This document shows, one piece after another, positions 1-64,000 of a DNA stretch of 64,000 nucleotides (the stretch's first letter is position 1; every line of letters begins with the position of its first letter). This DNA comes from Mesorhizobium sp. M3A.F.Ca.ET.080.04.2.1 (GTDB lineage Bacteria; Pseudomonadota; Alphaproteobacteria; Rhizobiales; Rhizobiaceae). The stretch spans positions 2,480,001-2,544,000 of the forward strand of contig NZ_CP034451.1 of NCBI RefSeq assembly GCF_003952525.1, written 5' to 3'. The notes below the pieces were generated by a model. The model saw only the letters and a program-made list of their open reading frames with translations, did not search any database and was not told the origin of the DNA. The position numbers and the translations under genes are program-made.

Positions 1-260
1 CGCCGAAGGAAGTTGAAAACGTGCTGGTGAATATTCCGGGCGTCAAGGAGGCCGCCGTTGTCGGCGTGCCTGACGAGCTTCTGGGCCAGGCGGTCAAGGC
101 TTTCGTCGTGATCGAGCAAGGACGCATTGTCGGCGAAAGGCAGTTGCAGATGGAATGCCAGAAGCGGCTTGAAAGCTTCATGGTCCCGAAATCCATCGTC
201 ATCGTGCCCAGCCTGCCCATGACGGATACCGGAAAACTCAAGAAGGTGGCTCTTTCCTAG
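1..260 (+). CDS. AMP-dependent acyl-CoA synthetase/ligase, C-terminal end (5' partial)
   Basis: The reading frame is open to the left edge (first full codon at base 3), so only the last 85 residues are visible. They form the small C-terminal domain of ANL-superfamily adenylating enzymes: the PKEVEN opening, the VKEAAVVGVPDELLGQAVKAFVV strand-rich core, and the near-terminal PMTDTGKLKK, whose first lysine (TGK) is the usual adenylation-step lysine. The substrate cannot be told from this end. An acyl carrier protein follows 52 bases downstream on the same strand, so the enzyme may load an acyl or aminoacyl group onto that carrier rather than onto CoA; this is inference from adjacency. Confidence 0.85.
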   Translation, partial: PKEVENVLVNIPGVKEAAVVGVPDELLGQAVKAFVVIEQGRIVGERQLQMECQKRLESFMVPKSIVIVPSLPMTDTGKLKKVALS

Positions 261-312
261 TGCCTGTTGGACGGCGCCGACTGCATTTTGTCTCTTTTGG
301 AGGGTGGATTAG

Positions 313-588
313 ATGGATTCGATTTTGGCAACGAGGCCTGCGGGCGACATCTACACGAAACAAATTCGCGATTTCCTGGCTTCGAACTTCTACATCGCCG
401 ACGTGAAATCTCTGAGCACCACGCAATCGCTGCTCGATCAGGGCATCGTCGACTCTACGGGGGTGCTCGAGGTCATCGGCTTCATCGAAGAGACCTTTGG
501 CATCACTGTCGAGGACAGCGAGCTTCTGCCGGAGAACCTCGATTCCATCCAGGGCATTGCGCAATTCATCGCCCGCAAGCGGGGATGA
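313..588 (+). CDS. acyl carrier protein (stand-alone)
   Basis: A 91-residue protein with the acyl/peptidyl carrier fold. The phosphopantetheine attachment motif is DSTG at residues 47-50, with Ser48 as the predicted attachment site, inside LLDQGIVDSTGVLEVIGFIE; the C-terminal helix carries the usual IQGIAQFI pattern. A GGAGGG ribosome binding site lies 8 bases before the ATG. It follows the adenylating enzyme on the same strand. Its sequence is unlike housekeeping AcpP (no DSLD motif), so it probably serves a specialised acyl or aminoacyl transfer. The product is unknown. Confidence 0.88.
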   Translation: MDSILATRPAGDIYTKQIRDFLASNFYIADVKSLSTTQSLLDQGIVDSTGVLEVIGFIEETFGITVEDSELLPENLDSIQGIAQFIARKRG

Positions 589-608
589 AGCTCCGATCCG
601 CCAATTTC

Positions 609-1301
609 TCAGGGCTGCGGCTTTGCGTATCCGATCACGACGCGCGCCTCGCCGGCGAGATTGGTGACGACGCCTATATTGTCGTAGGCCCAGCTGCGCT
701 CCAGCAGGCTTGCAACTTGGCGATCCTGGCCGAGGCCGACCTCGAATAGCAGTGCGCCGCCCGGCCGCAGATACCGCGCGGCATCTTTCACCACGCGCAT
801 GTGGATGGCGATGCCATAGGGCCCGGCCGCAAAAGCCTCACGCGGCTCGAGCGCAAGCAGATGCGAGCGATCGCCTTCAAGCCGCTTCTCAGAGATGTAG
901 GGCGGATTGCACACCACGACGTCGATCGTGGCTGGGGGCACCAAAGCAGACAGCGCTTCGAACAAATCGCCCTTTAGAACGAACACCCGATCAGCCAGCC
1001 CATGGTGTAGGACATTGCGGCTCGCCACCTCGGCACAGGCATCGGTAACATCGCTGGCCCAGACCCGCGCGCTTGGAACATGGCGGGCAATGGCACAAGC
1101 GAGATTGCCGGCGCCGCAGCACATGTCGACAACGCGTGGCGCCGGCAGGTTCATTTGGTGCAGGACATCGAGCGCGGTCGAGCCCAACAGCTCCGTCTCC
1201 GGTCTCGGAACGAGCGCACCGGAAGCGACAAGCATTTCCATTCCCATGAAGACCGCGCTGCCTCTGCTATAGGCATCCGCGACGTTGATGTCCTCGCTCA
1301 A
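609..1301 (-). CDS. PrmC/HemK-like N5-glutamine methyltransferase domain protein
   Basis: A 230-residue class I SAM-dependent methyltransferase. Near the N-terminus it has LVPRPETELL, the conserved RPETE stretch of PrmC-type enzymes; then the SAM-binding VVDMCCGAGNLACAIA, and the catalytic NPPY motif in VVCNPPYISEKR, which marks methylation of a planar amide or amine nitrogen. It lacks the roughly 80-residue N-terminal helical domain that release-factor-binding PrmC has, so it is probably a paralogue with another substrate. The start is a TTG preceded by GGAGA at good spacing. It lies 54 bases after the polysaccharide export gene on the same strand and converges on the carrier-protein gene with 20 bases between them. 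Confidence 0.75.
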   Translation of the reverse strand: MSEDINVADAYSRGSAVFMGMEMLVASGALVPRPETELLGSTALDVLHQMNLPAPRVVDMCCGAGNLACAIARHVPSARVWASDVTDACAEVASRNVLHHGLADRVFVLKGDLFEALSALVPPATIDVVVCNPPYISEKRLEGDRSHLLALEPREAFAAGPYGIAIHMRVVKDAARYLRPGGALLFEVGLGQDRQVASLLERSWAYDNIGVVTNLAGEARVVIGYAKPQP

Positions 1302-1355
1302 GATTTGTCTCCACGGCGAGATCGAGCGTTCGTCGATTGTGCGGAAGCGATAGCG

Positions 1356-2618
1356 CTATTGTGCTGCCGCGCTTTCCAGCTCGTTGCTGAATCTGACCTC
1401 GATCGTATCTCCTGGCGCCACCTCGGCGTCCTCGTCCGTCGCCTGCTTGCGCCACTGCCCGTCGATCTTGCGGATGATCGTCAGCTGGGCCCGCACGGTC
1501 TCGCCGGCGATCGACAAAGGCGCGGCAGTCGCGCCCTGGGGCTGCAATTTCTGACTGGCTGCGCGAAGTCTTGCGCTGATGTCGGCCAGCCGGACCTCGG
1601 TGTCGCGCAGTTCGTTCAGCAGGCCGATCCGCCTCTGGTTCTCGTTTCGCTCGAGCTGCCTGGCGAAATCGTCCTGCAGGCGCCGCGTCCGCATGAGCTC
1701 GACGGATGTTTCCAGCGCCCGGGTGGACGATAAAAGGACTGCACGCCGGACGTCGGCGAGCCTGTTGTTCGTCAGGTTGCCGGCTTTGAACAGCCTCGTC
1801 ACCTGCGCAAGGTCCTCCTCGTCGGCCTTCACGCCATCGGCTTCGTCCTGCGCGCGCTTGATCAGTGCTTCGACCTGTGCTGCGGCGTCCCTGGCGCCCT
1901 TCTCCACAAAGCTCTGCTCTTGTTGATAGTTGTCCAGCGAGAGCTTCAGCGCTTCCGCTTCTGCCTTCGCTACGCCGGCCGCGAGCGCCGGAGTAAGGGG
2001 GGATCCCTGTGGAGGCTGCATGTCGAAACTGGCTTGCTTCTGGAGTTCCGCGCGCAGCCGGGCGCTGTGGAAGTAGTCCCTGGTATATTCCCCCCAGATC
2101 ATCTCATAGTCGCGCCGCAGATCCGTCGGGTCTGGTCCGACTTGGTTGCTTCGCGACCGCAAGAGGCTGAAGCCGCCGGCCACCGCAATCGCCTGCCGCA
2201 CGGTCATCAGCGGGCGAAAAGCCTGCTGTCCCGGGGTCAGCACATCGCCGGTCACATAGATCGGACGGTACTCAGCGATGATCGCCGTGACGTCGCTCGG
2301 TCTTACAACCGCCATCTGCTCGCGGCCGTCGGCCATGCGCATGTGAAAGATCTTGGTCGGCAAGATCGCCTGCAGGCGCGTTTGCAATTCCGGCGAAGTC
2401 AGGCCGCCGACCGATATCGTGCCCGCATCGGGGAGCAGGATCGTGCCATCCATCTGGACCACCGCACGCTGTGTCCGGCCCGGAATGGAGGTTATCCCGA
2501 TTTCGACAGTATCTCCGGGCGAAATCCGATAAGCAGCCGATAGATCGCCCGCAAAGGCCATGGGCAGGGTGGCCAGCACGGCAACCGCCGTGAGCAAGAA
2601 GCGGCTAAGGTTTACCAT
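1356..2618 (-). CDS. ExoF/Wza-like polysaccharide export protein
   Basis: A 420-residue secreted protein. The ATG at 2618 is chosen because it begins a clear signal peptide (MVNLSRFLLTAVAVLATLPMAFAG); the longer frame upstream is the shadow of the preceding gene. Next come the polysaccharide-export domain (YRISPGDTVEIGI...TILLPDAGTISVGGL, about residues 25-110), an SLBB-type ligand-binding segment (PIYVTGDVLTPGQQ, about 125-170), and a long charged region with coiled-coil character (about 200-350). This matches ExoF of rhizobial exopolysaccharide export in order and length. The start overlaps the stop of the upstream propeller gene, suggesting translational coupling. It should act in the outer-membrane/periplasmic export complex. 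Confidence 0.85.
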   Translation of the reverse strand: MVNLSRFLLTAVAVLATLPMAFAGDLSAAYRISPGDTVEIGITSIPGRTQRAVVQMDGTILLPDAGTISVGGLTSPELQTRLQAILPTKIFHMRMADGREQMAVVRPSDVTAIIAEYRPIYVTGDVLTPGQQAFRPLMTVRQAIAVAGGFSLLRSRSNQVGPDPTDLRRDYEMIWGEYTRDYFHSARLRAELQKQASFDMQPPQGSPLTPALAAGVAKAEAEALKLSLDNYQQEQSFVEKGARDAAAQVEALIKRAQDEADGVKADEEDLAQVTRLFKAGNLTNNRLADVRRAVLLSSTRALETSVELMRTRRLQDDFARQLERNENQRRIGLLNELRDTEVRLADISARLRAASQKLQPQGATAAPLSIAGETVRAQLTIIRKIDGQWRKQATDEDAEVAPGDTIEVRFSNELESAAAQ

Positions 2619-3871
2619 TGGCGACAAGCTCCTTCGGGTTCTCCTGTTGGGCCCAATCGAGACGGGCGACAAAGTCGTAAACCGGCCCGCCCGGCACGCC
2701 CCAGTTGCTTGACCAGATAACCTGCGACCCGTCCGGAGAAGGCGAGGCATGCGTCTCGCTCCAATAGTCGGAGGGAGGATTGCGCGTTTGCACGATGCGC
2801 CGAACGGCGCCGCTGCCGTCGATGCGAAGCGCGATCACCTCGCGCGCATAAGGGGCCCATCCCGGATTGGCGGAAACCTGTTCCGGATTGCCGCCATAGC
2901 TCAGGAACGCCCAGTCGCTCCTGGCCAGAGCGCGGGTCGATGCGTGCTCCGCCTGGCCATAGGCGGTAAGTGGTGTCACCTTCCCACCGACAGCCTGCGT
3001 TTGATTATCTGGAACTTGTCGGGCCCGGACTTGCTGATGCCGACATAGACCTCGTTGCCATCTTCGTCGACCGTCAGATCGCCGTGACCGGGCCGATGAT
3101 GGTCCGTCCATCTCTGCCGCAAGCTCCCGTCAACGGCGAAAATGGCTCTTTGTTCTGTGCCGTCCATCAGATTTTGGAAACACAGGATATACGCTGCGAG
3201 TGGCGAGATGGTGCAGGAACTGGTCGTTCCAGGAACTTGAGCAAGATCGATGTCCGGGAATTTCCCGCGCCGATCCAGATCGTAGGCAAAGACAACCTTC
3301 GCGCCATCCTTGCGGACTGCGCGCACCGCGATGCGGCTGCCGTCCCGACTAGGATTGCCCTTCGAGGGGCCGAATTGCAGGTCGCGATACGCTGTGGACG
3401 TGAACAGGATTTGTTCCTGGTTCGTCCGCGGTGCCCAGGTCGAAATCGCTCGGTTGTGAACGCAGATCATCAGCTCGGGATTGCGGGGATGCCACTCGCA
3501 TTCCCCGCCTCTGTTGCGGTGAAACAGCGCCACATAAGTGTGCCCGTCGAGAAAGCACATTCCATTGCAGCCGTTGTCGAGGAGCAGCAACGTCTGGTCA
3601 GCATTCCAGGCTTGCGCACTTGAATAACGGTGGCTGCAATATTTGGGCCCGCAGACAACGCCGTTGCCAAGACTTCCGGGCTTGGTGATGCGAACAAGCT
3701 GGTGCCGAATGCCGGGTCGGTCGCGGGACGAAGATAGTCGGGCAGATCCATCGCCACCGGCGCCACGAATCCGGTGGACGCGTTGCTTCCCTGACCGCCG
3801 GCCGTCCGCAGGTTGAGGAGCGCGGCAGCGCAAACCATGAGCAATGCGGCAGCGACCGGGGTGAGCCTCAT
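2605..3871 (-). pseudogene. secreted beta-propeller-like protein gene with two frameshifts
   Basis: Three overlapping frames join into one protein of about 420 residues if two single-base deletions are repaired. The first part starts at 3871 with a signal peptide (MRLTPVAAALLMVCAAALLNL). The frame changes near 3696-3704, where DPAFGTSL continues as VRITKPGSLGNGVVCGPK. It changes again near 2978-2986, where QIIKRRLSVG continues as KVTPLTAYGQ. The repaired middle and end (GHTYVALFHRNRGGECEWHPR, DGSRIAVRAVRKDGAKVVFAYDLD, ASPSPDGSQVIWSSN) look like TolB/oligogalacturonate-lyase-type propeller blades. Its start overlaps the dehydratase stop (ATGA) and its end overlaps the export gene, so the operon frame is otherwise intact. 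Either a real pseudogene or two sequence errors. Confidence 0.7.
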
Positions 3872-4872
3872 GTCATGTAGCCCATCTCTTGACGTACGAG
3901 TCCTTCACTGAGGCGTTTGCGCCACCACGCAATGGTTCGGCTCAGGCCTTCGCGCAGACTGGTCTGTGCCTTCCATCCCGTTGCCGTCTCGAGCCGCGAC
4001 GAATTTGCCAACAGCGCCCGGACCTCGGAATTTTGCGGCCGCAGCCGGCTTTCGTCGCGATGCACCGGCTTGTTCGAACCGCTCAGCTCAAGCACCAGGT
4101 CCAGCACGTCCGATATGGTGACCGCGCGCTGGCTTCCGGCATTGTACGCATGCCCGAATTCGAGTTCAGCAGAGCCTGCGGCGAGGAAAGCCGCCGCGGT
4201 GTCTTCGACGAAGGTGAGGTCGCGGACCGGGCTGGTATCTCCCACCATGATGGCCGCGCATTTAGGATCGAGGGCCTGCCTGATGATCGTCGGCACGATT
4301 GCTCGTTCGCTTTGGCGCGGTCCGAATGTGTTGAATGGACGAAGCACAACGACAGGCACATCGAAGGATCGAGCGTAGGACTCCGCCATCATGTCGGCTC
4401 CGATCTTGGAGGCCGAGTATGGCGACTGCCCCTGCAGCGGATGGGATTCACTGATGGGCATGGTCAGGGCGGTGCCGTAAACCTCGCTGGTTGAGGTGTG
4501 CACCACGCGCTCGATGTCCCACTGGCGCGCCGCTTCGAGCACATTGAGCGTGCCCATCACGTTCGTCTCTACATAGGATTGAGCGGCGGCGTATGAGTAC
4601 GGAATGGCGATCAGTGCCGCGAGATGAAAAACGACGGCCTGGCCAGCTACGATCCTGTTCACGAACGCGCTGTCGCGAACGTCGCCGCGGACGAGCTTCA
4701 GCTGGTTTCGGATGCCGTCCGGCAGGTCATCCAGCCACCCGTGACTGTCGAACGAATTATAGAGGGCCAAAGCAGTTACGTCCGCGCCGCCGCGAACCAG
4801 TGCCTCGGTCAGATGCGACCCGATGAACCCGTCCGCGCCGGTGACCAGAACTCTTTTTCCCTGATAGGTCAT
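3868..4872 (-). CDS. NAD-dependent sugar 4,6-dehydratase, LegB-like
   Basis: A 334-residue extended short-chain dehydrogenase. The ATG at 4872 begins MTYQGKRVLVTGADGFIGSHL, the Rossmann GxxGxxG motif. The NDP-sugar 4,6-dehydratase signature follows: HLAALIAIPYSYAAAQSYVETNVMGTLNVLEAA, the TSTSEVYGT segment, the catalytic YSASK (Tyr and Lys), and RPFNTFGPRQS. The wording is closest to LegB, which converts UDP-GlcNAc to the 4-keto-6-deoxy sugar. The gene lies 22 bases after the sugar transferase and ends in an ATGA overlap with the next gene. With the neighbouring aminotransferase it should make a 4-amino-4,6-dideoxy sugar nucleotide. Confidence 0.83.
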   Translation of the reverse strand: MTYQGKRVLVTGADGFIGSHLTEALVRGGADVTALALYNSFDSHGWLDDLPDGIRNQLKLVRGDVRDSAFVNRIVAGQAVVFHLAALIAIPYSYAAAQSYVETNVMGTLNVLEAARQWDIERVVHTSTSEVYGTALTMPISESHPLQGQSPYSASKIGADMMAESYARSFDVPVVVLRPFNTFGPRQSERAIVPTIIRQALDPKCAAIMVGDTSPVRDLTFVEDTAAAFLAAGSAELEFGHAYNAGSQRAVTISDVLDLVLELSGSNKPVHRDESRLRPQNSEVRALLANSSRLETATGWKAQTSLREGLSRTIAWWRKRLSEGLVRQEMGYMT

Positions 4873-4894
4873 GACCACAATCCCCGGACCGCTT

Positions 4895-5569
4895 TCAAGC
4901 ATCGCCTGAGCGCGCCGAGGCCATGCCAAGGACAATGAAAACACCGCGAACGACAAGCACCGCGTCGGAGATGATGGTCCGGCGACCATAGTAGGAAAGA
5001 TCGATCCTGGCTTTTGCCGGAAACAGCACTTCCTTGTAGAACGTGGCCGGCTCGACATCGCGAGGGTAGAAAAGGTCCTCGCGGCGGAACATGATCTGAG
5101 CAGGACCGAACAAGCCCGGCTTGTATTGCAAGACAGCTTCGTAGCCGTCCCTGAAACACTCGGCGAAAGGCAGACTCTCAGGGCGCGGGCCGACTAGGGC
5201 CATTTCGCCCTTCAGGACGTTCCACAACTGCGGCAGTTCGTCGAACTTGCTGAGAGCTAGAAACCTGCCCACCATCGTCATTCGGTCGTCATTGGCAAGG
5301 GTCAGCGCAGGGCCTCCCGCATCGCAACGGGGATCGAATTTTCGGAATTTGTACATGTGGAAAAGCCGTCCGCCGGCACCTATGCGGGGCTGAACAAAGA
5401 CGACGGGGCGGCCGCCTTCCAGCAGCAGTGCTGCTGCGATCAGGAGCATCAGCGGCGACAGGGCAATGAGCCCTGCGGATGCGGCGATGATATCCATGGC
5501 GCGCCTGCCAAGTCCGTGGCGGACCCGTGCCATACCAAGCTGGTGAATGGGGATGTCGAATGCGTTCAT
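4895..5569 (-). CDS. initiating sugar-phosphate transferase (bacterial sugar transferase family)
   Basis: A 224-residue member of the PglC/WcaJ-type polyprenyl-phosphate sugar-1-phosphotransferases. An N-terminal reentrant membrane helix (MDIIAASAGLIALSPLMLLIAAALLLE) is followed by GRPVVFVQPRIGAGGRLFHMYKFRKF, LSKFDELPQLWNVLKGEMALVGPRPE and YKPGLFGPAQI, all diagnostic of the family; the DE in KFDELPQ is the catalytic pair. It should move the first sugar phosphate from a UDP-sugar onto undecaprenyl phosphate at the inner face of the membrane. Its start overlaps the aminotransferase stop (ATGA). A short single-helix form of this type next to LegB/LegC-like genes suggests a diamino- or amino-dideoxy sugar as first residue. 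Confidence 0.88.
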   Translation of the reverse strand: MNAFDIPIHQLGMARVRHGLGRRAMDIIAASAGLIALSPLMLLIAAALLLEGGRPVVFVQPRIGAGGRLFHMYKFRKFDPRCDAGGPALTLANDDRMTMVGRFLALSKFDELPQLWNVLKGEMALVGPRPESLPFAECFRDGYEAVLQYKPGLFGPAQIMFRREDLFYPRDVEPATFYKEVLFPAKARIDLSYYGRRTIISDAVLVVRGVFIVLGMASARSGDA

Positions 5570-6738
5570 GCGGCTGTCCCGGCCCGAGAACCGCTGTCGA
5601 GAGCCGACGCCAGCGCATCCACCACTGCCTCCGCGACCGGAGATGTTATCTGGGGATGCAGGGGAATGGTCAGTTCACGGTCGGCGAAAGACTCCGTGCG
5701 CGGCAGGTGAACCCCGGGAAAGAGTTCCCGATACAGGGTCATTTGATGCACAGGCGGATAGTGAATTGTGGTCTGTATGCCCTGCGCGCGCAGCTCGTCG
5801 ATGACGTCTTGCCTGTTGACATAGCGGGGCAAGAGGATCGGCATGATGTGATATGCGGAGGTGCGCGGTTCCGCAAATGGCATCGAGATGGTCGGGCAGC
5901 GCATGGCGATAAGACGCCTGTACAGCACGACAAGGATGCGTCTGACCTCATTCCACTCCTGCAAATTGCGAAGCTGAACCAGGCCGATGGCAGCCCGCAT
6001 CTCATCCATGCGGTAGTTGAAGCCGAGCATGGTCACGTCATATTGCGGTGTGCGGCTGTTCAGTCTCTGGCGCGTTCCAGTGGTCATGCCATGCGCACGC
6101 GCCTGGCGAATCTTCTCCCGCAAGTCGGGATCTCGCGTGATGACCACGCCGCCCTCCGCGGTGGTCATGTTCTTATTGCCGTAGAAACTGAACGCCGCTC
6201 CGGCACCGAAGGTCCCTACCTCCTTCAAACCAGGGGCGTGTGCGGCGTCCTCGATGATGTAGAGACCCCGCACGCTGGCGAAGGTCTGCCACTCCTCCTT
6301 GTTGGCGAGGTAGCCTGCGAAATGGACGAGGATCACAGCTCTGGTGCGCGACGTGCAGCGCGCCTCTGCCTCTGCAACCGACATCAGCGGAACGTCGTCG
6401 GATTCAATATCGACAAAGACCGGCTTGGCGCCGACATACAACACTGCGTTCGCGGTCGCCACGAAGGTCAGGGAAGGCACCAGGACCTCGTCACCGGGCC
6501 CAATGCCGAGTCCGTAAAGAATGAGGTGAAGGGCGGCAGTGCAGGAACTGACCGCGACGCAATCGTCGGCGCCGTGCACCGCGGCAAATGCCGCTTCAAA
6601 CGCCCGAACCCGCTCGCCCATGGTCAGCCAGCCGCTGTCGATCACTTTCGACAAGGCGGCCTTCTCTGGAACACCCAGCACGGGTGCGCTAACCAAGAGC
6701 ATCCCAACCTCCCGGTGATCGTCTGCTTCCGTCTCCAC
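5566..6738 (-). CDS. PLP-dependent sugar aminotransferase, LegC/DegT-DnrJ-EryC1 family
   Basis: A 390-residue fold type I sugar aminotransferase. The PLP lysine is in AFSFYGNKNMTTAEGG; GDEVLVPSLTFVATANAVLYVGAKPVFVDIE and EDAAHAPG are the other family hallmarks, and GFNYRMDEMRAAIGLVQL lines the subunit interface. It should place an amino group on C4 of a 4-keto-6-deoxy NDP-sugar, the product of the LegB-like dehydratase in this operon. Two starts are possible: 6738, eight bases after the upstream stop, or the ATG at 6702 (MLLVSAPVLG), which would remove a polar leader. The 3' end overlaps the sugar transferase by ATGA. Confidence 0.86.
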   Translation of the reverse strand: METEADDHREVGMLLVSAPVLGVPEKAALSKVIDSGWLTMGERVRAFEAAFAAVHGADDCVAVSSCTAALHLILYGLGIGPGDEVLVPSLTFVATANAVLYVGAKPVFVDIESDDVPLMSVAEAEARCTSRTRAVILVHFAGYLANKEEWQTFASVRGLYIIEDAAHAPGLKEVGTFGAGAAFSFYGNKNMTTAEGGVVITRDPDLREKIRQARAHGMTTGTRQRLNSRTPQYDVTMLGFNYRMDEMRAAIGLVQLRNLQEWNEVRRILVVLYRRLIAMRCPTISMPFAEPRTSAYHIMPILLPRYVNRQDVIDELRAQGIQTTIHYPPVHQMTLYRELFPGVHLPRTESFADRELTIPLHPQITSPVAEAVVDALASALDSGSRAGTAA

Positions 6739-6746
6739 AAGCTGCT

Positions 6747-7469
6747 TCAGGCTGCTGCGGCGGCGACCTCCATGGACGCCGACTGCTCCTCCCAGGAGAC
6801 CGCCTGCGCCTTCTGAAAATCTTCGACGCGGCCGATATCCAGCCAGAGCCCTTCATGCTTATAAACGTGCACGACCTGTCCATCTTGAAGCATTTGCAGC
6901 ATCAGATCGTCGAATCCGAACGGGATGCCAGACGGGATAAAGCGCAGAACATCGGGATTCATGCAGTAGATTCCCATGCTTACCAAATGCGTCAGCGAGG
7001 GCTTTTCGCGGAAAACCTGGACAGTGTCGTTGACCTCGTCGATGACGCCGAAGTCCATCTTGGTGACGCGTGAAGCGGTCGCGATTGTAACCAGGTCGCT
7101 GTGGGCACGGTGCGCCGCCACAAACCGACTGAGGCTCAAGTCGGTAAGCACGTCGCCGTTGAGGACGAGAAAGGGTTCGTCCAGTTCCTCTCTGATCAAG
7201 GAGAGTGGGCCTATAGTCCCAAGCGGTTCCATTTCTTGCGTGTAACGGATCTTGACGTTCCACTGGGAACCATCACCGCAGACGCTGCGGATGAGGTGGC
7301 CCAGGTAGCCCGTCGTGACATAGACGTTTTCAATGCCGTTTCGCCGCAGCCATTTCAGCAGCAACTCAAGCACAGGCCGGGCACCGATCGGCATCAAAGG
7401 CTTCGGCAGAACCGAGGTGAATGGCCGAAGGCGCATGCCCATTCCACCGCATTGAATAACCGCTTTCAT
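6747..7469 (-). CDS. sugar-phosphate nucleotidyltransferase
   Basis: A 240-residue nucleotidyltransferase. The start at 7469 follows a GGGAGG ribosome binding site and opens with KAVIQCGGMGMRLRPFTSVLPKPLMPIG, a variant of the GGxGxRLxPLT nucleotide-binding signature. LVLNGDVLTDL carries the metal-binding Asp, and FREKPS and LWLDIGRVEDFQKAQ are typical of NDP-sugar pyrophosphorylases. It lacks the C-terminal left-handed beta-helix, so it is a single-domain form. It is the first gene of the operon that runs down to the export protein. The sugar is uncertain: hexose-1-phosphate thymidylyl-, guanylyl- or uridylyl-transfer would all fit. Confidence 0.82.
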   Translation of the reverse strand: MKAVIQCGGMGMRLRPFTSVLPKPLMPIGARPVLELLLKWLRRNGIENVYVTTGYLGHLIRSVCGDGSQWNVKIRYTQEMEPLGTIGPLSLIREELDEPFLVLNGDVLTDLSLSRFVAAHRAHSDLVTIATASRVTKMDFGVIDEVNDTVQVFREKPSLTHLVSMGIYCMNPDVLRFIPSGIPFGFDDLMLQMLQDGQVVHVYKHEGLWLDIGRVEDFQKAQAVSWEEQSASMEVAAAAA

Positions 7470-7902
7470 ACGATCCTCCCGGCCCATATGGCCGACACAG
7501 GCCAATAATCAGGTCAGCGTCCGAAGCTCACGTCCGGCCGCGTTGATTGGCTGTGACCCAAGGGGTCGCTGCACGTGCTCCGGATTGGGCGGAAAATACG
7601 CTCCGGCTGCAGACGTGTCGTCGTGCGTTCGAATGGCGCTGTCCTGGGGACGGGCCGGACGGCAAGGCGCGGCCACATCGCTCACGCAGGCACGGATGCA
7701 ACGGCGTGCTGGCAGGGGACCAAGGTCCGACTTGCATCATGGTAAACGCATAGTAGCCTCTTCGGTCCAGCCAGGTGCATTAGAAGGTCGGAATTCTTGT
7801 TGGGTTTCAGCTACCGGACGGGGTGCGCATCTTCACATTCAGAATAGCGTTCTGGATGTTTGCCGTTCGTCCCAGGCCGAAAGTGGTGTGCGTTGGGGTG
7901 AA
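7470..7902. other. divergent intergenic region between the polysaccharide operon and the response regulator
   Basis: This 433-base stretch must hold the promoters of the minus-strand polysaccharide operon and of the plus-strand response regulator gene. The open frames inside it have no recognisable domain and only one continues in frame into the regulator. No clear inverted repeat, riboswitch or tRNA was seen. Confidence 0.5.
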
Positions 7903-8559
7903 ATGTACAAGATCGTCATCGCCGATGATCATGGACTGTACAGGCGTGGCTTACGGTTGGCGTTGACCGCCGCCATCGAAGGCGTCGAAATCTTTGAGGC
8001 GACATGTTTCGATGCCGTGGTTGGCCTCCTTGCCGAACACAAGCCCATCAGCCTCGCGATGCTCGATCTCAATATGCCGGGACTCTTCTCGCAGGAAGTG
8101 CTTAGCGACGTTTTGGCTGCTTACCCGGACACGCGATTTGCAATTGTTTCGGGCAACGATTCACGATCCGAAATCATAACCGCCCTCTCGGTTGGGCTGC
8201 ACGGCTACATTGTGAAATCGCAGCCTGACGAGGAAGTCGTGCTGGCCGTGAAGGAGATCCTATCGGGTCGAATCTACGTGCCAGCACTTCTGTCCCGGAC
8301 CTCTGCAAGCCACGAGCAGGGGCTTGAAATTCCGCACGGGAACAGCACCGGCGCAGGCGCTCTGGGAAAGCTAACATCGCGACAAAAGGATGTTTTGAGG
8401 CTGATGGCCGAGGGCTATTCGAATAAGGAGATCGCTCGAGATCTCGATATCGCCGAGGCCACTACGAAGATCCACGCCGCCGCGATCATGCGGGTGCTGG
8501 GGGTTCGAAATCGGACCGAGGCGGCAATTTTGATCAAGAACTGGCTGGGAACAATGTGA
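7903..8559 (+). CDS. LuxR/NarL-type response regulator
   Basis: A 218-residue two-domain regulator. The receiver domain (residues 2-120) has the acidic pair Asp8-Asp9, the phosphoacceptor Asp55 in LAMLDLNMPG, and Lys105 in GYIVKS. The C-terminal LuxR helix-turn-helix (about 150-212) reads KLTSRQKDVLRLMAEGYSNKEIARDLDIAEATTKIHAAAIMRVLGVRNRTEA. The ATG at 7903 follows GGGGTGAA; the frame extends upstream without homology. The histidine kinase on the opposite strand converges on it with 95 bases between, so the two could form a pair. Its place between two polysaccharide operons makes control of polysaccharide production a reasonable guess. Confidence 0.88.
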   Translation: MYKIVIADDHGLYRRGLRLALTAAIEGVEIFEATCFDAVVGLLAEHKPISLAMLDLNMPGLFSQEVLSDVLAAYPDTRFAIVSGNDSRSEIITALSVGLHGYIVKSQPDEEVVLAVKEILSGRIYVPALLSRTSASHEQGLEIPHGNSTGAGALGKLTSRQKDVLRLMAEGYSNKEIARDLDIAEATTKIHAAAIMRVLGVRNRTEAAILIKNWLGTM

Positions 8560-8654
8560 GCTAAAGCGAGTCGCGCTGAGAACGGATCAGGCGATGCGCT
8601 TTGTTGATGCATGTCGTTGTCTCAGAACCGCTGCGCACCTCTGAGCGACCTGCA

Positions 8655-10379
8655 TTAGTCCTGGATCTCATTCGGCGACAGCCGAAGAGAATACCGAAGC
8701 CCGTCCTCTCCCATTTCCAATTTCGAAGAATGACCCACAATGGGTGTTCCATCGGTCCCCAGAACCATGGATCCAAAACCTTGGCGCTTGATCGGAGCAG
8801 TGGGTCGGCCTCCCGTTTCGATCCAGTCAAATTCAATCTCGTCGCCGGTTCCGCCTGAAACGATGGTCCATCGCACCTTTACCTTGCCCTGCGCGTGGCC
8901 GAGCACCCCGTGCTTGATCGAGTTGGTGGCAAGTTCGTGGACGATCATTGCAAAACTCTCGGCCGCTCCGCTTGATATCTTGATCTCGGGGCCCGTGACG
9001 GACGTCTTGCCTGCTTGTGAGAAGGGCCGCAGTTCCTGAAGGACGAGCTCTCGAATGGTGGGCGACGCGTCAGCGCTGTCCGTGAGCAGCCTATGCGTCG
9101 ACTCGAGGGCGCGAATTCGTTCGACGAGCATGTTCTTGAATTCGGCGACGTTGCCATCCGGCGCCTTGATCATCTTCACTATGGCGATAATGACGGCGAA
9201 CAAGTTGCTGAACCTGTGGCGCTGTTCAAGCATCAGCCGCTCTTGCTTTCTTGCCGCCGCACGCAGCAGTGTCGTTTGCCGGCGCGCCGTCAAATCCGCT
9301 GCGATGCCAATCCGCTGATTGCGGCCGCCGTGGCTTTCCTCGCGTCCCCTCAAGGCAATCCAGCGGATCTGGCCGCCTGGTCGCTTGATACGGATCTCCA
9401 CGTCATAGCTGGCCGCAAAATGACGCTTCCGCGGGGGCGATGCGAGCTTTCCCCAGTCCGCCTGGTGAACGATATCTGACAGCGCGTCCAGGGGACGGAG
9501 CGCAGCTGGTGGCAACCCCAAAATCTCCCAGAACTGGCTCGAACCCGAGACGACTTGATCGTCATAGTCTATTCGCCACGTGCCCAGCCGGCCGGCGGAC
9601 AGCGCGAGGTCGAGCCATTCCTTCTGAGCCACGAGTGCTTCGCGAGCAGATCGCCGGGTGGTGATGTCGTCGACGACCACAAACAGACTGTCCAAGGGAA
9701 CAGCATCCGGAGCGGACCAAGAAAGCAAGAGCCGGGTCCACAGCGTGCTGCCATCCTTTCTGATCATGCGCATTTCCGAGCTGAAAGAGGGCGTCTCGAC
9801 GCTCAACCCCGCGAGCGATTTTGTGAACAAGTCGCGATCGTCTTGATGGACAAGCGCATCGATCTGCCGGCCGGCGAGTTCGCCTTCGGGATAGCCCAAC
9901 ATGGCGCAGAGGCTCCTGTTCGACTGCAGCAGTTCACCTGTGTCGTTGGCGGTCGCGAAACCCATGTCGGCTCGCTCAAAAGCCCGACGATAACGTGACT
10001 CGGCAGCCTCGACGGCAGCGAGCTTGACGTCGAGCGCCGCACGCAAGCTTCGCCTCGAACGGTCGAAAAGAAAACTGATCATCCCGCCGGAAAGCAAAAG
10101 CAGGACGGCGCGTACCCAATCATCGGCCACAGCGTGGCCATTCATGACTCCGCGGGCACCCAACCCGGCGGCCGCCATCACAAGGGTTGCTGCTACCCCC
10201 GACCAACGGTTCTCAAGGAAAGCGATGACGACTATTGCCGGAATGAATTCAAGAAAGCCTGGGTCAGCGGCACCTGTCAGGGAAACCCTTACCTCAAAGA
10301 GCAGCGTAGCGATCAGAACGGTCAGGGACGCCAGATGAGTTCGCGGCAGGATGGACCTCCTTCGGCAACCCTCATCCAA
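8655..10379 (-). CDS. membrane-bound PAS sensor histidine kinase, HWE/HisKA_2 type
   Basis: Up to 574 residues. Hydrophobic segments at about residues 15-110 form a membrane-anchored input region; two PAS domains follow (about 125-245 and 255-365). The dimerisation/phosphoacceptor segment is EQRHRFSNLFAVIIAIVKM with His388; the N-box is HELATNSIKHG (481-491), and DWIETGG gives the W-x-E-type signature of the HWE/HisKA_2 kinases common in Rhizobiales. The start is uncertain: the TTG at 10379 lacks a good ribosome binding site, while AAGGAGG lies 3 to 6 bases before in-frame ATC (10352) and CTG (10349) codons. It is convergent with the response regulator gene. Confidence 0.83.
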   Translation of the reverse strand: MDEGCRRRSILPRTHLASLTVLIATLLFEVRVSLTGAADPGFLEFIPAIVVIAFLENRWSGVAATLVMAAAGLGARGVMNGHAVADDWVRAVLLLLSGGMISFLFDRSRRSLRAALDVKLAAVEAAESRYRRAFERADMGFATANDTGELLQSNRSLCAMLGYPEGELAGRQIDALVHQDDRDLFTKSLAGLSVETPSFSSEMRMIRKDGSTLWTRLLLSWSAPDAVPLDSLFVVVDDITTRRSAREALVAQKEWLDLALSAGRLGTWRIDYDDQVVSGSSQFWEILGLPPAALRPLDALSDIVHQADWGKLASPPRKRHFAASYDVEIRIKRPGGQIRWIALRGREESHGGRNQRIGIAADLTARRQTTLLRAAARKQERLMLEQRHRFSNLFAVIIAIVKMIKAPDGNVAEFKNMLVERIRALESTHRLLTDSADASPTIRELVLQELRPFSQAGKTSVTGPEIKISSGAAESFAMIVHELATNSIKHGVLGHAQGKVKVRWTIVSGGTGDEIEFDWIETGGRPTAPIKRQGFGSMVLGTDGTPIVGHSSKLEMGEDGLRYSLRLSPNEIQD

Positions 10380-10542
10380 CCTAACTACAACTTCCGGCCT
10401 AGCCCGTCGAGCTTAGACCGTCGGGCACGCGACTAGTACGTCTGCTCGCTTTCACACCCCAAAACCTAGGGCTTATAAAATACTGGCAAACAACGTCCCG
10501 ACTGCGACGTCGAAGCAAAATGACAACGAGGATGGATGATTA

Positions 10543-11229
10543 ATGAACCTGGTCAATCGACTGAACGAACCGAGATTCGTCGCGCGACCTGGCACGATAT
10601 CGGCAGGGTCGCCGAGAGCCTACGCGCGAGGCTCTGACCGCAAACCCGTGCGGCCGACCCCGGCCAGCAACTGCGAGCGACCGGGCCTCGACTCAATAAC
10701 CGGCATGCTCGAACGCATGGGCTGTGGCTGGCTTGTGCTGAGCGAGTCGAAAAGGCTGCTCAAATGGAATGCGGCCGCTGAAACCATCCTTGCGGGCTGT
10801 GACGATTCTCATGATCCGCCCACCGATCTATCAGCGGCGCTGAGGAGCTTGATAGCTGGCGTGCCTACGCATTTTGTGCCCGGATCGTTGTCTTGGATCG
10901 TAATCCGCAACGCTGGAGACCGGCCGGTCATTCTCGACGAAGAAGGCGTGGTCACGCCTGACAGGTCGATTATCCTCGCACTTCTCGATCGTCAGGCGAG
11001 AAACGGACCGAACCCACAGACGTTGCAGAAAATGTTTGGATTGACGGGTGCGGAGACGCATCTGGCGTTGCGCCTGGCGAGAGGCGATGCCCCCTTGGAA
11101 ATTGCCGAGCGGACTCGGCTTAGCCGCACCACCATCCGTACACAGCTTGCATCGCTATTTGCCAAGACGGAGACGAGGCGGCAGGCCGAACTGGTAGCGC
11201 TTCTGGGGCGGATCTCGGTGCTGCCGTAG
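10543..11229 (+). CDS. LuxR-family transcriptional regulator without receiver domain
   Basis: A 228-residue protein with a C-terminal LuxR-like helix-turn-helix (FGLTGAETHLALRLARGDAPLEIAERTRLSRTTIRTQLASLFAKTETRRQAELVALL, about 165-223). The N-terminal two thirds has PAS-like features (MGCGWLVLSESKRLLKWNAAAETIL) but no phosphoacceptor Asp, so it is not a response regulator. GAGGATGG precedes the ATG. It is divergent from the histidine kinase (163 bases between) and convergent with the large polysaccharide operon. Its target is unknown; the neighbouring polysaccharide genes are the obvious candidates. Confidence 0.78.
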   Translation: MNLVNRLNEPRFVARPGTISAGSPRAYARGSDRKPVRPTPASNCERPGLDSITGMLERMGCGWLVLSESKRLLKWNAAAETILAGCDDSHDPPTDLSAALRSLIAGVPTHFVPGSLSWIVIRNAGDRPVILDEEGVVTPDRSIILALLDRQARNGPNPQTLQKMFGLTGAETHLALRLARGDAPLEIAERTRLSRTTIRTQLASLFAKTETRRQAELVALLGRISVLP

Positions 11230-11292
11230 CACCTCAACCCATCCCGACCTCCTGCAGCGCAATTGCGGGCCACCGGCCTTGGCGAGTGCGCG

Positions 11293-12405
11293 TCAGCGCC
11301 TGCGGGTCTGCAACGCGCCGAGTTTCGGGCGTATCCTGAACAGATATTCCAGCATGTACTGGTTTGCGATCCTCATGACTGACGGTCGAAGGATCTGCAT
11401 TGCGTCTCGCATTGTCGTCCGCCAGGATTGATGTCGGAATCTGGCAGGGATGCGGGCCACCTGCAGCGCACGCAAAAGAGTCTCCGGGGTGGGGAGACCG
11501 TTCCTGTCCTCGATAAGATCCCAATTGAGTTCTTTGACCGCAAGAGTGACCTCGTCCACGTCCTCGTAGCTCTTGGTCGTCGTGATGCTCGGATGGCGTG
11601 TCGCATCGTAGAAGATCAGGCCTTCATTGATGGCGATCATCTCTCCGTGCCGGGCCAGGTCGACAAAGAACAACTGATCGACGCCCGCCGGGATCGACTT
11701 ATGGGCACGCATCCGGCATCCGGCCTGAATTACGGCGCTGTTGATCAAGAGCGTCGACGGTATGATGCCCAGGCTCCTTGTCATGCGCACCAGATACAGG
11801 TCCGTCAGGCACTGCTGGCTCGAATAGAGCGAAACCCGATCTTGCTCGGGTGGATCCGAGCGCATCACTACCCGGCTCTCCTCAACAACACGCGCCGCGC
11901 ACGTCATGAAAGCTGCTGAGGGATATCTTATAGAAATTTCGGCAAACCTCTTCAGGGCTCCCGGAGCCAACCAGTCGTCGTCATGCAACAACTTGATCCA
12001 CTTACCCATGCAGGCAAGCATTGCGTTGTTGGTGTTCTCCACCTGCCCTCTACCCCTATGGTTTTCCAAAATTCGGATGCGGGGGTCCTTTCGCGCGTAT
12101 TCCTCCAAGATGGGCCAACTCGAGCCCTCGCTTCCTTCGTCGTCGCTGACGACAAGTTCCCAATTGGAAAAATCCTGTCCAACAATACTGTCGATGGTGC
12201 GTCGGATGGTGTCTGGCCGGCGAAATGTTGGCACGGCAACCGAGATGAACGGGCGCATTGTCGAAGCATCGGCAGAATGGGCAACATTGTTCACATCGCG
12301 GGGACCTAGGCGCCACAGATTTGTCTTCCCTTCATCGTGGGCCACGGACTCCGCGGAGCGCATAGTTCGCTCGGCGCGCGTGTCGCTACTCGATTGGAGC
12401 TTCAT
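11293..12405 (-). CDS. glycosyltransferase family 2
   Basis: A 370-residue GT-A glycosyltransferase. The start at 12405 follows AAGGAAAG and overlaps the flippase stop by 20 bases. The nucleotide-binding start of the domain is FISVAVPTFRRPDTIRRTIDSIVGQDFSNWELVVSDDEGS; LLHDDDWL is the DxD-like metal site. No membrane segment is seen, so it should act at the cytoplasmic face. It adds a sugar of unknown identity to the lipid-linked repeat unit and is the last gene of the operon that starts at 21372. Confidence 0.85.
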   Translation of the reverse strand: MKLQSSSDTRAERTMRSAESVAHDEGKTNLWRLGPRDVNNVAHSADASTMRPFISVAVPTFRRPDTIRRTIDSIVGQDFSNWELVVSDDEGSEGSSWPILEEYARKDPRIRILENHRGRGQVENTNNAMLACMGKWIKLLHDDDWLAPGALKRFAEISIRYPSAAFMTCAARVVEESRVVMRSDPPEQDRVSLYSSQQCLTDLYLVRMTRSLGIIPSTLLINSAVIQAGCRMRAHKSIPAGVDQLFFVDLARHGEMIAINEGLIFYDATRHPSITTTKSYEDVDEVTLAVKELNWDLIEDRNGLPTPETLLRALQVARIPARFRHQSWRTTMRDAMQILRPSVMRIANQYMLEYLFRIRPKLGALQTRRR

Positions 12406-13816
12406 GGTGCTCTTTCCTTGCGATCGAATATAAGCTCGGCAATGTTGCCCGTGCCGGTTCGGCATCCCGCTTCAGAAGGTACAGCGAGGCTGCAGTCTTG
12501 AGGGCAAAGCCGACCGTCCCGCCGGCGGCCATGAGATAGATGACGTCGATAGGCTCCCAACCCGCTTTGGCGCCGGCGAGCAGGGGACCGAAGACGAGCA
12601 CCATGCGCGCGGCGTCGACGGCGAGTCGCACTTCCTGCCGCCGCAGCAGAGCAGGAACCTCGCTGAGAGGCGTCGACAATGCCTGCACGGCGCCCATGAA
12701 TGCCAATGCGGTGATGATCTGTGCGGTCGGCATCCAGGCCTGACCCAGGACGGGGACGACGAGGTAAGGGGCTGCCAGCCCAAGCACCAAAATCGGGAAT
12801 GCGGTAAGGCCAGCAGCAAGAATCAGGAGACCCCGCGCGATGGCAAGCATATGGCCATGATTGCTGTTCTTATTGGCCTCGGCAACAAAGACGTTGCTCA
12901 GCGGCGTGGCGATCAGCACGATAGGTCCGGTCACGAGCCGTGCGGCGACGCCGAGGTAACCAGCGAAAGCTGCGCCGAACAAGGAACCGACCAGAATCGC
13001 CGGAAGATTGTTGATGGCATAGCTGCCAAGGGTCGCGGGGATATCGAACAATGGGAATTTGTATTCCCTTCTGGCCTTGTCGAAGACGCTGTTCCATGGC
13101 GCTCGATAGATGCCGCGCACGTCGCCCCAATTCAGAATGCGAAAGCCTAGGAAGGCGAGAAAGACGAATTGGCTGAGGATATGCGCATGCACCATGGCTT
13201 CACCACCGAGACGGGCGAAGCCAAAGGCCAATTGCAGCAGGGCCATGGTTGCCGGCAGGATCAGACGGCCGACGGCGAAATCGCGCAACAGACCCGCACG
13301 CAACGCCCAGCAATTCATCGTTTCAACGAGCGCCGCGCCGCTCATCCCGATCGGAACGAGCCAGACCAGGTGCCTCAGTTGGGGAGGCGCAACGCTCAAA
13401 AGCAACTGCCCGGTCGCAAAGGTCAGGACGCCGGTGACCAACACAGCCAGCAGAATGAGCTTGACGGTGACATAGGTCTGCCCGGCCTCCTTGACTCCGT
13501 AGAGCGAGGGTTCGAAGCGCAGGGCTGCGACCGCGCCGAGTATGTTGACCGCCGAAAGATAGATCGTGAACAGGCCGAAATCTGCCGGAGAATAGAGCCG
13601 GGCCAGTATGGGAATGGTGGCGACCAGGATGAGCTGCCCAGTGATCGCCATTGCCGATACGCCACCCGCCGTGCGGATGATCTTGCCGATCGGGCTTGCT
13701 GTTACCCGAACACTCCTGGATCTCAGAAAGTCGCTGTGGGACATTGGCTCGCGATTCCGAGAAGCGGCTGACGACGGGACACGGAGCTTACGGTGGGTGC
13801 CGGACCTCGCCATCAT
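12386..13816 (-). CDS. Wzx-like polysaccharide flippase (MOP superfamily)
   Basis: A 476-residue integral membrane protein with about 12 hydrophobic helices, starting with GKIIRTAGGVSAMAITGQLILVATIPILARLYSPADFGLFTIYLSAVNI, the typical N-terminus of oligosaccharide flippases. NLPAILVGSLFGAAFAGYLGVAARLVTGP is the usual mid-protein helix pair. CAGGTGA before 13816 supports the long start; an internal ATG at 13744 is an alternative. It should flip undecaprenyl-linked repeat units to the periplasm. The 3' end overlaps the GT2 gene. Confidence 0.86.
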   Translation of the reverse strand: MMARSGTHRKLRVPSSAASRNREPMSHSDFLRSRSVRVTASPIGKIIRTAGGVSAMAITGQLILVATIPILARLYSPADFGLFTIYLSAVNILGAVAALRFEPSLYGVKEAGQTYVTVKLILLAVLVTGVLTFATGQLLLSVAPPQLRHLVWLVPIGMSGAALVETMNCWALRAGLLRDFAVGRLILPATMALLQLAFGFARLGGEAMVHAHILSQFVFLAFLGFRILNWGDVRGIYRAPWNSVFDKARREYKFPLFDIPATLGSYAINNLPAILVGSLFGAAFAGYLGVAARLVTGPIVLIATPLSNVFVAEANKNSNHGHMLAIARGLLILAAGLTAFPILVLGLAAPYLVVPVLGQAWMPTAQIITALAFMGAVQALSTPLSEVPALLRRQEVRLAVDAARMVLVFGPLLAGAKAGWEPIDVIYLMAAGGTVGFALKTAASLYLLKRDAEPARATLPSLYSIARKEHHEAPIE

Positions 13817-13916
13817 TCACCTGAATGAGATTGCGCATGCCTGGGCGACCGGCCGCCCCGGCTACGCTATGGTTCACGGGCTCCCCGGCTGACCATCCGC
13901 TTCGGAGTCGGGCGCC

Positions 13917-14669
13917 TCACTGTCGCCGTTGCAAATTCGTCGCCAGACTGCATTTGGCGATGATTGCGCGTTCAACATCCTGGGCGCTTCTTGCAGTGGC
14001 CCCTTGAGTGGACGTCTCCACACAAATGAAGTCTCGACCAGACGCAGACAGTATTTCGCTTATCGTGTTGAAGACCCCGAAGGCACGCATGTTGACCTCG
14101 AAATCGGCCTCGAAGAGCCGCTCCGCAGGGGGTTCGCGTTCTATTCGTTCGCGCAGACGCGTCGCCACCGTAGCTCGTGGCAACACAACTCTGATTGTCA
14201 GATCCGCGACAGGCAAATTGCTCAGCACGGTTTCGAGAGTGGCTTTGTCGGCGTTCCCGTTGAGAAGTGCCAGAGACCCGACGGCCTGAACATAGCCCTC
14301 GTCGAAAATTTGAATGTCTTCGATCGTCTCGGCGCGATCCCAAGCGTGCGACAGCTTCAATATATGCTGCCATATTCGGGCTCGCCAGATCGGCTTCTTC
14401 GGTGGGATTGCCTTGAGCAGCAACAGCGATTTCGACAGGTCCTCGCCGCCGTTTCGTGGGAAGAAAATGATTTTGGCCGTGGAAACCGTCGCCGACACGA
14501 TCCTTGCCACAGACAGGAAAACGCCGAGGTCGAGGGTTCCGGACCTTACCCCCGGTCGGTAGCTGCGGACGACTTCTGCGCAGTATCCGTCCTCGCGCAA
14601 TCGCCTTGCAAGGGCGTGGGCGAAGGTTGTCTTGCCCGAACCGGGCGGTCCGAAGAGCTCGACGATCAA
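13917..14669 (-). CDS. P-loop ATP-binding protein in polysaccharide operon
   Basis: A 250-residue protein with a Walker A motif right at the N-terminus (MIVELFGPPGSGKTTFAHALARRL, GPPGSGKTT at residues 7-15), resembling small kinases of the thymidylate/adenylate-kinase class. IQIFDEGYVQAVGSLALL resembles the DEG-type strand of kinases acting on small molecules or sugars. No lid or substrate motif identifies the substrate. The only in-frame start before the P-loop is a TTG at 14669 with no ribosome binding site, because an in-frame stop lies just upstream. It sits 35 bases after the Wzz-type gene and 100 before the flippase gene. Perhaps a sugar or lipid kinase; unsure. Confidence 0.68.
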   Translation of the reverse strand: MIVELFGPPGSGKTTFAHALARRLREDGYCAEVVRSYRPGVRSGTLDLGVFLSVARIVSATVSTAKIIFFPRNGGEDLSKSLLLLKAIPPKKPIWRARIWQHILKLSHAWDRAETIEDIQIFDEGYVQAVGSLALLNGNADKATLETVLSNLPVADLTIRVVLPRATVATRLRERIEREPPAERLFEADFEVNMRAFGVFNTISEILSASGRDFICVETSTQGATARSAQDVERAIIAKCSLATNLQRRQ

Positions 14670-14704
14670 GGTTCAAACTCGATCATGGCGGGTCGCCGCA
14701 ACGC

Positions 14705-16912
14705 TCAGGGCAACTTCGCGAATAACAAATCCGCGCTGTCGCCGAATTGATACTTGGCATGCCGCTTGAGATTGACCCCCGTAAGGACACTGCCGGTGGG
14801 AACCGAAATCGCCCCGTCCCTTTGAAGCAGGTCCAAAACCGCGCGTGCGGTATTGCGCGGGGTCCTGCTCCAGCGAATGGCAAACAGGATCGCATCCGCC
14901 CAATTCGTGAGGAACCTGGCTTCCGGTCCCGCAAGTCCGGGCGGGCCGTTTATGATGACCAGTCCGTACGCAGCCTGCAATTCGTCTCTGCATTCAAGGC
15001 TGTCGGCGCGCGCAAGAAGCCTAAGCAGATCCTCGGACGGAGCAACGGTCATCAGGTCGACGCCAGCTTCAGGCATAGTAGCAACTGCATCCTCGAGACT
15101 GCAGCGGTTGCTGATGAAGTCGCCGAACGACCGGAGCGCTTTTGGCCCGCTGCGCTGGTGGAGGAATTCTTGGGTAAGTTGATGATGCGCACGTTCCAGA
15201 TCGATCAGAAGGACAGGGCCGCCCAGCCGTGTGGCGGCTAATGCCAAGCTCCATGCAAGTTCATTCGCACCGTCTTCGCGCAGGCTCGAGGTGACAAAGA
15301 TGGTATGTGGGGAACGCGTCCTGGCTTGATTTGGCGCAGCCGCGACCAATAGTGACGTCACCGCCCGGCTGTAGGCGGATCTAGACTCCCCCAAGACCAA
15401 TTCCCGCAGCTGCTTCATGTGCATCTTGCCGGGATCTGGAATTAGGCCAATGCAAGGGATTCTAAGCGCTGCTTCGGTCTCAACCTCACCACGCAGGGTA
15501 CGATTGAAGCGGTTTCGAACCAGCACGAAGACCGCACCAAGAATGGCGAACGCAACCATCCCCGGCGGCACCAGGAAAATCGGCGGCAAGGTCTGCGGTT
15601 TGGCCGGCGGCCATGCTGGCGAAAGGATGGAGACGCCAGCTGAGGGAGCTCCGATGCGCCTTATCAGATCCTGCTGGCGGCTCAGCAACTCGTTGTATCG
15701 CTGCGTGAGAAGGCTGACCTGGGGCTCGAGCGCGCGCAGCCCGGAGAGCCGGGTAGCGGTGTCGGCTGCGACCGCATCGAGAACATTCTTGCGATCTTCC
15801 AGGGCGCCAACCTGAGCCCGATAGGTGTTCACCTCCGCCTCAACGCGCGCAACGCCTTGCTCGATCTCATTGGCGATGGCGGTGCTTAGATCCTTGTCCG
15901 CCGGCGCGCTGGCCTGACGAACCGCAAGGTCGGCCAACTCCGGCGTGCCCAGGGCATCGGCGAGCGAGCCGACCGGAGCGTTCTCCTTGCGAAGATCATG
16001 GATGTGTTGAAGGCGCGATTCCATCGCCGCCAGATCGGCCTTGGACATGGATATTTGCTGGCTGAGATCGGCTCTTTCCCTGGCCGCGCTATCAGCCGAG
16101 CCTTGATCGACGGCGCCATGGCTCAGCCGGTATTTTTCCAACCGATCGGTCGCCGCAACGAGGTCGGTCTGCACGCGGGGCAGATTGGCGACGACTGCGT
16201 CGAGCTCCAGCCTGTCCTCGGCCTGCCGCTTTTTCGCGAGCTCGTCGACATAGACCTGGGCAAAAGTATTGGCCACCGTGGCGGCTCGCACCGGATCTTC
16301 ATCCGCAAAAGCGACGGAGATGATCCTCGATCGCAGTTCCTGCCCAATCCTTGTCCTGTTCCTGAGCAGCTTCAGGTCGGAATCGACCGCCGCTTGCGCG
16401 CTTTGCGGCCAAAGCCGCTCGAGAATCCCCGCTGCAAATGCGCTTTTTGGTGCAGGGCCCGGGCCGGGCCTGGAAATCCCGGTTTTGGACGCGCCCTGCC
16501 CCGGCGTGCTGCCTTCCACCTTATGAAGCGCTGTCGCGACACGGCGCAGATGGCCCTGCGACGAGAGCATGGTGATGTGATCGTCGATGCTGGAATCGAT
16601 GAGATCCTGTGCAGAAGAGCCGCCGGGTGCAAGCGAACTGCGTGCAGGCGGATCGATTATCAATTGGCTGGTAGCCTCAAACATCACGGGACGAACGAGG
16701 CCCACAAGTGCCGCGAGGACCCCTCCAACAACGGCAAAGGCAAGGATTGACCATTTTCTTCTCCCCAACGCCACTGCAAGCTGGCTCGATGCAGCTTGCG
16801 TGTCGGCGCGTTCACGTCGCGGCCGTATCCGCTCCCTGTTTTCAAGAAGCGGGGGCGTTGGTTGAGCGGCGGCTCGTGGGAGTCTAATGCGGCTGATGGC
16901 TGAACCTGCCAT
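14705..16912 (-). CDS. Wzz/BY-kinase-type polysaccharide co-polymerase with degenerate kinase domain
   Basis: A 735-residue inner-membrane protein of the ExoP/GumC/Wzc class. The ATG at 16912 follows CAGGAG. After a basic N-terminus comes TM1 (WSILAFAVVGGVLAALVGLV), the periplasmic Wzz domain with long coiled-coil stretches (about 60-440), TM2 (IFLVPPGMVAFAILGAVFVLV), then a cytoplasmic domain with the fold of a BY-kinase. In that domain the Walker A position reads REDGANELA (no GK[ST]), and the Walker B position reads LVIINGPPG with Asn for Asp; there is no C-terminal tyrosine cluster. It should control chain length but is unlikely to bind ATP or phosphorylate itself. Confidence 0.82.
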   Translation of the reverse strand: MAGSAISRIRLPRAAAQPTPPLLENRERIRPRRERADTQAASSQLAVALGRRKWSILAFAVVGGVLAALVGLVRPVMFEATSQLIIDPPARSSLAPGGSSAQDLIDSSIDDHITMLSSQGHLRRVATALHKVEGSTPGQGASKTGISRPGPGPAPKSAFAAGILERLWPQSAQAAVDSDLKLLRNRTRIGQELRSRIISVAFADEDPVRAATVANTFAQVYVDELAKKRQAEDRLELDAVVANLPRVQTDLVAATDRLEKYRLSHGAVDQGSADSAARERADLSQQISMSKADLAAMESRLQHIHDLRKENAPVGSLADALGTPELADLAVRQASAPADKDLSTAIANEIEQGVARVEAEVNTYRAQVGALEDRKNVLDAVAADTATRLSGLRALEPQVSLLTQRYNELLSRQQDLIRRIGAPSAGVSILSPAWPPAKPQTLPPIFLVPPGMVAFAILGAVFVLVRNRFNRTLRGEVETEAALRIPCIGLIPDPGKMHMKQLRELVLGESRSAYSRAVTSLLVAAAPNQARTRSPHTIFVTSSLREDGANELAWSLALAATRLGGPVLLIDLERAHHQLTQEFLHQRSGPKALRSFGDFISNRCSLEDAVATMPEAGVDLMTVAPSEDLLRLLARADSLECRDELQAAYGLVIINGPPGLAGPEARFLTNWADAILFAIRWSRTPRNTARAVLDLLQRDGAISVPTGSVLTGVNLKRHAKYQFGDSADLLFAKLP

Positions 16913-16913
16913 T

Positions 16914-18902
16914 TCATACTCCTGCCATGTCGAGGGTGCGAGATGGATCAATCGGGACCTTTTCCCGCCTGGCTTCGTTCAGCCAGGCTTGAAACATGAA
17001 CGCCGACCACAATTCGCGAGAGCGATCCTGGCCTCGCATGTGATCGAGCCAGCAATCTTGCACCCTGGTGCTATCCAGCACGTTCTCGCCGTCGCGCCGC
17101 ATGTCTGCGAGAAGATCGGTCGCCCAGTTGCGCAGCGGTCCCCTCAGCCAAGCGGCGACGGGCACGTCGAACCCCTGCTTCGGCCGGTCGATCAACCGGT
17201 CCGGAAGATAGCGGCGCAGCAGATTGCGAAGAATCCACTTGCCGCTGCCGTTGCGCACCTTCGCTTCCGAAGGAAGGCGCCAGGCGAACTCCACAACCCG
17301 GTGGTCCAGCAGTGGACAACGCCCTTCAAGGCCGTTGGCCATGGTCGCCCGATCCAGCTTTACCAATATGTCGCCGGGCAGATAGCCGGCCATGTCGTCG
17401 TAGAGAAGTCGCGACAGCAGCCCGTCGAGTTTCGGTGCGCTGTCGATCGACCCGGACTGACTGTGGCGAGTGAGGCGCGCAGCCGGTGGTGTCACCAACC
17501 GCCGATACAATTCATCCTCATGCCTTGCGGTAAGCAAGCCGGCGAGACGATCGAGCCGGTCGCTGCGCAGCATATGGCGCACATTTGCCGCAAGCGGCAG
17601 ACCGCGCAGGAAATCCTCGCGCGCCACACGGGCCAGCAAGCTTAGTCCCGACGCCATGGTTCGCCGCACCATCAGGGGAAGGCTTTGTTGGCGCTTCAAC
17701 CGGTTCGCCATAAAGTGGCGGCCATAGCCGGCGAAGCACTCGTCTCCGCCGTCGCCCGACAGGGCGACCGTGACGTGTTGGCGGGCGAGCCGCGCCACCA
17801 GCAAAGTTGGAATTTGGGATTCGTCGGCGAACGGCTCGTCCCATATCCGCGGCAGCTCGGGAATGACCTCGCGCGCCGCATCTGGCGAAAGGTGAAGCTC
17901 GGTATGATCGGTACCGAGATGTCGTGCCACCTCGGCCGCATAGGGAGCCTCGTCAAAGCCTCCCTCCGCAAAAGCGATAGTGAACGTGCGAACCGCGCTT
18001 CTGGATTGCGCCTGCATCAGGGCTACGACGGTGGAGCTGTCGATCCCGCCCGACAGAAAGCCGCCCAACGGCACGTCGGCGACCATCCGTTCGCGAACCG
18101 CCAGCCGAAGCAGCTCGTCAAGCTCATCAGTCAATTCGTCGTCGCTGCCGAGGATCGGCCGTTCGAGGCCTTTCGCGGCCACTTCGGCCAGCGACCACCA
18201 GTGATCGACACGCTGGCAGAGCGAGACCGCACTGCCCGCCTCGGCAAGATCCGTGGATCTGACCGAGAGCAGCGAACCGGGTGGCAGCTTGAACACGCCT
18301 CGCCAGATGCATTTGTGATCGGGCACCCATCCTTTCGAGAGCATGGACCCCGCGGCATCAAGGTCGAGTTCTGGGCAGAAGAGCGGAAAGCGACTGATTG
18401 CCTTGAGTTCCGAAGCAAAGACCAGGGCATGCCCGGCGAGAGCGACGTAGAGCGGCTTTTTGCCCATTCGATCCCGGGCTAGGTGAAGCGTTCTGGTCTT
18501 CAGGTCCCACAACGCAAACGCAAACATGCCGGCAAAGCGCTTGAGCGCCGCTTCGAGACCCCAGGTCTCGATCGCAACCAGCATCACTTCAGTGTCGCCG
18601 GTGCTGTGAAACTGGTGCCCCGCAGCTTCGAGCTCGCGCCGCAGGTCACGGAAATTGTAGATCTCACCGTTGAAGGAGATCACATACCGATCGCTGGCGG
18701 AACGCATTGGCTGCCGCCCTGCCCCAGACAAGTCCACGATCGCCAGCCGACGGTGGCCCAGCGCAATCCCCGCGTCGCGATCTGTCCAGAGTCCCTCGCC
18801 GTCAGGCCCGCGGTGGCGAAGTGACCGCGTCATCTCCCCTATCGCCTCGAGCGACTTCGGATCCCTACAGGCGGCGACGAGGATTCCAGCAATCCCACAC
18901 AT
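16914..18902 (-). CDS. asnB: glutamine-dependent asparagine synthase family amidotransferase
   Basis: A 662-residue AsnB-type protein. The ATG at 18902 is chosen over the in-frame GTG at 18905 because maturation must expose Cys2 of MCGIAGILV, the class II glutaminase nucleophile. RHRGPDGEG, RRLAIVDLS and SFNGEIYNFRDLR complete the glutaminase domain; the synthase domain has the SGGIDSS PPi-loop. The start overlaps the polymerase stop (TGATG) and the stop lies one base before the Wzz-type start. Inside a polysaccharide operon the acceptor may be a sugar carboxylate, as in amidation of uronic acids, rather than free aspartate; this is inferred from context only. Confidence 0.85.
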   Translation of the reverse strand: MCGIAGILVAACRDPKSLEAIGEMTRSLRHRGPDGEGLWTDRDAGIALGHRRLAIVDLSGAGRQPMRSASDRYVISFNGEIYNFRDLRRELEAAGHQFHSTGDTEVMLVAIETWGLEAALKRFAGMFAFALWDLKTRTLHLARDRMGKKPLYVALAGHALVFASELKAISRFPLFCPELDLDAAGSMLSKGWVPDHKCIWRGVFKLPPGSLLSVRSTDLAEAGSAVSLCQRVDHWWSLAEVAAKGLERPILGSDDELTDELDELLRLAVRERMVADVPLGGFLSGGIDSSTVVALMQAQSRSAVRTFTIAFAEGGFDEAPYAAEVARHLGTDHTELHLSPDAAREVIPELPRIWDEPFADESQIPTLLVARLARQHVTVALSGDGGDECFAGYGRHFMANRLKRQQSLPLMVRRTMASGLSLLARVAREDFLRGLPLAANVRHMLRSDRLDRLAGLLTARHEDELYRRLVTPPAARLTRHSQSGSIDSAPKLDGLLSRLLYDDMAGYLPGDILVKLDRATMANGLEGRCPLLDHRVVEFAWRLPSEAKVRNGSGKWILRNLLRRYLPDRLIDRPKQGFDVPVAAWLRGPLRNWATDLLADMRRDGENVLDSTRVQDCWLDHMRGQDRSRELWSAFMFQAWLNEARREKVPIDPSRTLDMAGV

Positions 18903-20164
18903 CACGCAATCCTTGCATGCTGGAGCCCGTGGCGGAGTTCCTGGCGCATTCCTGCAACCAGGCAGAAAGTCAGCGCGAACCAGACGATCGGGTGGCGGAT
19001 GATCAGATGCGGCATGCTGAAGACCACCACCGAAGCGAGAAGCACCGACAGCGCGTCGAAGCGGCTGCGCCAGGCCGACATGGCTGCTGATCCGACGATC
19101 CAGACCAAGGCGAGGACCGCCACCAGCCCACCCTGAAGGTAAAGATCAAGAATGGTGTTGTGAGCTTCGAACGGTCGCTCCAGGAACTGCCTGTCCGCCA
19201 CCGGCGGACGCTCCAGGTGCGGACCGGGGCCAAGGCCAAGCGAACCGGATTGCAGTCCCTTCTCGATTGCCTCGTTCCATAGAAAGACCCGAAGTTCGAA
19301 TGTCTCTGCCGTCGCTTCGCCGCCTCCGTCCTTGGTGAGGCTCTTGGCGAAGCTTGCGACGCTGCTCTCCTCGGTGACAGCATATGGCGCCGCCGCCAAC
19401 GCGAGAGGAGCGGCGCCGATCATCAGCAAAAGCGCGATTTGCCGAGCAAGGCTGGGCCTGTTGCCATTGGATGCGAACCATGCCCTCGATCGCAGACCCA
19501 GAAATACGAGACCGCTCAGAATGGTCGTGTAGAGATATGTATCGCTTTTGGTCAGCCGTCCGACATAGATGATGGGGATCAGGCTGGAGAGCGCCAGGAA
19601 CTGAGCCCATCGATTTCTGCTGGTCGCTGCCAAATGCAGTGCCAATGGACCGAAGACGGCACAATAGAGCGCGAGTTGGTTCGGGTTCTCGGACCAGCCG
19701 CGGAAACGATCCCAATACCACGGATCGACTCCGGGCTGATGGATTCCGCCAAAGGCCAGTCCAACTTGGATCGCAAAGGCACAGACGGCGATTGCGACCA
19801 TCCACCAGGCGCTACGCCGCAGATGGAACTCGGCATTGGGCTCCAATACCGCGAGGCAGGTGAAGCTCGCCAATAGCCCATAGGCCATGGCGTCGTGCGA
19901 CAGCCCGGTGAGATAGAGCACGGTGGTGAAATAGCCCACTACCGTGCCGATCGCCAAAGTCAGCGACAGGAGAAGCCAAAAACCCGCCAGTTGCAGAGAG
20001 GCCGCCGTCACTTCGATGCGGCCTCCCGCCAGGATTCGGCCGATCGAAAGCATGATCCAGATCGCGAGGAAAAATTCGCCGTACCCCAATGGCAGACCCG
20101 GAACGGATATCTGCGAAGCGAAGGAGAGGGCAACGCCCGCGGCGAGCAATGCATCGCGTATCAT
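18902..20164 (-). CDS. O-antigen ligase/Wzy-like polymerase
   Basis: A 420-residue polytopic membrane protein with about 10-12 hydrophobic helices and a large periplasmic loop near the C-terminus. It starts at 20164 (MIRDALLAAGVALSFASQISVPGLPLGYGEFFLAIW); the longer frame upstream is a shadow of the glycosyltransferase. The loop contains SLGLGPGPHLERPP and FEAHNTILDLYLQGGL, the latter matching the H-N-x-[YFIL]-L-D pattern of the O-antigen ligase/polymerase family. It should polymerise or ligate repeat units in the periplasm. The start overlaps the GT4 stop by ATGA. Confidence 0.82.
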   Translation of the reverse strand: MIRDALLAAGVALSFASQISVPGLPLGYGEFFLAIWIMLSIGRILAGGRIEVTAASLQLAGFWLLLSLTLAIGTVVGYFTTVLYLTGLSHDAMAYGLLASFTCLAVLEPNAEFHLRRSAWWMVAIAVCAFAIQVGLAFGGIHQPGVDPWYWDRFRGWSENPNQLALYCAVFGPLALHLAATSRNRWAQFLALSSLIPIIYVGRLTKSDTYLYTTILSGLVFLGLRSRAWFASNGNRPSLARQIALLLMIGAAPLALAAAPYAVTEESSVASFAKSLTKDGGGEATAETFELRVFLWNEAIEKGLQSGSLGLGPGPHLERPPVADRQFLERPFEAHNTILDLYLQGGLVAVLALVWIVGSAAMSAWRSRFDALSVLLASVVVFSMPHLIIRHPIVWFALTFCLVAGMRQELRHGLQHARIA

Positions 20165-21372
20165 CGTCGCGCCTCGTCCAACCGTCGGTTCGCGATGCGC
20201 TTCGCCATGGCGGTGTGAGCAAGACCGCCTCCTGGCCGAGCCGTTAGGACATGCCTGTAAAGCTCGCAATACTGGTCGACGATCCCTGGAAGGGCAAAAC
20301 GCTCCCTCACAACCGCAGCGGAACGGCTGCCCATGGTCCTCGCAAGGGGACGATCGGCGAGAAGGCCGACTATGCGATTTGCGAGAGCGTCCGGGTCGCG
20401 CGGCGCAACCAGATAACCGTTCCAACCATCTTCGACGACATCACTGCAGCCGGGCATGCTGGAGGCGACGATCGGCAATTGCGCCAGTCCGGCTTCCAGC
20501 AACACACGCGGGATTCCCTCGCGATATTCGGTCGGAAAGGCGAATATGTCGGCCATGCCCAGGAGCGCAGGAACGTCCTGGCGTTTCCCCAGCACGATCA
20601 CATTGGAACCATGTCGTTGCAGCTCGGCTTCTTCGACCGCAAATGGTCCTTCGGATTGCCACGGGCCGATGAGGACAAACCGGGCATTTGGCCTTTTGGC
20701 CAGAACCTTCGGCACCGCCTTGAGGAGCGTCGGTATGCCCTTTTGACGGGTCAGCCGGCCGACAAACATGACGATTTCAGCCGATTGAAGCCCTAATTCT
20801 TCGCGCATCTGCGCCGTCGGCGGCGCAAGGCGTCTCGCAGCGGTGAAGCTGCCAACATCGACGCCGGACCCACCGATGAGGCGCGCGTCGCCATGTCCGA
20901 GCAGCCTGTATCGTTGAAAGAATGCCTGATCGTCCCGGTTCTGGAAAACGGTCGCGGCCGTCCAGAAGGATACCAGCCATTGCAGCCCGCAGAAGATCGG
21001 CCGCAGCGCCAGGGCGCGCGGGGCAGGAGAAGAGAAGGTCCAGCCCAATCCGTTGATCGTGCGGATGACCGGTACTTGCCCTCGCACCGCGAGTGGGGTC
21101 AAAAGGTTCGGCTTGGTATCGAAACTCTGCACGATGTCCGGGCGCAACTCCGCCAGCAGTCTGCGAAGGGTCCTGACCGTGCCTGCTTTGCCGCTGCCGG
21201 TCGCGAAGCGGTCAAAGCCATAGCTCCGATGCGCAATGTCGTGGCGCAGGAATGGGGCCTCGTCGCCACTGGAGACGGCCGTGACCTGAAAGCCTCTGTC
21301 GCGCAGTTCTTCAAGAAAGGGAATTCTTAGGGCGTGGTCCTCACCTCCGACGCAGACCAGGTGCGGCCTCAT
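20161..21372 (-). CDS. glycosyltransferase family 4
   Basis: A 403-residue GT-B glycosyltransferase and the first gene of the seven-gene polysaccharide operon. The start at 21372 (MRPHLVCVGGEDHALRIPFLEEL) follows GGGAGCGG. IVMFVGRLTRQKGIPTLLKAV opens the C-terminal nucleotide-binding domain; ADIFAFPTEYREGIPRVLLEAGLAQLPIVAS carries the E-x7-E signature of retaining GT4 enzymes. The N-terminal half (DIVQSFDTKPNLLTPLA, PVIRTINGLGWTF) resembles glycosyltransferases that act on undecaprenyl-diphosphate-linked acceptors. The sugar donor is unknown. Confidence 0.87.
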   Translation of the reverse strand: MRPHLVCVGGEDHALRIPFLEELRDRGFQVTAVSSGDEAPFLRHDIAHRSYGFDRFATGSGKAGTVRTLRRLLAELRPDIVQSFDTKPNLLTPLAVRGQVPVIRTINGLGWTFSSPAPRALALRPIFCGLQWLVSFWTAATVFQNRDDQAFFQRYRLLGHGDARLIGGSGVDVGSFTAARRLAPPTAQMREELGLQSAEIVMFVGRLTRQKGIPTLLKAVPKVLAKRPNARFVLIGPWQSEGPFAVEEAELQRHGSNVIVLGKRQDVPALLGMADIFAFPTEYREGIPRVLLEAGLAQLPIVASSMPGCSDVVEDGWNGYLVAPRDPDALANRIVGLLADRPLARTMGSRSAAVVRERFALPGIVDQYCELYRHVLTARPGGGLAHTAMAKRIANRRLDEARR

Positions 21373-21866
21373 TTTGCCGCTCCCAAGAACGTGCGGTCCA
21401 CCAGTTGCCTGAAATGGCTCGAACTTGGATCGTCTTTCATGGCCCGCTGTCGCCGCGAGGGGTGCGCTCAGTCGCCTACCCAAGCTATGGGCGGGTCCAG
21501 TTGTTGTCCTCCTACGTTCGAATGAGAAGACGACGGGCCGCCCGGCGGTGATTGGGACCAATCATGAAAAAGGCGGGCCAACACAGGCTCAACAGGAGGC
21601 TGACGGTGGGTGGCGTCTGGAGGAGGGCTGCCTGCTAGCGATGCGGTCGTTCCGGCTCCTGCGATGCCTTCACGCGTCAGGCGAGGAACGCAGAGCGCCG
21701 TCTGCGGATCGAATTTGTGGGCGGCAACTGATGGACGAGAGCCGAACCCGGTCGTCCAAGCCAAGGACTATTCCAGTTTGGCCGAATGGTCGAACGGTAT
21801 CCGAGCCGTTCTCCCTGGCTGGACCGGCAGAAGCGATCGGTTCGCCCCTGCCGGTCAGGCGCTTTG
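21373..21866. other. gene-free stretch upstream of the large polysaccharide operon
   Basis: About 490 bases with no convincing coding frame: the open frames present lack recognisable domains. It should hold the promoter for the minus-strand operon starting at 21372 and the 3' untranslated end of the calcium-repeat protein gene. No clear terminator hairpin with a T-run was found. Confidence 0.45.
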
Positions 21867-23315
21867 TCAGGTTACGAGAAAAGAGCTAGCGCCAAGGTGC
21901 AAATGCGAAGCGAGGGTGGCAAATTGCGTCTGGGCATGGCCGTCAATTCCGTCGCTGTCGAAGGAGAGCGCTCCGGTTGAACTGTTGTAGATGATGTGAT
22001 CGTTGGCGTCACGCGCGCCTTGACCAACGTGGAAATTGCCGGACGCAAGCGCTCCCTGCTGGAGTCCTGCGAATATGGCGTGGTCGAGGTGGATCTTGTC
22101 TTGGGAAACCTGGAAGTCGCGGATCCTGTCGACATTGCCCGAGCCAAGGGCCGTGTCGAAGACGAAAGCGTCGTGGCCGCCATAACCCTTCAATGTGTCG
22201 GAGCCGCCACCACCGTTTATCTTGTTGTCGCCGTAGTTGCCGTTGACCTTCTGGGCGAGCTCGTTGCCTGTCAGGTCGATAGCGGTCTTGCCGCCCGTCC
22301 TGGAGGTGGAGAGCTGCTCGATATGCGAGCCGGCAGACAGAGCATAGCTGACCGAGGCCATCACCTTGTCGAAGCCGGCGCCCGCAGCTTCCATGACTTT
22401 GTCGTGGGCATTGTTGACATGGTAGGTGTCGTTGCCCTTGCCTCCTTGGACAATGTGGTCACCAACTGAAGCATCCGCGGTTGTCGGCGCGGTTGGCTCG
22501 GTTGTTGGCGGTGTCATATCGGAGGTTGGCGTCGGTGCCGGCTCGGTGGTCGCCACTGGCGTCGACGAGGTGGAGCTGGCATTGTGCTCCCGGAAGAAGG
22601 CCTGCAGATCCGGCGAGTTCTCAAGCGCCGTGTCGCCGTTCTGCGAGCCCCAGGCGTAGGCATAGTCAAACGCCGGCGACGGAACGAGCTTGGCCCAGTG
22701 ATCCATCATCGTCTGCATCTGCGACGTGGTGGGAAGGACGTGCTTTCCGCCTGTATCAGTCTCCCACCCGCCACCGCCGAAGGTCTGGTAGACGGGGATG
22801 ATCTTGTCCACCGGGATGCCTGACTTGACAGCCGCGGCCACGGCTCGGTCGATCATATCGTAGTCGACGGTGGTCGTGCCCGTGCGAACCGGATACGGAT
22901 CCAGGCCGTAATAATCGATTCCAGTGCTCGCGGGATTATAGGTATTGGTGAAATCCGGATTGGTGGATGACCCCATGTTCATCATGGTAATGAAAGTCTT
23001 GGCGCCTGGAAAATGAGAATGGATCCAATCGGATTCGGCCTTCAGATTTTCAGTGCTGGCATAGGTTCCCCATTTGCCAGTAGGATCCGGCTCATCCATG
23101 AGAAAGAAACCGAACACTTTCGGATTGTTAAGAAAAGGCGTGACTTTGTCGATGAATGACTGGGTAACGCCATCATGAGCGCCCAGGTAAACCAGCGCCT
23201 TCATTCCGTCAGGCAGCTCGTTCACCTGGGAAAGATATTGAACGTCGACCAAATTGAATCCGGCCGTCGCAACGTCGGCGGCCGAACCGCCCGACGCATA
23301 ATGGAGAGTTGCCAT
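21867..23315 (-). CDS. type I secreted protein with TIM-barrel-like glycosidase domain and calcium-binding repeats
   Basis: A 482-residue protein without signal peptide. The N-terminal 250 residues look like a (beta/alpha)8 hydrolase: FGFFLMDEPDPTGKWG with Asp74-Glu75 as candidate catalytic acid, GIDYYGLDPYPV, and IIPVYQTFGGGGW. A Thr/Pro-rich linker (about 250-285) leads to RTX-like repeats (VQGGKGNDTYHVNN and INGGGGSDTLKGYGGHDAFVFD) and a hydrophobic C-terminus ending ASSFLVT, as in C-terminally targeted type I substrates. AAGGAAC precedes the ATG. The divergent neighbours are a type I secretion ATPase and fusion protein. A polysaccharide-trimming or glycan-degrading role is likely; the exact glycosidase family is not clear. 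Confidence 0.75.
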   Translation of the reverse strand: MATLHYASGGSAADVATAGFNLVDVQYLSQVNELPDGMKALVYLGAHDGVTQSFIDKVTPFLNNPKVFGFFLMDEPDPTGKWGTYASTENLKAESDWIHSHFPGAKTFITMMNMGSSTNPDFTNTYNPASTGIDYYGLDPYPVRTGTTTVDYDMIDRAVAAAVKSGIPVDKIIPVYQTFGGGGWETDTGGKHVLPTTSQMQTMMDHWAKLVPSPAFDYAYAWGSQNGDTALENSPDLQAFFREHNASSTSSTPVATTEPAPTPTSDMTPPTTEPTAPTTADASVGDHIVQGGKGNDTYHVNNAHDKVMEAAGAGFDKVMASVSYALSAGSHIEQLSTSRTGGKTAIDLTGNELAQKVNGNYGDNKINGGGGSDTLKGYGGHDAFVFDTALGSGNVDRIRDFQVSQDKIHLDHAIFAGLQQGALASGNFHVGQGARDANDHIIYNSSTGALSFDSDGIDGHAQTQFATLASHLHLGASSFLVT

Positions 23316-23717
23316 GCTTGTTCCTTCTTATGTCCGGCAACGCCCCCCAGCCCCGTTTGCCTAACCGAAAGCTACATTAGACAAAAGTCACATACCGATT
23401 TCAGTGGTCAAAATAATTGATTGGCGCCAAATCGATCGTTGGCGACCTTGCGAAAAAGGTTAATATTTTCAGCGCAGTCCGCCGAGGAATGACAAAGCTT
23501 CTCGCGACCGTTGTCCCCGAAACTCACCGATCCGCCGGCTCCCGATCGCCCGCAGGGCCACGATTTTGCTTCATTTCGATTAAACTAGGATACGTTAGCA
23601 GCGCCTCATATCCGGGAAAAACCGCTCGGATCCGATACTATTCAAGCACTGGGGACTTTCCATATTGAATAAATCCAAGAAAGCCACGCGGCACTTCCGC
23701 GTGAAAAACAGCAGGCT
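23316..23717. other. divergent promoter region of the secreted protein and its secretion genes
   Basis: About 400 bases, visibly more AT-rich than the surroundings around 23380-23480 and 23570-23700. A perfect 10-base palindrome TTGGCGCCAA lies at 23421-23430 and half of it (TTGGCG) recurs at 23439, which could be a protein-binding site for coordinate control of both directions. No coding frame is supported. Confidence 0.4.
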
Positions 23718-25472
23718 ATGAATAAAAAACAAGAGCTGTCCTCCCTTTTACGCACCGCAATGTCTGACTGCGCACCGGGATTGCTTGGGATTGGGCTTTT
23801 TTCCGCGGTGACAAACGTCCTGGCGTTGACTGGTTCCCTCTATATGCTGCAGGTCTATGACCGCGTGCTGCCGTCCCAAAGCGTTCCGACCCTGGTCGGA
23901 CTGACCATTGGAATGCTGGGCCTCTACGCAGCCTACGGACTGCTCGACTTCGTGCGGCTTCGCCTGCTGGTCCGCATTGCCAGTCGGCTCTACAGGAACC
24001 TGCATCAAAGGGCATTCGCCATATCGGTGCTTTTGCCGCTCAAGGCCGGTCGGGAGGCCGACCGGGTGGATCCACTGCGGGATCTCGAGCATCTGCGCGG
24101 CTTTCTTTCAGGATCCGGGCCGACGGTCATCTTCGATGCGCCCTGGATCCCGTTCTATCTGCTGATCATCTACATGCTGCACCCCTCCCTCGGGGTGCTG
24201 GCGACGATCGGTGCACTTGCCGTCGTAGCGCTGACCGCAGCCGCGGAAATTCTTGGCCGCAGGCCTGCCAGGCTGACATCGGAAGCCATGATCTCGCAGC
24301 GCGCTCTTGCCGAGTCCGGCCGCCGCAATGCAGAGGTCGTTCACGCCATGGGCCTTTCTTCCAGGCTGGCGCGGCGCTGGAGCGACACCGTTCATGGCTA
24401 CCTCACGCATCAGGAGCGGCTCTCCGACATCATAGGTGGTACCAGTTCGCTGTCGAAGGCGCTGAGGATGGCATTGCAGTCCTCGGTTCTGGGCCTTGGC
24501 GCCTATCTGGTGATCGGCGGCGAAGCATCCCCCGGAGTGATCATCGCATCTTCGATATTGCTTGGCCGCGCGCTGGCTCCGGTCGATGCGGCCATCGGGA
24601 ACTGGAAAGGGTTCCTGACGACCCGTCATAGCTACTTCCAACTCCAGGCGACGCTGGGTGCGTTCGAAGATCCGATCGAACCCATGGAATTGCCCCGGCC
24701 GCAGACGCGGCTGACCGTCGAAAGATTGACAGTCGCGCCGCCTGGCGTGCCGAAGCCGACCGTGCTCGATGCAAGCTTTCAGCTGTCCAGCGGCGCAGGA
24801 CTGGCCATCGTCGGGCCGAGCGGTTCCGGCAAGACGACACTCGTGCGCGCGCTGGTCGGCGCCTGGAAGCCGCTGCACGGCAAAGTACGATTGGACGGGG
24901 CGTCTCTCGAGCAGTGGAACCCGCATTCGCTCGGAGCCCATATCGGCTATCTGCCACAGGACGTAGAACTTTTTGACGGGACGGTAGCGGACAACATTTC
25001 CAGGTTCGGCGGCAAGAGCGATCCCAAAGGCGTGCTGGCGGCCGCCAGAGCCGCGGGCGTCTATTCGATGATCATCCACCTGCCGGAAGGCTTCCAAACG
25101 CGTATCGGCGAGGGAGGCAGGGCCCTGTCGGCGGGACAGAGGCAGCTGATCGGCCTTGCCAGGGCGCTCTATGGCGAGCCGTTTCTCGTCGTCCTGGACG
25201 AGCCGAATTCCAACCTCGATGTCGAAGGCGACGCCGCCCTCGCGGGCGCGATCTTGGCTGTGCGCCAACGCGGAGGCATCGTCATCGTCGTTGCGCACCG
25301 CCCCTCCGCCCTTACCAATATCGACCAGGTGCTCGTGCTGGCCAACGGCATGGTCCGCTCGTTTGGCTCCCGCGAGAAGGTCCTGGCGAGTGTGGCGCGA
25401 CCATCCGCTCCTGCCGCCCAGCGGTCGTCCCCGGTCATTCCGATGCAGAGGGGTGTGAGCGGGCATGCGTGA
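23718..25472 (+). CDS. type I secretion ABC transporter (permease/ATPase, PrtD-like)
   Basis: A 584-residue half-transporter. The N-terminal membrane domain has about six helices (LLGIGLFSAVTNVLALTGSLYMLQVYDRVLPSQSVPTLVGLT is the typical PrtD/HasD opening). The ATPase domain has Walker A GPSGSGKTT (about residue 366), signature LSAGQRQLIGLARAL, Walker B LVVLDEPNSNLD and the switch His in VIVVAHRPS. There is no N-terminal C39 peptidase domain, as expected for RTX-type substrates. The ATG overlaps no other gene; the stop overlaps the fusion-protein start. It should export the calcium-repeat protein encoded divergently. Confidence 0.92.
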   Translation: MNKKQELSSLLRTAMSDCAPGLLGIGLFSAVTNVLALTGSLYMLQVYDRVLPSQSVPTLVGLTIGMLGLYAAYGLLDFVRLRLLVRIASRLYRNLHQRAFAISVLLPLKAGREADRVDPLRDLEHLRGFLSGSGPTVIFDAPWIPFYLLIIYMLHPSLGVLATIGALAVVALTAAAEILGRRPARLTSEAMISQRALAESGRRNAEVVHAMGLSSRLARRWSDTVHGYLTHQERLSDIIGGTSSLSKALRMALQSSVLGLGAYLVIGGEASPGVIIASSILLGRALAPVDAAIGNWKGFLTTRHSYFQLQATLGAFEDPIEPMELPRPQTRLTVERLTVAPPGVPKPTVLDASFQLSSGAGLAIVGPSGSGKTTLVRALVGAWKPLHGKVRLDGASLEQWNPHSLGAHIGYLPQDVELFDGTVADNISRFGGKSDPKGVLAAARAAGVYSMIIHLPEGFQTRIGEGGRALSAGQRQLIGLARALYGEPFLVVLDEPNSNLDVEGDAALAGAILAVRQRGGIVIVVAHRPSALTNIDQVLVLANGMVRSFGSREKVLASVARPSAPAAQRSSPVIPMQRGVSGHA

Positions 25473-26838
25473 CGTCGTGCTTCGCCTCCAAGCGCTCCTG
25501 CGATCTTGGCCTTGGTTCGATGCTGGTGAGCGTCCCGGGGATGCGAACTCGCTCAAGGCGCCTGGCAGCATCGGGCCTAGCCTGATGCTCGGACTGGCGG
25601 TGACCTGCCTGCTGGTCGTCGGCGCCGGGCTATGGCTTGGCCTGACCAAGATAGCGGGCGCTGTGATCGCGCCGGCAACCGTCGTGGTCGAAAGCAACAC
25701 CAAGAAGGTCCAGCACCAGACCGGCGGCACGATCAGCGGCATCTTCGCGCAAGACGGCGATCATGTCCGGGCCGGCAACGTGCTGGTCAGGCTGGACGAT
25801 ACGCTGCCTCGGGCGAATCTGCAGATCATCAGCGAGGATCTCGACCGCGCCACGGTACGGCTTGCCCGGCTGGAGGCCGAACGCCAAGGCCAGACGACCA
25901 TGCAGCTCCCAGCCAGTCTGCAGGCGGAAATGGGCGATCCGGACCTGGTGGCGCTGGTCAATGGCGAGCGTGCCCTGTTCGAAACGCGGGCGTCAGAATT
26001 GACGGGGCAAAAGTCGCTACTAAAGAGCCAGACAAAGCAGATTGAGCGTCAACTCGAGGGCCTGAAGGCCCAGCAGGCGGCGATCGATGAATCGGCGGGG
26101 TTGCTCGACCGCGACCTTACGGATGTCGATGCGCTCTATTCGAAGAAACTGGTTTCGAAAGAGCGCTTGAGCAATGTGAGATTGGATGCGACGCGGGCCA
26201 AAGGCGAGTCTGGACGCCTGGCGGCGGCGGTAGCTGAAGCGCAGATCAAAATCAGCGAAACCGAGTTGCAGATCCTGCAACTTGACGAGCAGCGGCGCAG
26301 CGACGTGACGAAGGAACTGCGCGAAACGGAAGCCAAGCGGACTGAACTCACCGAACGCAAGATCGTCGCGCAGGACGAGTTGACCAAGACGGAAGTCCGC
26401 GCACCGCAGTCTGGGACGGTACAACAGTCCACGGTCCACACGGTTGGCGGCGTCATTGCACCTGGGGAGTCGCTGATGACGATCGTTCCCGATACCGACA
26501 ATCTTGTCGTGGACGCGCTCATTCCACCCTCTCGGGTAGATGACGTTCGTTCCGGTCAGCCCGTGTCAATTCGCTTTCCGGCTTTCGATGCCGGCACGAC
26601 GCCGGCGTGCCGGGGTACGGTGAGGTGGGTTTCCGCCGACCTGATCAACGACCCGCAGCGCCAGCTTTCGTATTTCTCGGCGCGGATCGGCGTCGAAAAC
26701 AAGGCAAGTTGCCTGACAGACGCGAAGGTCCTCAAGCCCGGAATGCCGGCCGAGGTCCACATAAGCACAGGTCAGCGCAGCGTCTGGTCCTATCTGCTGA
26801 AGCCCCTTACCGATCAGATGTCACGCGCTTTCCGCTAG
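25465..26838 (+). CDS. type I secretion membrane fusion protein (HlyD/PrtE family)
   Basis: A 457-residue periplasmic adaptor: one N-terminal transmembrane helix (MLGLAVTCLLVVGAGLWLGL), a lipoyl-like half (VQHQTGGTISGIFAQDGDHVRAGNVLVRLDD), a long alpha-helical hairpin (about 110-300), and the second lipoyl/beta-barrel part (VRAPQSGTVQQSTVHTVGGVIAPGESLMTIVP...PSRVDDVRSGQPVSIRF). The start codon lies within the last 8 bases of the ATPase gene, so the two are translationally coupled. An outer-membrane TolC-type partner is not in the window. Confidence 0.92.
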   Translation: MRDVVLRLQALLRSWPWFDAGERPGDANSLKAPGSIGPSLMLGLAVTCLLVVGAGLWLGLTKIAGAVIAPATVVVESNTKKVQHQTGGTISGIFAQDGDHVRAGNVLVRLDDTLPRANLQIISEDLDRATVRLARLEAERQGQTTMQLPASLQAEMGDPDLVALVNGERALFETRASELTGQKSLLKSQTKQIERQLEGLKAQQAAIDESAGLLDRDLTDVDALYSKKLVSKERLSNVRLDATRAKGESGRLAAAVAEAQIKISETELQILQLDEQRRSDVTKELRETEAKRTELTERKIVAQDELTKTEVRAPQSGTVQQSTVHTVGGVIAPGESLMTIVPDTDNLVVDALIPPSRVDDVRSGQPVSIRFPAFDAGTTPACRGTVRWVSADLINDPQRQLSYFSARIGVENKASCLTDAKVLKPGMPAEVHISTGQRSVWSYLLKPLTDQMSRAFR

Positions 26839-27686
26839 GACCGTTTAAGACGCAAACTACGCGAAACCGCGCGAGGCCGATTGCAGCGCCAGTTCATAAG
26901 GCCGAGTGTAAGCCGAGGTTGAACGCAGGCCCATGGCCCTGAGCGTCGGCGATCATAAGTTTGTCAAACCCGATGCCGAGTCCGCCAAAGCAAGCCGGAC
27001 TATCCGCTGGACATCCTCAGGCCTCACCCGTCAGAAGTATGGCAGACGGTCGCTCGCGATGCCTCTAAAGCCCTTTGCGGGCGTGCTGGTCCGGCAAGCC
27101 TTCCTCCTTCGTTCGCATGGCGCAAGAACGAGCGATCACTCATATAATGTCGTACAGCCGGTGCCGAGTTTTTCTTCTGAGCCCCCGCCGGTTAGGCCCG
27201 GCTAGTGGTGAGCCACCCCGCCAAAGCGCCGGGCCGCTCCCGTGTCGCCCGCCTGCTTGTGGTCAGGTGTCCCCCATGCTGATGCATCTTCAGCCGCCTG
27301 ACCAATGGCCTCTCAAAGAAGGTGGAAACGCACGCCAATGGTTGCGCTGCACTTCGTATAACCAGCCTGACTGTAGATGCCGATACCGAACGAGCGCGGT
27401 TCCACAGGCAGATAGTAGCCGGAGGTTCCCGGTTGCGCATACGAGGGGACACGATGCGCAAGCGGACAGCCACAACCGGCAGCGCTGATGGAAGTTCCCC
27501 AGTTCACTTGGTCTTGGCCTTCAGTCGCACGCGGCCGCTTTCGAACGTCTCATCACCGAACTTATTAAGTCTCAGGGACGGAACATCGAATCTGTTTCGT
27601 TATTCATTAGCTGGCTGCGAGTGTGCGTCGACTGCTCGATCGGCCTCTTACGGGACGGCGAACGCAATCCGAGGTCTGTGGGGAGA
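26839..27686. other. gene-poor stretch of about 850 bases
   Basis: Several open frames exist on both strands but none has a recognisable domain, good ribosome binding site or sustained third-position GC bias. The stretch follows the secretion operon and precedes the zinc-ribbon gene. It might be decayed DNA or an insertion scar, but no transposase, tRNA end or repeat was recognised. Confidence 0.4.
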
Positions 27687-27938
27687 ACAGTGCCTTTACC
27701 TGACGATATGCGCCACTTGGATCTCAGATTCGAGTGTCCGAATTGCAATCATCCGATCATCAGGAAGGGCTCCTGGTTTCGGGTGATCTCCACCTTTCGA
27801 TGCGAGCAGTGCGGAGCCCCGCTGAGGCTTGGTTATGGCGACAAACTCGATTTGTTCGAAAAGCATAAGCACTTGCGACCCACCAACTCCGCCGACCGGC
27901 CGGGTCATCAGCGCCACGGGCGGCGCGACGTGCGTTGA
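27687..27938 (+). CDS. small zinc-ribbon protein
   Basis: An 83-residue protein with one zinc ribbon: CPNCNH and, about 20 residues later, CEQCG, in LRFECPNCNHPIIRKGSWFRVISTFRCEQCGAPLRLGYGDKLDLFEKHKHL. I believe similar small proteins occur in Mesorhizobium, with no known function. The GTG at 27687 is preferred because GGGGAGA lies just before it; an ATG at 27708 (MRHLDL) is the alternative. The last 20 or so residues are low in structure. It overlaps nothing and its neighbours give no clue to function. Confidence 0.6.
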   Translation, partial: TVPLPDDMRHLDLRFECPNCNHPIIRKGSWFRVISTFRCEQCGAPLRLGYGDKLDLFEKHKHLRPTNSADRPGHQRHGRRDVR

Positions 27939-28000
27939 TCGGCTCGGCCATTTTGCCTCTTCCTGCGACCCTGATCGATCCCATCCCGCCCGAAAAGGCT

Positions 28001-28783
28001 TCACGCCATTTTAGGCCGCTTGGACGCTTCGCGTATGGCCCTGTGCACATCGCGCTGCAGGTTCATGAAGGCGGCGCTCTCCATGACCTCTTCCCGGCGC
28101 GGACGCTCGATGTCGACATTGAAGGTGCGCATGATGCGTCCCGGACCGATCCCCATGACGACGATGCGGTCCGACAGATAGACGGCCTCTTCCACGTCAT
28201 GGGTGACGAACAGCACGGTGAGCCTGTGCTCCTCCCAGATCTGCGTGAGCAGCTCCTGCATCTGATGCCTGGTCAGGGCATCGAGCGCGCCGAAGGGCTC
28301 GTCCATCAGCAGCATCTTGGGGCGATAGGACAGCGCCCGGGCAATGGCGACGCGCTGCTTCATGCCGCCGGAAAGTTCCGTCGGGTAGCGGTTGGCGCTG
28401 TCCGACAATTTGACGAGATCGAGATGCTGGCGAGCGATCTCGCGGCAGGTCGAGCGATCATGGCCCGCGGCCTTGAGGGCGAACTCGATGTTCTGCTGCG
28501 CCGTCAGCCACGGCAGCAGCGTATAGGATTGGAAGACAACGCCTCTATCGAGCCCGGGCTGCAGGATTGGCGAGCCGTCAATATCGAGTTCGCCCGCGTC
28601 GAAATCCTGCAGCCCGGCAACGATCGACAGCAGCGTGCTCTTGCCGCAGCCGGATATGCCGACCAGAGATACGAACTCGTTGTCGGCGAGATCGAGATTG
28701 ATGTCGCGCAGCACTTCCGTGCGCCGTGCCCCGGTGCCGAAGCTCTTGTGAAGACCTTCGATGCGCAGTTTTGGGGAACTCAT
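28001..28783 (-). CDS. sulfonate/nitrate/taurine-type ABC transporter ATP-binding protein
   Basis: A 260-residue ATPase with Walker A GISGCGKST, Q-loop QSYTLLPW, signature LSGGMKQRVAIARAL, Walker B MLLMDEPFGALD and switch His in FVTHDVEEAVYLSDRIVVMG, which is the wording of the SsuB/TauB/NrtD group. AAGGGCGG precedes the ATG at 28783, while an ATG at 28804 would extend it by seven residues; either overlaps the permease gene. It energises uptake by the adjacent permease and binding protein, probably of an organosulfonate given the neighbouring dehydrogenases. Confidence 0.88.
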   Translation of the reverse strand: MSSPKLRIEGLHKSFGTGARRTEVLRDINLDLADNEFVSLVGISGCGKSTLLSIVAGLQDFDAGELDIDGSPILQPGLDRGVVFQSYTLLPWLTAQQNIEFALKAAGHDRSTCREIARQHLDLVKLSDSANRYPTELSGGMKQRVAIARALSYRPKMLLMDEPFGALDALTRHQMQELLTQIWEEHRLTVLFVTHDVEEAVYLSDRIVVMGIGPGRIMRTFNVDIERPRREEVMESAAFMNLQRDVHRAIREASKRPKMA

Positions 28784-28793
28784 CGGCCGCCCT

Positions 28794-29672
28794 TCATTGC
28801 GCATGGCCTTCCTGCCGGAACAGCACCTTGCCGAGCGCCTTCATGACCTGGTCGGTGACGAGGCCGAGCAGGCCGAGCAAAAGGATGTAGCCGATGATCG
28901 TGTTGGTCTGGAAATAGCGCTGGGAGACCGTGATGCGGTAGCCGAGGCCGGATGTCGCCGCGACGAGCTCGGCCAGCACCAGCCAGGTCCATGCCCAGCC
29001 CAGGCTGATGCGCAGCGTGTCCCAGATGCCGGGCAAGGCGCTTGGAACAACGATGCGGGTCAGGATCTTGCGGTCCGGCAAGCCGAGCGTCCTGCCCAGC
29101 CCGACGAAGTCGGGGGGAACGCGCTTCACATTGTCCATGATCATCAGCACCTGCTGGAAGAATGTCCCTATGAAGATGATCAGGAATTTCTGGGCGTCGC
29201 TCGTTCCCGACCACAGGATCGACAGCGGCACGAAGGCCACCACGGGCATGTAGCGGATGAAATCCACCAGCGGCTCGATTGCTGCCTCAAAGGCCTTGAA
29301 GCTGCCGATCAGCACCCCGATCGGGATTGCCAGCGCCGAGGCAATGAGGAAGCCTATCGAAATACGGTATATCGAGGCCTTGAGGTCGAGCCACAGCGTG
29401 CCGTCGCCCCAGAGCTTGGCGAGTTGCATCGCCACGCTCTGCGGCGAAGGCAGAAAGATGGGTTTCACCAGTTCCAGGCCTGTTGCCGCCCACCAGGCGA
29501 GGCCGAGACCGGCGAAGACCGCCACCGCGATGGTGAGGAAGCGCGATCTTTTGATCGGGGCGCCGATCCCGGAAGACCGGCGACGCCGCGCCGCCTGTCC
29601 CGCCGCTTGCCTGGCGACATGTCCCGGTCTGGCGCCGGACGGACTGGCCTTGGCCGCAGGCTGCTCCGACAT
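28794..29672 (-). CDS. sulfonate/taurine-type ABC transporter permease
   Basis: A 292-residue inner-membrane protein with a basic, Pro/Ala-rich cytoplasmic N-terminus and about six helices. The EAA loop, which contacts the ATPase, is VGLGRTLGLPDRKILTRIVVPSALPGIWDTLRISLGWAW. This is the SsuC/TauC family. It ends inside the ATPase gene and starts 28 bases after the binding-protein gene, so the three form one operon read from the operator-like site at 30867-30890. Confidence 0.88.
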   Translation of the reverse strand: MSEQPAAKASPSGARPGHVARQAAGQAARRRRSSGIGAPIKRSRFLTIAVAVFAGLGLAWWAATGLELVKPIFLPSPQSVAMQLAKLWGDGTLWLDLKASIYRISIGFLIASALAIPIGVLIGSFKAFEAAIEPLVDFIRYMPVVAFVPLSILWSGTSDAQKFLIIFIGTFFQQVLMIMDNVKRVPPDFVGLGRTLGLPDRKILTRIVVPSALPGIWDTLRISLGWAWTWLVLAELVAATSGLGYRITVSQRYFQTNTIIGYILLLGLLGLVTDQVMKALGKVLFRQEGHAQ

Positions 29673-29700
29673 GTGCGTTACCGCCGGGACCGGGCCATGG

Positions 29701-30711
29701 TCATTGCGCGGCTTTGACGAAGGCCGGGTCGATCATCTGCTCAGGTGTCACGTCGGCCTGGAGCAGCCCGGCATTCTTGGCCGCGGCCTCGACATCGGCG
29801 AAGGTCTTGGTGGAGAACTCGCCGGTGAGGGCGTCCTTGTTCTCGGCGAGGGAGTAGTAGCGCACGCCGTCGAAAGCGGTATTGAGGTCCTCGACGCTCG
29901 AACCGACCGCCTTGGAAATGATGGCGCGGCCACCCGCGGTGTCGGCATTGTAGTCCTTCAGGGCTGCATCCCAGGTCTTGATCATGGCAAGCACCTGACC
30001 AGGCCGCGACTTGATCACCTCATCGCGCACCACCAGCACGTCGCTGATCAGGCCCGGATCCTCGCCCGCGGTGAAGAGAAGCTTGACGTCCTTGTTCTGC
30101 GCCATGGCCGTGGTGAGATAGGGCTCGTAGGTGACCGCGACCGGGACGCGAGCAGCGATCAAAGCGCTGCCGGCATCGGCCGCCGGCATCGGCACCGGCT
30201 GGACGTCGGCGATCGACATGCCGTTCTTGGCAAGGGCGTATTTGAGCAGGATGTCGCTGGTGGTGCCCTCTTCGAAGGCGACCTGCTTGCCCTTGAGGTC
30301 CGCGATCGAAGCGATGTCCTTGCCCGCGATGATGGCATCGGCCGTCATGCTGACGTCGAGCAGGAGCACGATCTTCACCGGCAGGCCGGCCGCGACCATG
30401 CCCATGGCGGTGTGGGTGGCGATGTTCGCGGCGTCGAGCTGCCCGCTCGCCAGGGCGGCATTGATGTCCTTGTCCTCCGCGAAATTCACGATCTGGACAT
30501 CCGAAAGCCCGCTCGCCTTGAACAAGCCCTTGGCTTCGGCAACATGCCACTGGCCGTATCCAAGCCACGGCTCGATGCCGATCTTGAAAGACCCTGCCTC
30601 GGGCGTCGCGGGTATGGCGGCATCGGCGGCATGCGCCGCCGGAGCCGCGGCGAACCCGATGGCGGCAGCGGTCATAAGCGCGCGAAATTGTCCTGCTAGG
30701 TTACGCATCAT
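29701..30711 (-). CDS. sulfonate-type ABC transporter substrate-binding protein
   Basis: A 336-residue periplasmic protein with signal peptide MMRNLAGQFRALMTAAAIGFAAAPAAHAAD. The mature part (FKIGIEPWLGYGQWHVAEAKGLF, ALASGQLDAANIATHTAMGMVAAGLPVKIVLLLDVSMTADAIIAGKDIASIADLKGKQVAFEEGTTSD) is of the NMT1/SsuA/TauA class. The start at 30711 is set by the signal peptide; the frame extends far upstream without meaning. Nearby HpsN/HpsP/HpsO-like genes and a shared operator suggest 2,3-dihydroxypropane-1-sulfonate as ligand. Confidence 0.85.
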   Translation of the reverse strand: MMRNLAGQFRALMTAAAIGFAAAPAAHAADAAIPATPEAGSFKIGIEPWLGYGQWHVAEAKGLFKASGLSDVQIVNFAEDKDINAALASGQLDAANIATHTAMGMVAAGLPVKIVLLLDVSMTADAIIAGKDIASIADLKGKQVAFEEGTTSDILLKYALAKNGMSIADVQPVPMPAADAGSALIAARVPVAVTYEPYLTTAMAQNKDVKLLFTAGEDPGLISDVLVVRDEVIKSRPGQVLAMIKTWDAALKDYNADTAGGRAIISKAVGSSVEDLNTAFDGVRYYSLAENKDALTGEFSTKTFADVEAAAKNAGLLQADVTPEQMIDPAFVKAAQ

Positions 30712-30866
30712 CCTGTTCCCCTTGTTTGTCAGACCGGTCTTGCACCAACATCCGGCCTGGCGAGAATGCTGGCTTCTGCTTGAGCGGCGCTGCGGCCCAG
30801 CGCCTTGCCTGCCGCTTCGATGAAGCAAACGATATTCAACGTCAGCGACAGGCGATGTCAAGGCTG

Positions 30867-30890
30867 AAATACATACATGCATATACAAGC
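30867..30890. promoter_or_regulatory. putative GntR operator, site 1 (importer operon)
   Basis: The core ATACATACATGCATATAC lies about 160 bases before the binding-protein start. It matches the reverse complement of site 2 (34241-34260) in 17 of 18 core positions and is close to site 3 (35131-35150). AT-rich and partly palindromic (center CATG), it stands out from the GC-rich surroundings. The adjacent GntR/HutC protein is the likely binder; inference. Confidence 0.65.
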
Positions 30891-31000
30891 TGGACTGGCC
30901 GGATTTTCTGGATTCCCGCCCTATCGGAGCGACTTTGGGAGAGAGTCTGATCGGCGGCGCGCGACTGGAAGTCTTCGCTGGTTCCAGCCTTTTGCCATGG

Positions 31001-31732
31001 TCAGCTTTTCCGCGTGGGCGAGTAGCGGCTGCCGAGCGAGTAGCGGCTTGCCACATAGGTGAGCTTGCTGATCGTGGCCACGATCGCGCCGGTCCAGGTG
31101 CGGCGATGCAGAAGAAGGCAGCAGGCGCCGGCGTCGATGCCCAGATGCCGTGCGGTTTCGGCATCGGCCGGAATGGCAGAGATGATATGCTCGACCTCGG
31201 TCACCGGGGTCTTCTGCATCAGGTAGTCATACGTCGCCGTCCTGGAAAAGTCCTGCTTGTCGTAGTCGGGTATCAAGCTCGGGTTGACGAAACGCTCCTC
31301 CAGTTGAACGGGCAGGTCGTTCTCGAAGTTGACGACAACGGAATGATAGACCGACGCGCGCCTCGCGAACTCGAACGAGAGCGCGAGCTCCTTCGTCGGC
31401 ATGATCTTTTCGAGGACCAGCACTTCGGAGCGATGCCGGTTGCCGCGCGCCACGATCTCGGCCGCGATGTTGTTGATTTCGATCAGGGCCGATTGCGGCC
31501 GAGGCGGCGCGATAAAGGTTCCGACGCCCTGAAGCCGGATCAGAAACCCCGCCGCGGTCAATTCCCGCAAGGCGCGATGGACCGTCATCCGCGACACCCC
31601 CAGCGCGGCCACGAACTCATTTTCGGACGGCAGCTTGCGATCCTTGCTCCACCGGCCCGTTCCGATATTGGTCAGGATGTAGTCCTTGACCTTCTCGTAG
31701 AGGGGGCTGGCCGTATCGGGCAAAGCATTCAT
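31001..31732 (-). CDS. GntR-family regulator, HutC/UTRA subfamily
   Basis: A 243-residue regulator with an N-terminal winged helix (SPLYEKVKDYILTNIGTGRWSKDRKLPSENEFVAALGVSRMTVHRALRELTAAGFLIRLQGVGTFIA, about 7-75) and a C-terminal UTRA ligand-binding domain (ARRASVYHSVVVNFENDLPVQLEERFVN...). AAAGGA stands 10 bases before the ATG at 31732. It is the last gene of the operon hpsN-hpsP-gntR types. Three like AT-rich sites before the local transcription units make it a probable local repressor, with a sulfonate or its oxidation product as inducer. Confidence 0.86.
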   Translation of the reverse strand: MNALPDTASPLYEKVKDYILTNIGTGRWSKDRKLPSENEFVAALGVSRMTVHRALRELTAAGFLIRLQGVGTFIAPPRPQSALIEINNIAAEIVARGNRHRSEVLVLEKIMPTKELALSFEFARRASVYHSVVVNFENDLPVQLEERFVNPSLIPDYDKQDFSRTATYDYLMQKTPVTEVEHIISAIPADAETARHLGIDAGACCLLLHRRTWTGAIVATISKLTYVASRYSLGSRYSPTRKS

Positions 31733-31764
31733 CGTCAGTAGTCCTTTCCCGGCGAACTCTCGGA

Positions 31765-32790
31765 TCACACGCCCTCGGCAGGTCGCGGCATACGGATGAT
31801 CGTTTTCAAGCCGTCGCCCTGCCCCGCCAGCAGCCGCTCATAGGCCGCGGGAACCTCGTCCAGGCCGATCTCGCGATCGATCAGGCGGATCAGCGGCTCG
31901 CTCAGTTCACCCAGCATCCGGATGGCATCGGGAAGCTCGCCGGCGAAGGCGTGGCAGCCCAGCAGCGCGATCTCGCGCTCGACCAGCAGGTTGGGATCGA
32001 TGTCCAGCCGGCCGTGGAATATGCCGACCAGCGCGACGGCGCCTCCGGGGCCGAGAACATCCAGCAACTGGGCGAGCGCGGCGATGCTGCCGGTCGCTTC
32101 GACCGCCGCAAGCAGGGGAGCATTTGCGGTCGCGACGGCGATGGCGTCGCGATCGAGATCGACGATCGTGGCGCCGGTCACCCGCGCGACGCGGGCGCAG
32201 CGGGCCTGATTGCGGTCGGCGATCAACACCCTGCCGGCGAATGTCCGCGACAGCAGCAGCGCGGCCAGGCCGCCGATGGTGCCGCAGCCGACCACGAGCA
32301 CCGAACCGGCCGTCTTCGGCAGGCGCCGCACGGCATGCAACGCTACGGCCAGCGGCTCGGCCATTGCCGCCGCCCGTTCGTCAAGCTTGCGGTCGACGAC
32401 ATGCAACAGCCGCGACGGCAGGACCGTCTGTTCGGCAAAGCCGCCGTCGCATACTTCGCCGACGAAGCCCAGCGAGGCGCACAGATGCCGGTTGCCGGCG
32501 ATGCATTGCGCGCATTCTCCGCACCAGAAACGGGAATCGGCGACCACGCGGTCGCCCACGGCGACGGTTTGCACGCCCTCACCGACGGCAAGCACCGTGC
32601 CGGTCAGTTCATGGCCGGCCGTCGAAGGCGAACGGCTTATCCATTGGCCGGTGCGGAAATTGTGGAGATCGGAACCGCAAATGCCGGCCGCGTCGACCCG
32701 CAGCTTCACCCAGCCCGCGTCGGGAGCGCCTGGCGCGAGCACATCCTCAACGCGCAGATCGCCGGGTCCATGGAGTCGTACGGCCTTCAT
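31765..32790 (-). CDS. hpsP: zinc-dependent alcohol dehydrogenase, HpsP-like
   Basis: A 341-residue medium-chain dehydrogenase. Catalytic zinc ligands are Cys in GICGSDLHN and the His-Glu pair in TAGHELTGTV; structural zinc cysteines are in FWCGECAQCIAGNRHLC; the NAD-binding motif is VLVVGCGTIGGLAA. Beside an HisD-like HpsN, an SDR and a sulfonate-type importer this fits HpsP, one of the DHPS 2-dehydrogenases that interconvert the enantiomers of 2,3-dihydroxypropane-1-sulfonate. It starts 12 bases after the HpsN-like stop and ends 32 before the regulator. General polyol dehydrogenase function is the alternative. Confidence 0.72.
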   Translation of the reverse strand: MKAVRLHGPGDLRVEDVLAPGAPDAGWVKLRVDAAGICGSDLHNFRTGQWISRSPSTAGHELTGTVLAVGEGVQTVAVGDRVVADSRFWCGECAQCIAGNRHLCASLGFVGEVCDGGFAEQTVLPSRLLHVVDRKLDERAAAMAEPLAVALHAVRRLPKTAGSVLVVGCGTIGGLAALLLSRTFAGRVLIADRNQARCARVARVTGATIVDLDRDAIAVATANAPLLAAVEATGSIAALAQLLDVLGPGGAVALVGIFHGRLDIDPNLLVEREIALLGCHAFAGELPDAIRMLGELSEPLIRLIDREIGLDEVPAAYERLLAGQGDGLKTIIRMPRPAEGV

Positions 32791-32802
32791 CGCGTTTCCC
32801 GG

Positions 32803-34125
32803 TCACGCGCCGAGATAGCCATCGCGGATCTCCGAGACCGCGTTCTCATGCGAGCTGAAGCCTTCGTAGCGGGCGAGCCGGCGGGCATGCTTGGCGAGAA
32901 CCGGGTAGGCCGCAGAGGTCACATAGCCGACCGACGAGCGCTTGAGGAAATCGGTCACCGACAGCGGTCCGTAGGTGCGCGCCCACCGGCTGGTCGGCAG
33001 CACGGCGTTGGGCCCGAGGACGAAGTTGGCAAGCGTCACCGGCGTGTGCAGGCCCATGAGGATTTCGGCCGCCTCGGTGATATGCCCAAGATGCGCGAAG
33101 GGCTCCCTGGACAGAATTTCGAGATGTTCGGGCGCATAGTCGTTGATGAAGCGGTAGCTGTCTTCGAGGGAAGCGGTCAGCACGATGCCGCCGCGCTTGC
33201 CGGTCAGCACCGCGCGCGAAAACTCGACGCGCTGCTCGGTCATGCGGGACCAATGTCCGGGGAGCGCAGCCAAGGCCGCCTCGGCGACCTTGCGGCTGTG
33301 GGTGACGAGATAGGCCGATGAATCAGGTCCGTGCTCGGCCTCGATCAAAAGATCGAGCGCAGCCAGACCCCCATCGACGCTGTCATCGGCAAAGATGATC
33401 GCTTCGGACGGTCCGGCCGGAAGACCCGTGTCGATGACCGAGGACAACAGGTTCTTTGCCGCGACCACCCAGGGGCTGCCCGGCCCAACGATCTTGACGG
33501 CGGGCTTCACCGTCTCGGTGCCGTAGGCCACGGCCGCGACCGCCTGGGCGCCGCCGCATTTGTAGACGGTGTCGACACCGGCAAGGCGGGCGGCAACCAG
33601 GGTCGCCGCATCGACGGATCCATCCGCGGTCGGCGGTGTCACGATCGCGATCTGCGGCACGCCGGCAATCACGGCCGGAACGGAGGTCATCATCGTCACC
33701 GACGGGAAGGCGCCCTTGCCGCGCGGGACGTACAGCGCAACGGAGGCGATGGCCGTGTACCTGTCGCCCGCATAGGCGCCGGGCCTGACCTCCTTGAGCC
33801 ACATCGTCTCCGGCCGCTGCTCCTCATGGAAATGCCTGATGTTGCCGATGCCGAACCGGATGCTCTCGATGACATCCTTCTCGACCTTGTCGAACGCCGC
33901 GTCGAATTCAGCTTCCGAAACCTTGAGATTGCCGTCGGAAATGTTGGCCTTGTCCAATTCCTTCGCGAACCGGAGCAAGGCCGCGTCGCCTTCATCCTTG
34001 ACCGCGTGGATGATCGGACGGACCTTCTCAGCGAAGACCGACAAGTCGGTTTCAGCGCGCTTCAGCAGACCGGCCCTCTCGTCGGCGCCGAGCGCCGACA
34101 GGTCGTGGAAGCTGACGTCAGGCAT
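32803..34125 (-). CDS. hpsN: sulfopropanediol 3-dehydrogenase, HpsN-like (HisD family)
   Basis: A 440-residue protein of the histidinol dehydrogenase family, but outside any his operon. Family landmarks: AYVPRG-like VALYVPRGKGAFPSVTMMTSVPA, YKCGGAQAVAAVAYGTE, VGPGSPWVVAAKN, GPSEAIIFADD, EAEHGPDSSAY, and NDYAPEHLEIL with the catalytic Glu-His. The position of the zinc-binding Gln of HisD (QAEHGPD) is Glu here, consistent with a changed substrate. HpsN oxidises (R)-2,3-dihydroxypropane-1-sulfonate to (R)-sulfolactate in two NAD steps. AAGGAG precedes the ATG. An operator-like site is about 115 bases upstream. Confidence 0.78.
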   Translation of the reverse strand: MPDVSFHDLSALGADERAGLLKRAETDLSVFAEKVRPIIHAVKDEGDAALLRFAKELDKANISDGNLKVSEAEFDAAFDKVEKDVIESIRFGIGNIRHFHEEQRPETMWLKEVRPGAYAGDRYTAIASVALYVPRGKGAFPSVTMMTSVPAVIAGVPQIAIVTPPTADGSVDAATLVAARLAGVDTVYKCGGAQAVAAVAYGTETVKPAVKIVGPGSPWVVAAKNLLSSVIDTGLPAGPSEAIIFADDSVDGGLAALDLLIEAEHGPDSSAYLVTHSRKVAEAALAALPGHWSRMTEQRVEFSRAVLTGKRGGIVLTASLEDSYRFINDYAPEHLEILSREPFAHLGHITEAAEILMGLHTPVTLANFVLGPNAVLPTSRWARTYGPLSVTDFLKRSSVGYVTSAAYPVLAKHARRLARYEGFSSHENAVSEIRDGYLGA

Positions 34126-34240
34126 GGCTGCTCCTTCTCTGCGTCCGCAAGGATGGCTGGCATGGACCGGTCACTCCCCCGTCGGTTCCAGACCGGCGGG
34201 ATGGAGATGGATTCCAAGCGCGGCGCTCTTCGGCGCAAAA

Positions 34241-34260
34241 GTATATACATGTATGTATGA
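34241..34260. promoter_or_regulatory. putative GntR operator, site 2 (hpsN operon)
   Basis: GTATATACATGTATGTAT with the 8-base palindrome TACATGTA at the center, between the SDR stop and the HpsN-like start. Its reverse complement aligns with site 1 over 18 bases with one difference. Likely binding site of the GntR/HutC regulator encoded at the end of this operon. Confidence 0.65.
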
Positions 34261-34307
34261 CGGCTGCCAGGATTTTTTGCACGCCGACCTCCCTGAAACA
34301 CGGGGCT

Positions 34308-35081
34308 TCAAATCGAGGCGAGAAAGCCCCCATCCACCGGGATGGACTGTCCGGTTATGTATGCCGCCGCGTCCGAAGCGAGAAACACGGCAATGCCATG
34401 CAGATCCGACAGCAGGCCGAAACGATGCTGCGGGATCTTGGCAAGCATGGACTGCTGCCAAGCCTCGTCGGCGTAGAACACCTCGGTCATCGCGGTCCTG
34501 AAATAACCAGGAGCGATGGCGTTGACCCTGATCCCCAGATTCGCCCATTCCGCCGCCAGCGCACGCGTCATGCCGAGCAGCCCGGATTTTGACGAGCCAT
34601 AGGGCACGGCCGTTGGAATTCCGACCTCGGAGGTCAGCGAGCAGAGATTGATGATGGCACCGGGCCGTCCGGCGTCCCTCATATGCCGGGCGGCCGCCTG
34701 GGAGCAGAAGAATGCGCCTTTGAGATTGGTGTCGACGATCCTGTCCCAAAGTGCTTCGTCGACGTCCAGCGAGGGCCGGACCTCTTCCATGCCGGCATTG
34801 TTGACGAGAATATCGAGACCGCCGAGCAGGCCAACGGCTTCGTCAGTCGCCGCGCGGCACCGGGCGACATCCGTGACGTCCAGGGCAATGGCATGCGCAA
34901 CCCCGCCGGCGTCATGAATGGCCCGCTTCGTCGCGTCGAGGGAGGCGAGATCGCGCGCGGTGACGGCGACGTCGGCGCCAGCCGCGCTGAGCGCCTCGGC
35001 AATGCCGCGCCCGATGCCGCGACTTGCGCCGGTGATGAGCGCTTTCCTGCCCGAGAGATCGAAAAGGGAAGCATTGCGCAT
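34308..35081 (-). CDS. hpsO: short-chain dehydrogenase, HpsO-like
   Basis: A 257-residue classical SDR: TGASRGIGRG cofactor site, NNAG, catalytic Ser in LCSLTSEVG and YGSSK (Tyr and Lys), and C-terminal YITGQSIPVDGG. GGAGGG precedes the ATG. Context points to HpsO, a DHPS 2-dehydrogenase acting with HpsP to racemise the sulfonate before HpsN. It has its own operator-like site upstream and a second site between it and hpsN, so it is probably a separate unit. As SDR specificity is hard to read, the name rests on neighbours. Confidence 0.68.
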   Translation of the reverse strand: MRNASLFDLSGRKALITGASRGIGRGIAEALSAAGADVAVTARDLASLDATKRAIHDAGGVAHAIALDVTDVARCRAATDEAVGLLGGLDILVNNAGMEEVRPSLDVDEALWDRIVDTNLKGAFFCSQAAARHMRDAGRPGAIINLCSLTSEVGIPTAVPYGSSKSGLLGMTRALAAEWANLGIRVNAIAPGYFRTAMTEVFYADEAWQQSMLAKIPQHRFGLLSDLHGIAVFLASDAAAYITGQSIPVDGGFLASI

Positions 35082-35130
35082 AGGACCCTCCTGTACCGGC
35101 TTCGCGGCCCGGCGACTCCGCCAGATTGTT

Positions 35131-35150
35131 ATCTATACAAGCATATACAA
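35131..35150. promoter_or_regulatory. putative GntR operator, site 3 (hpsO)
   Basis: ATCTATACAAGCATATACAA, 50 bases before the SDR start. It matches site 1 (ATACATACATGCATATACAA) at 17 of 20 positions. Same spacing range from the start codon as a promoter-overlapping operator. Confidence 0.6.
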
Positions 35151-35274
35151 ATTTCTTCCGGCGCCTACTCGTCCGCCTCGACGCTGAACATTGACGGACG
35201 AACCAGCGCAGTCCAACGTCGCAGCGACTCGGGGTTCAGCTCCCGGGCCGAACCGCAGAACAGCTCAGTGGACC

Positions 35275-36264
35275 ATGCAAGGCCTGGCAGCAGCAAGCAG
35301 CACACAAGCCCAGTCAGAAAAAATCCGCGACGCCAGCGTCGATCTGATTGCCGTGGTCGTTGCGGTGACGAACCAGGGCCCGAGCGTTCTCACCGTCGAG
35401 CAAGGCAGCGCCCTGCCCTCGGGTCCCTTCGAGCTCGGCCACCGGTCCCTGCAGTCCGGCCTGCGGGCATGGGTGGAGCATCAGACCGGCCATCAGCTCG
35501 GCTATATCGAGCAGCTCTACACATTTGCCGATAGCGACCGGATCGGCGCCGACAGCGACCGGATTGGCGGACAGCGCCAGCAGAGGGTGATCTCGATCAG
35601 CTATCTTGCCCTGACACGCGCCGAACATGCCGCCGGCGAGGCCAGCCGCGCCTGGCGGCGCTGGTACGATTATTTTCCGTGGGAAGATTACCGCTCCGGC
35701 ATTCCGCCGATGATCGCGGAGGTTCTGCAGCCGCACCTGGCGGCATGGGCTGCCGAGGCCGGCCTGGGCACGGAAGAGCGGGAGCGCCAGCGGCGGGCTG
35801 CAATCGCCTTCGGCCTCGACGGCCGGGATTGGAACGAAGAACTCGTCCTGCAGCGTTACGAGCTCCTCTACGAGGCGGCCATGGTCGAGGAGGCCACGCG
35901 CAGATTGGGGCAGAGCGCTTTCCTGCCGATAACCGGAACTCCGATGACAGCCGACCATCGTCGCATTCTGGCGACCGGGATCGCGCGGCTGCGTTCCAAG
36001 ATCAAATACCGGCCCGTCGTTTTCGAACTGATGCCGCCCGTCTTCACCCTCCTCCAGTTGCAACGGACGGTGGAAGCGCTCTCCGGGCGGCTGGTCCATA
36101 AGCCGAACTTCCGCCGTCTCATCGAGCAGCAGGAACTGGTCGAGGAGACCGGAGAGACTACAGCCGACACTGTCGGACGGCCGGCGAAGCTGTTCCGCTT
36201 CCGCCACGCCGTTCTCGACGAGCGGGTTGCTGCCGGGACGAAATTGCCCTTATCGCGCGCTTGA
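35275..36264 (+). CDS. nadQ: NadQ/NrtR-like regulator of NAD biosynthesis (Nudix-related domain plus winged helix)
   Basis: A 329-residue protein. The N-terminal half is a Nudix-like fold (VDLIAVVVAVTNQGPSVLTVEQGSALPSGPFEL...LEQLYTF-type QLYTFADSDR, RVISISYLAL) without an intact Nudix box, so probably a sensor, not a hydrolase. The C-terminal part (PPVFTLLQLQRTVEALSGRLVHKPNFRRLIEQQELVEETGE) is the winged helix of the NrtR type. The ATG at 35275 is preferred over a TTG at 35191. It lies 66 bases before nadA on the same strand with two inverted-repeat elements between, matching the alphaproteobacterial NadQ arrangement. Odd: a tandem DSDRIG repeat at about residues 84-97. Confidence 0.78.
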   Translation: MQGLAAASSTQAQSEKIRDASVDLIAVVVAVTNQGPSVLTVEQGSALPSGPFELGHRSLQSGLRAWVEHQTGHQLGYIEQLYTFADSDRIGADSDRIGGQRQQRVISISYLALTRAEHAAGEASRAWRRWYDYFPWEDYRSGIPPMIAEVLQPHLAAWAAEAGLGTEERERQRRAAIAFGLDGRDWNEELVLQRYELLYEAAMVEEATRRLGQSAFLPITGTPMTADHRRILATGIARLRSKIKYRPVVFELMPPVFTLLQLQRTVEALSGRLVHKPNFRRLIEQQELVEETGETTADTVGRPAKLFRFRHAVLDERVAAGTKLPLSRA

Positions 36265-36270
36265 CAAGCC

Positions 36271-36290
36271 TTATTCTCAAAGTAAGTATA
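36271..36290. promoter_or_regulatory. putative NadQ operator, half-conserved copy
   Basis: TTATTCTC followed by AAAGTAAGTATA, directly after the nadQ stop. The left arm equals the reverse complement of the right arm of the better copy at 36299-36319, so the two elements could bind two NadQ units side by side. Confidence 0.45.
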
Positions 36291-36298
36291 TGTCGCAA

Positions 36299-36319
36299 TT
36301 ATACTCATCTCGAGAATAA
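36299..36319. promoter_or_regulatory. putative NadQ operator upstream of nadA
   Basis: An inverted repeat with arms TTATACTC and GAGAATAA around the 5-base center ATCTC, 11 bases before the nadA start; the arms pair at 7 of 8 positions. Position and form fit the operator of an NAD-responsive repressor encoded by the adjacent nadQ. Confidence 0.6.
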
Positions 36320-36330
36320 TTGGAGCGCCC

Positions 36331-37301
36331 ATGGCCATTTCACTGCCTTCCGCCGCGTCGCTTTACGATCGTGTTCGGCGGGTCATTCCCCCCATCGAAT
36401 GGCCGGCGTTCGCCGAGGATATCGACGCCATCCTGGCGCTGAAGCGCGAGCGCAACGCGGTCATCCTGGCGCACAACTACCAGACGCCGGAAATCTTCCA
36501 CTGCGTGGCCGACATCGTCGGCGACAGCCTGGCGCTCGCGCGCAAGGCGATGTCGGTCGATGCTGACGTTATCGTGCTCGCCGGCGTGCACTTCATGGCC
36601 GAGACCGCGAAGCTGCTCAATCCCGGCAAGACCGTGCTCATTCCGGATCCCGGCGCCGGCTGCTCGCTGGCCGACTCCATCACCGCCTCGGACGTGCGCC
36701 TGATGCGGCAGCGCTACCCCGGCGTTCCGGTCGTGACCTACATCAACACCTCCGCCGCCGTGAAGGCCGAGTCCGATATCTGCTGCACCTCGGGCAATGC
36801 ACTGGCGATCGTTGAATCGCTCGGCACGCCGCGCGCGATCATGCTGCCCGACGAGTATCTGGCGAAGAACATCGCGGCGCAGACGAAGGTCGACATCATC
36901 GCCTGGAAGGGGCACTGCGAGGTGCATGAGCGCTTCACGCCCGCCGACATACGCGAGCTGCGCGAGGCGCACCCAGGCGTCACGGTGCTTGCCCATCCCG
37001 AGTGCCCGCCGGAGGTCGTCGCCGAAGCGGATTTCGCGGGCTCGACGGCGGCGATGTCCGACTATGTCGGACGGCACAAGCCGGCGCGCGTCGTGCTGAT
37101 GACCGAATGCTCGATGAGCGACAACGTCGCCGTCGAGCACCCGGACGTGGATTTCGTGCGCCCCTGCAACCTCTGTCCGCACATGAAGCGCATCACGCTT
37201 GCCAACATCCGCACCGCGCTCGAGGAGGACCGTCACATCGTGACCATCGATCCAGACGTCGCCGAGCGGGCACGACAAGCCGTTGAGCGGATGCTCGCCA
37301 T

Positions 37302-37305
<4 letters not shown>
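36331..37305 (+). CDS. nadA: quinolinate synthase
   Basis: A 324-residue NadA, which condenses iminoaspartate with dihydroxyacetone phosphate to quinolinate using a 4Fe-4S cluster. Seen: [18 protein letters not shown], the cluster cysteines in [17 protein letters not shown] and PCNLCPHMK, and [24 protein letters not shown] precedes the ATG. The stop overlaps the nadB start by ATGA. Control is probably by NadQ at the two elements just upstream. Confidence 0.95.
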
Positions 37306-38855
<1,550 letters not shown>

Positions 38856-38857
38856 CC

Positions 38858-39706
38858 ATGACGCTGACGCCGCTGCCGCGCGTGATGGTCGAGCCGCTGG
38901 TGCGGGCCGCGCTGCTCGAGGATCTGGGACGCGCCGGGGATATCACCACCGACGCCATCGTTCCGGCGGATGCCACCGCGACGATGGTGCTCGCGGCAAG
39001 ACAGCCGGGCGTGATTGCCGGGCTCGATATGGCCGCCCTTGCCTTCGAACTGATGGATCCCAGGACCGAGGTCGCGATTGTCCTTGCTGACGGCTCCGCC
39101 GCAGCGGCCGGTGATGTCGTCGCCACGGTGCACGGACCTGCCCGCGCCTTGCTGACCGCCGAGCGGACGGCGCTCAATTTGCTTTGCCATCTCAGCGGCA
39201 TTGCCACGCAAACCGCGGCGATCGTCGACGCCGTGCGCGGCACCAAGGCCACGATCGTCTGCACGCGAAAGACCACGCCTGGCCTGCGTGCGCTGGAGAA
39301 GTATGCCGTGCGCGCCGGCGGCGGCGCCAATCACCGCTTCGGCCTCGGCGACGCCGTGCTGATCAAGGACAACCACATCGCGCTTGCCGGCGACATGCGC
39401 ACGGCGATCGACCGCGCGCGGGCGGCGGCAGGTCACATGGTCAAGATCGAGGTCGAAGTCGATACGCTCGATCAACTCGATATCGCGCTGGCGGCAGGCG
39501 TCGACGCGGTGCTGCTGGACAACATGTCCGTCGAGCAGTTGACCGAAGCGGTGGCGATGGTCGGCGGCCGCGCCATCACCGAGGCATCCGGCCGGGTGAC
39601 CGCGCAGACGGCACCTGCGATCGCCGCGACCGGGGTCGACCTGATCTCGGTCGGATGGATCACACATAGCGCGCCGATCCTTGATATTGGGCTGGATTGC
39701 CGGTAG
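38858..39706 (+). CDS. nadC: nicotinate-nucleotide diphosphorylase (carboxylating)
   Basis: A 282-residue quinolinate phosphoribosyltransferase, the last step to nicotinate mononucleotide in this operon. Seen: [73 protein letters not shown] and [16 protein letters not shown] 7 bases before the ATG at 38858 decides the start over the TTG at 38852. Confidence 0.95.
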
Positions 39707-39856
39707 CGGAACATGTCCTTGATCGCCGCGCACGCGGCCTTTGAACAGAAACCGCCGCTCATGAGCCTGTGAAAGCCGGTCAGGTGGCCAATAGAGGTTT
39801 CAATGCTCGTGCATCGGAAATCGGTTGCGAATGGATATTCAAACGAAGGAGATGGC

Positions 39857-40855
39857 ATGGACGCCGAATTGCAGTTGAATGCCACCTTGCGGTCGATCCC
39901 GGGGGCGTCTTCCCAATGGAATCGGGAAGCGGCGCAGGCGGTCTACGACCTGCCCTTCAACGATCTGCTCTTCCGGGCTCAGACCATCCACCGCGAGAAT
40001 TTCGATCCCAACCGGGTGCAGCTGTCGCGCCTGCTTTCGATCAAGACCGGCGGCTGCCCGGAGGATTGCGGCTATTGCAGCCAGTCCTCGCATCACCAGT
40101 CCGGCCTCAAGGCCTCGAAGCTGATGGAGGTTCAGCGCGTCATCGCGGAAGCCAGGAAGGCACGCGACGCGGGCGCCACGCGCTATTGCATGGGGGCCGC
40201 CTGGCGCAGCCCCAAGGAGCGCGACATGGATGCGGTGATCGCGATGGTCGAGGGCGTCAAGGCGCTCGGCATGGAGACCTGCATGACGCTCGGCATGCTC
40301 GACCTCGGCCAGGCACAGCGGCTCAAGCAAGCCGGCCTCGACTACTACAACCACAACATCGACACGTCGGAGCGCTACTACAGCGAGATCATCTCGACCC
40401 GGACCTTCGCTGAACGGCTGGACACGCTTGCCAATGTCCGCGACAGCGGCATCAAGGTCTGCTGCGGCGGCATCGTCGGCATGGGCGAGGAGAAGGCCGA
40501 CCGCATCGACATGCTGGTGACGTTAGCCAACCTGCCGGAGCCGCCCGACAGCGTGCCGATCAACATGCTGATCCCGATCGAGGGCACGCCGCTCGGCGAG
40601 GCCGAACCGATCGAGCCGATCGAATTCGTGCGCACCATCGCGCTGGCCCGCATCATGATGCCGAAATCGCATGTGCGGCTCTCCGCCGGCCGCACGGCGA
40701 TGAGCGACGAGATGCAGGCGCTGTGCTTCTTCGCCGGCGCCAACTCCATTTTCGTCGGCGACACCCTGCTGACCGCCGAAAACCCCGGAGAGGACAAGGA
40801 CAGCGCGCTGTTCCGCCGGCTGGGCATCAAGCCGATGGAGCGCGAAGCCCAGTGA
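39857..40855 (+). CDS. bioB: biotin synthase
   Basis: A 332-residue radical SAM enzyme that inserts sulfur into dethiobiotin. The 4Fe-4S motif is [13 protein letters not shown] (CxxxCxxC); [25 protein letters not shown] and [31 protein letters not shown] are family blocks. AAGGAGA precedes the ATG at 39857; the frame extends 18 codons upstream without family homology. It is the first gene of bioBFDAZ. No BioR-type TTATCTATAA palindrome was found in the 150 bases upstream. Confidence 0.96.
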
Positions 40856-42006
40856 ACGGGCGCGCGAACGGCCGGGCTTTGCTCGACCGCTACGAGGCCA
40901 GCCTGCGCGGGCTGGCCCGCAAGGACCGATTGCGGAGCCTCAGCGCCCGCTCGGGCGCCGACTTCGCCTCCAACGACTATCTCGGCCTGGCGCGCTCCAA
41001 GCGCATGGCAGAGGCGGTTGCGGCGGCACTCGCCGCCGGTACGCCCATTGGGGCGACGGGTTCTCGGCTGCTGCGCGGCAACGACCCCGAACACGAGGCC
41101 CTCGAAGCCAAGGCGGCCGGCTTCTTCGGCGCCGAGCGCGCGCTGTTCTTCGGCGGCGGCTATGTCGCCAATTTCGCGGTGCTCACGACCTTGCCGCAGA
41201 AGGGCGATCTGATCGTACTGGACGAACTGATCCATGCCAGCGCGCATGAGGGCGCGCGAGCCGGTCGCGCCGATGTGGCGGAAGCGGCGCACAACGATGC
41301 AGGCGCCGTCGACGGTGCGATCCGGGGCTGGCGCACGAGGGGCGGCGCCGGCCGACCCTGGATCGTGGCCGAGAGCCTCTACAGCATGGATGGCGACCGG
41401 GCTCCGCTCGGTGAACTGATCGAGGTCGCGGATCGCCACGATGCGTTCCTGTTCGTCGACGAGGCTCATGCCACCGGCGTCTACGGTCCGGATGGGCGCG
41501 GGCTCGCGCACGATCTCGAGGGCCGCGACAATGTCGTGGTGCTCCACACCTGCGGCAAGGCGCTGGGCGCATCCGGCGCGCTGGTCACGGCGCCGGCTGC
41601 GCTTTGCGACTTTCTCGTCAACCGCTGCCGGCCGTTCATCTATGCCACCGCGCCCTCGCCGCTGATGGCGGTGGCGGCGGCAACGGCCCTCGACATCGTC
41701 GCTGACGAACCGGCGCGCCGCGAGCGGCTGGCGAAGCTGGTTGCGCTCGCCGGCAAGAGGGCCGAACACCTTGGCCTGCCCGCGAGCGGTTCGCAGATCC
41801 TGCCGGTCGTCGTCGGCGAGAATAGCCGCGCCATGGCGCTGGCCGAAGCGCTGCAATTGCGTGGTTTCGACGTGCGCGGCATCCGCCCGCCAACCGTGCC
41901 CGAGGGCACCGCAAGGCTCAGGATCTCGCTGACGCTGAATGTCGCCGAGGCCGATGTTTCGGCAGTGTTCGATGCGCTTGGCGAGGAATGGGAGCGCGCG
42001 CGATGA
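40852..42006 (+). CDS. bioF: 8-amino-7-oxononanoate synthase
   Basis: A 384-residue PLP enzyme joining pimeloyl-ACP and alanine. Landmarks: [62 protein letters not shown] and the PLP lysine in [12 protein letters not shown]. The start is a GTG overlapping the bioB stop (GTGA). Confidence 0.94.
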
Positions 42007-42641
42007 CGGTGCAGATTGTCGTGACCGGCACCGACACCGGCATCGGCAAGACGGTGTTCGCGGCGGGCCTGGCCGGTCTGCTCGACGGCGTCTACTGGAA
42101 GCCGGTGCAGGCGGGCATCGATGAAGGGACCGACAGCGAGACGGTTTCCCGGCTCGCAGGGTTGTCCGCGGAGCGGGTGCTGCCGGAAGCCTGGCGCCTC
42201 ACCGAACCGCTGTCGCCGCACCGCGCCGCAGAACTGGACGGCGTGGAGATCGATACGCGGGCCCTGGTGCTGCCCGCGACCGACCGGCCGCTGGTCGTCG
42301 AAGGCGCTGGCGGGCTGATGGTGCCGGTGAACCGGCGTGCGCTCTATATCGACGTCTTCGCGCGCTGGCGCGCGCCAGTCGTGCTCTGCGCCCGAACCGG
42401 GCTCGGCACCATCAACCACACGCTGCTCTCGATCGAGGCTCTGCGCGCGCGGTCGATACCGCTGCTCGGCATCGCCTTCATCGGCGACGAGATGACGGAT
42501 ACGCAAAGGACGATCGCCGAGATGGTCAAGGTGCGGGTGCTCGGCCGCCTGCCTCGGCTCGATCCGCTCACGTCCGAAGCGCTTGCCGTGGCCATGCGAT
42601 CCTCGTTCCATGTGTCCGACTTTACGGAGGTCCGACCATGA
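42003..42641 (+). CDS. bioD: dethiobiotin synthetase
   Basis: A 212-residue P-loop enzyme that closes the ureido ring. Seen: [18 protein letters not shown] (P-loop), YWKPVQAG, and [12 protein letters not shown] with [15 protein letters not shown]. The ATG at 42003 overlaps the bioF stop (ATGA); this start is preferred over 41988. Confidence 0.94.
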
Positions 42642-43900
42642 GCTCCGCCGTCTGGCATCCGTTCACCCAGCATGCCACCGAGCTGGTGCCGCCGACCATC
42701 GCGCGCACCGAGGGCGCCTATGTCGAGACGCGCGACGGCAAGTGCATCCTCGATGCGATCTCCTCCTGGTGGGTCATCACCCACGGCCACCGCCGCCCGA
42801 AGATCATGGAGGCGATCCGCAATGCGACCGAGACGCTCGACCAGGTGATCTTCGCCGGGCTCAGCCATGAGCCGGCCGAGCGATTGGCCTCCGCGCTGGT
42901 CGACATGACGCCGCCGGGCCTCGACTGGGTTTTCTATTCGGACAGCGGCTCGACCAGCGTCGAGGTGGCGCTGAAGATGGCGCTCGGCTTTCACCGCAAC
43001 GCCGGCGCGCCGCGTTCGCGCATCGTCGTGATGGAACACAGCTATCACGGCGACACCATCGGCACGATGAGCGTCGGCGCGCGCGGCGTCTTCAACGCCG
43101 CCTACGAGCCGCTGCTGTTCGAGGTCGATACCATCCCCTTCCCCGCCGCCGGCCAGGAGCAGCAAACGCTCGACGCCTTCGAACGGCTGGCGCGCGACTG
43201 CAATGTTGCCGCGCTGATCGTCGAGCCGCTGGTGCTCGGCGCCGGCGGCATGCTGATGTATCCGGCCTCGGTGCTGGCCGAACTCAAGCGCATTGCCGAG
43301 CGCAGCGGGACACTGTTCATCGCCGATGAAGTGATGACCGGCTGGGGCCGCACCGGCACCATGTTCGCCTGCGAGCAGGCAGGGATTTCGCCCGACATAT
43401 TGTGCACCTCCAAGGGCCTGACCGCCGGCTCGCTACCGCTCGCGGTAACGCTTGCCACCGATGCGATCTTCCGCGCGCATTACTCCGGCGACCGTGCCAA
43501 GACCTTCTTCCATTCGAGCTCCTATACGGCCAACCCGATCGCCTGCGCGGCAGCGCTCGCCAATGTCGGCATCTGGAAGGACGAGCCTGTGGCGGAGCGC
43601 GTGGGCGCACTCTCACGGATGCAAGCGGAGAAGGTCGCGCGGTTCAGCCAGGATTCGCGTTTCGAGAATGTACGCACCAGCGGCACCATCGCTGCCCTTG
43701 ATCTCCGTGTCGGCAAGACAGGCTATCTGGCCGAGGTGGGACCAAAACTGCGCGCCTTCTTCCTGGAGCGCGGCTTGCTGGTGCGGCCGCTCGGCAACGT
43801 CATCTACGTGCTGCCGCCCTATTGCGTGACGTCGGACGAACTCGACCGGCTTTACGCGGCAATAGACGAGGCCGCCGGGCTTGCGGGCGACCAGCGATGA
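42638..43900 (+). CDS. bioA: adenosylmethionine-8-amino-7-oxononanoate aminotransferase
   Basis: A 420-residue class III aminotransferase that uses SAM as amino donor. Seen: [71 protein letters not shown] and the PLP lysine in [14 protein letters not shown]. It overlaps bioD and bioZ by 4 bases each. Confidence 0.95.
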
Positions 43901-44880
43901 ATCGCACGGCGCGCATCATCGGGTTTGGCCATCACGTGCCGGCTCGAAAAGTCGGCAATGCCGAGATCGAGGCAAGCCTCGGGCTGGAGGCAGGCTGGAT
44001 CGAGGGGCGCACCGGCATCCGCACGCGTTTCTGGGCGGAGCCCGGCGACACGTTGTCCGGGCTTGCAGCCAAGGCTGGCGACATGGCGCTTGAGGTGGCC
44101 GGCATCGAGCGCAAGGAGATGGGCCTGCTGCTGCTGGCGACTTCGACACCGGATCATCTCTTACCGCCCAGCGCGCCACTGGTGGCGCACAGGCTCGGCC
44201 TTGAAAGGGCCGGCGGGGGCGACCTCGCCGGCGCCTGCGCGGGGTTCATCTACGCCATGACCTTCGCCGACGGCTTCGTGCGCCTGCACAACAAGCCGGC
44301 CATCGTGATCGCCGCCAACATCTTGAGCCGTCGGATCAATCCGGACGAGCGCGCCAGCGCCGTGCTGTTCGCCGACGCCGCCGGTGCGGTGGTGCTCGCC
44401 CCGTCAGGCGATCCCAGCCACGGCATACTCGGTTCTTCCTTTGCCTCGGATGGGTCCGCTTACGGCCTGATCCACATCCCGGCCGGCGGCAGCAACAGGC
44501 CGTTCGCCGACGAGATCGGCGTCGTCGAAACCCGCATGACCATCGCCAACGGCCGCGACGTCTTCGCCAAGGCGGTGGAGATGATGAGAACTTGCTCGCT
44601 CGAGGCGCTGGCGGCGGCGGGTGTCTCGGTGCCGGACGTCGCCCGCTTCGTGCCGCACCAGGCGAATGCCCGCATCTTCAACGCCGTCGGCAAGTCGCTC
44701 GGTATCGCGGACGAGCGCATGGTCAAGACCATCGCCGACTATGGCAACTCGTCGGCCGCAACGATCCCCCTGTCGCTGTCGGTCGCCCACAGCGCCAACC
44801 CTCTTCGGCCGGGCGAGAAGCTGCTGCTGACGGCGGCCGGCGCGGGGCTTATCGGCGGGGCACTGGTGGTTGGCGCTTAG
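43897..44880 (+). CDS. bioZ: BioZ, FabH-like 3-oxopimeloyl-ACP synthase
   Basis: A 327-residue ketoacyl-ACP synthase III type protein. The catalytic triad is visible: Cys in [12 protein letters not shown], His in [11 protein letters not shown] and Asn in [14 protein letters not shown]. In Rhizobiales BioZ replaces the BioC/BioH route by condensing glutaryl-CoA with malonyl-ACP to start pimelate synthesis. The ATG at 43897 overlaps the bioA stop (ATGA). It ends 13 bases before the convergent dehydrogenase gene. Confidence 0.9.
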
Positions 44881-44893
44881 CTTTGGACTGGAG

Positions 44894-46372
44894 CTAGAGT
44901 CCACCCATACAGAGATACTTCATCTCGAGGTACTCCTCCAAGCCGTGTCGCGAGCCTTCGCGACCGATCCCCGATTGCTTCATGCCGCCAAAGGGAGCGG
45001 CTTCCGATGACATCCGGCCGGTGTTGATGCCGATCATGCCGTATTCGAGCGCCTCGGCCACATGCCAGACGCGTTTGAGATTGGAGGCATAGAAATAGGC
45101 GGCGAGGCCGTATATCGTATCATTGGCCTCGCGCACCACCTGATCGGGGTCCTCGAAACGGATGATCGGCGCGAGCGGCCCGAAGGTCTCTTCCTGGGCG
45201 AGCAGCATTTCACTGGTGATGCCCGTCAGAACCGTCGGCTCGAAAAAAGTGCCGCCGTGACCCGCCCGGCTTCCGCCGCAGCAGATCGCTCCGCCCTTCC
45301 CGATCGCGTCGGCAATATGAGCCTCGATCTTGAGGAGCGCATGGGTGTCGATCAACGGTCCGATGGCGACACCCGGTCTGAAGCCGTCGCCAACCGAGAG
45401 CGAGCGAACCCGTGCGGCAAATTTCTCGGCGAATTCGTCGTGCACGCCCGATTGCACATAGAGCCGATTGGCGGAAACGCAGGTCTGCCCGGCATTGCGA
45501 AACTTTGCCTGGATCGCGCCATCGACGGCAGCATCGACATCGGCATCATCAAAGACGATGAACGGCGCGTTCCCGCCCAGTTCGAGGCTGACTTTCTTAA
45601 CCTGATCCGAGCACTGGCGCATCAGCAGCCGCCCGACTTCAGTCGAGCCCGTGAAGCTGATCTTGCGCACTTTTGGATTGGTGCAGAGTTCGCGCCCGAC
45701 CGCTGCACCTTCCGAGGCATAGATCAAATTCACGACGCCGTCGGGGAAACCCGCCTCCGCCGCCAGCGCGAACATCGCGCCGGCGACGAGCGGGGTCTGC
45801 TCAGCCGGTTTCAGCACGATCGCGCAACCGGCTGCCAGCGCCGGTGAAATCTTGCGGGCCACCATCGAAGCAGGAAAATTCCAGGGCGTAATGGTGCCGA
45901 CGACGCCGATCGGCTGCTTGATCACCAGCATGCGCCGATCCGTCGAAGGAGCAGAAATCGTCTCGCCGTAGATGCGATTGGCTTCTTCCGCATACCACTG
46001 CAAGTAGGCGGCGGCGTGCGAGACTTCCGATACTGCCTCGGGCAGCGGCTTACCCATCTCGGCGGTCAGGATCGCAGCGAGATCATCGGTGTGATCAAGA
46101 ATCAGTTGGTGCCAGCGCCACAATGTGTCGCTGCGGTCCCGGGCGGTGAGAGCTGCCCATCTGGCTTGCGCGACATAGGCCCTGTCGATCGCGGCCTTCG
46201 TTTGCTCGACGCCCATATCGGGAAGCTCGGCAAGCAATTCGCCGGTCGAGGGGTTGAAGACCTTGAACGCGCTCCGATCCCCCTGCTCTCCCCCGGATGC
46301 CATGCGATCCAGTGTCGCGAACAGGCCCGGTTGTTTGAGATGGCGAAGCAGCGAACTCTTTATGCCCGACAC
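44894..46372 (-). CDS. gabD: NAD(P)-dependent succinate-semialdehyde dehydrogenase type aldehyde dehydrogenase
   Basis: A 492-residue aldehyde dehydrogenase. GTVGTITPWNFPASM (Asn of the active site), the general-base Glu in SLELGGNAPFIVFDDAD and the nucleophile Cys in FRNAGQTCVSANRLYVQ are present. The wording (KISPALAAGCAIVLKPAEQTPL, TGRMSSEAAPFGGMKQSGIGREGSRHGLEEYLEMKYLCMG) is closest to GabD, which makes succinate from succinate semialdehyde. The start is a GTG at 46372 with AAGGAG 7 bases upstream. No GABA aminotransferase is adjacent. Confidence 0.85.
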   Translation of the reverse strand: MSGIKSSLLRHLKQPGLFATLDRMASGGEQGDRSAFKVFNPSTGELLAELPDMGVEQTKAAIDRAYVAQARWAALTARDRSDTLWRWHQLILDHTDDLAAILTAEMGKPLPEAVSEVSHAAAYLQWYAEEANRIYGETISAPSTDRRMLVIKQPIGVVGTITPWNFPASMVARKISPALAAGCAIVLKPAEQTPLVAGAMFALAAEAGFPDGVVNLIYASEGAAVGRELCTNPKVRKISFTGSTEVGRLLMRQCSDQVKKVSLELGGNAPFIVFDDADVDAAVDGAIQAKFRNAGQTCVSANRLYVQSGVHDEFAEKFAARVRSLSVGDGFRPGVAIGPLIDTHALLKIEAHIADAIGKGGAICCGGSRAGHGGTFFEPTVLTGITSEMLLAQEETFGPLAPIIRFEDPDQVVREANDTIYGLAAYFYASNLKRVWHVAEALEYGMIGINTGRMSSEAAPFGGMKQSGIGREGSRHGLEEYLEMKYLCMGGL

Positions 46373-46532
46373 GGAAAAGCTCCTTAGGATATCGCTGGAC
46401 GCAACATAGCCGCAGCGCGACACCCGGCATTTATCCCAGCGTCACCATTTTTGTCGAACCTGGCCGGCAGCCGATTGTCGAAACAGGACGCACTTGAGTT
46501 GACAGGGCAGCGTCGCATCGTCCAACCTGCGC

Positions 46533-49538
<3,006 letters not shown>

Positions 49539-49555
<17 letters not shown>

Positions 49556-49736
49556 CGGCCAAACCCATGAAGTCGCGGCCGAAACGCTTGCCGCGCTGCT
49601 CAGCGAACTTGACTTCCAGGGCAGCTGGCTCGCCACGGCGAGGAACGGCGACGTCGTGCCTGCCAGGGAACGCGACCGCTGCCGTCTCAGCGATGGCGAC
49701 CGCATCGAAATCCTCTCGCCGATGAAGGGGGGCTGA
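49539..49736 (+). CDS. thiS: sulfur carrier protein ThiS
   Basis: A 65-residue ubiquitin-like protein ([27 protein letters not shown]...[11 protein letters not shown]) with the C-terminal Gly-Gly that becomes thiocarboxylated. The start is a TTG at 49539 preceded by AAAGGAG at 7 bases; no ATG or GTG fits. It overlaps the end of thiO in another frame and ends 4 bases before thiG. Easily missed because of the TTG start. Confidence 0.9.
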
Positions 49737-49740
49737 TCCA

Positions 49741-50514
49741 ATGCTCGACCTCTATGGACATAAATTCTCGTCCCGCCTTCTGCTTGGCACCGCGCTCTAC
49801 CCCTCGCCTGCCATCATGGCCGAGGCGATCAAGGCGTCCGCCACGGAGATCGTCACCGTGTCGCTCCGCCGCGAAACATCGGGCGGCAAAGCCGGCGGCC
49901 AGTTCTGGTCGCTGGTCCAGTCGCTGGGGGTTCGCGTCCTGCCCAACACCGCCGGCTGCCATTCGGTGAGCGAAGCGGTGACGACGGCGCGAATGGCGCG
50001 CGAGGTGTTCGGCACGGACTGGATCAAGCTCGAGGTGATCGGCAACCACGACACGCTGCAGCCCGACGTCTTCGGGCTGGTCGAAGCAGCCAGGATCCTT
50101 GCCGCGGAAGGTTTCCAGGTCTTTCCCTACACGACCGACGACCTCATCGTGGCCGAGCGCCTGCTCGACGCCGGCTGCCGGCTGTTGATGCCCTGGTGCG
50201 CGCCGATCGGCTCCGCGCGCGGGCCGCAGAACCCCGATGCGCTGCGAAGCCTGCGCGGGCATTTTCCCGGCGTGCCGCTGATCGTCGATGCCGGCATCGG
50301 CCGGCCATCGCACGCCGCAGCCGTGATGGAGCTCGGCTACGACGCGGTGCTGCTCAACACGGCGGTCGCCAAGGCAGGCGATCCCGTCGCCATGGCAGCG
50401 GCCTTCGGCAAGGCGGTCGAGGCCGGCCGCGAGGCCTATTGCGCCGGTTTGCTCGAGCCGCGCGACATGGCCGTCCCCTCGACCCCCGTCATCGGCATGG
50501 CAGCGTTCTCATGA
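49741..50514 (+). CDS. thiG: thiazole synthase
   Basis: A 257-residue (beta/alpha)8 enzyme making the thiazole phosphate from DXP, iminoglycine and ThiS thiocarboxylate. Seen: [13 protein letters not shown], the Schiff-base Lys in [16 protein letters not shown], and [34 protein letters not shown]. It overlaps thiE by ATGA. Confidence 0.95.
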
Positions 50515-51116
50515 GGCTCGATCCGTTTTACCTGATCGTCGATTCCGCCGCCTGGATCGAACGGCTGGTGCCGCTCGGCTTGAAACTGGTGCAACTGCGC
50601 ATCAAGGACCGGGACGAAGCTTCGCTACGCCGCGAGATCCATGCTTCGAAGGCGGTCTGCGACCGTCATGGCTGCCAGTTCATCGTCAACGACTACTGGC
50701 GCCTCGCGATCGAGGAGAATTGCGATTTCGTCCATCTCGGCCAGGAGGATCTGCTCGAAGCCGATTTGAAGGCCATCCGCAGGGCGGGCCTGAGGCTCGG
50801 CCTCAGCACTCACGACGATGCGGAACTCGAGACCGCGCTGCAAGCCGAGCCCGACTATGTCGCGCTTGGCCCGATCTACCCGACCATCCTTAAGGCGATG
50901 AAATGGGCGCCGCAGGGACTGGACCGTATCGCTGTCTGGAAGAGGCGCGTCGGCGGTCTTCCGCTCGTGGCCATCGGCGGGCTCACCGTCGATCGCATTG
51001 CCGGTGTCTTCGCCCAAGGCGCTGAGAGCGCCGCGGTGGTTACCGACATCACCCGCAACGCGCACCCCGAGGCGCGCGCGCTGGAATGGCTGACGGCGAC
51101 GGCGCCATGGCGATGA
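50511..51116 (+). CDS. thiE: thiamine phosphate synthase
   Basis: A 201-residue TIM barrel enzyme coupling HMP-PP and thiazole phosphate. Seen: [51 protein letters not shown] and LVAIGGLT. It starts at 50511 in an ATGA overlap with thiG. Confidence 0.93.
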
Positions 51117-51856
51117 CGCCGCATGTCTTGATTGTCGCCGGCTCCGATTCGAGCGGCGGCGCGGGAATAGCCCGCGATGTCGAGACCGTTTCGGCGTTCG
51201 GGTTGCGCAGCTGCCTCGCCATCACGGCCGTGACCGTCCAGACTCACGCGGCGGTCGAGCGCATCGAGCAGATGCCGCCGGAGCTTGTCGTCGCCCAGAT
51301 GAAGGCCGCCTTTGCCGCCAACCAAGTCGCGGCGGTCAAGATCGGCATGCTGGGCACGGCAGCGGCGATCGAGGCGGTCGGCTCCGTCCTGGCGAGCAAT
51401 CGCCAAGCGTCCGTAGTGCTCGACCCGGTGCTGGCCTCAACGTCGGGCCGGCTGCTGCTGGAGGACGATGCAATCGGCGCATTGCGCCGCGATCTGATGC
51501 CGGTCTGCCGGCTCGTCACGCCCAATTTGCTCGAATTGGCAGAGCTGACCGGATCGGCGCCGGCGCCGGATGAAGAAAGCGCCTCTCTCCAAGGCGAGGA
51601 ACTTTCAAGGACCATAGGAACGGCCGTGCTTGTCAAAGGCGGACACGCGCAGTCGAGCCAATCGGTCGACATCCTGCTGCAGCCGAACTGTCCCGCCGTT
51701 CGGTTCGTAGCGCTCCGCTTGCATTCCGAGATGCGCGGAACAGGCTGCATGCTGTCCAGCGCCATCGCCGCCTCTCTTGCCCTCGGGGCCGACCTGGAAA
51801 AGAGCGTGCGCGGCGCGAAGCAATTTGTCCTGGACGCCCTGGTCCGATCCGCGTGA
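51113..51856 (+). CDS. thiD: hydroxymethylpyrimidine (phosphate) kinase
   Basis: A 247-residue ribokinase-fold enzyme. Seen: VLIVAGSDSSGGAGIARDVETVSAFG, CLAITAVTVQTHAAV, VVLDPVLASTSGRLLL, VTPNLLELAELTG, VLVKGGH and the anion-hole MRGTGCMLSSAIAA (usual DTHGTGC is changed to EMRGTGC). It ends the thi operon. The ATG at 51113 overlaps the thiE stop; 51107 is another in-frame ATG. Confidence 0.92.
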   Translation: MTPHVLIVAGSDSSGGAGIARDVETVSAFGLRSCLAITAVTVQTHAAVERIEQMPPELVVAQMKAAFAANQVAAVKIGMLGTAAAIEAVGSVLASNRQASVVLDPVLASTSGRLLLEDDAIGALRRDLMPVCRLVTPNLLELAELTGSAPAPDEESASLQGEELSRTIGTAVLVKGGHAQSSQSVDILLQPNCPAVRFVALRLHSEMRGTGCMLSSAIAASLALGADLEKSVRGAKQFVLDALVRSA

Positions 51857-52223
51857 TCGGGCCGACAAAGGCGCGGAATTCGGCGAAGACCAAACCGACG
51901 CTGATGAGATCGCGCCTCTCCGCCGGCGGATGCAATTTATGGTTGTCCGGCTTGCTAAGATCTGGGCCGTGCCATGCTCTCCAACAATCAGCCAGATCGT
52001 CCTGCCCGCACTGCGAATGAATCTGACCCGATGTCTCAATTGGTGGTGTGATTGTCGCAAGCATCACAGCGACGGCTCAACGGATATCTACGATGCGCCG
52101 CCGGACGGGGACCCCAGAGTCGCCTAGGGCCAGAGATTTGGCGCGCGGCTTGCACGAGAATATCCCGCACCAGTCGAGCATTCACGGGCACAAACAGGAT
52201 CTCACAGAGAGGACAACTCCCGC
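51857..52223. other. gene-free stretch after thiD
   Basis: About 370 bases with no supported coding frame. It must hold the end of the thi transcript and the promoter for the aminotransferase-dehydrogenase fusion gene. No hairpin with a T-run was seen. Confidence 0.4.
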
Positions 52224-55199
52224 ATGGTGACTATTGCTGAGATGAAGGAACAACTTGCCCGCGAGAACACCATTACTCGCTCAGGTCCGCCAAAGGCGCC
52301 ATCGAATCCCTTCTTCGGCGTAGGCCCCATCACGGACGCGACGATTGACGAGGTCGCTGGAAGACTGCGGCGCGTCGAATTCGATGCCTGGCTGGAGGCC
52401 AACTACCGCAAGCTCGACGACAAGGGCAACGACCTCGGTCCATTCACGACGGCCGAGATCGCGCGCAGCATGCATAGGGGCTATCCCGCCGACAAGATCC
52501 TGACCGACATGATGGGCTCGATCCATCAGTACTTCGAATTCCCCAAACAGAATTTGATGGCCGTCGGTCTCGGTGGCGGGCACAGCGGCTTTACCGTCGC
52601 GGTCATGCACCTGATGAACCCCAACAACGCAAACCAGCGCGTCTACGTGGACACCACGAAACCGGAAGCCTCCGAGTCCCATGGCGCCGGATTCTTCAGG
52701 CAGTCCTGGGCGACCCAGCTTCTCGAACTGCAGAAGTTCGCGCAGAATGGCAGCGCCGACAAAATCCAGTTCGCGACCGTCGAGGGGTCCATCCCCACAG
52801 CAAAGGAACTCGAGGCCCTCGGAACAACGCTGTTCCTCGGCGTCGGACACGAGACGACGGGTGCGAATACCTACAGCAAATCGGAGATCGAGGAGCTTCT
52901 GAAGTGGCTCGATCGCGATCCCGACAACCGGCACGCCGTCCTCGACGCTACATCCATGCTGGGAGCGATGCCGTGGGGCGAGGCTGTCGTGCGCGAAGCT
53001 CTTGCCAAATGCTGCGTCTTCATGCCGTTCCAGAAGGCGATTGGCGGCATCTCCGGATACTTCGTCGTCTCATTCACGCCGCAGGCGTTGAAGCTCGTCG
53101 AGAACAACCAGAACGATCCGGCCTGGGCCATTCCGCGCCAGCTCAAGCTTGCTCCTCCTGTCGACGCGAAGCTTCCGGTCAGCGGCAAGAGATCGCTGAC
53201 GATCGGCCCCTTCTACGATGCGGAACAGCAGCGCATGCTCGGCGGCGTCATCAACACCTACAGCGCGCTCGCCTTCGCCGAAACCACCTTCGGCCTCCTG
53301 CAGGCTGCCCGGCGTGTCGGCTCCGTCAGCGATCTGAACCGTCGCTCGGTCGAGAACCGCCGGGTGATCTCGGAGTGGGTCGACAACAACTCGTTGCTGA
53401 AGTTCACCGTCAGCGAAGCTGAAAAGCGCGGGGCCGCCGTTGTCCTCCTCAAAGTCGTCGATCCCGATATCACCGACAAACAGATCCACGCGCGCATCAT
53501 TGCCCGCTCGAAGCAGCTTCTCGGCTATGAGGGCATCACGCATGCCAACGGCGACCACGAGAAAGGCCTGGACGCTGCCCGGTACGTGAACGCGTTTCCC
53601 GGCATGCCCGGCGACTACCGGGCCTGGATCGGCGGCATCCGCGACCCCGAGGACGTGCGCCTGCTTCTCGACAATCTCGCCTATGCCTACCGCAGGGCCA
53701 AGGTTGCCGTGCTCGAGGAAGAACTGGCGGCGCAGGGCGAGCGGTTCGAGAGCGCGCCTTCGGCCGCCGGCCTGGTCAGGAAGGACGATCCCGAGCGCGC
53801 CTACACGGTCCTGATCGCCGATCTGCTTGGCCTGCGCCTCGGAGAGAACAATGCACCCGACAGCAGCGAGATCGCGGCCTATATTCGGGAAAAAGGCGGC
53901 GAATTCCACCTTGGCGCCCTGCAGGACCGGAACGCCCTGCAAAAAGGCAAGATCCACTTCTTCTATCAGCCAGGGCTGAGCACCGAAGCTGAGCTTCTGG
54001 GCTGCACGGCCCAAGGCGAATACGATGCCCTGATCGCGGCAGCCACCTTCATTCCCAAGCAGTCCGTCTTCCCGCTCGGGGGCGTGCGGATTGGCGCCGG
54101 GACCGGCAACATGGGTTCCAACTCGTGGGGCGGCCCTGACGGCGACGGTGGCGTAGCGCCGCTGATGAACACGCCCGGCATCAACAGCCGCGCGACAGCC
54201 CAGATGGCCATGAAGGCCCTTCTCAAAGTCGTTCCGAACATCCCCGTCGATGAGTTGCACGAACGGACGGTGGCCGGGAAGTTCGACACCGGGCGCGACC
54301 TGAAGGATTTCCCGACCTCCAAGCTCGAAGGCCAGAAACTGGCCGTCCTGGGCTATGGCAACATCGGCCGGGAAGTCGCCAAGCTGGCATCGGCGTTCGG
54401 CATGCACGTTTGCGTCTATGCCAGGGAAGCCCATCGCGCCTGGATCGAGGCCGAGGGTTTTGAATATGCCGACAGTCCGGTCAAGGCAGCGAAAGACGCC
54501 AACGTGCTTTCGGTTCACGTCGGCCTCGGCCGCCTCGACAAGTCGACCGGCAAGTTCAGCAATGCAGGTTTCGTGAACCGCGACGTGCTCTCGAGCCTGG
54601 CCGATGGGGCGGTGCTGATCAACTACGATCGCGGCGAGCTCGTCGACATCGAGGCTCTCGATGCCGCCCTGCAGTCGGGTAAGGTCAGCCATGTGGCGGT
54701 CGATGCCGACATCTTCAGCGACGCGAAGGACGGAACGCTGCGAGGGCCGCTCACGCCCTACCTGCCCTTGAGCGAGCGGCATCCAGGCCGGCTGGAGCTT
54801 CTTCCGCACGTGGCGGCCGACACCGATCACCCGACGCGTGTTGCCGGCGCCAAGCAGGCCGTCGATCAGATTTACGACGCGATCCAGTTCAAGGCCGTGC
54901 GGAATCTGAAGGGCGCCTTGCCGGAGGGATATGTCAACCTGGGCTCGACCGTTCCCGTCGGTGTCGGCAAGTCGACCTCGGCCAATCTCGGCGCCCTTGC
55001 GGATCAAGCCGAACAGTGGAAGGCGCTACGTCAGCTCTCCGAGCGGATCGCGGCTGTCATCGGCGGCATCGACGCGACCACGGACCCGGAAAGGCGCGCA
55101 ACCTTGGTCGGTCGATATCACAGCGAGCTGGCGCTCGACCTGCTCAACCACCGGCGCATCCTCGAGGAAGCAGGTCTGTTTGCTCCAGCGGTCGCTTGA
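52224..55199 (+). CDS. SerC-like aminotransferase fused to SerA-like D-2-hydroxyacid dehydrogenase
   Basis: A 991-residue two-domain protein. Residues 1-500 are a class V PLP aminotransferase of the SerC type: NPFFGVGPITDATI, VGLGGGHSGFTVAVMHLMNP, Asp241 in AVLDATSM and the PLP Lys271 in FMPFQKAIGG. Residues about 530-960 are a D-2-hydroxyacid dehydrogenase: GCTAQGEYDALIAAATFIPKQSVFPLGGVRIGAGTGN, LMNTPGINSRATAQMAMKALL, Rossmann LAVLGYGNIGREVAKL (about 706-721), catalytic Arg in INYDRGELVDIEAL and His in LLPHVAADT. The usual Glu of the DVFxxEP stretch is not obvious (DADIFSDAKDG). It stands alone between thi and sugar transport genes. The pair of reactions recalls serine synthesis; the true substrate is unknown. 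Confidence 0.85.
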   Translation: MVTIAEMKEQLARENTITRSGPPKAPSNPFFGVGPITDATIDEVAGRLRRVEFDAWLEANYRKLDDKGNDLGPFTTAEIARSMHRGYPADKILTDMMGSIHQYFEFPKQNLMAVGLGGGHSGFTVAVMHLMNPNNANQRVYVDTTKPEASESHGAGFFRQSWATQLLELQKFAQNGSADKIQFATVEGSIPTAKELEALGTTLFLGVGHETTGANTYSKSEIEELLKWLDRDPDNRHAVLDATSMLGAMPWGEAVVREALAKCCVFMPFQKAIGGISGYFVVSFTPQALKLVENNQNDPAWAIPRQLKLAPPVDAKLPVSGKRSLTIGPFYDAEQQRMLGGVINTYSALAFAETTFGLLQAARRVGSVSDLNRRSVENRRVISEWVDNNSLLKFTVSEAEKRGAAVVLLKVVDPDITDKQIHARIIARSKQLLGYEGITHANGDHEKGLDAARYVNAFPGMPGDYRAWIGGIRDPEDVRLLLDNLAYAYRRAKVAVLEEELAAQGERFESAPSAAGLVRKDDPERAYTVLIADLLGLRLGENNAPDSSEIAAYIREKGGEFHLGALQDRNALQKGKIHFFYQPGLSTEAELLGCTAQGEYDALIAAATFIPKQSVFPLGGVRIGAGTGNMGSNSWGGPDGDGGVAPLMNTPGINSRATAQMAMKALLKVVPNIPVDELHERTVAGKFDTGRDLKDFPTSKLEGQKLAVLGYGNIGREVAKLASAFGMHVCVYAREAHRAWIEAEGFEYADSPVKAAKDANVLSVHVGLGRLDKSTGKFSNAGFVNRDVLSSLADGAVLINYDRGELVDIEALDAALQSGKVSHVAVDADIFSDAKDGTLRGPLTPYLPLSERHPGRLELLPHVAADTDHPTRVAGAKQAVDQIYDAIQFKAVRNLKGALPEGYVNLGSTVPVGVGKSTSANLGALADQAEQWKALRQLSERIAAVIGGIDATTDPERRATLVGRYHSELALDLLNHRRILEEAGLFAPAVA

Positions 55200-55223
55200 A
55201 AACCGACCAGCCATAAAGGATTT

Positions 55224-55261
55224 GCGGGGTGGCGGGTTCAAACCTGCCGCCCCGCCACCGC
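55224..55261 (+). terminator. GC-rich stem-loop after the fusion gene
   Basis: GCGG-gg-TGGCGGG pairs with CCCGCCACCGC across a 14-base loop, 24 bases after the stop codon. It could end transcription, but there is no T-run behind it, so this is a weak call. Confidence 0.35.
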
Positions 55262-55540
55262 GTCCAACCCAATCTTACCCGTGCAAACCTCCGCGTTCTG
55301 CTGACAGCGCTCGCGACCTACGCGCGGTCCCCATTTGCGCCACGCGTCCAGTTCTATTCGCTTAGACCCTGGCCACACGACCGTCATAGGGTCATCCTCT
55401 CCCCGCTCCTGTCATCACGCTGGTAGGCCTGCAAGGGCATCCAAGTCGACGGACGATGCCGCTCCGTCTTTCGTTCTCTTTCCACGTGGCCAAGTCCTGA
55501 TCGCAGCTTTCGCGCTGTGACATCGAAGCCCCTTGCCTAA

Positions 55541-55565
55541 TTGGTATGCTGGTATAATGTGTACC
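55541..55565. promoter_or_regulatory. ATACCAG element 1, overlapping an extended -10 promoter
   Basis: On the minus strand it reads TTATACCAGCATACCAA; on the plus strand the same bases contain TGGTATAAT (55550-55558), an extended -10 box. Related copies occur at 60283-60300, 61181-61196 and 61218-61231. It is about 65 bases before the binding-protein start. A GntR- or LacI-type regulator encoded outside the window is the likely binder. Confidence 0.55.
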
Positions 55566-55626
55566 TGACATGGCGTCATCATCAGCAGCGACGCTGTGCA
55601 TCGCGATCTTTCTGGGAGGAGATACA

Positions 55627-56649
55627 ATGAAGGGTTCAATCTTGGCGGCGCTGGCCGGCGCCGTGCTGGCAAGTGCTGCGACTTTGCCGGCTCAGGCGTC
55701 TGCGGACGCTCCGGTCATCGCGCTCGCCAACGCCTATTACGGCAACACCTGGCGCCACCAGATGGTGGAAGCGTTCGAAGCCTCGGCCAAGGAGGCCAAG
55801 GCCGCGGGGCAGATCGCGGACTACATCGTCATGAACGGCGACGGTTCGGTCGCGCAGCAGAACAGCCAGATCGCCGAACTGATCCTGAAGAAGGTCGATG
55901 TGCTCGCCGTCGACGCCGCTTCCGAGACCGCCGTCAACGGCATCATCGAGAAGGCCTGCAAGGCCGGCATCATCGTCATCTCATTCGACTCGGTCGCCTC
56001 GGCGCCCTGCAACTACCAGCTCAATTTCGACTTCAAGGGTTACAAGGCAGCCCAGGCCGAAGCCGTCTTCAAGATGCTCGGCGGCAAGGGCAACGTCATC
56101 CAGGTGCGCGGCGTGAAGGGCTCGGCGCCCGACAACGACATGTTCAACGCGCAGCAATCGGTGCTGGCTAAATATCCGGACATCAAGGTGGTGGCGACCG
56201 TCTACGGCCAGGCGACGGCCTCGGTGGCGCAGGCGGCCATCGCCAACGTGCTGCCCTCGCTGCCGCATGTCGATGCCGTGCTCGGCCAGGGCGGCAGCGA
56301 CGATGTCGGCATCGCGCAGGCCTTCGTCCAGTATGGCGGCGACTATGCCGGCAAGATGCCGATCATCGAAGGCGGCGGCGGCACCGACTTCGTCAAATGG
56401 TGGGCCGACGAGAATGCCAAGAACGGCTACCAGACGGTGTCGATGAACACCACGCCCGGAATCGGCGGCGCCGCCTTCTGGCTCGGCCTGTCATTGCTGA
56501 AGGGCGCCAAGGCGCCGAAGCTGATGATCATGCCGGTGGCAACCGTCGACGCCAGCAACCTCAAGGAGTATGCCAAGCTGCCGGGCGGCCAGATCATCAG
56601 CCCGAGCTATTCGCTGGACTGGGTCAAGCAGAACCTGCTCAGCAAGTAG
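55627..56649 (+). CDS. sugar ABC transporter substrate-binding protein (ribose/xylose type)
   Basis: A 340-residue periplasmic protein with signal peptide MKGSILAALAGAVLASAATLPAQASA and the type I periplasmic-binding fold: PVIALANAYYGNTWRHQMVEAFEASAKEAKAAG, ILKKVDVLAVDAASETAVNGIIEKACKAGIIVISFDSVA. GGGAGGAGA precedes the ATG at 55627. The ligand is unknown; the co-located oxidoreductase suggests a branched or unusual sugar or sugar acid. It starts an operon with the fused ATPase-permease and a second permease. Confidence 0.87.
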   Translation: MKGSILAALAGAVLASAATLPAQASADAPVIALANAYYGNTWRHQMVEAFEASAKEAKAAGQIADYIVMNGDGSVAQQNSQIAELILKKVDVLAVDAASETAVNGIIEKACKAGIIVISFDSVASAPCNYQLNFDFKGYKAAQAEAVFKMLGGKGNVIQVRGVKGSAPDNDMFNAQQSVLAKYPDIKVVATVYGQATASVAQAAIANVLPSLPHVDAVLGQGGSDDVGIAQAFVQYGGDYAGKMPIIEGGGGTDFVKWWADENAKNGYQTVSMNTTPGIGGAAFWLGLSLLKGAKAPKLMIMPVATVDASNLKEYAKLPGGQIISPSYSLDWVKQNLLSK

Positions 56650-56722
56650 GACGGCTAGCCGGCTCAGATCGGGCGCCGAGCAAAAATTGCGCGCCCGATC
56701 TTGCCAACAATACGGAGGACGA

Positions 56723-59206
56723 ATGTCCCAGCTTGCCGTTGCCGATCAGGACAGCGCCGCGGCCGCCGCACCTGGCGCTGCTGCCCGGCCAAGCGTCGTT
56801 GCGCTCAGCGGGATCACCAAGAGTTTCGGACCGACGCTCGCCAATGCGGGAATAGAGCTCTCGGTCGGCGCAGGCGAGGTGATCGGGCTGGTCGGCGGCA
56901 ACGGCGCCGGCAAATCGACGCTGATGCGCATTTTGTGCGGGGCGATGTGGCCGACGCTCGGCGTGATTTCATTTGCCGGCGAGGAGGTTCCCTTTTCTGC
57001 CTATGATACCGGCGAAGCGCAGCGGCGCGGCATCCGCATGGTGCACCAGGAGCTGTCGCTCTGCGCCAATCTTTCCGTCGCCGAGAACTTCTTCCTGGAA
57101 ACGCCAGGCGACGCGGCGAGCCGGCCGGGCTGGCGCACGCTCTATCGCACCCGCGCCCGCGCGGCGCTGGACGCCGTCTTCCCGGGCAACGGCATCGATG
57201 CCGACGCGGAGGTCGGACACCTCACCATCGCCGAACGGCAGATGGTGGAGATCGCGCGCGCCGCGGCGACGCCCGGGGTCAAACTGATCGTGCTCGACGA
57301 GCCGACATCCTCGCTCGATCTCGACCGCTCAAAACAACTGCGGGCTTTCATCCGCGAACGGGCAAAGGGCGGGCTCGCCTTCATCTTTATCAGCCACAAG
57401 CTGCAGGAGATCATCGACATCGCCACCGAGGTGGTGGTGCTGCGCAACGGCCGCACCGCATGGCAGGGCCATGCCGCGGACGCCTCGATCGGCAGGCTCG
57501 TGCAATTGATGGGTGGAGACACCAACCCGGTTCACCAGCACATGGTGTCCGTCACCTCCTCCCAGGACGTGCTGGTGCGGCTCTCCGGGCCGCTGACGGC
57601 CGATCTCGGCCACGACGTCGACATCGTGCGCGGCGAGATCGTCGGGTTGGCCGGGCTCGAAGGCAGCGGGCAGAAGGAGCTGCTGCACGCGATCTTCAAC
57701 CCCGGGCGCACGCGACACGCGGCCATTGCCAGGCACGCGGACGCGGGCTTCATTGCCGGCGACCGGCAGAAGGAAGGCGTGTTTCTGCTGTGGAGCGTGC
57801 TCGCAAACATCGGCATCGGTGCCATTGCCCGCCGCCCGGCACTCAGCGTTGTCTCCGACCGTGCCAACCGCGACACCGCTTCGAAGGCCGCCGGCCGCCT
57901 GCGGCTCGACGATGGGCGCTTCCGTTCCAACATCAGCGAGCTCAGCGGCGGCAACCAGCAGAAGGCGCTGGTGGCGCGGGCGCTGGTTGCCGACACGCCG
58001 ATCATCCTGCTCGACGATCCGACGCGCGGCGTCGACATAGCCACCAAGCAGGATTTCTACCGGCTCTGCAACGAGGTCGCGCGCAGCGGCCGGGCGCTGG
58101 TCTGGCACACGACAGAGGACGCCGAGTTGCTGGCCTGCGACCGCGTGCTGGTCTTTTCTAGCGGTCGGATCGTCAAAGAGTTGGCAGGCGACGGCATCAC
58201 CGAGCAGGCAATCGTCGGTGCCTCCTTCACGCACTCGACGGACAGGCAGGCGAGCAAAGCGCCAAACCAAACCGCCATGACCGCATTCGGCCGCAGGCTG
58301 GTCAACGCCGCGCCCTTCATCGGGCTTGCCGCCGTGCTTGCCATCATGATCGCGATCAACCCCGCCGTCGCCTCTTCCTTCGGCCTCGACCTGCTCTTGA
58401 TGCCGGCATTGTCTCTGGTGCTAGTGACGGCAGCACAGATGTTCATCGTCGGCGGCAGCGAGATCGATCTCGGCGCCGGCGCTTTTGCCGGCCTGGTCAG
58501 CGTGCTCAGCGCCACGCTGCTCTACGACCAGCCATGGCTCGGGGCGCTGGCGCTGGCGGCGGCCGTTGCCGCCTATGCCGGGCTCGGCGGCCTGATCCAA
58601 GCGCGCAAGATCCCCGCCATCGTGGTGACGCTCGGCGCGTCCTTCATCTGGGTCGGCATAGGCTATGCGCTGCAGCCGACACCGGGCGGCGCCAGTCCGG
58701 AGTGGCTGTCGGCGCCCTTCAACTGGTCGCTCGGCGCCGTGCCGACCTCGATCATCCTGATCGCGGCCGTAGCGCTGATCGTGCTGGTCATCGACCGGCT
58801 GCCGCTCGGCGTGGTGCTGCGCGGCTTCGGCAACAACCCGGCAGCGATGATGCGCTCGGGCTGGTCGCCGACCCGCTACGCGCTGGTGCGCTATCTCATT
58901 GCCGGGCTGTTCGCCGGGGCCGCCGGCCTATCACTGACGGCCATCAACACGGCAAGCGACATCAATTCCGGCAATTCCTACACCCTGCTCAGCGTTGCCG
59001 CCGTCGTGATGGGCGGCTGCTCGCTTCTCGGCGGCATCATTTCGCCGGTCGGCGCCGTCGCCGGCGCGGTGACACTGTCATTGATCGGCGCGCTGCTCGG
59101 CACGCTCAGCGTCAGCAGCGACTACAACGCCGCGACGCAAGGCTTGATACTGATCGCACTCCTGACGCTGCGCAGCCTGACCGCCGACCGCAGGAGCGAG
59201 CCATGA
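56723..59206 (+). CDS. fused sugar ABC transporter: two ATPase domains plus permease domain
   Basis: An 827-residue protein. Residues 1-510 are an RbsA/XylG-type double ATPase: first half with GGNGAGKST, signature-like LTIAERQMVEIARA and VLDEPTSSLD; second half without a good Walker A (AGLEGSGQKE) but with LSGGNQQKALVARAL and LLDDPTRGVD, as is usual for this class. Residues about 530-827 are an RbsC-type permease with about eight helices (FIVGGSEIDLGAGAFAGL, SYTLLSVAAVVMGGCSLLGG). ATPase and permease are normally separate proteins. GGAGG precedes the ATG at 56723; the next permease overlaps by ATGA. Confidence 0.88.
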   Translation: MSQLAVADQDSAAAAAPGAAARPSVVALSGITKSFGPTLANAGIELSVGAGEVIGLVGGNGAGKSTLMRILCGAMWPTLGVISFAGEEVPFSAYDTGEAQRRGIRMVHQELSLCANLSVAENFFLETPGDAASRPGWRTLYRTRARAALDAVFPGNGIDADAEVGHLTIAERQMVEIARAAATPGVKLIVLDEPTSSLDLDRSKQLRAFIRERAKGGLAFIFISHKLQEIIDIATEVVVLRNGRTAWQGHAADASIGRLVQLMGGDTNPVHQHMVSVTSSQDVLVRLSGPLTADLGHDVDIVRGEIVGLAGLEGSGQKELLHAIFNPGRTRHAAIARHADAGFIAGDRQKEGVFLLWSVLANIGIGAIARRPALSVVSDRANRDTASKAAGRLRLDDGRFRSNISELSGGNQQKALVARALVADTPIILLDDPTRGVDIATKQDFYRLCNEVARSGRALVWHTTEDAELLACDRVLVFSSGRIVKELAGDGITEQAIVGASFTHSTDRQASKAPNQTAMTAFGRRLVNAAPFIGLAAVLAIMIAINPAVASSFGLDLLLMPALSLVLVTAAQMFIVGGSEIDLGAGAFAGLVSVLSATLLYDQPWLGALALAAAVAAYAGLGGLIQARKIPAIVVTLGASFIWVGIGYALQPTPGGASPEWLSAPFNWSLGAVPTSIILIAAVALIVLVIDRLPLGVVLRGFGNNPAAMMRSGWSPTRYALVRYLIAGLFAGAAGLSLTAINTASDINSGNSYTLLSVAAVVMGGCSLLGGIISPVGAVAGAVTLSLIGALLGTLSVSSDYNAATQGLILIALLTLRSLTADRRSEP

Positions 59207-60252
59207 ACGCACTCGCCGGCTTCGGCATCTGGGCGCAGCGTAACCGCTGGATTTGGTCGGCGGTCGGCGTGCTGCTGTTGTGGCTCGTGCTCTCCGTCGT
59301 CACCAACCGCTTCAGCCTGTCCAGCCTGTCCGGCGTGATGCTCTCGGCATCGTTCCTCACGGTGGTCGGCATCGGTCAGATGTTCGTGGTGACGACCGGA
59401 CGCGGCAATATCGACCTGTCCGTCGCTTCGGTGATCACGCTCAGCGCCTTCGTCGCGCTGCTCACCGTCAAGGGCCAGGACGCAAATCTCGCCATCGGCG
59501 TCGCCGCCGCCATCCTGCTCGGCCTTGCGGTGGGCGCTCTCAACTCGCTGCTTGTCGTCGGGCTCGGCATCCCGGCGATCATCGCGACATTAGCGACCGG
59601 CTACGTGCTGGCAACGGCGACGCTGCTCTCGAACAAGGCGATACCGGGTTTTGCCGTCAGCCCGGCGCTGAAGGCCGTTGCGACGGGACGCATTTCCGGC
59701 GTGCCGATCATGGCCATCGTCGCCGTTTTCGGCGTGGTCGCGGCCTCCTTCGTGCTGCGCTACACGGTGTTCGGCCAGCTCCTGTCGGCGGTCGGCCAGA
59801 ACCGCGCCGCGGCACGGCTCGCGGGGATCCGCAACGGCCGGGTGATTGCCTCGGCCTTCGTCATCTCTTCGGTGCTGGCGTCGCTCGACGGGCTGCTGCT
59901 CGGCGCGTATATCGGCGGCGCCTTCCTCGAAATGGGCCAACCATACCTGTTGCAGTCGATCGCTGCCGTGGTGCTTGGCGGTACGCTGATCTTCGGCGGC
60001 TCCGCGACGGCGCTCGGCACGCTCTTTGCCAGCATCCTACTCGTCTTGATCGTCACCACCATGCAGATCGTCGGCCTGCCTCCCGGCGCCCAGGACATCG
60101 TGCAGGGCATCGTCGTCATCTTCGTGCTGGCGCTGGCCGGCCGCCAGGCGCTGGCGCGGCGCGCTTCTGTCGATCCTGCCGATGGCGGAGCGGATCCGGC
60201 AATCACGGCGGAAGTAACCGCGCCGAGTCTGGTCGAAAAGGTGCAGCCTTGA
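59203..60252 (+). CDS. sugar ABC transporter permease (RbsC type)
   Basis: A 349-residue polytopic protein: LTVVGIGQMFVVTTGRGNIDLSVASVITLSAFVALL, VGLGIPAIIATLATGYVLATATLL, VGQNRAAARLAGIRNGRVIASAFVISSVLASLDGLLLGAYIGGAFLEMGQPYLLQSIAAVVLGGTLIFGG. It overlaps the fused ATPase-permease by ATGA. With the permease part of that protein it would form a heterodimeric channel. Confidence 0.9.
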   Translation: MNALAGFGIWAQRNRWIWSAVGVLLLWLVLSVVTNRFSLSSLSGVMLSASFLTVVGIGQMFVVTTGRGNIDLSVASVITLSAFVALLTVKGQDANLAIGVAAAILLGLAVGALNSLLVVGLGIPAIIATLATGYVLATATLLSNKAIPGFAVSPALKAVATGRISGVPIMAIVAVFGVVAASFVLRYTVFGQLLSAVGQNRAAARLAGIRNGRVIASAFVISSVLASLDGLLLGAYIGGAFLEMGQPYLLQSIAAVVLGGTLIFGGSATALGTLFASILLVLIVTTMQIVGLPPGAQDIVQGIVVIFVLALAGRQALARRASVDPADGGADPAITAEVTAPSLVEKVQP

Positions 60253-60282
60253 CGATTCCGCTTGCCAAGTCGTGGTAGAGTG

Positions 60283-60300
60283 ATCATACCAGTGTACAAG
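60283..60300. promoter_or_regulatory. ATACCAG element 2, upstream of the oxidoreductase
   Basis: ATCATACCAGTGTACAAG. A possible -35 box TTGCCA (60262-60267) lies 17 bases before CATACC, so the element sits over the -10 region. 48 bases to the start codon at 60348. Similar to elements 1, 3 and 4. Confidence 0.55.
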
Positions 60301-60347
60301 TTGACGATCGACCGTCCATCGTCAGAATATTCAGGGAGCAAGGTTAG

Positions 60348-61175
60348 ATGACAACGATCGCGCTGTTCGGAGCCGGCGGCAAAATGGGCTACCGCCTGTC
60401 GACCAATTTCCGCGGTTCGCCTTATTCGATCCGCCATGTCGAGATCAGCGAGGCGGGCCAGGAGCGGCTGAAGACCGGCCTCGGCATCGACACGGTGAGC
60501 GTCGACGACGCGCTCAAGGGCGCTGAGGTGGTGATCCTGGCCGTCCCCGACACGCATATCGGCAAGGTCGCGACCGGCATCGAGAGCAAGCTTGCCCCTG
60601 GAACGATGGTGATCGTGCTCGATGCGGCCGCTCCCTTTGCCGGCCACTTGCCCAAGCGCCCCGACCTGACCTACTTCGTCACCCATCCCTGCCATCCGCC
60701 GATCTTCAACGACGAGACCGACATGGCGGCGAAGAAGGACTTCTTCGGCGGCGTCAAGGCTAAGCAGCATTTCGTCAGCGCGCTGATGCAGGGGCCGGAA
60801 GAGGACTACGCCAAGGGCGAGAAGATCGCTCAGATCATCTGGGCGCCGGTGATGCGCTCGCATCGCGTCACCGTCGAGCATATGGCTCTGTTGGAACCCG
60901 GGCTGTCGGAGACGGTCTGCGCGTCGCTGCTCGTCGTCATGAAGGAAGCGCTCGACGAGGTGGTCGCGCGCGGCGTCGACCGACAGGCGGCGCTCGACTT
61001 CCTGCTCGGCCACATGAACGTGCTCGGCGCCGTCATTTTCGGCGAAACCCAGGGCGTGTTTTCGGATGCCTGCAACAAGGCGATCGAGTTCGGCAAGCCG
61101 GTGCTGATGCGTGACGATTGGAAGCGCGTGTTCGAGCCGGAGGAGATCGCCGCCAGCATCCAGCGCATTACCTGA
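60348..61175 (+). CDS. NAD-dependent oxidoreductase resembling D-apionate oxidoisomerase (ApnO)
   Basis: A 275-residue protein with an N-terminal Rossmann domain (MTTIALFGAGGKMGYRLSTNFRGS, GxGxxG variant) and an all-helical C-terminal domain as in 6-phosphogluconate/beta-hydroxyacid dehydrogenases. Notable blocks: VVILAVPDTHIGKVATGI, VIVLDAAAPFAGHLPKRPDLTYFVTHPCHPPIFNDETD and RSHRVTVEHMALLEPGLSETVCASLL. This resembles, from memory, ApnO, which oxidises and isomerises D-apionate; other 3-hydroxyacid or sugar-acid oxidation is possible. It lies between two sugar ABC operons and has its own ATACCAG element. Confidence 0.6.
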   Translation: MTTIALFGAGGKMGYRLSTNFRGSPYSIRHVEISEAGQERLKTGLGIDTVSVDDALKGAEVVILAVPDTHIGKVATGIESKLAPGTMVIVLDAAAPFAGHLPKRPDLTYFVTHPCHPPIFNDETDMAAKKDFFGGVKAKQHFVSALMQGPEEDYAKGEKIAQIIWAPVMRSHRVTVEHMALLEPGLSETVCASLLVVMKEALDEVVARGVDRQAALDFLLGHMNVLGAVIFGETQGVFSDACNKAIEFGKPVLMRDDWKRVFEPEEIAASIQRIT

Positions 61176-61180
61176 TTCAC

Positions 61181-61196
61181 TTATACCAGATACATA
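61181..61196. promoter_or_regulatory. ATACCAG element 3
   Basis: TTATACCAGATACATA, starting five bases after the oxidoreductase stop and about 235 before the next binding-protein gene. Shares TTATACCAG exactly with element 1. Confidence 0.5.
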
Positions 61197-61217
61197 TCAT
61201 CTGAATTTGTGGTTGAC

Positions 61218-61231
61218 TCATCATACCAGTT
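61218..61231. promoter_or_regulatory. ATACCAG element 4, next to a -35-like box
   Basis: TCATCATACCAGTT follows TTGACT (61213-61218), a good -35 match, so the site would overlap the core promoter of the second sugar ABC operon. It shares TCATACCAGT with element 2. Confidence 0.5.
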
Positions 61232-61412
61232 GGCTTTAGCTGTTCGAGCTCGCATAGCTGGGACTCCGGAAACTGCGCGAGCCGAGGAATGGCGGGGAAG
61301 GGGCAGCGAGGCTCGATCGGAGGAAGCCGCCAGAAGGCTTCAATCCGGGCGGCGCTGCCACTACTGCCTGACGAATTCAGACATGGACGATCGCCTCGGG
61401 ACCCGAGGCTGA

Positions 61413-62375
<963 letters not shown>

Positions 62376-62454
62376 GCCGGCGCGATGCAAGTGCGGGGGG
62401 CGAACGCCCGTTCGTCCCTCGCCTCCATTTCTTTTTCGGGTATTCTCGATTGCC

Positions 62455-63116
62455 ATGACCAAGCCGACTTGCGTGCCCAAGAAGAGTTGGCTCATCCTTG
62501 CGCTCACCGCCGCCGTCGGCCTCAGCGCCTGCAAGATCCTGCCGACGCCGTCGGCCCAAGGTGGCGATAGCGCCAACAGCTCGGCCTTCAACCCCGACAG
62601 GATGGTCGCCGAGATCTGGACACCCAAGGTCATTCCCTATCTGCAGCAGAAGGCGGGGCCGTTCGCCGAGGTGCACGCGCTTGCCAAATCCGATCCTGCC
62701 GCAGCCGGCGCCAAGTATGGCAATCCGAAGAAGCAGGCGAATTCGCCATGGACCTTCGCGGTGCGGGTCGAAGGCAAGATCGTCGCCGCCAACACGCAGT
62801 CGCGTGCGGCAACCATCGATGTCGACGTCGATGGCGACGGCAAGGCGGACGCGCGAGTGCAGATCGGGCCGGCGATGCGCGGCACGGCGCTGCGCGACAG
62901 CCTCGACTTCGTGCAATTCAACGACTTCACCAACCAGATCGACTTCGCCCAATTCGGCAAGGCCTTCAACGCCTATGCCGACAAGACGGTGCTGTCCAAG
63001 CTGTCGCGCGATGGACTCGAGGGCCGAACCGCCAAGGTGCTCGGCGCCTATACGATCGAGAGCGGCCAGGAGCTGCCGCTGGTGACACCGGCGGAGGCCG
63101 AGATCGGGCCGAAGCC

Positions 63117-63120
<4 letters not shown>
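62455..63120 (+). CDS. DUF2291 lipoprotein of sugar ABC operon
   Basis: A 221-residue protein with lipoprotein signal MTKPTCVPKKSWLILALTAAVGLSAC (lipobox LSAC, Cys26). The body has FAVRVEGKIVAANTQSRAATIDVDVDGDGKADARVQIGPAMRGTALRDSLDFVQFNDFTNQIDFAQFGKAFN, characteristic of DUF2291, which occurs almost only beside ribose-type ABC transporter genes. Its role is unknown; it may aid capture or gating at the periplasmic side. It overlaps the ATPase start by ATGA. The ribosome binding site is weak. Confidence 0.82.

Positions 63121-64000
<880 letters not shown>

What the first reader, a model, noticed from the sequence alone, without database searches (positions are those of the whole stretch)
52224..55199. 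A 991-residue fusion of a SerC-like aminotransferase and a SerA-like dehydrogenase
Both catalytic halves keep key residues (PLP Lys271, Asp241; Rossmann motif, Arg and His of the dehydrogenase). Phosphoglycerate dehydrogenase and phosphoserine aminotransferase are consecutive steps of serine synthesis but are normally separate and in the order SerA then SerC. Here the aminotransferase comes first, the gene is solitary, and the Glu expected in the DVFxxEP region is not obvious. Either this is a channelling serine enzyme or it makes another 2-amino acid from a 2-hydroxy acid.
Basis: partly seen in the sequence, partly recalled or inferred. Interest (0 to 1): 0.78.

Follow-up and report, generated by a model that had tools for sequence, protein, structure and literature searches.

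The report
Aminotransferase-dehydrogenase fusion with shared tail
A real, widely conserved bacterial protein joins a serine-pathway-like aminotransferase, a dehydrogenase and a helical tail in one chain; the cell keeps its ordinary serine enzymes elsewhere, so this one probably links another amino acid to its hydroxy acid, but its substrate is unknown.

Summary
The 991-codon ORF at 52224-55199 is one intact gene; 119 of the 120 best homologs listed are full length (910-1020 aa), so no stop was missed. The N half has the phosphoserine-aminotransferase fold with its PLP residues invariant. The C half is a D-2-hydroxyacid dehydrogenase with catalytic Arg and His, but the usual Glu is not conserved. 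It is not the cell's serine-synthesis enzyme: a canonical serC-serA pair lies elsewhere, and a separate canonical SerC is present in 22 of 22 fusion genomes tested. Both halves lost part of the phosphate clamp. The coenzyme site reads Ala-Arg instead of Asp, as in NADPH-type reductases. Best reading: a bifunctional enzyme, amino acid to 2-oxo acid to D-2-hydroxy acid (NADPH), substrate unassigned; serine/hydroxypyruvate/glycerate is the leading guess. Known PGDH-PSAT fusions (oomycetes, brown algae) have the opposite order. New variant of a known kind.

The parts
52224..55199 (+). whole CDS, 991 aa plus stop
   Evidence: 119 of the 120 best homologs listed are 910-1020 aa
52224..53738 (+). aminotransferase domain, residues 1-505 (fold match 20-492 to M. 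tuberculosis PSAT)
52473..52478 (+). H84-R85, equivalent to the dimer-mate phosphate pair H110/R111 of AtPSAT1
   Evidence: 65 of 65 rows; role in PSAT from PMC6043687
53034..53036 (+). K271, PLP Schiff-base lysine
   Evidence: 65 of 65 rows; aligned with the Lys of own SerC
53598..53603 (+). P459-G460 where PSAT has the phosphate-binding His-Arg (AtPSAT1 H396/R397)
   Evidence: P 66 of 67, G 66 of 67 rows; no His or Arg among the letters shown for columns 455-465
53619..53621 (+). R466, substrate-carboxylate Arg (AtPSAT1 R403)
   Evidence: 66 of 66 rows
53742..53783 (+). disordered linker, residues 507-520
   Evidence: pLDDT under 50
53784..54938 (+). D-2-hydroxyacid dehydrogenase module, residues 521-905
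54351..54368 (+). nucleotide-binding motif GYGNIG (710-715)
   Evidence: G710, G712 and N713 62 of 62 rows
54420..54425 (+). A733-R734, coenzyme-specificity site; own SerA has Asp there
   Evidence: A 62 of 62, R 61 of 62 rows; SerA alignment
54630..54632 (+). R803, catalytic Arg (NYDRGE)
   Evidence: 62 of 62 rows
54807..54809 (+). H862, catalytic His (LLPH)
   Evidence: 62 of 68 rows with a residue in that column; the other six hold other letters
54939..55196 (+). C-terminal helical tail, residues 906-991, shared with stand-alone AT and stand-alone DH relatives
   Evidence: hhalign fusion vs AT-only prob 99.6, E 1e-24; vs DH-only prob 99.9, E 2e-33; column-shuffled controls 0.6% or less

Best explanation
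A bifunctional enzyme outside the phosphorylated serine pathway. The N-terminal PLP domain (SerC-like fold) moves the amino group of an amino acid to a 2-oxo acid acceptor. The NADP(H)-type D-2-hydroxyacid dehydrogenase module reduces the resulting 2-oxo acid to a D-2-hydroxy acid (or runs the pair backwards). The C-terminal helical tail, shared by most split forms, is probably an assembly module. The substrate is most likely small and not phosphorylated; L-serine / hydroxypyruvate / D-glycerate is my leading but unproven candidate (about 0.3). Shown by computation: domain architecture, conservation, folds, separate SerC/SerA, shared tail. Inferred: activity of both sites, NADPH preference, direction, substrate, role of the tail, any channelling.
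For: Full-length conservation. PLP set H84, R85, W162, T211, D241, Q270, K271, N344, T345, R466 invariant. Fold matches. Canonical serC-serA pair in the same genome and SerC above the cut-off in 22 of 22 fusion genomes. PSAT phosphate pair H396/R397 (PMC6043687, passages) replaced by P459-G460, and the SerA Arg-Ser of RSATKV (human PHGDH active-site loop Arg54-Val59, PMC7097917, one passage) replaced by A605-A606. Ala-Arg in place of the NAD-binding Asp. Shared tail. Some copies sit beside glyoxylate, betaine or carnitine genes: in Sinorhizobium/Ensifer a BhcA-like aspartate-glyoxylate aminotransferase (603.8 bits, under its cut-off of 650), malate-CoA ligase (731.6, over 604) and a betaine-type BCCT (630.3, under 650); these three were named on one locus, L050, and found in five others by similarity.
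Against: No substrate evidence. Half of each phosphate site may remain: H84-R85 are kept, R622 aligns with the Arg of SerA's GRAG and is invariant, and a new invariant R159 lies near W162, so an acidic or phosphorylated substrate is not excluded. The catalytic Glu is missing. Neighbourhoods are mostly unrelated: none of the betaine, glyoxylate or carnitine genes is near the window's copy, and 13 of 44 fusion loci show any of them, 7 of these 13 from Sinorhizobium/Ensifer. Among 22 genomes only one (G038) has a BCCT gene next to the fusion. The dehydrogenase form exists without the aminotransferase. The tail is not universal: 5 of the 22 AT-only rows of A3 are too short to hold it, the fusion copy in G280 stops at about residue 908 in an open frame of 905 codons, and the DH-only copy in G104 has an open frame of only 409. 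Model pTM 0.67: the relative placement of the domains is not reliable.
Confidence: 0.55

Rival explanations
1. It is a channelling serine-synthesis enzyme: D-3-phosphoglycerate to phosphohydroxypyruvate (C half), then to phosphoserine (N half), an extra copy of the SerA/SerC steps.
For: The best NCBIfam models of the two halves are PGDH (74 bits) and phosphoserine transaminase (64 bits), and both halves align with the cell's own SerC and SerA; PGDH-PSAT fusions exist in oomycetes, brown algae and Thecamonas (PMC5715807, PMC2705460, passages); H84-R85 and the R622 alignment remain.
Against: Separate canonical serC/serA and SerC in 22 of 22 fusion genomes; scores far below cut-offs; loss of His-Arg and Arg-Ser; NADP-type site although serine synthesis uses NAD+ (PMC6043687 introduction, passage).
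Confidence: 0.12
2. The two halves act on unrelated substrates; the fusion only co-expresses or co-assembles two enzymes through the shared tail.
For: Each half occurs alone, most with the tail; in the four DH-only genomes of the phylum sample no AT half was found at E 1e-80, three candidates scored in each; label changes on the AT tree at least 4, best count 9; DH-only copies in three genomes of the window's genus sit in a different conserved cluster with an aromatic-amino-acid-lyase-family gene.
Against: The full fusion is kept in many Hyphomicrobiales, in Paracoccus and in 8 of 9 genomes of one further genus, and an aminotransferase and a 2-oxo acid reductase are a natural pair.
Confidence: 0.22
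3. The dehydrogenase half is catalytically dead or a NADP(H) sensor that regulates the aminotransferase.
For: Glu of the catalytic dyad is not conserved; CtBP proteins of this fold, known mainly as co-repressors (recalled), are among the top fold hits.
Against: Arg, the nucleotide motif and Asp, His and Arg residues around the His are conserved; the module also exists alone, which does not fit a pure regulator of the aminotransferase.
Confidence: 0.08
4. It makes 4-phosphohydroxythreonine for vitamin B6 from 4-phosphoerythronate (PdxB plus SerC activities).
For: PdxB is a SerA relative and SerC is the aminotransferase of that pathway (recalled); the C half matches the PdxB model weakly, 51.1 bits.
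Against: PdxB cut-off is 434 bits; the same phosphate-site losses; presence is patchy within the order (25 of 297 genomes with both halves in one frame), unlike a vitamin pathway.
Confidence: 0.03

Closest known systems
PGDH-PSAT fusion proteins of oomycetes, brown algae and Thecamonas (PMC5715807, PMC2705460)
   Same: a dehydrogenase of the SerA family and an aminotransferase of the SerC kind (TIGR01365 in stramenopiles) in one chain
   Different: there PGDH is N-terminal and PSAT C-terminal, and they serve the phosphorylated serine pathway, in mitochondria for oomycetes and brown algae; here the order is reversed, both halves are remote from the canonical families, a third tail module follows, and canonical SerC/SerA exist beside it
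SerC, phosphoserine aminotransferase type 2 (TIGR01365)
   Same: fold and PLP residues; 25% identity to own SerC over 370 columns
   Different: 56.9 bits against a cut-off of 448.2; one phosphate-binding His-Arg pair lost
SerA / glyoxylate-hydroxypyruvate reductases (D-2-hydroxyacid dehydrogenases)
   Different: 75.7 bits against 454 for PGDH, 47.6 against 492 for GhrB; no conserved Glu; no ACT domain found by Pfam
stand-alone aminotransferase (about 500-640 aa) and dehydrogenase (about 480 aa) proteins of the same family
   Same: 50-64% identical to the matching half in the rows of A1; most carry the same tail
   Different: one catalytic module only; no assigned function that I could find

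Membership tests
SerC (phosphoserine aminotransferase) | score over the curated family cut-off | tested here: not met
   TIGR01365 56.9 of 448.2 bits; NF002841 64 of 477; Aminotran_5 not matched
SerC (phosphoserine aminotransferase) | fold and PLP-binding residues | tested here: met
SerC (phosphoserine aminotransferase) | both phosphate-binding His-Arg pairs of PSAT | tested here: not met
   H84-R85 kept, the H396/R397 pair replaced by P459-G460
SerA (phosphoglycerate dehydrogenase) | score over the curated family cut-off | tested here: not met
   TIGR01327 75.7 of 454 bits
SerA (phosphoglycerate dehydrogenase) | Arg-Glu-His catalytic set | tested here: not met
   Arg and His kept, Glu column not conserved
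SerA (phosphoglycerate dehydrogenase) | Asp for NAD(H) after the second strand | tested here: not met
   A733-R734
PGDH-PSAT fusion of stramenopiles | PGDH first, PSAT second | tested here: not met
   AT first, DH second; order of the known fusions from passages of PMC5715807 and PMC2705460
NADPH-dependent glyoxylate/hydroxypyruvate reductase (GhrB/GRHPR) | score over the curated family cut-off | tested here: not met
   NF011938 47.6 of 492 bits; NF009714 63.5 of 455
NADPH-dependent glyoxylate/hydroxypyruvate reductase (GhrB/GRHPR) | NADPH-dependent reduction of hydroxypyruvate | not testable with these tools
   only the sequence signature Ala-Arg was seen
PdxB | score over the curated family cut-off | tested here: not met
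   NF001309 51.1 of 434 bits

The most novel reading that the evidence does not exclude
A three-module enzyme family, undescribed as far as my searches show, in which an ~80-residue helical tail is a common assembly domain. The same aminotransferase and NADPH reductase occur fused (AT-DH-tail) or apart (AT-tail, DH-tail), and the fused form passes hydroxypyruvate directly from serine transamination to reduction, giving D-glycerate from the glycine/serine made during betaine or carnitine breakdown.
Probability: 0.17. Interest if true: 0.65.

Novelty: new variant of a known kind. Interest (0 to 1): 0.43.

Why it matters
Sources label these proteins 'NAD(P)-dependent oxidoreductase', 'phosphoglycerate dehydrogenase' or 'phosphoserine aminotransferase'; the last two would mislead if this reading holds. 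A bifunctional aminotransferase-reductase with a shared tail module would be a natural test case for channelling and for how split and fused enzymes are held together, and it would add an unrecognised route between amino acids and hydroxy acids in rhizobia and other alphaproteobacteria.

Tried and rejected
Missed stop or frameshift: rejected, full length in the homologs. Riboswitch upstream of the gene: none; in 44000-64000 the only match above Rfam's threshold is a TPP riboswitch ahead of the thiC-like gene. Conserved operon: looked for in 44 fusion loci (some are near-duplicates, for example several R. leguminosarum plasmids), 8 loci of one further genus (output partly cut), S. chiapasense and annotated plasmids (one search had no annotation); none found. 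The betaine/glyoxylate association is a lead chosen after the fact, not a test. BCCT background: 24 matched stretches in 11 of 22 genomes, one beside the fusion. Finding stand-alone AT genes in sequenced genomes: the matches all lie in long frames (996-1044 codons), that is fusions. Solved-structure search with the AT half: nothing meaningful; with the tail: best E 0.82. Promoter/terminator scan: nothing above chance, nothing at the gene ends. Papers: six searches found none on this bacterial fusion (one search used guessed locus tags); some searches were for residues and context. Papers seen only as passages: PMC6043687, PMC12478193, PMC5715807, PMC2705460, PMC7097917, PMC7478625; PMC5732821 gave no passage for my terms. 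The role of human PHGDH Arg54 in phosphate binding, the NADPH signature of GhrB and the SerC/PdxB roles in vitamin B6 synthesis are recalled.

Side notes on method: gene calls of neighbourhoods are my own (longest or GC3-biased frames), not curated. The script stopped with an error after 5 of 11 DH-only loci, so the other 6 were not read there. The output was swollen by my mistake (all fetched proteins used as queries) and was redone. The tree has 19 open forks and a very long outgroup branch; its label changes are counts, not a dated history, and one row counted as fusion (P0355) is a 547-aa protein with 61 AT residues. In one search the six non-His letters in column 862 probably come from AT-only tails placed there by the aligner (such placement is seen). 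In one search the AT-only rows of 560 aa or less (5 of 22) were left out.
Full report
What is there. The frame 52224-55199 (+) encodes 991 residues without a stop. The window lies in a complete 6.17 Mb genome; the nearest stored protein is 99% identical and labelled Mesorhizobium sp., so I take the organism to be a Mesorhizobium. Of 699 homologs at E 1e-3 or better (only the 7994 candidates sharing most words were scored), 120 were listed and 119 of these are 910-1020 aa long. In a sample of 297 genomes of the order, 25 carry both halves in one frame and one more (G037) has them as two pieces at the starts of two contigs; no AT-only match appears in the listed rows, with two candidates scored per genome. 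In a class sample 3 of 385 and in a phylum sample 8 of 398 genomes had any match at E 1e-60, the latter all in the window's own family and four of the eight DH-only. In one further genus, probably Kiloniella (one of its contigs has the length given for the contig of the Kiloniella laminariae protein P0118), 8 of 9 genomes carry it; the ninth is 77% complete.

A third module. Stand-alone relatives of each half exist: AT-only proteins of about 500-640 aa and DH-only proteins of about 480 aa. Most keep an ~80-residue helical tail after the AT or DH domain. Profile comparison gives fusion against AT-only prob 99.6 (E 1e-24), fusion against DH-only 99.9 (E 2e-33), AT-only against DH-only 98.9 (E 2e-17); column-shuffled controls, five per pair, reach 0.6% at most (42, 17 and 19 sequences; the 5 of 22 AT-only rows of 560 aa or less were left out). 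So the usual architectures are AT-DH-tail, AT-tail and DH-tail, and in the fusion the dehydrogenase lies between the aminotransferase and the tail. It is not universal: besides those five short rows, the G280 fusion ends at about residue 908 and the G104 DH-only frame has 409 codons. On an AT tree of 67 rows the fusion label needs 9 changes, at least 4 forced by well-supported branches: the dehydrogenase was gained or lost repeatedly. The tail resembles no solved chain by sequence.

Active sites. In the aminotransferase H84, R85, W162, T211, D241, Q270, K271, N344, T345 and R466 are invariant (65 or 66 rows). In AtPSAT1 the phosphoserine carboxylate is bound by R403 and W171 and the phosphate by H396, R397 and, from the dimer mate, H110 and R111 (PMC6043687, passages). 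The fusion keeps the equivalents of R403, W171, H110 and R111 but has P459-G460 for H396-R397. A new invariant Arg (R159) lies three residues before W162. In the dehydrogenase R803 is invariant and H862 is present in 62 of 68 rows; the Glu column is not conserved, although D827 and D829 are invariant. The SerA loop RSATKV, which lines the human PHGDH active site (Arg54-Val59, PMC7097917, one passage), reads AAATFI; the Arg after it (R622) is kept. The residue after the second strand, Asp in own SerA, is A733 followed by R734 (62 of 62 and 61 of 62 rows). This resembles NADPH reductases; the comparison with GhrB is recalled, and the printed alignment of glyoxylate reductase 3wnv also lacks the Asp, while PGDH 1wwk has it.

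Not the serine pathway. The genome has serC (739.7 bits to TIGR01365) and serA (669.1 bits to TIGR01327) next to each other at 4.199-4.202 Mb, while the fusion scores 56.9 and 75.7 bits against cut-offs of 448.2 and 454. In all 22 fusion genomes tested, a separate SerC is over the cut-off. With the altered phosphate sites and coenzyme site this argues against the phosphorylated serine pathway, though not absolutely, because part of each phosphate site may persist.

Surroundings. In the window the gene is alone between a thiamine operon (thiC-like to thiD-like, names by eye; TPP riboswitch at 46531-46642) and a sugar-type ABC transporter. Across 44 fusion loci no neighbour is general. A minority is suggestive, 13 of 44. 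Six Sinorhizobium/Ensifer loci (L044-L048, L050) have a BhcA-like aminotransferase, malate-CoA ligase and a BCCT upstream, four of the six also GlxA-type regulators, and a seventh (L055) has the BCCT and regulators only. R. indicum (L110) and Mesorhizobium G136 (L077) have the same betaine-type ABC and hydroxyproline-epimerase cluster upstream, and L052 has the epimerase. G038 has a BCCT gene about 345 bp away. Paracoccus aminovorans has a DAO-GcvT oxidoreductase 400 bp upstream. A carnitine-dehydrogenase-like gene (name by eye; 3HCDH plus thioesterase-like domains) is near the fusion in 4 of 8 loci of the further genus, one of which, L096, is among the 44. The window's copy and most others have none of these, S. 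chiapasense has sugar-kinase-like genes instead, and the BCCT background in 22 genomes gives only one neighbour. I treat this as a lead towards glycine/serine/glyoxylate metabolism, no more. DH-only genes in three genomes of the window's genus sit in another conserved cluster with an aromatic-amino-acid-lyase-family gene (Pfam run on one of the three), and in the four DH-only genomes of the phylum sample no AT half was found at E 1e-80, so the halves can also serve apart.

Known relatives. PGDH-PSAT fusions are published for oomycetes, brown algae and Thecamonas with PGDH first (PMC5715807 and PMC2705460, passages). The bacterial protein has the reverse order, divergent halves and the tail, so it looks like a separate invention. 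My six paper searches found no description of it; most subscription papers and all supplements were out of reach.

Verdict. The serine-channelling reading is not supported. The best reading is an aminotransferase coupled to an NADPH-type 2-oxo acid reductase with an unassigned, probably non-phosphorylated substrate. It is a new variant built from known enzyme kinds, of moderate interest until a substrate is found.

Noticed in passing
46531-46642 and 46713-51856: TPP riboswitch (73.1 bits, gathering 54.3) ahead of a thiamine operon, thiC-like to thiD-like (gene names by eye), upstream of the fusion
   Followed up: partly
56720-59206: One 828-aa (or longer) chain holds two ABC_tran stretches and a BPD_transp_2 permease domain: an RbsA-RbsC-type fusion, followed by a second permease gene
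   Followed up: partly
60348-61175: 275-aa protein with PGDH_C (PF16896, 239 bits) beside the sugar-type ABC genes; no NCBIfam model at E 1e-10
   Followed up: partly
L099, L100, L104: Stand-alone DH gene in three genomes of the window's genus next to an aromatic-amino-acid-lyase-family gene (Pfam on L100 only), an alcohol-dehydrogenase-like, an aminotransferase-III-like and an aldehyde-dehydrogenase-like gene (names by eye)
   Followed up: partly
L065:6001-7749: Ensifer adhaerens plasmid copy annotated as a 582-aa hypothetical protein that ends inside the dehydrogenase module (match to residues 2-583 of P0001)
   Followed up: no
L041/L106 (G243:C30): Dehydrogenase-half copy with one TAG and one TAA in the matched stretch, near a transposase-like frame (by eye)
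   Followed up: no
G113 (C79 and C399): Two copies of the full fusion in one genome
   Followed up: no
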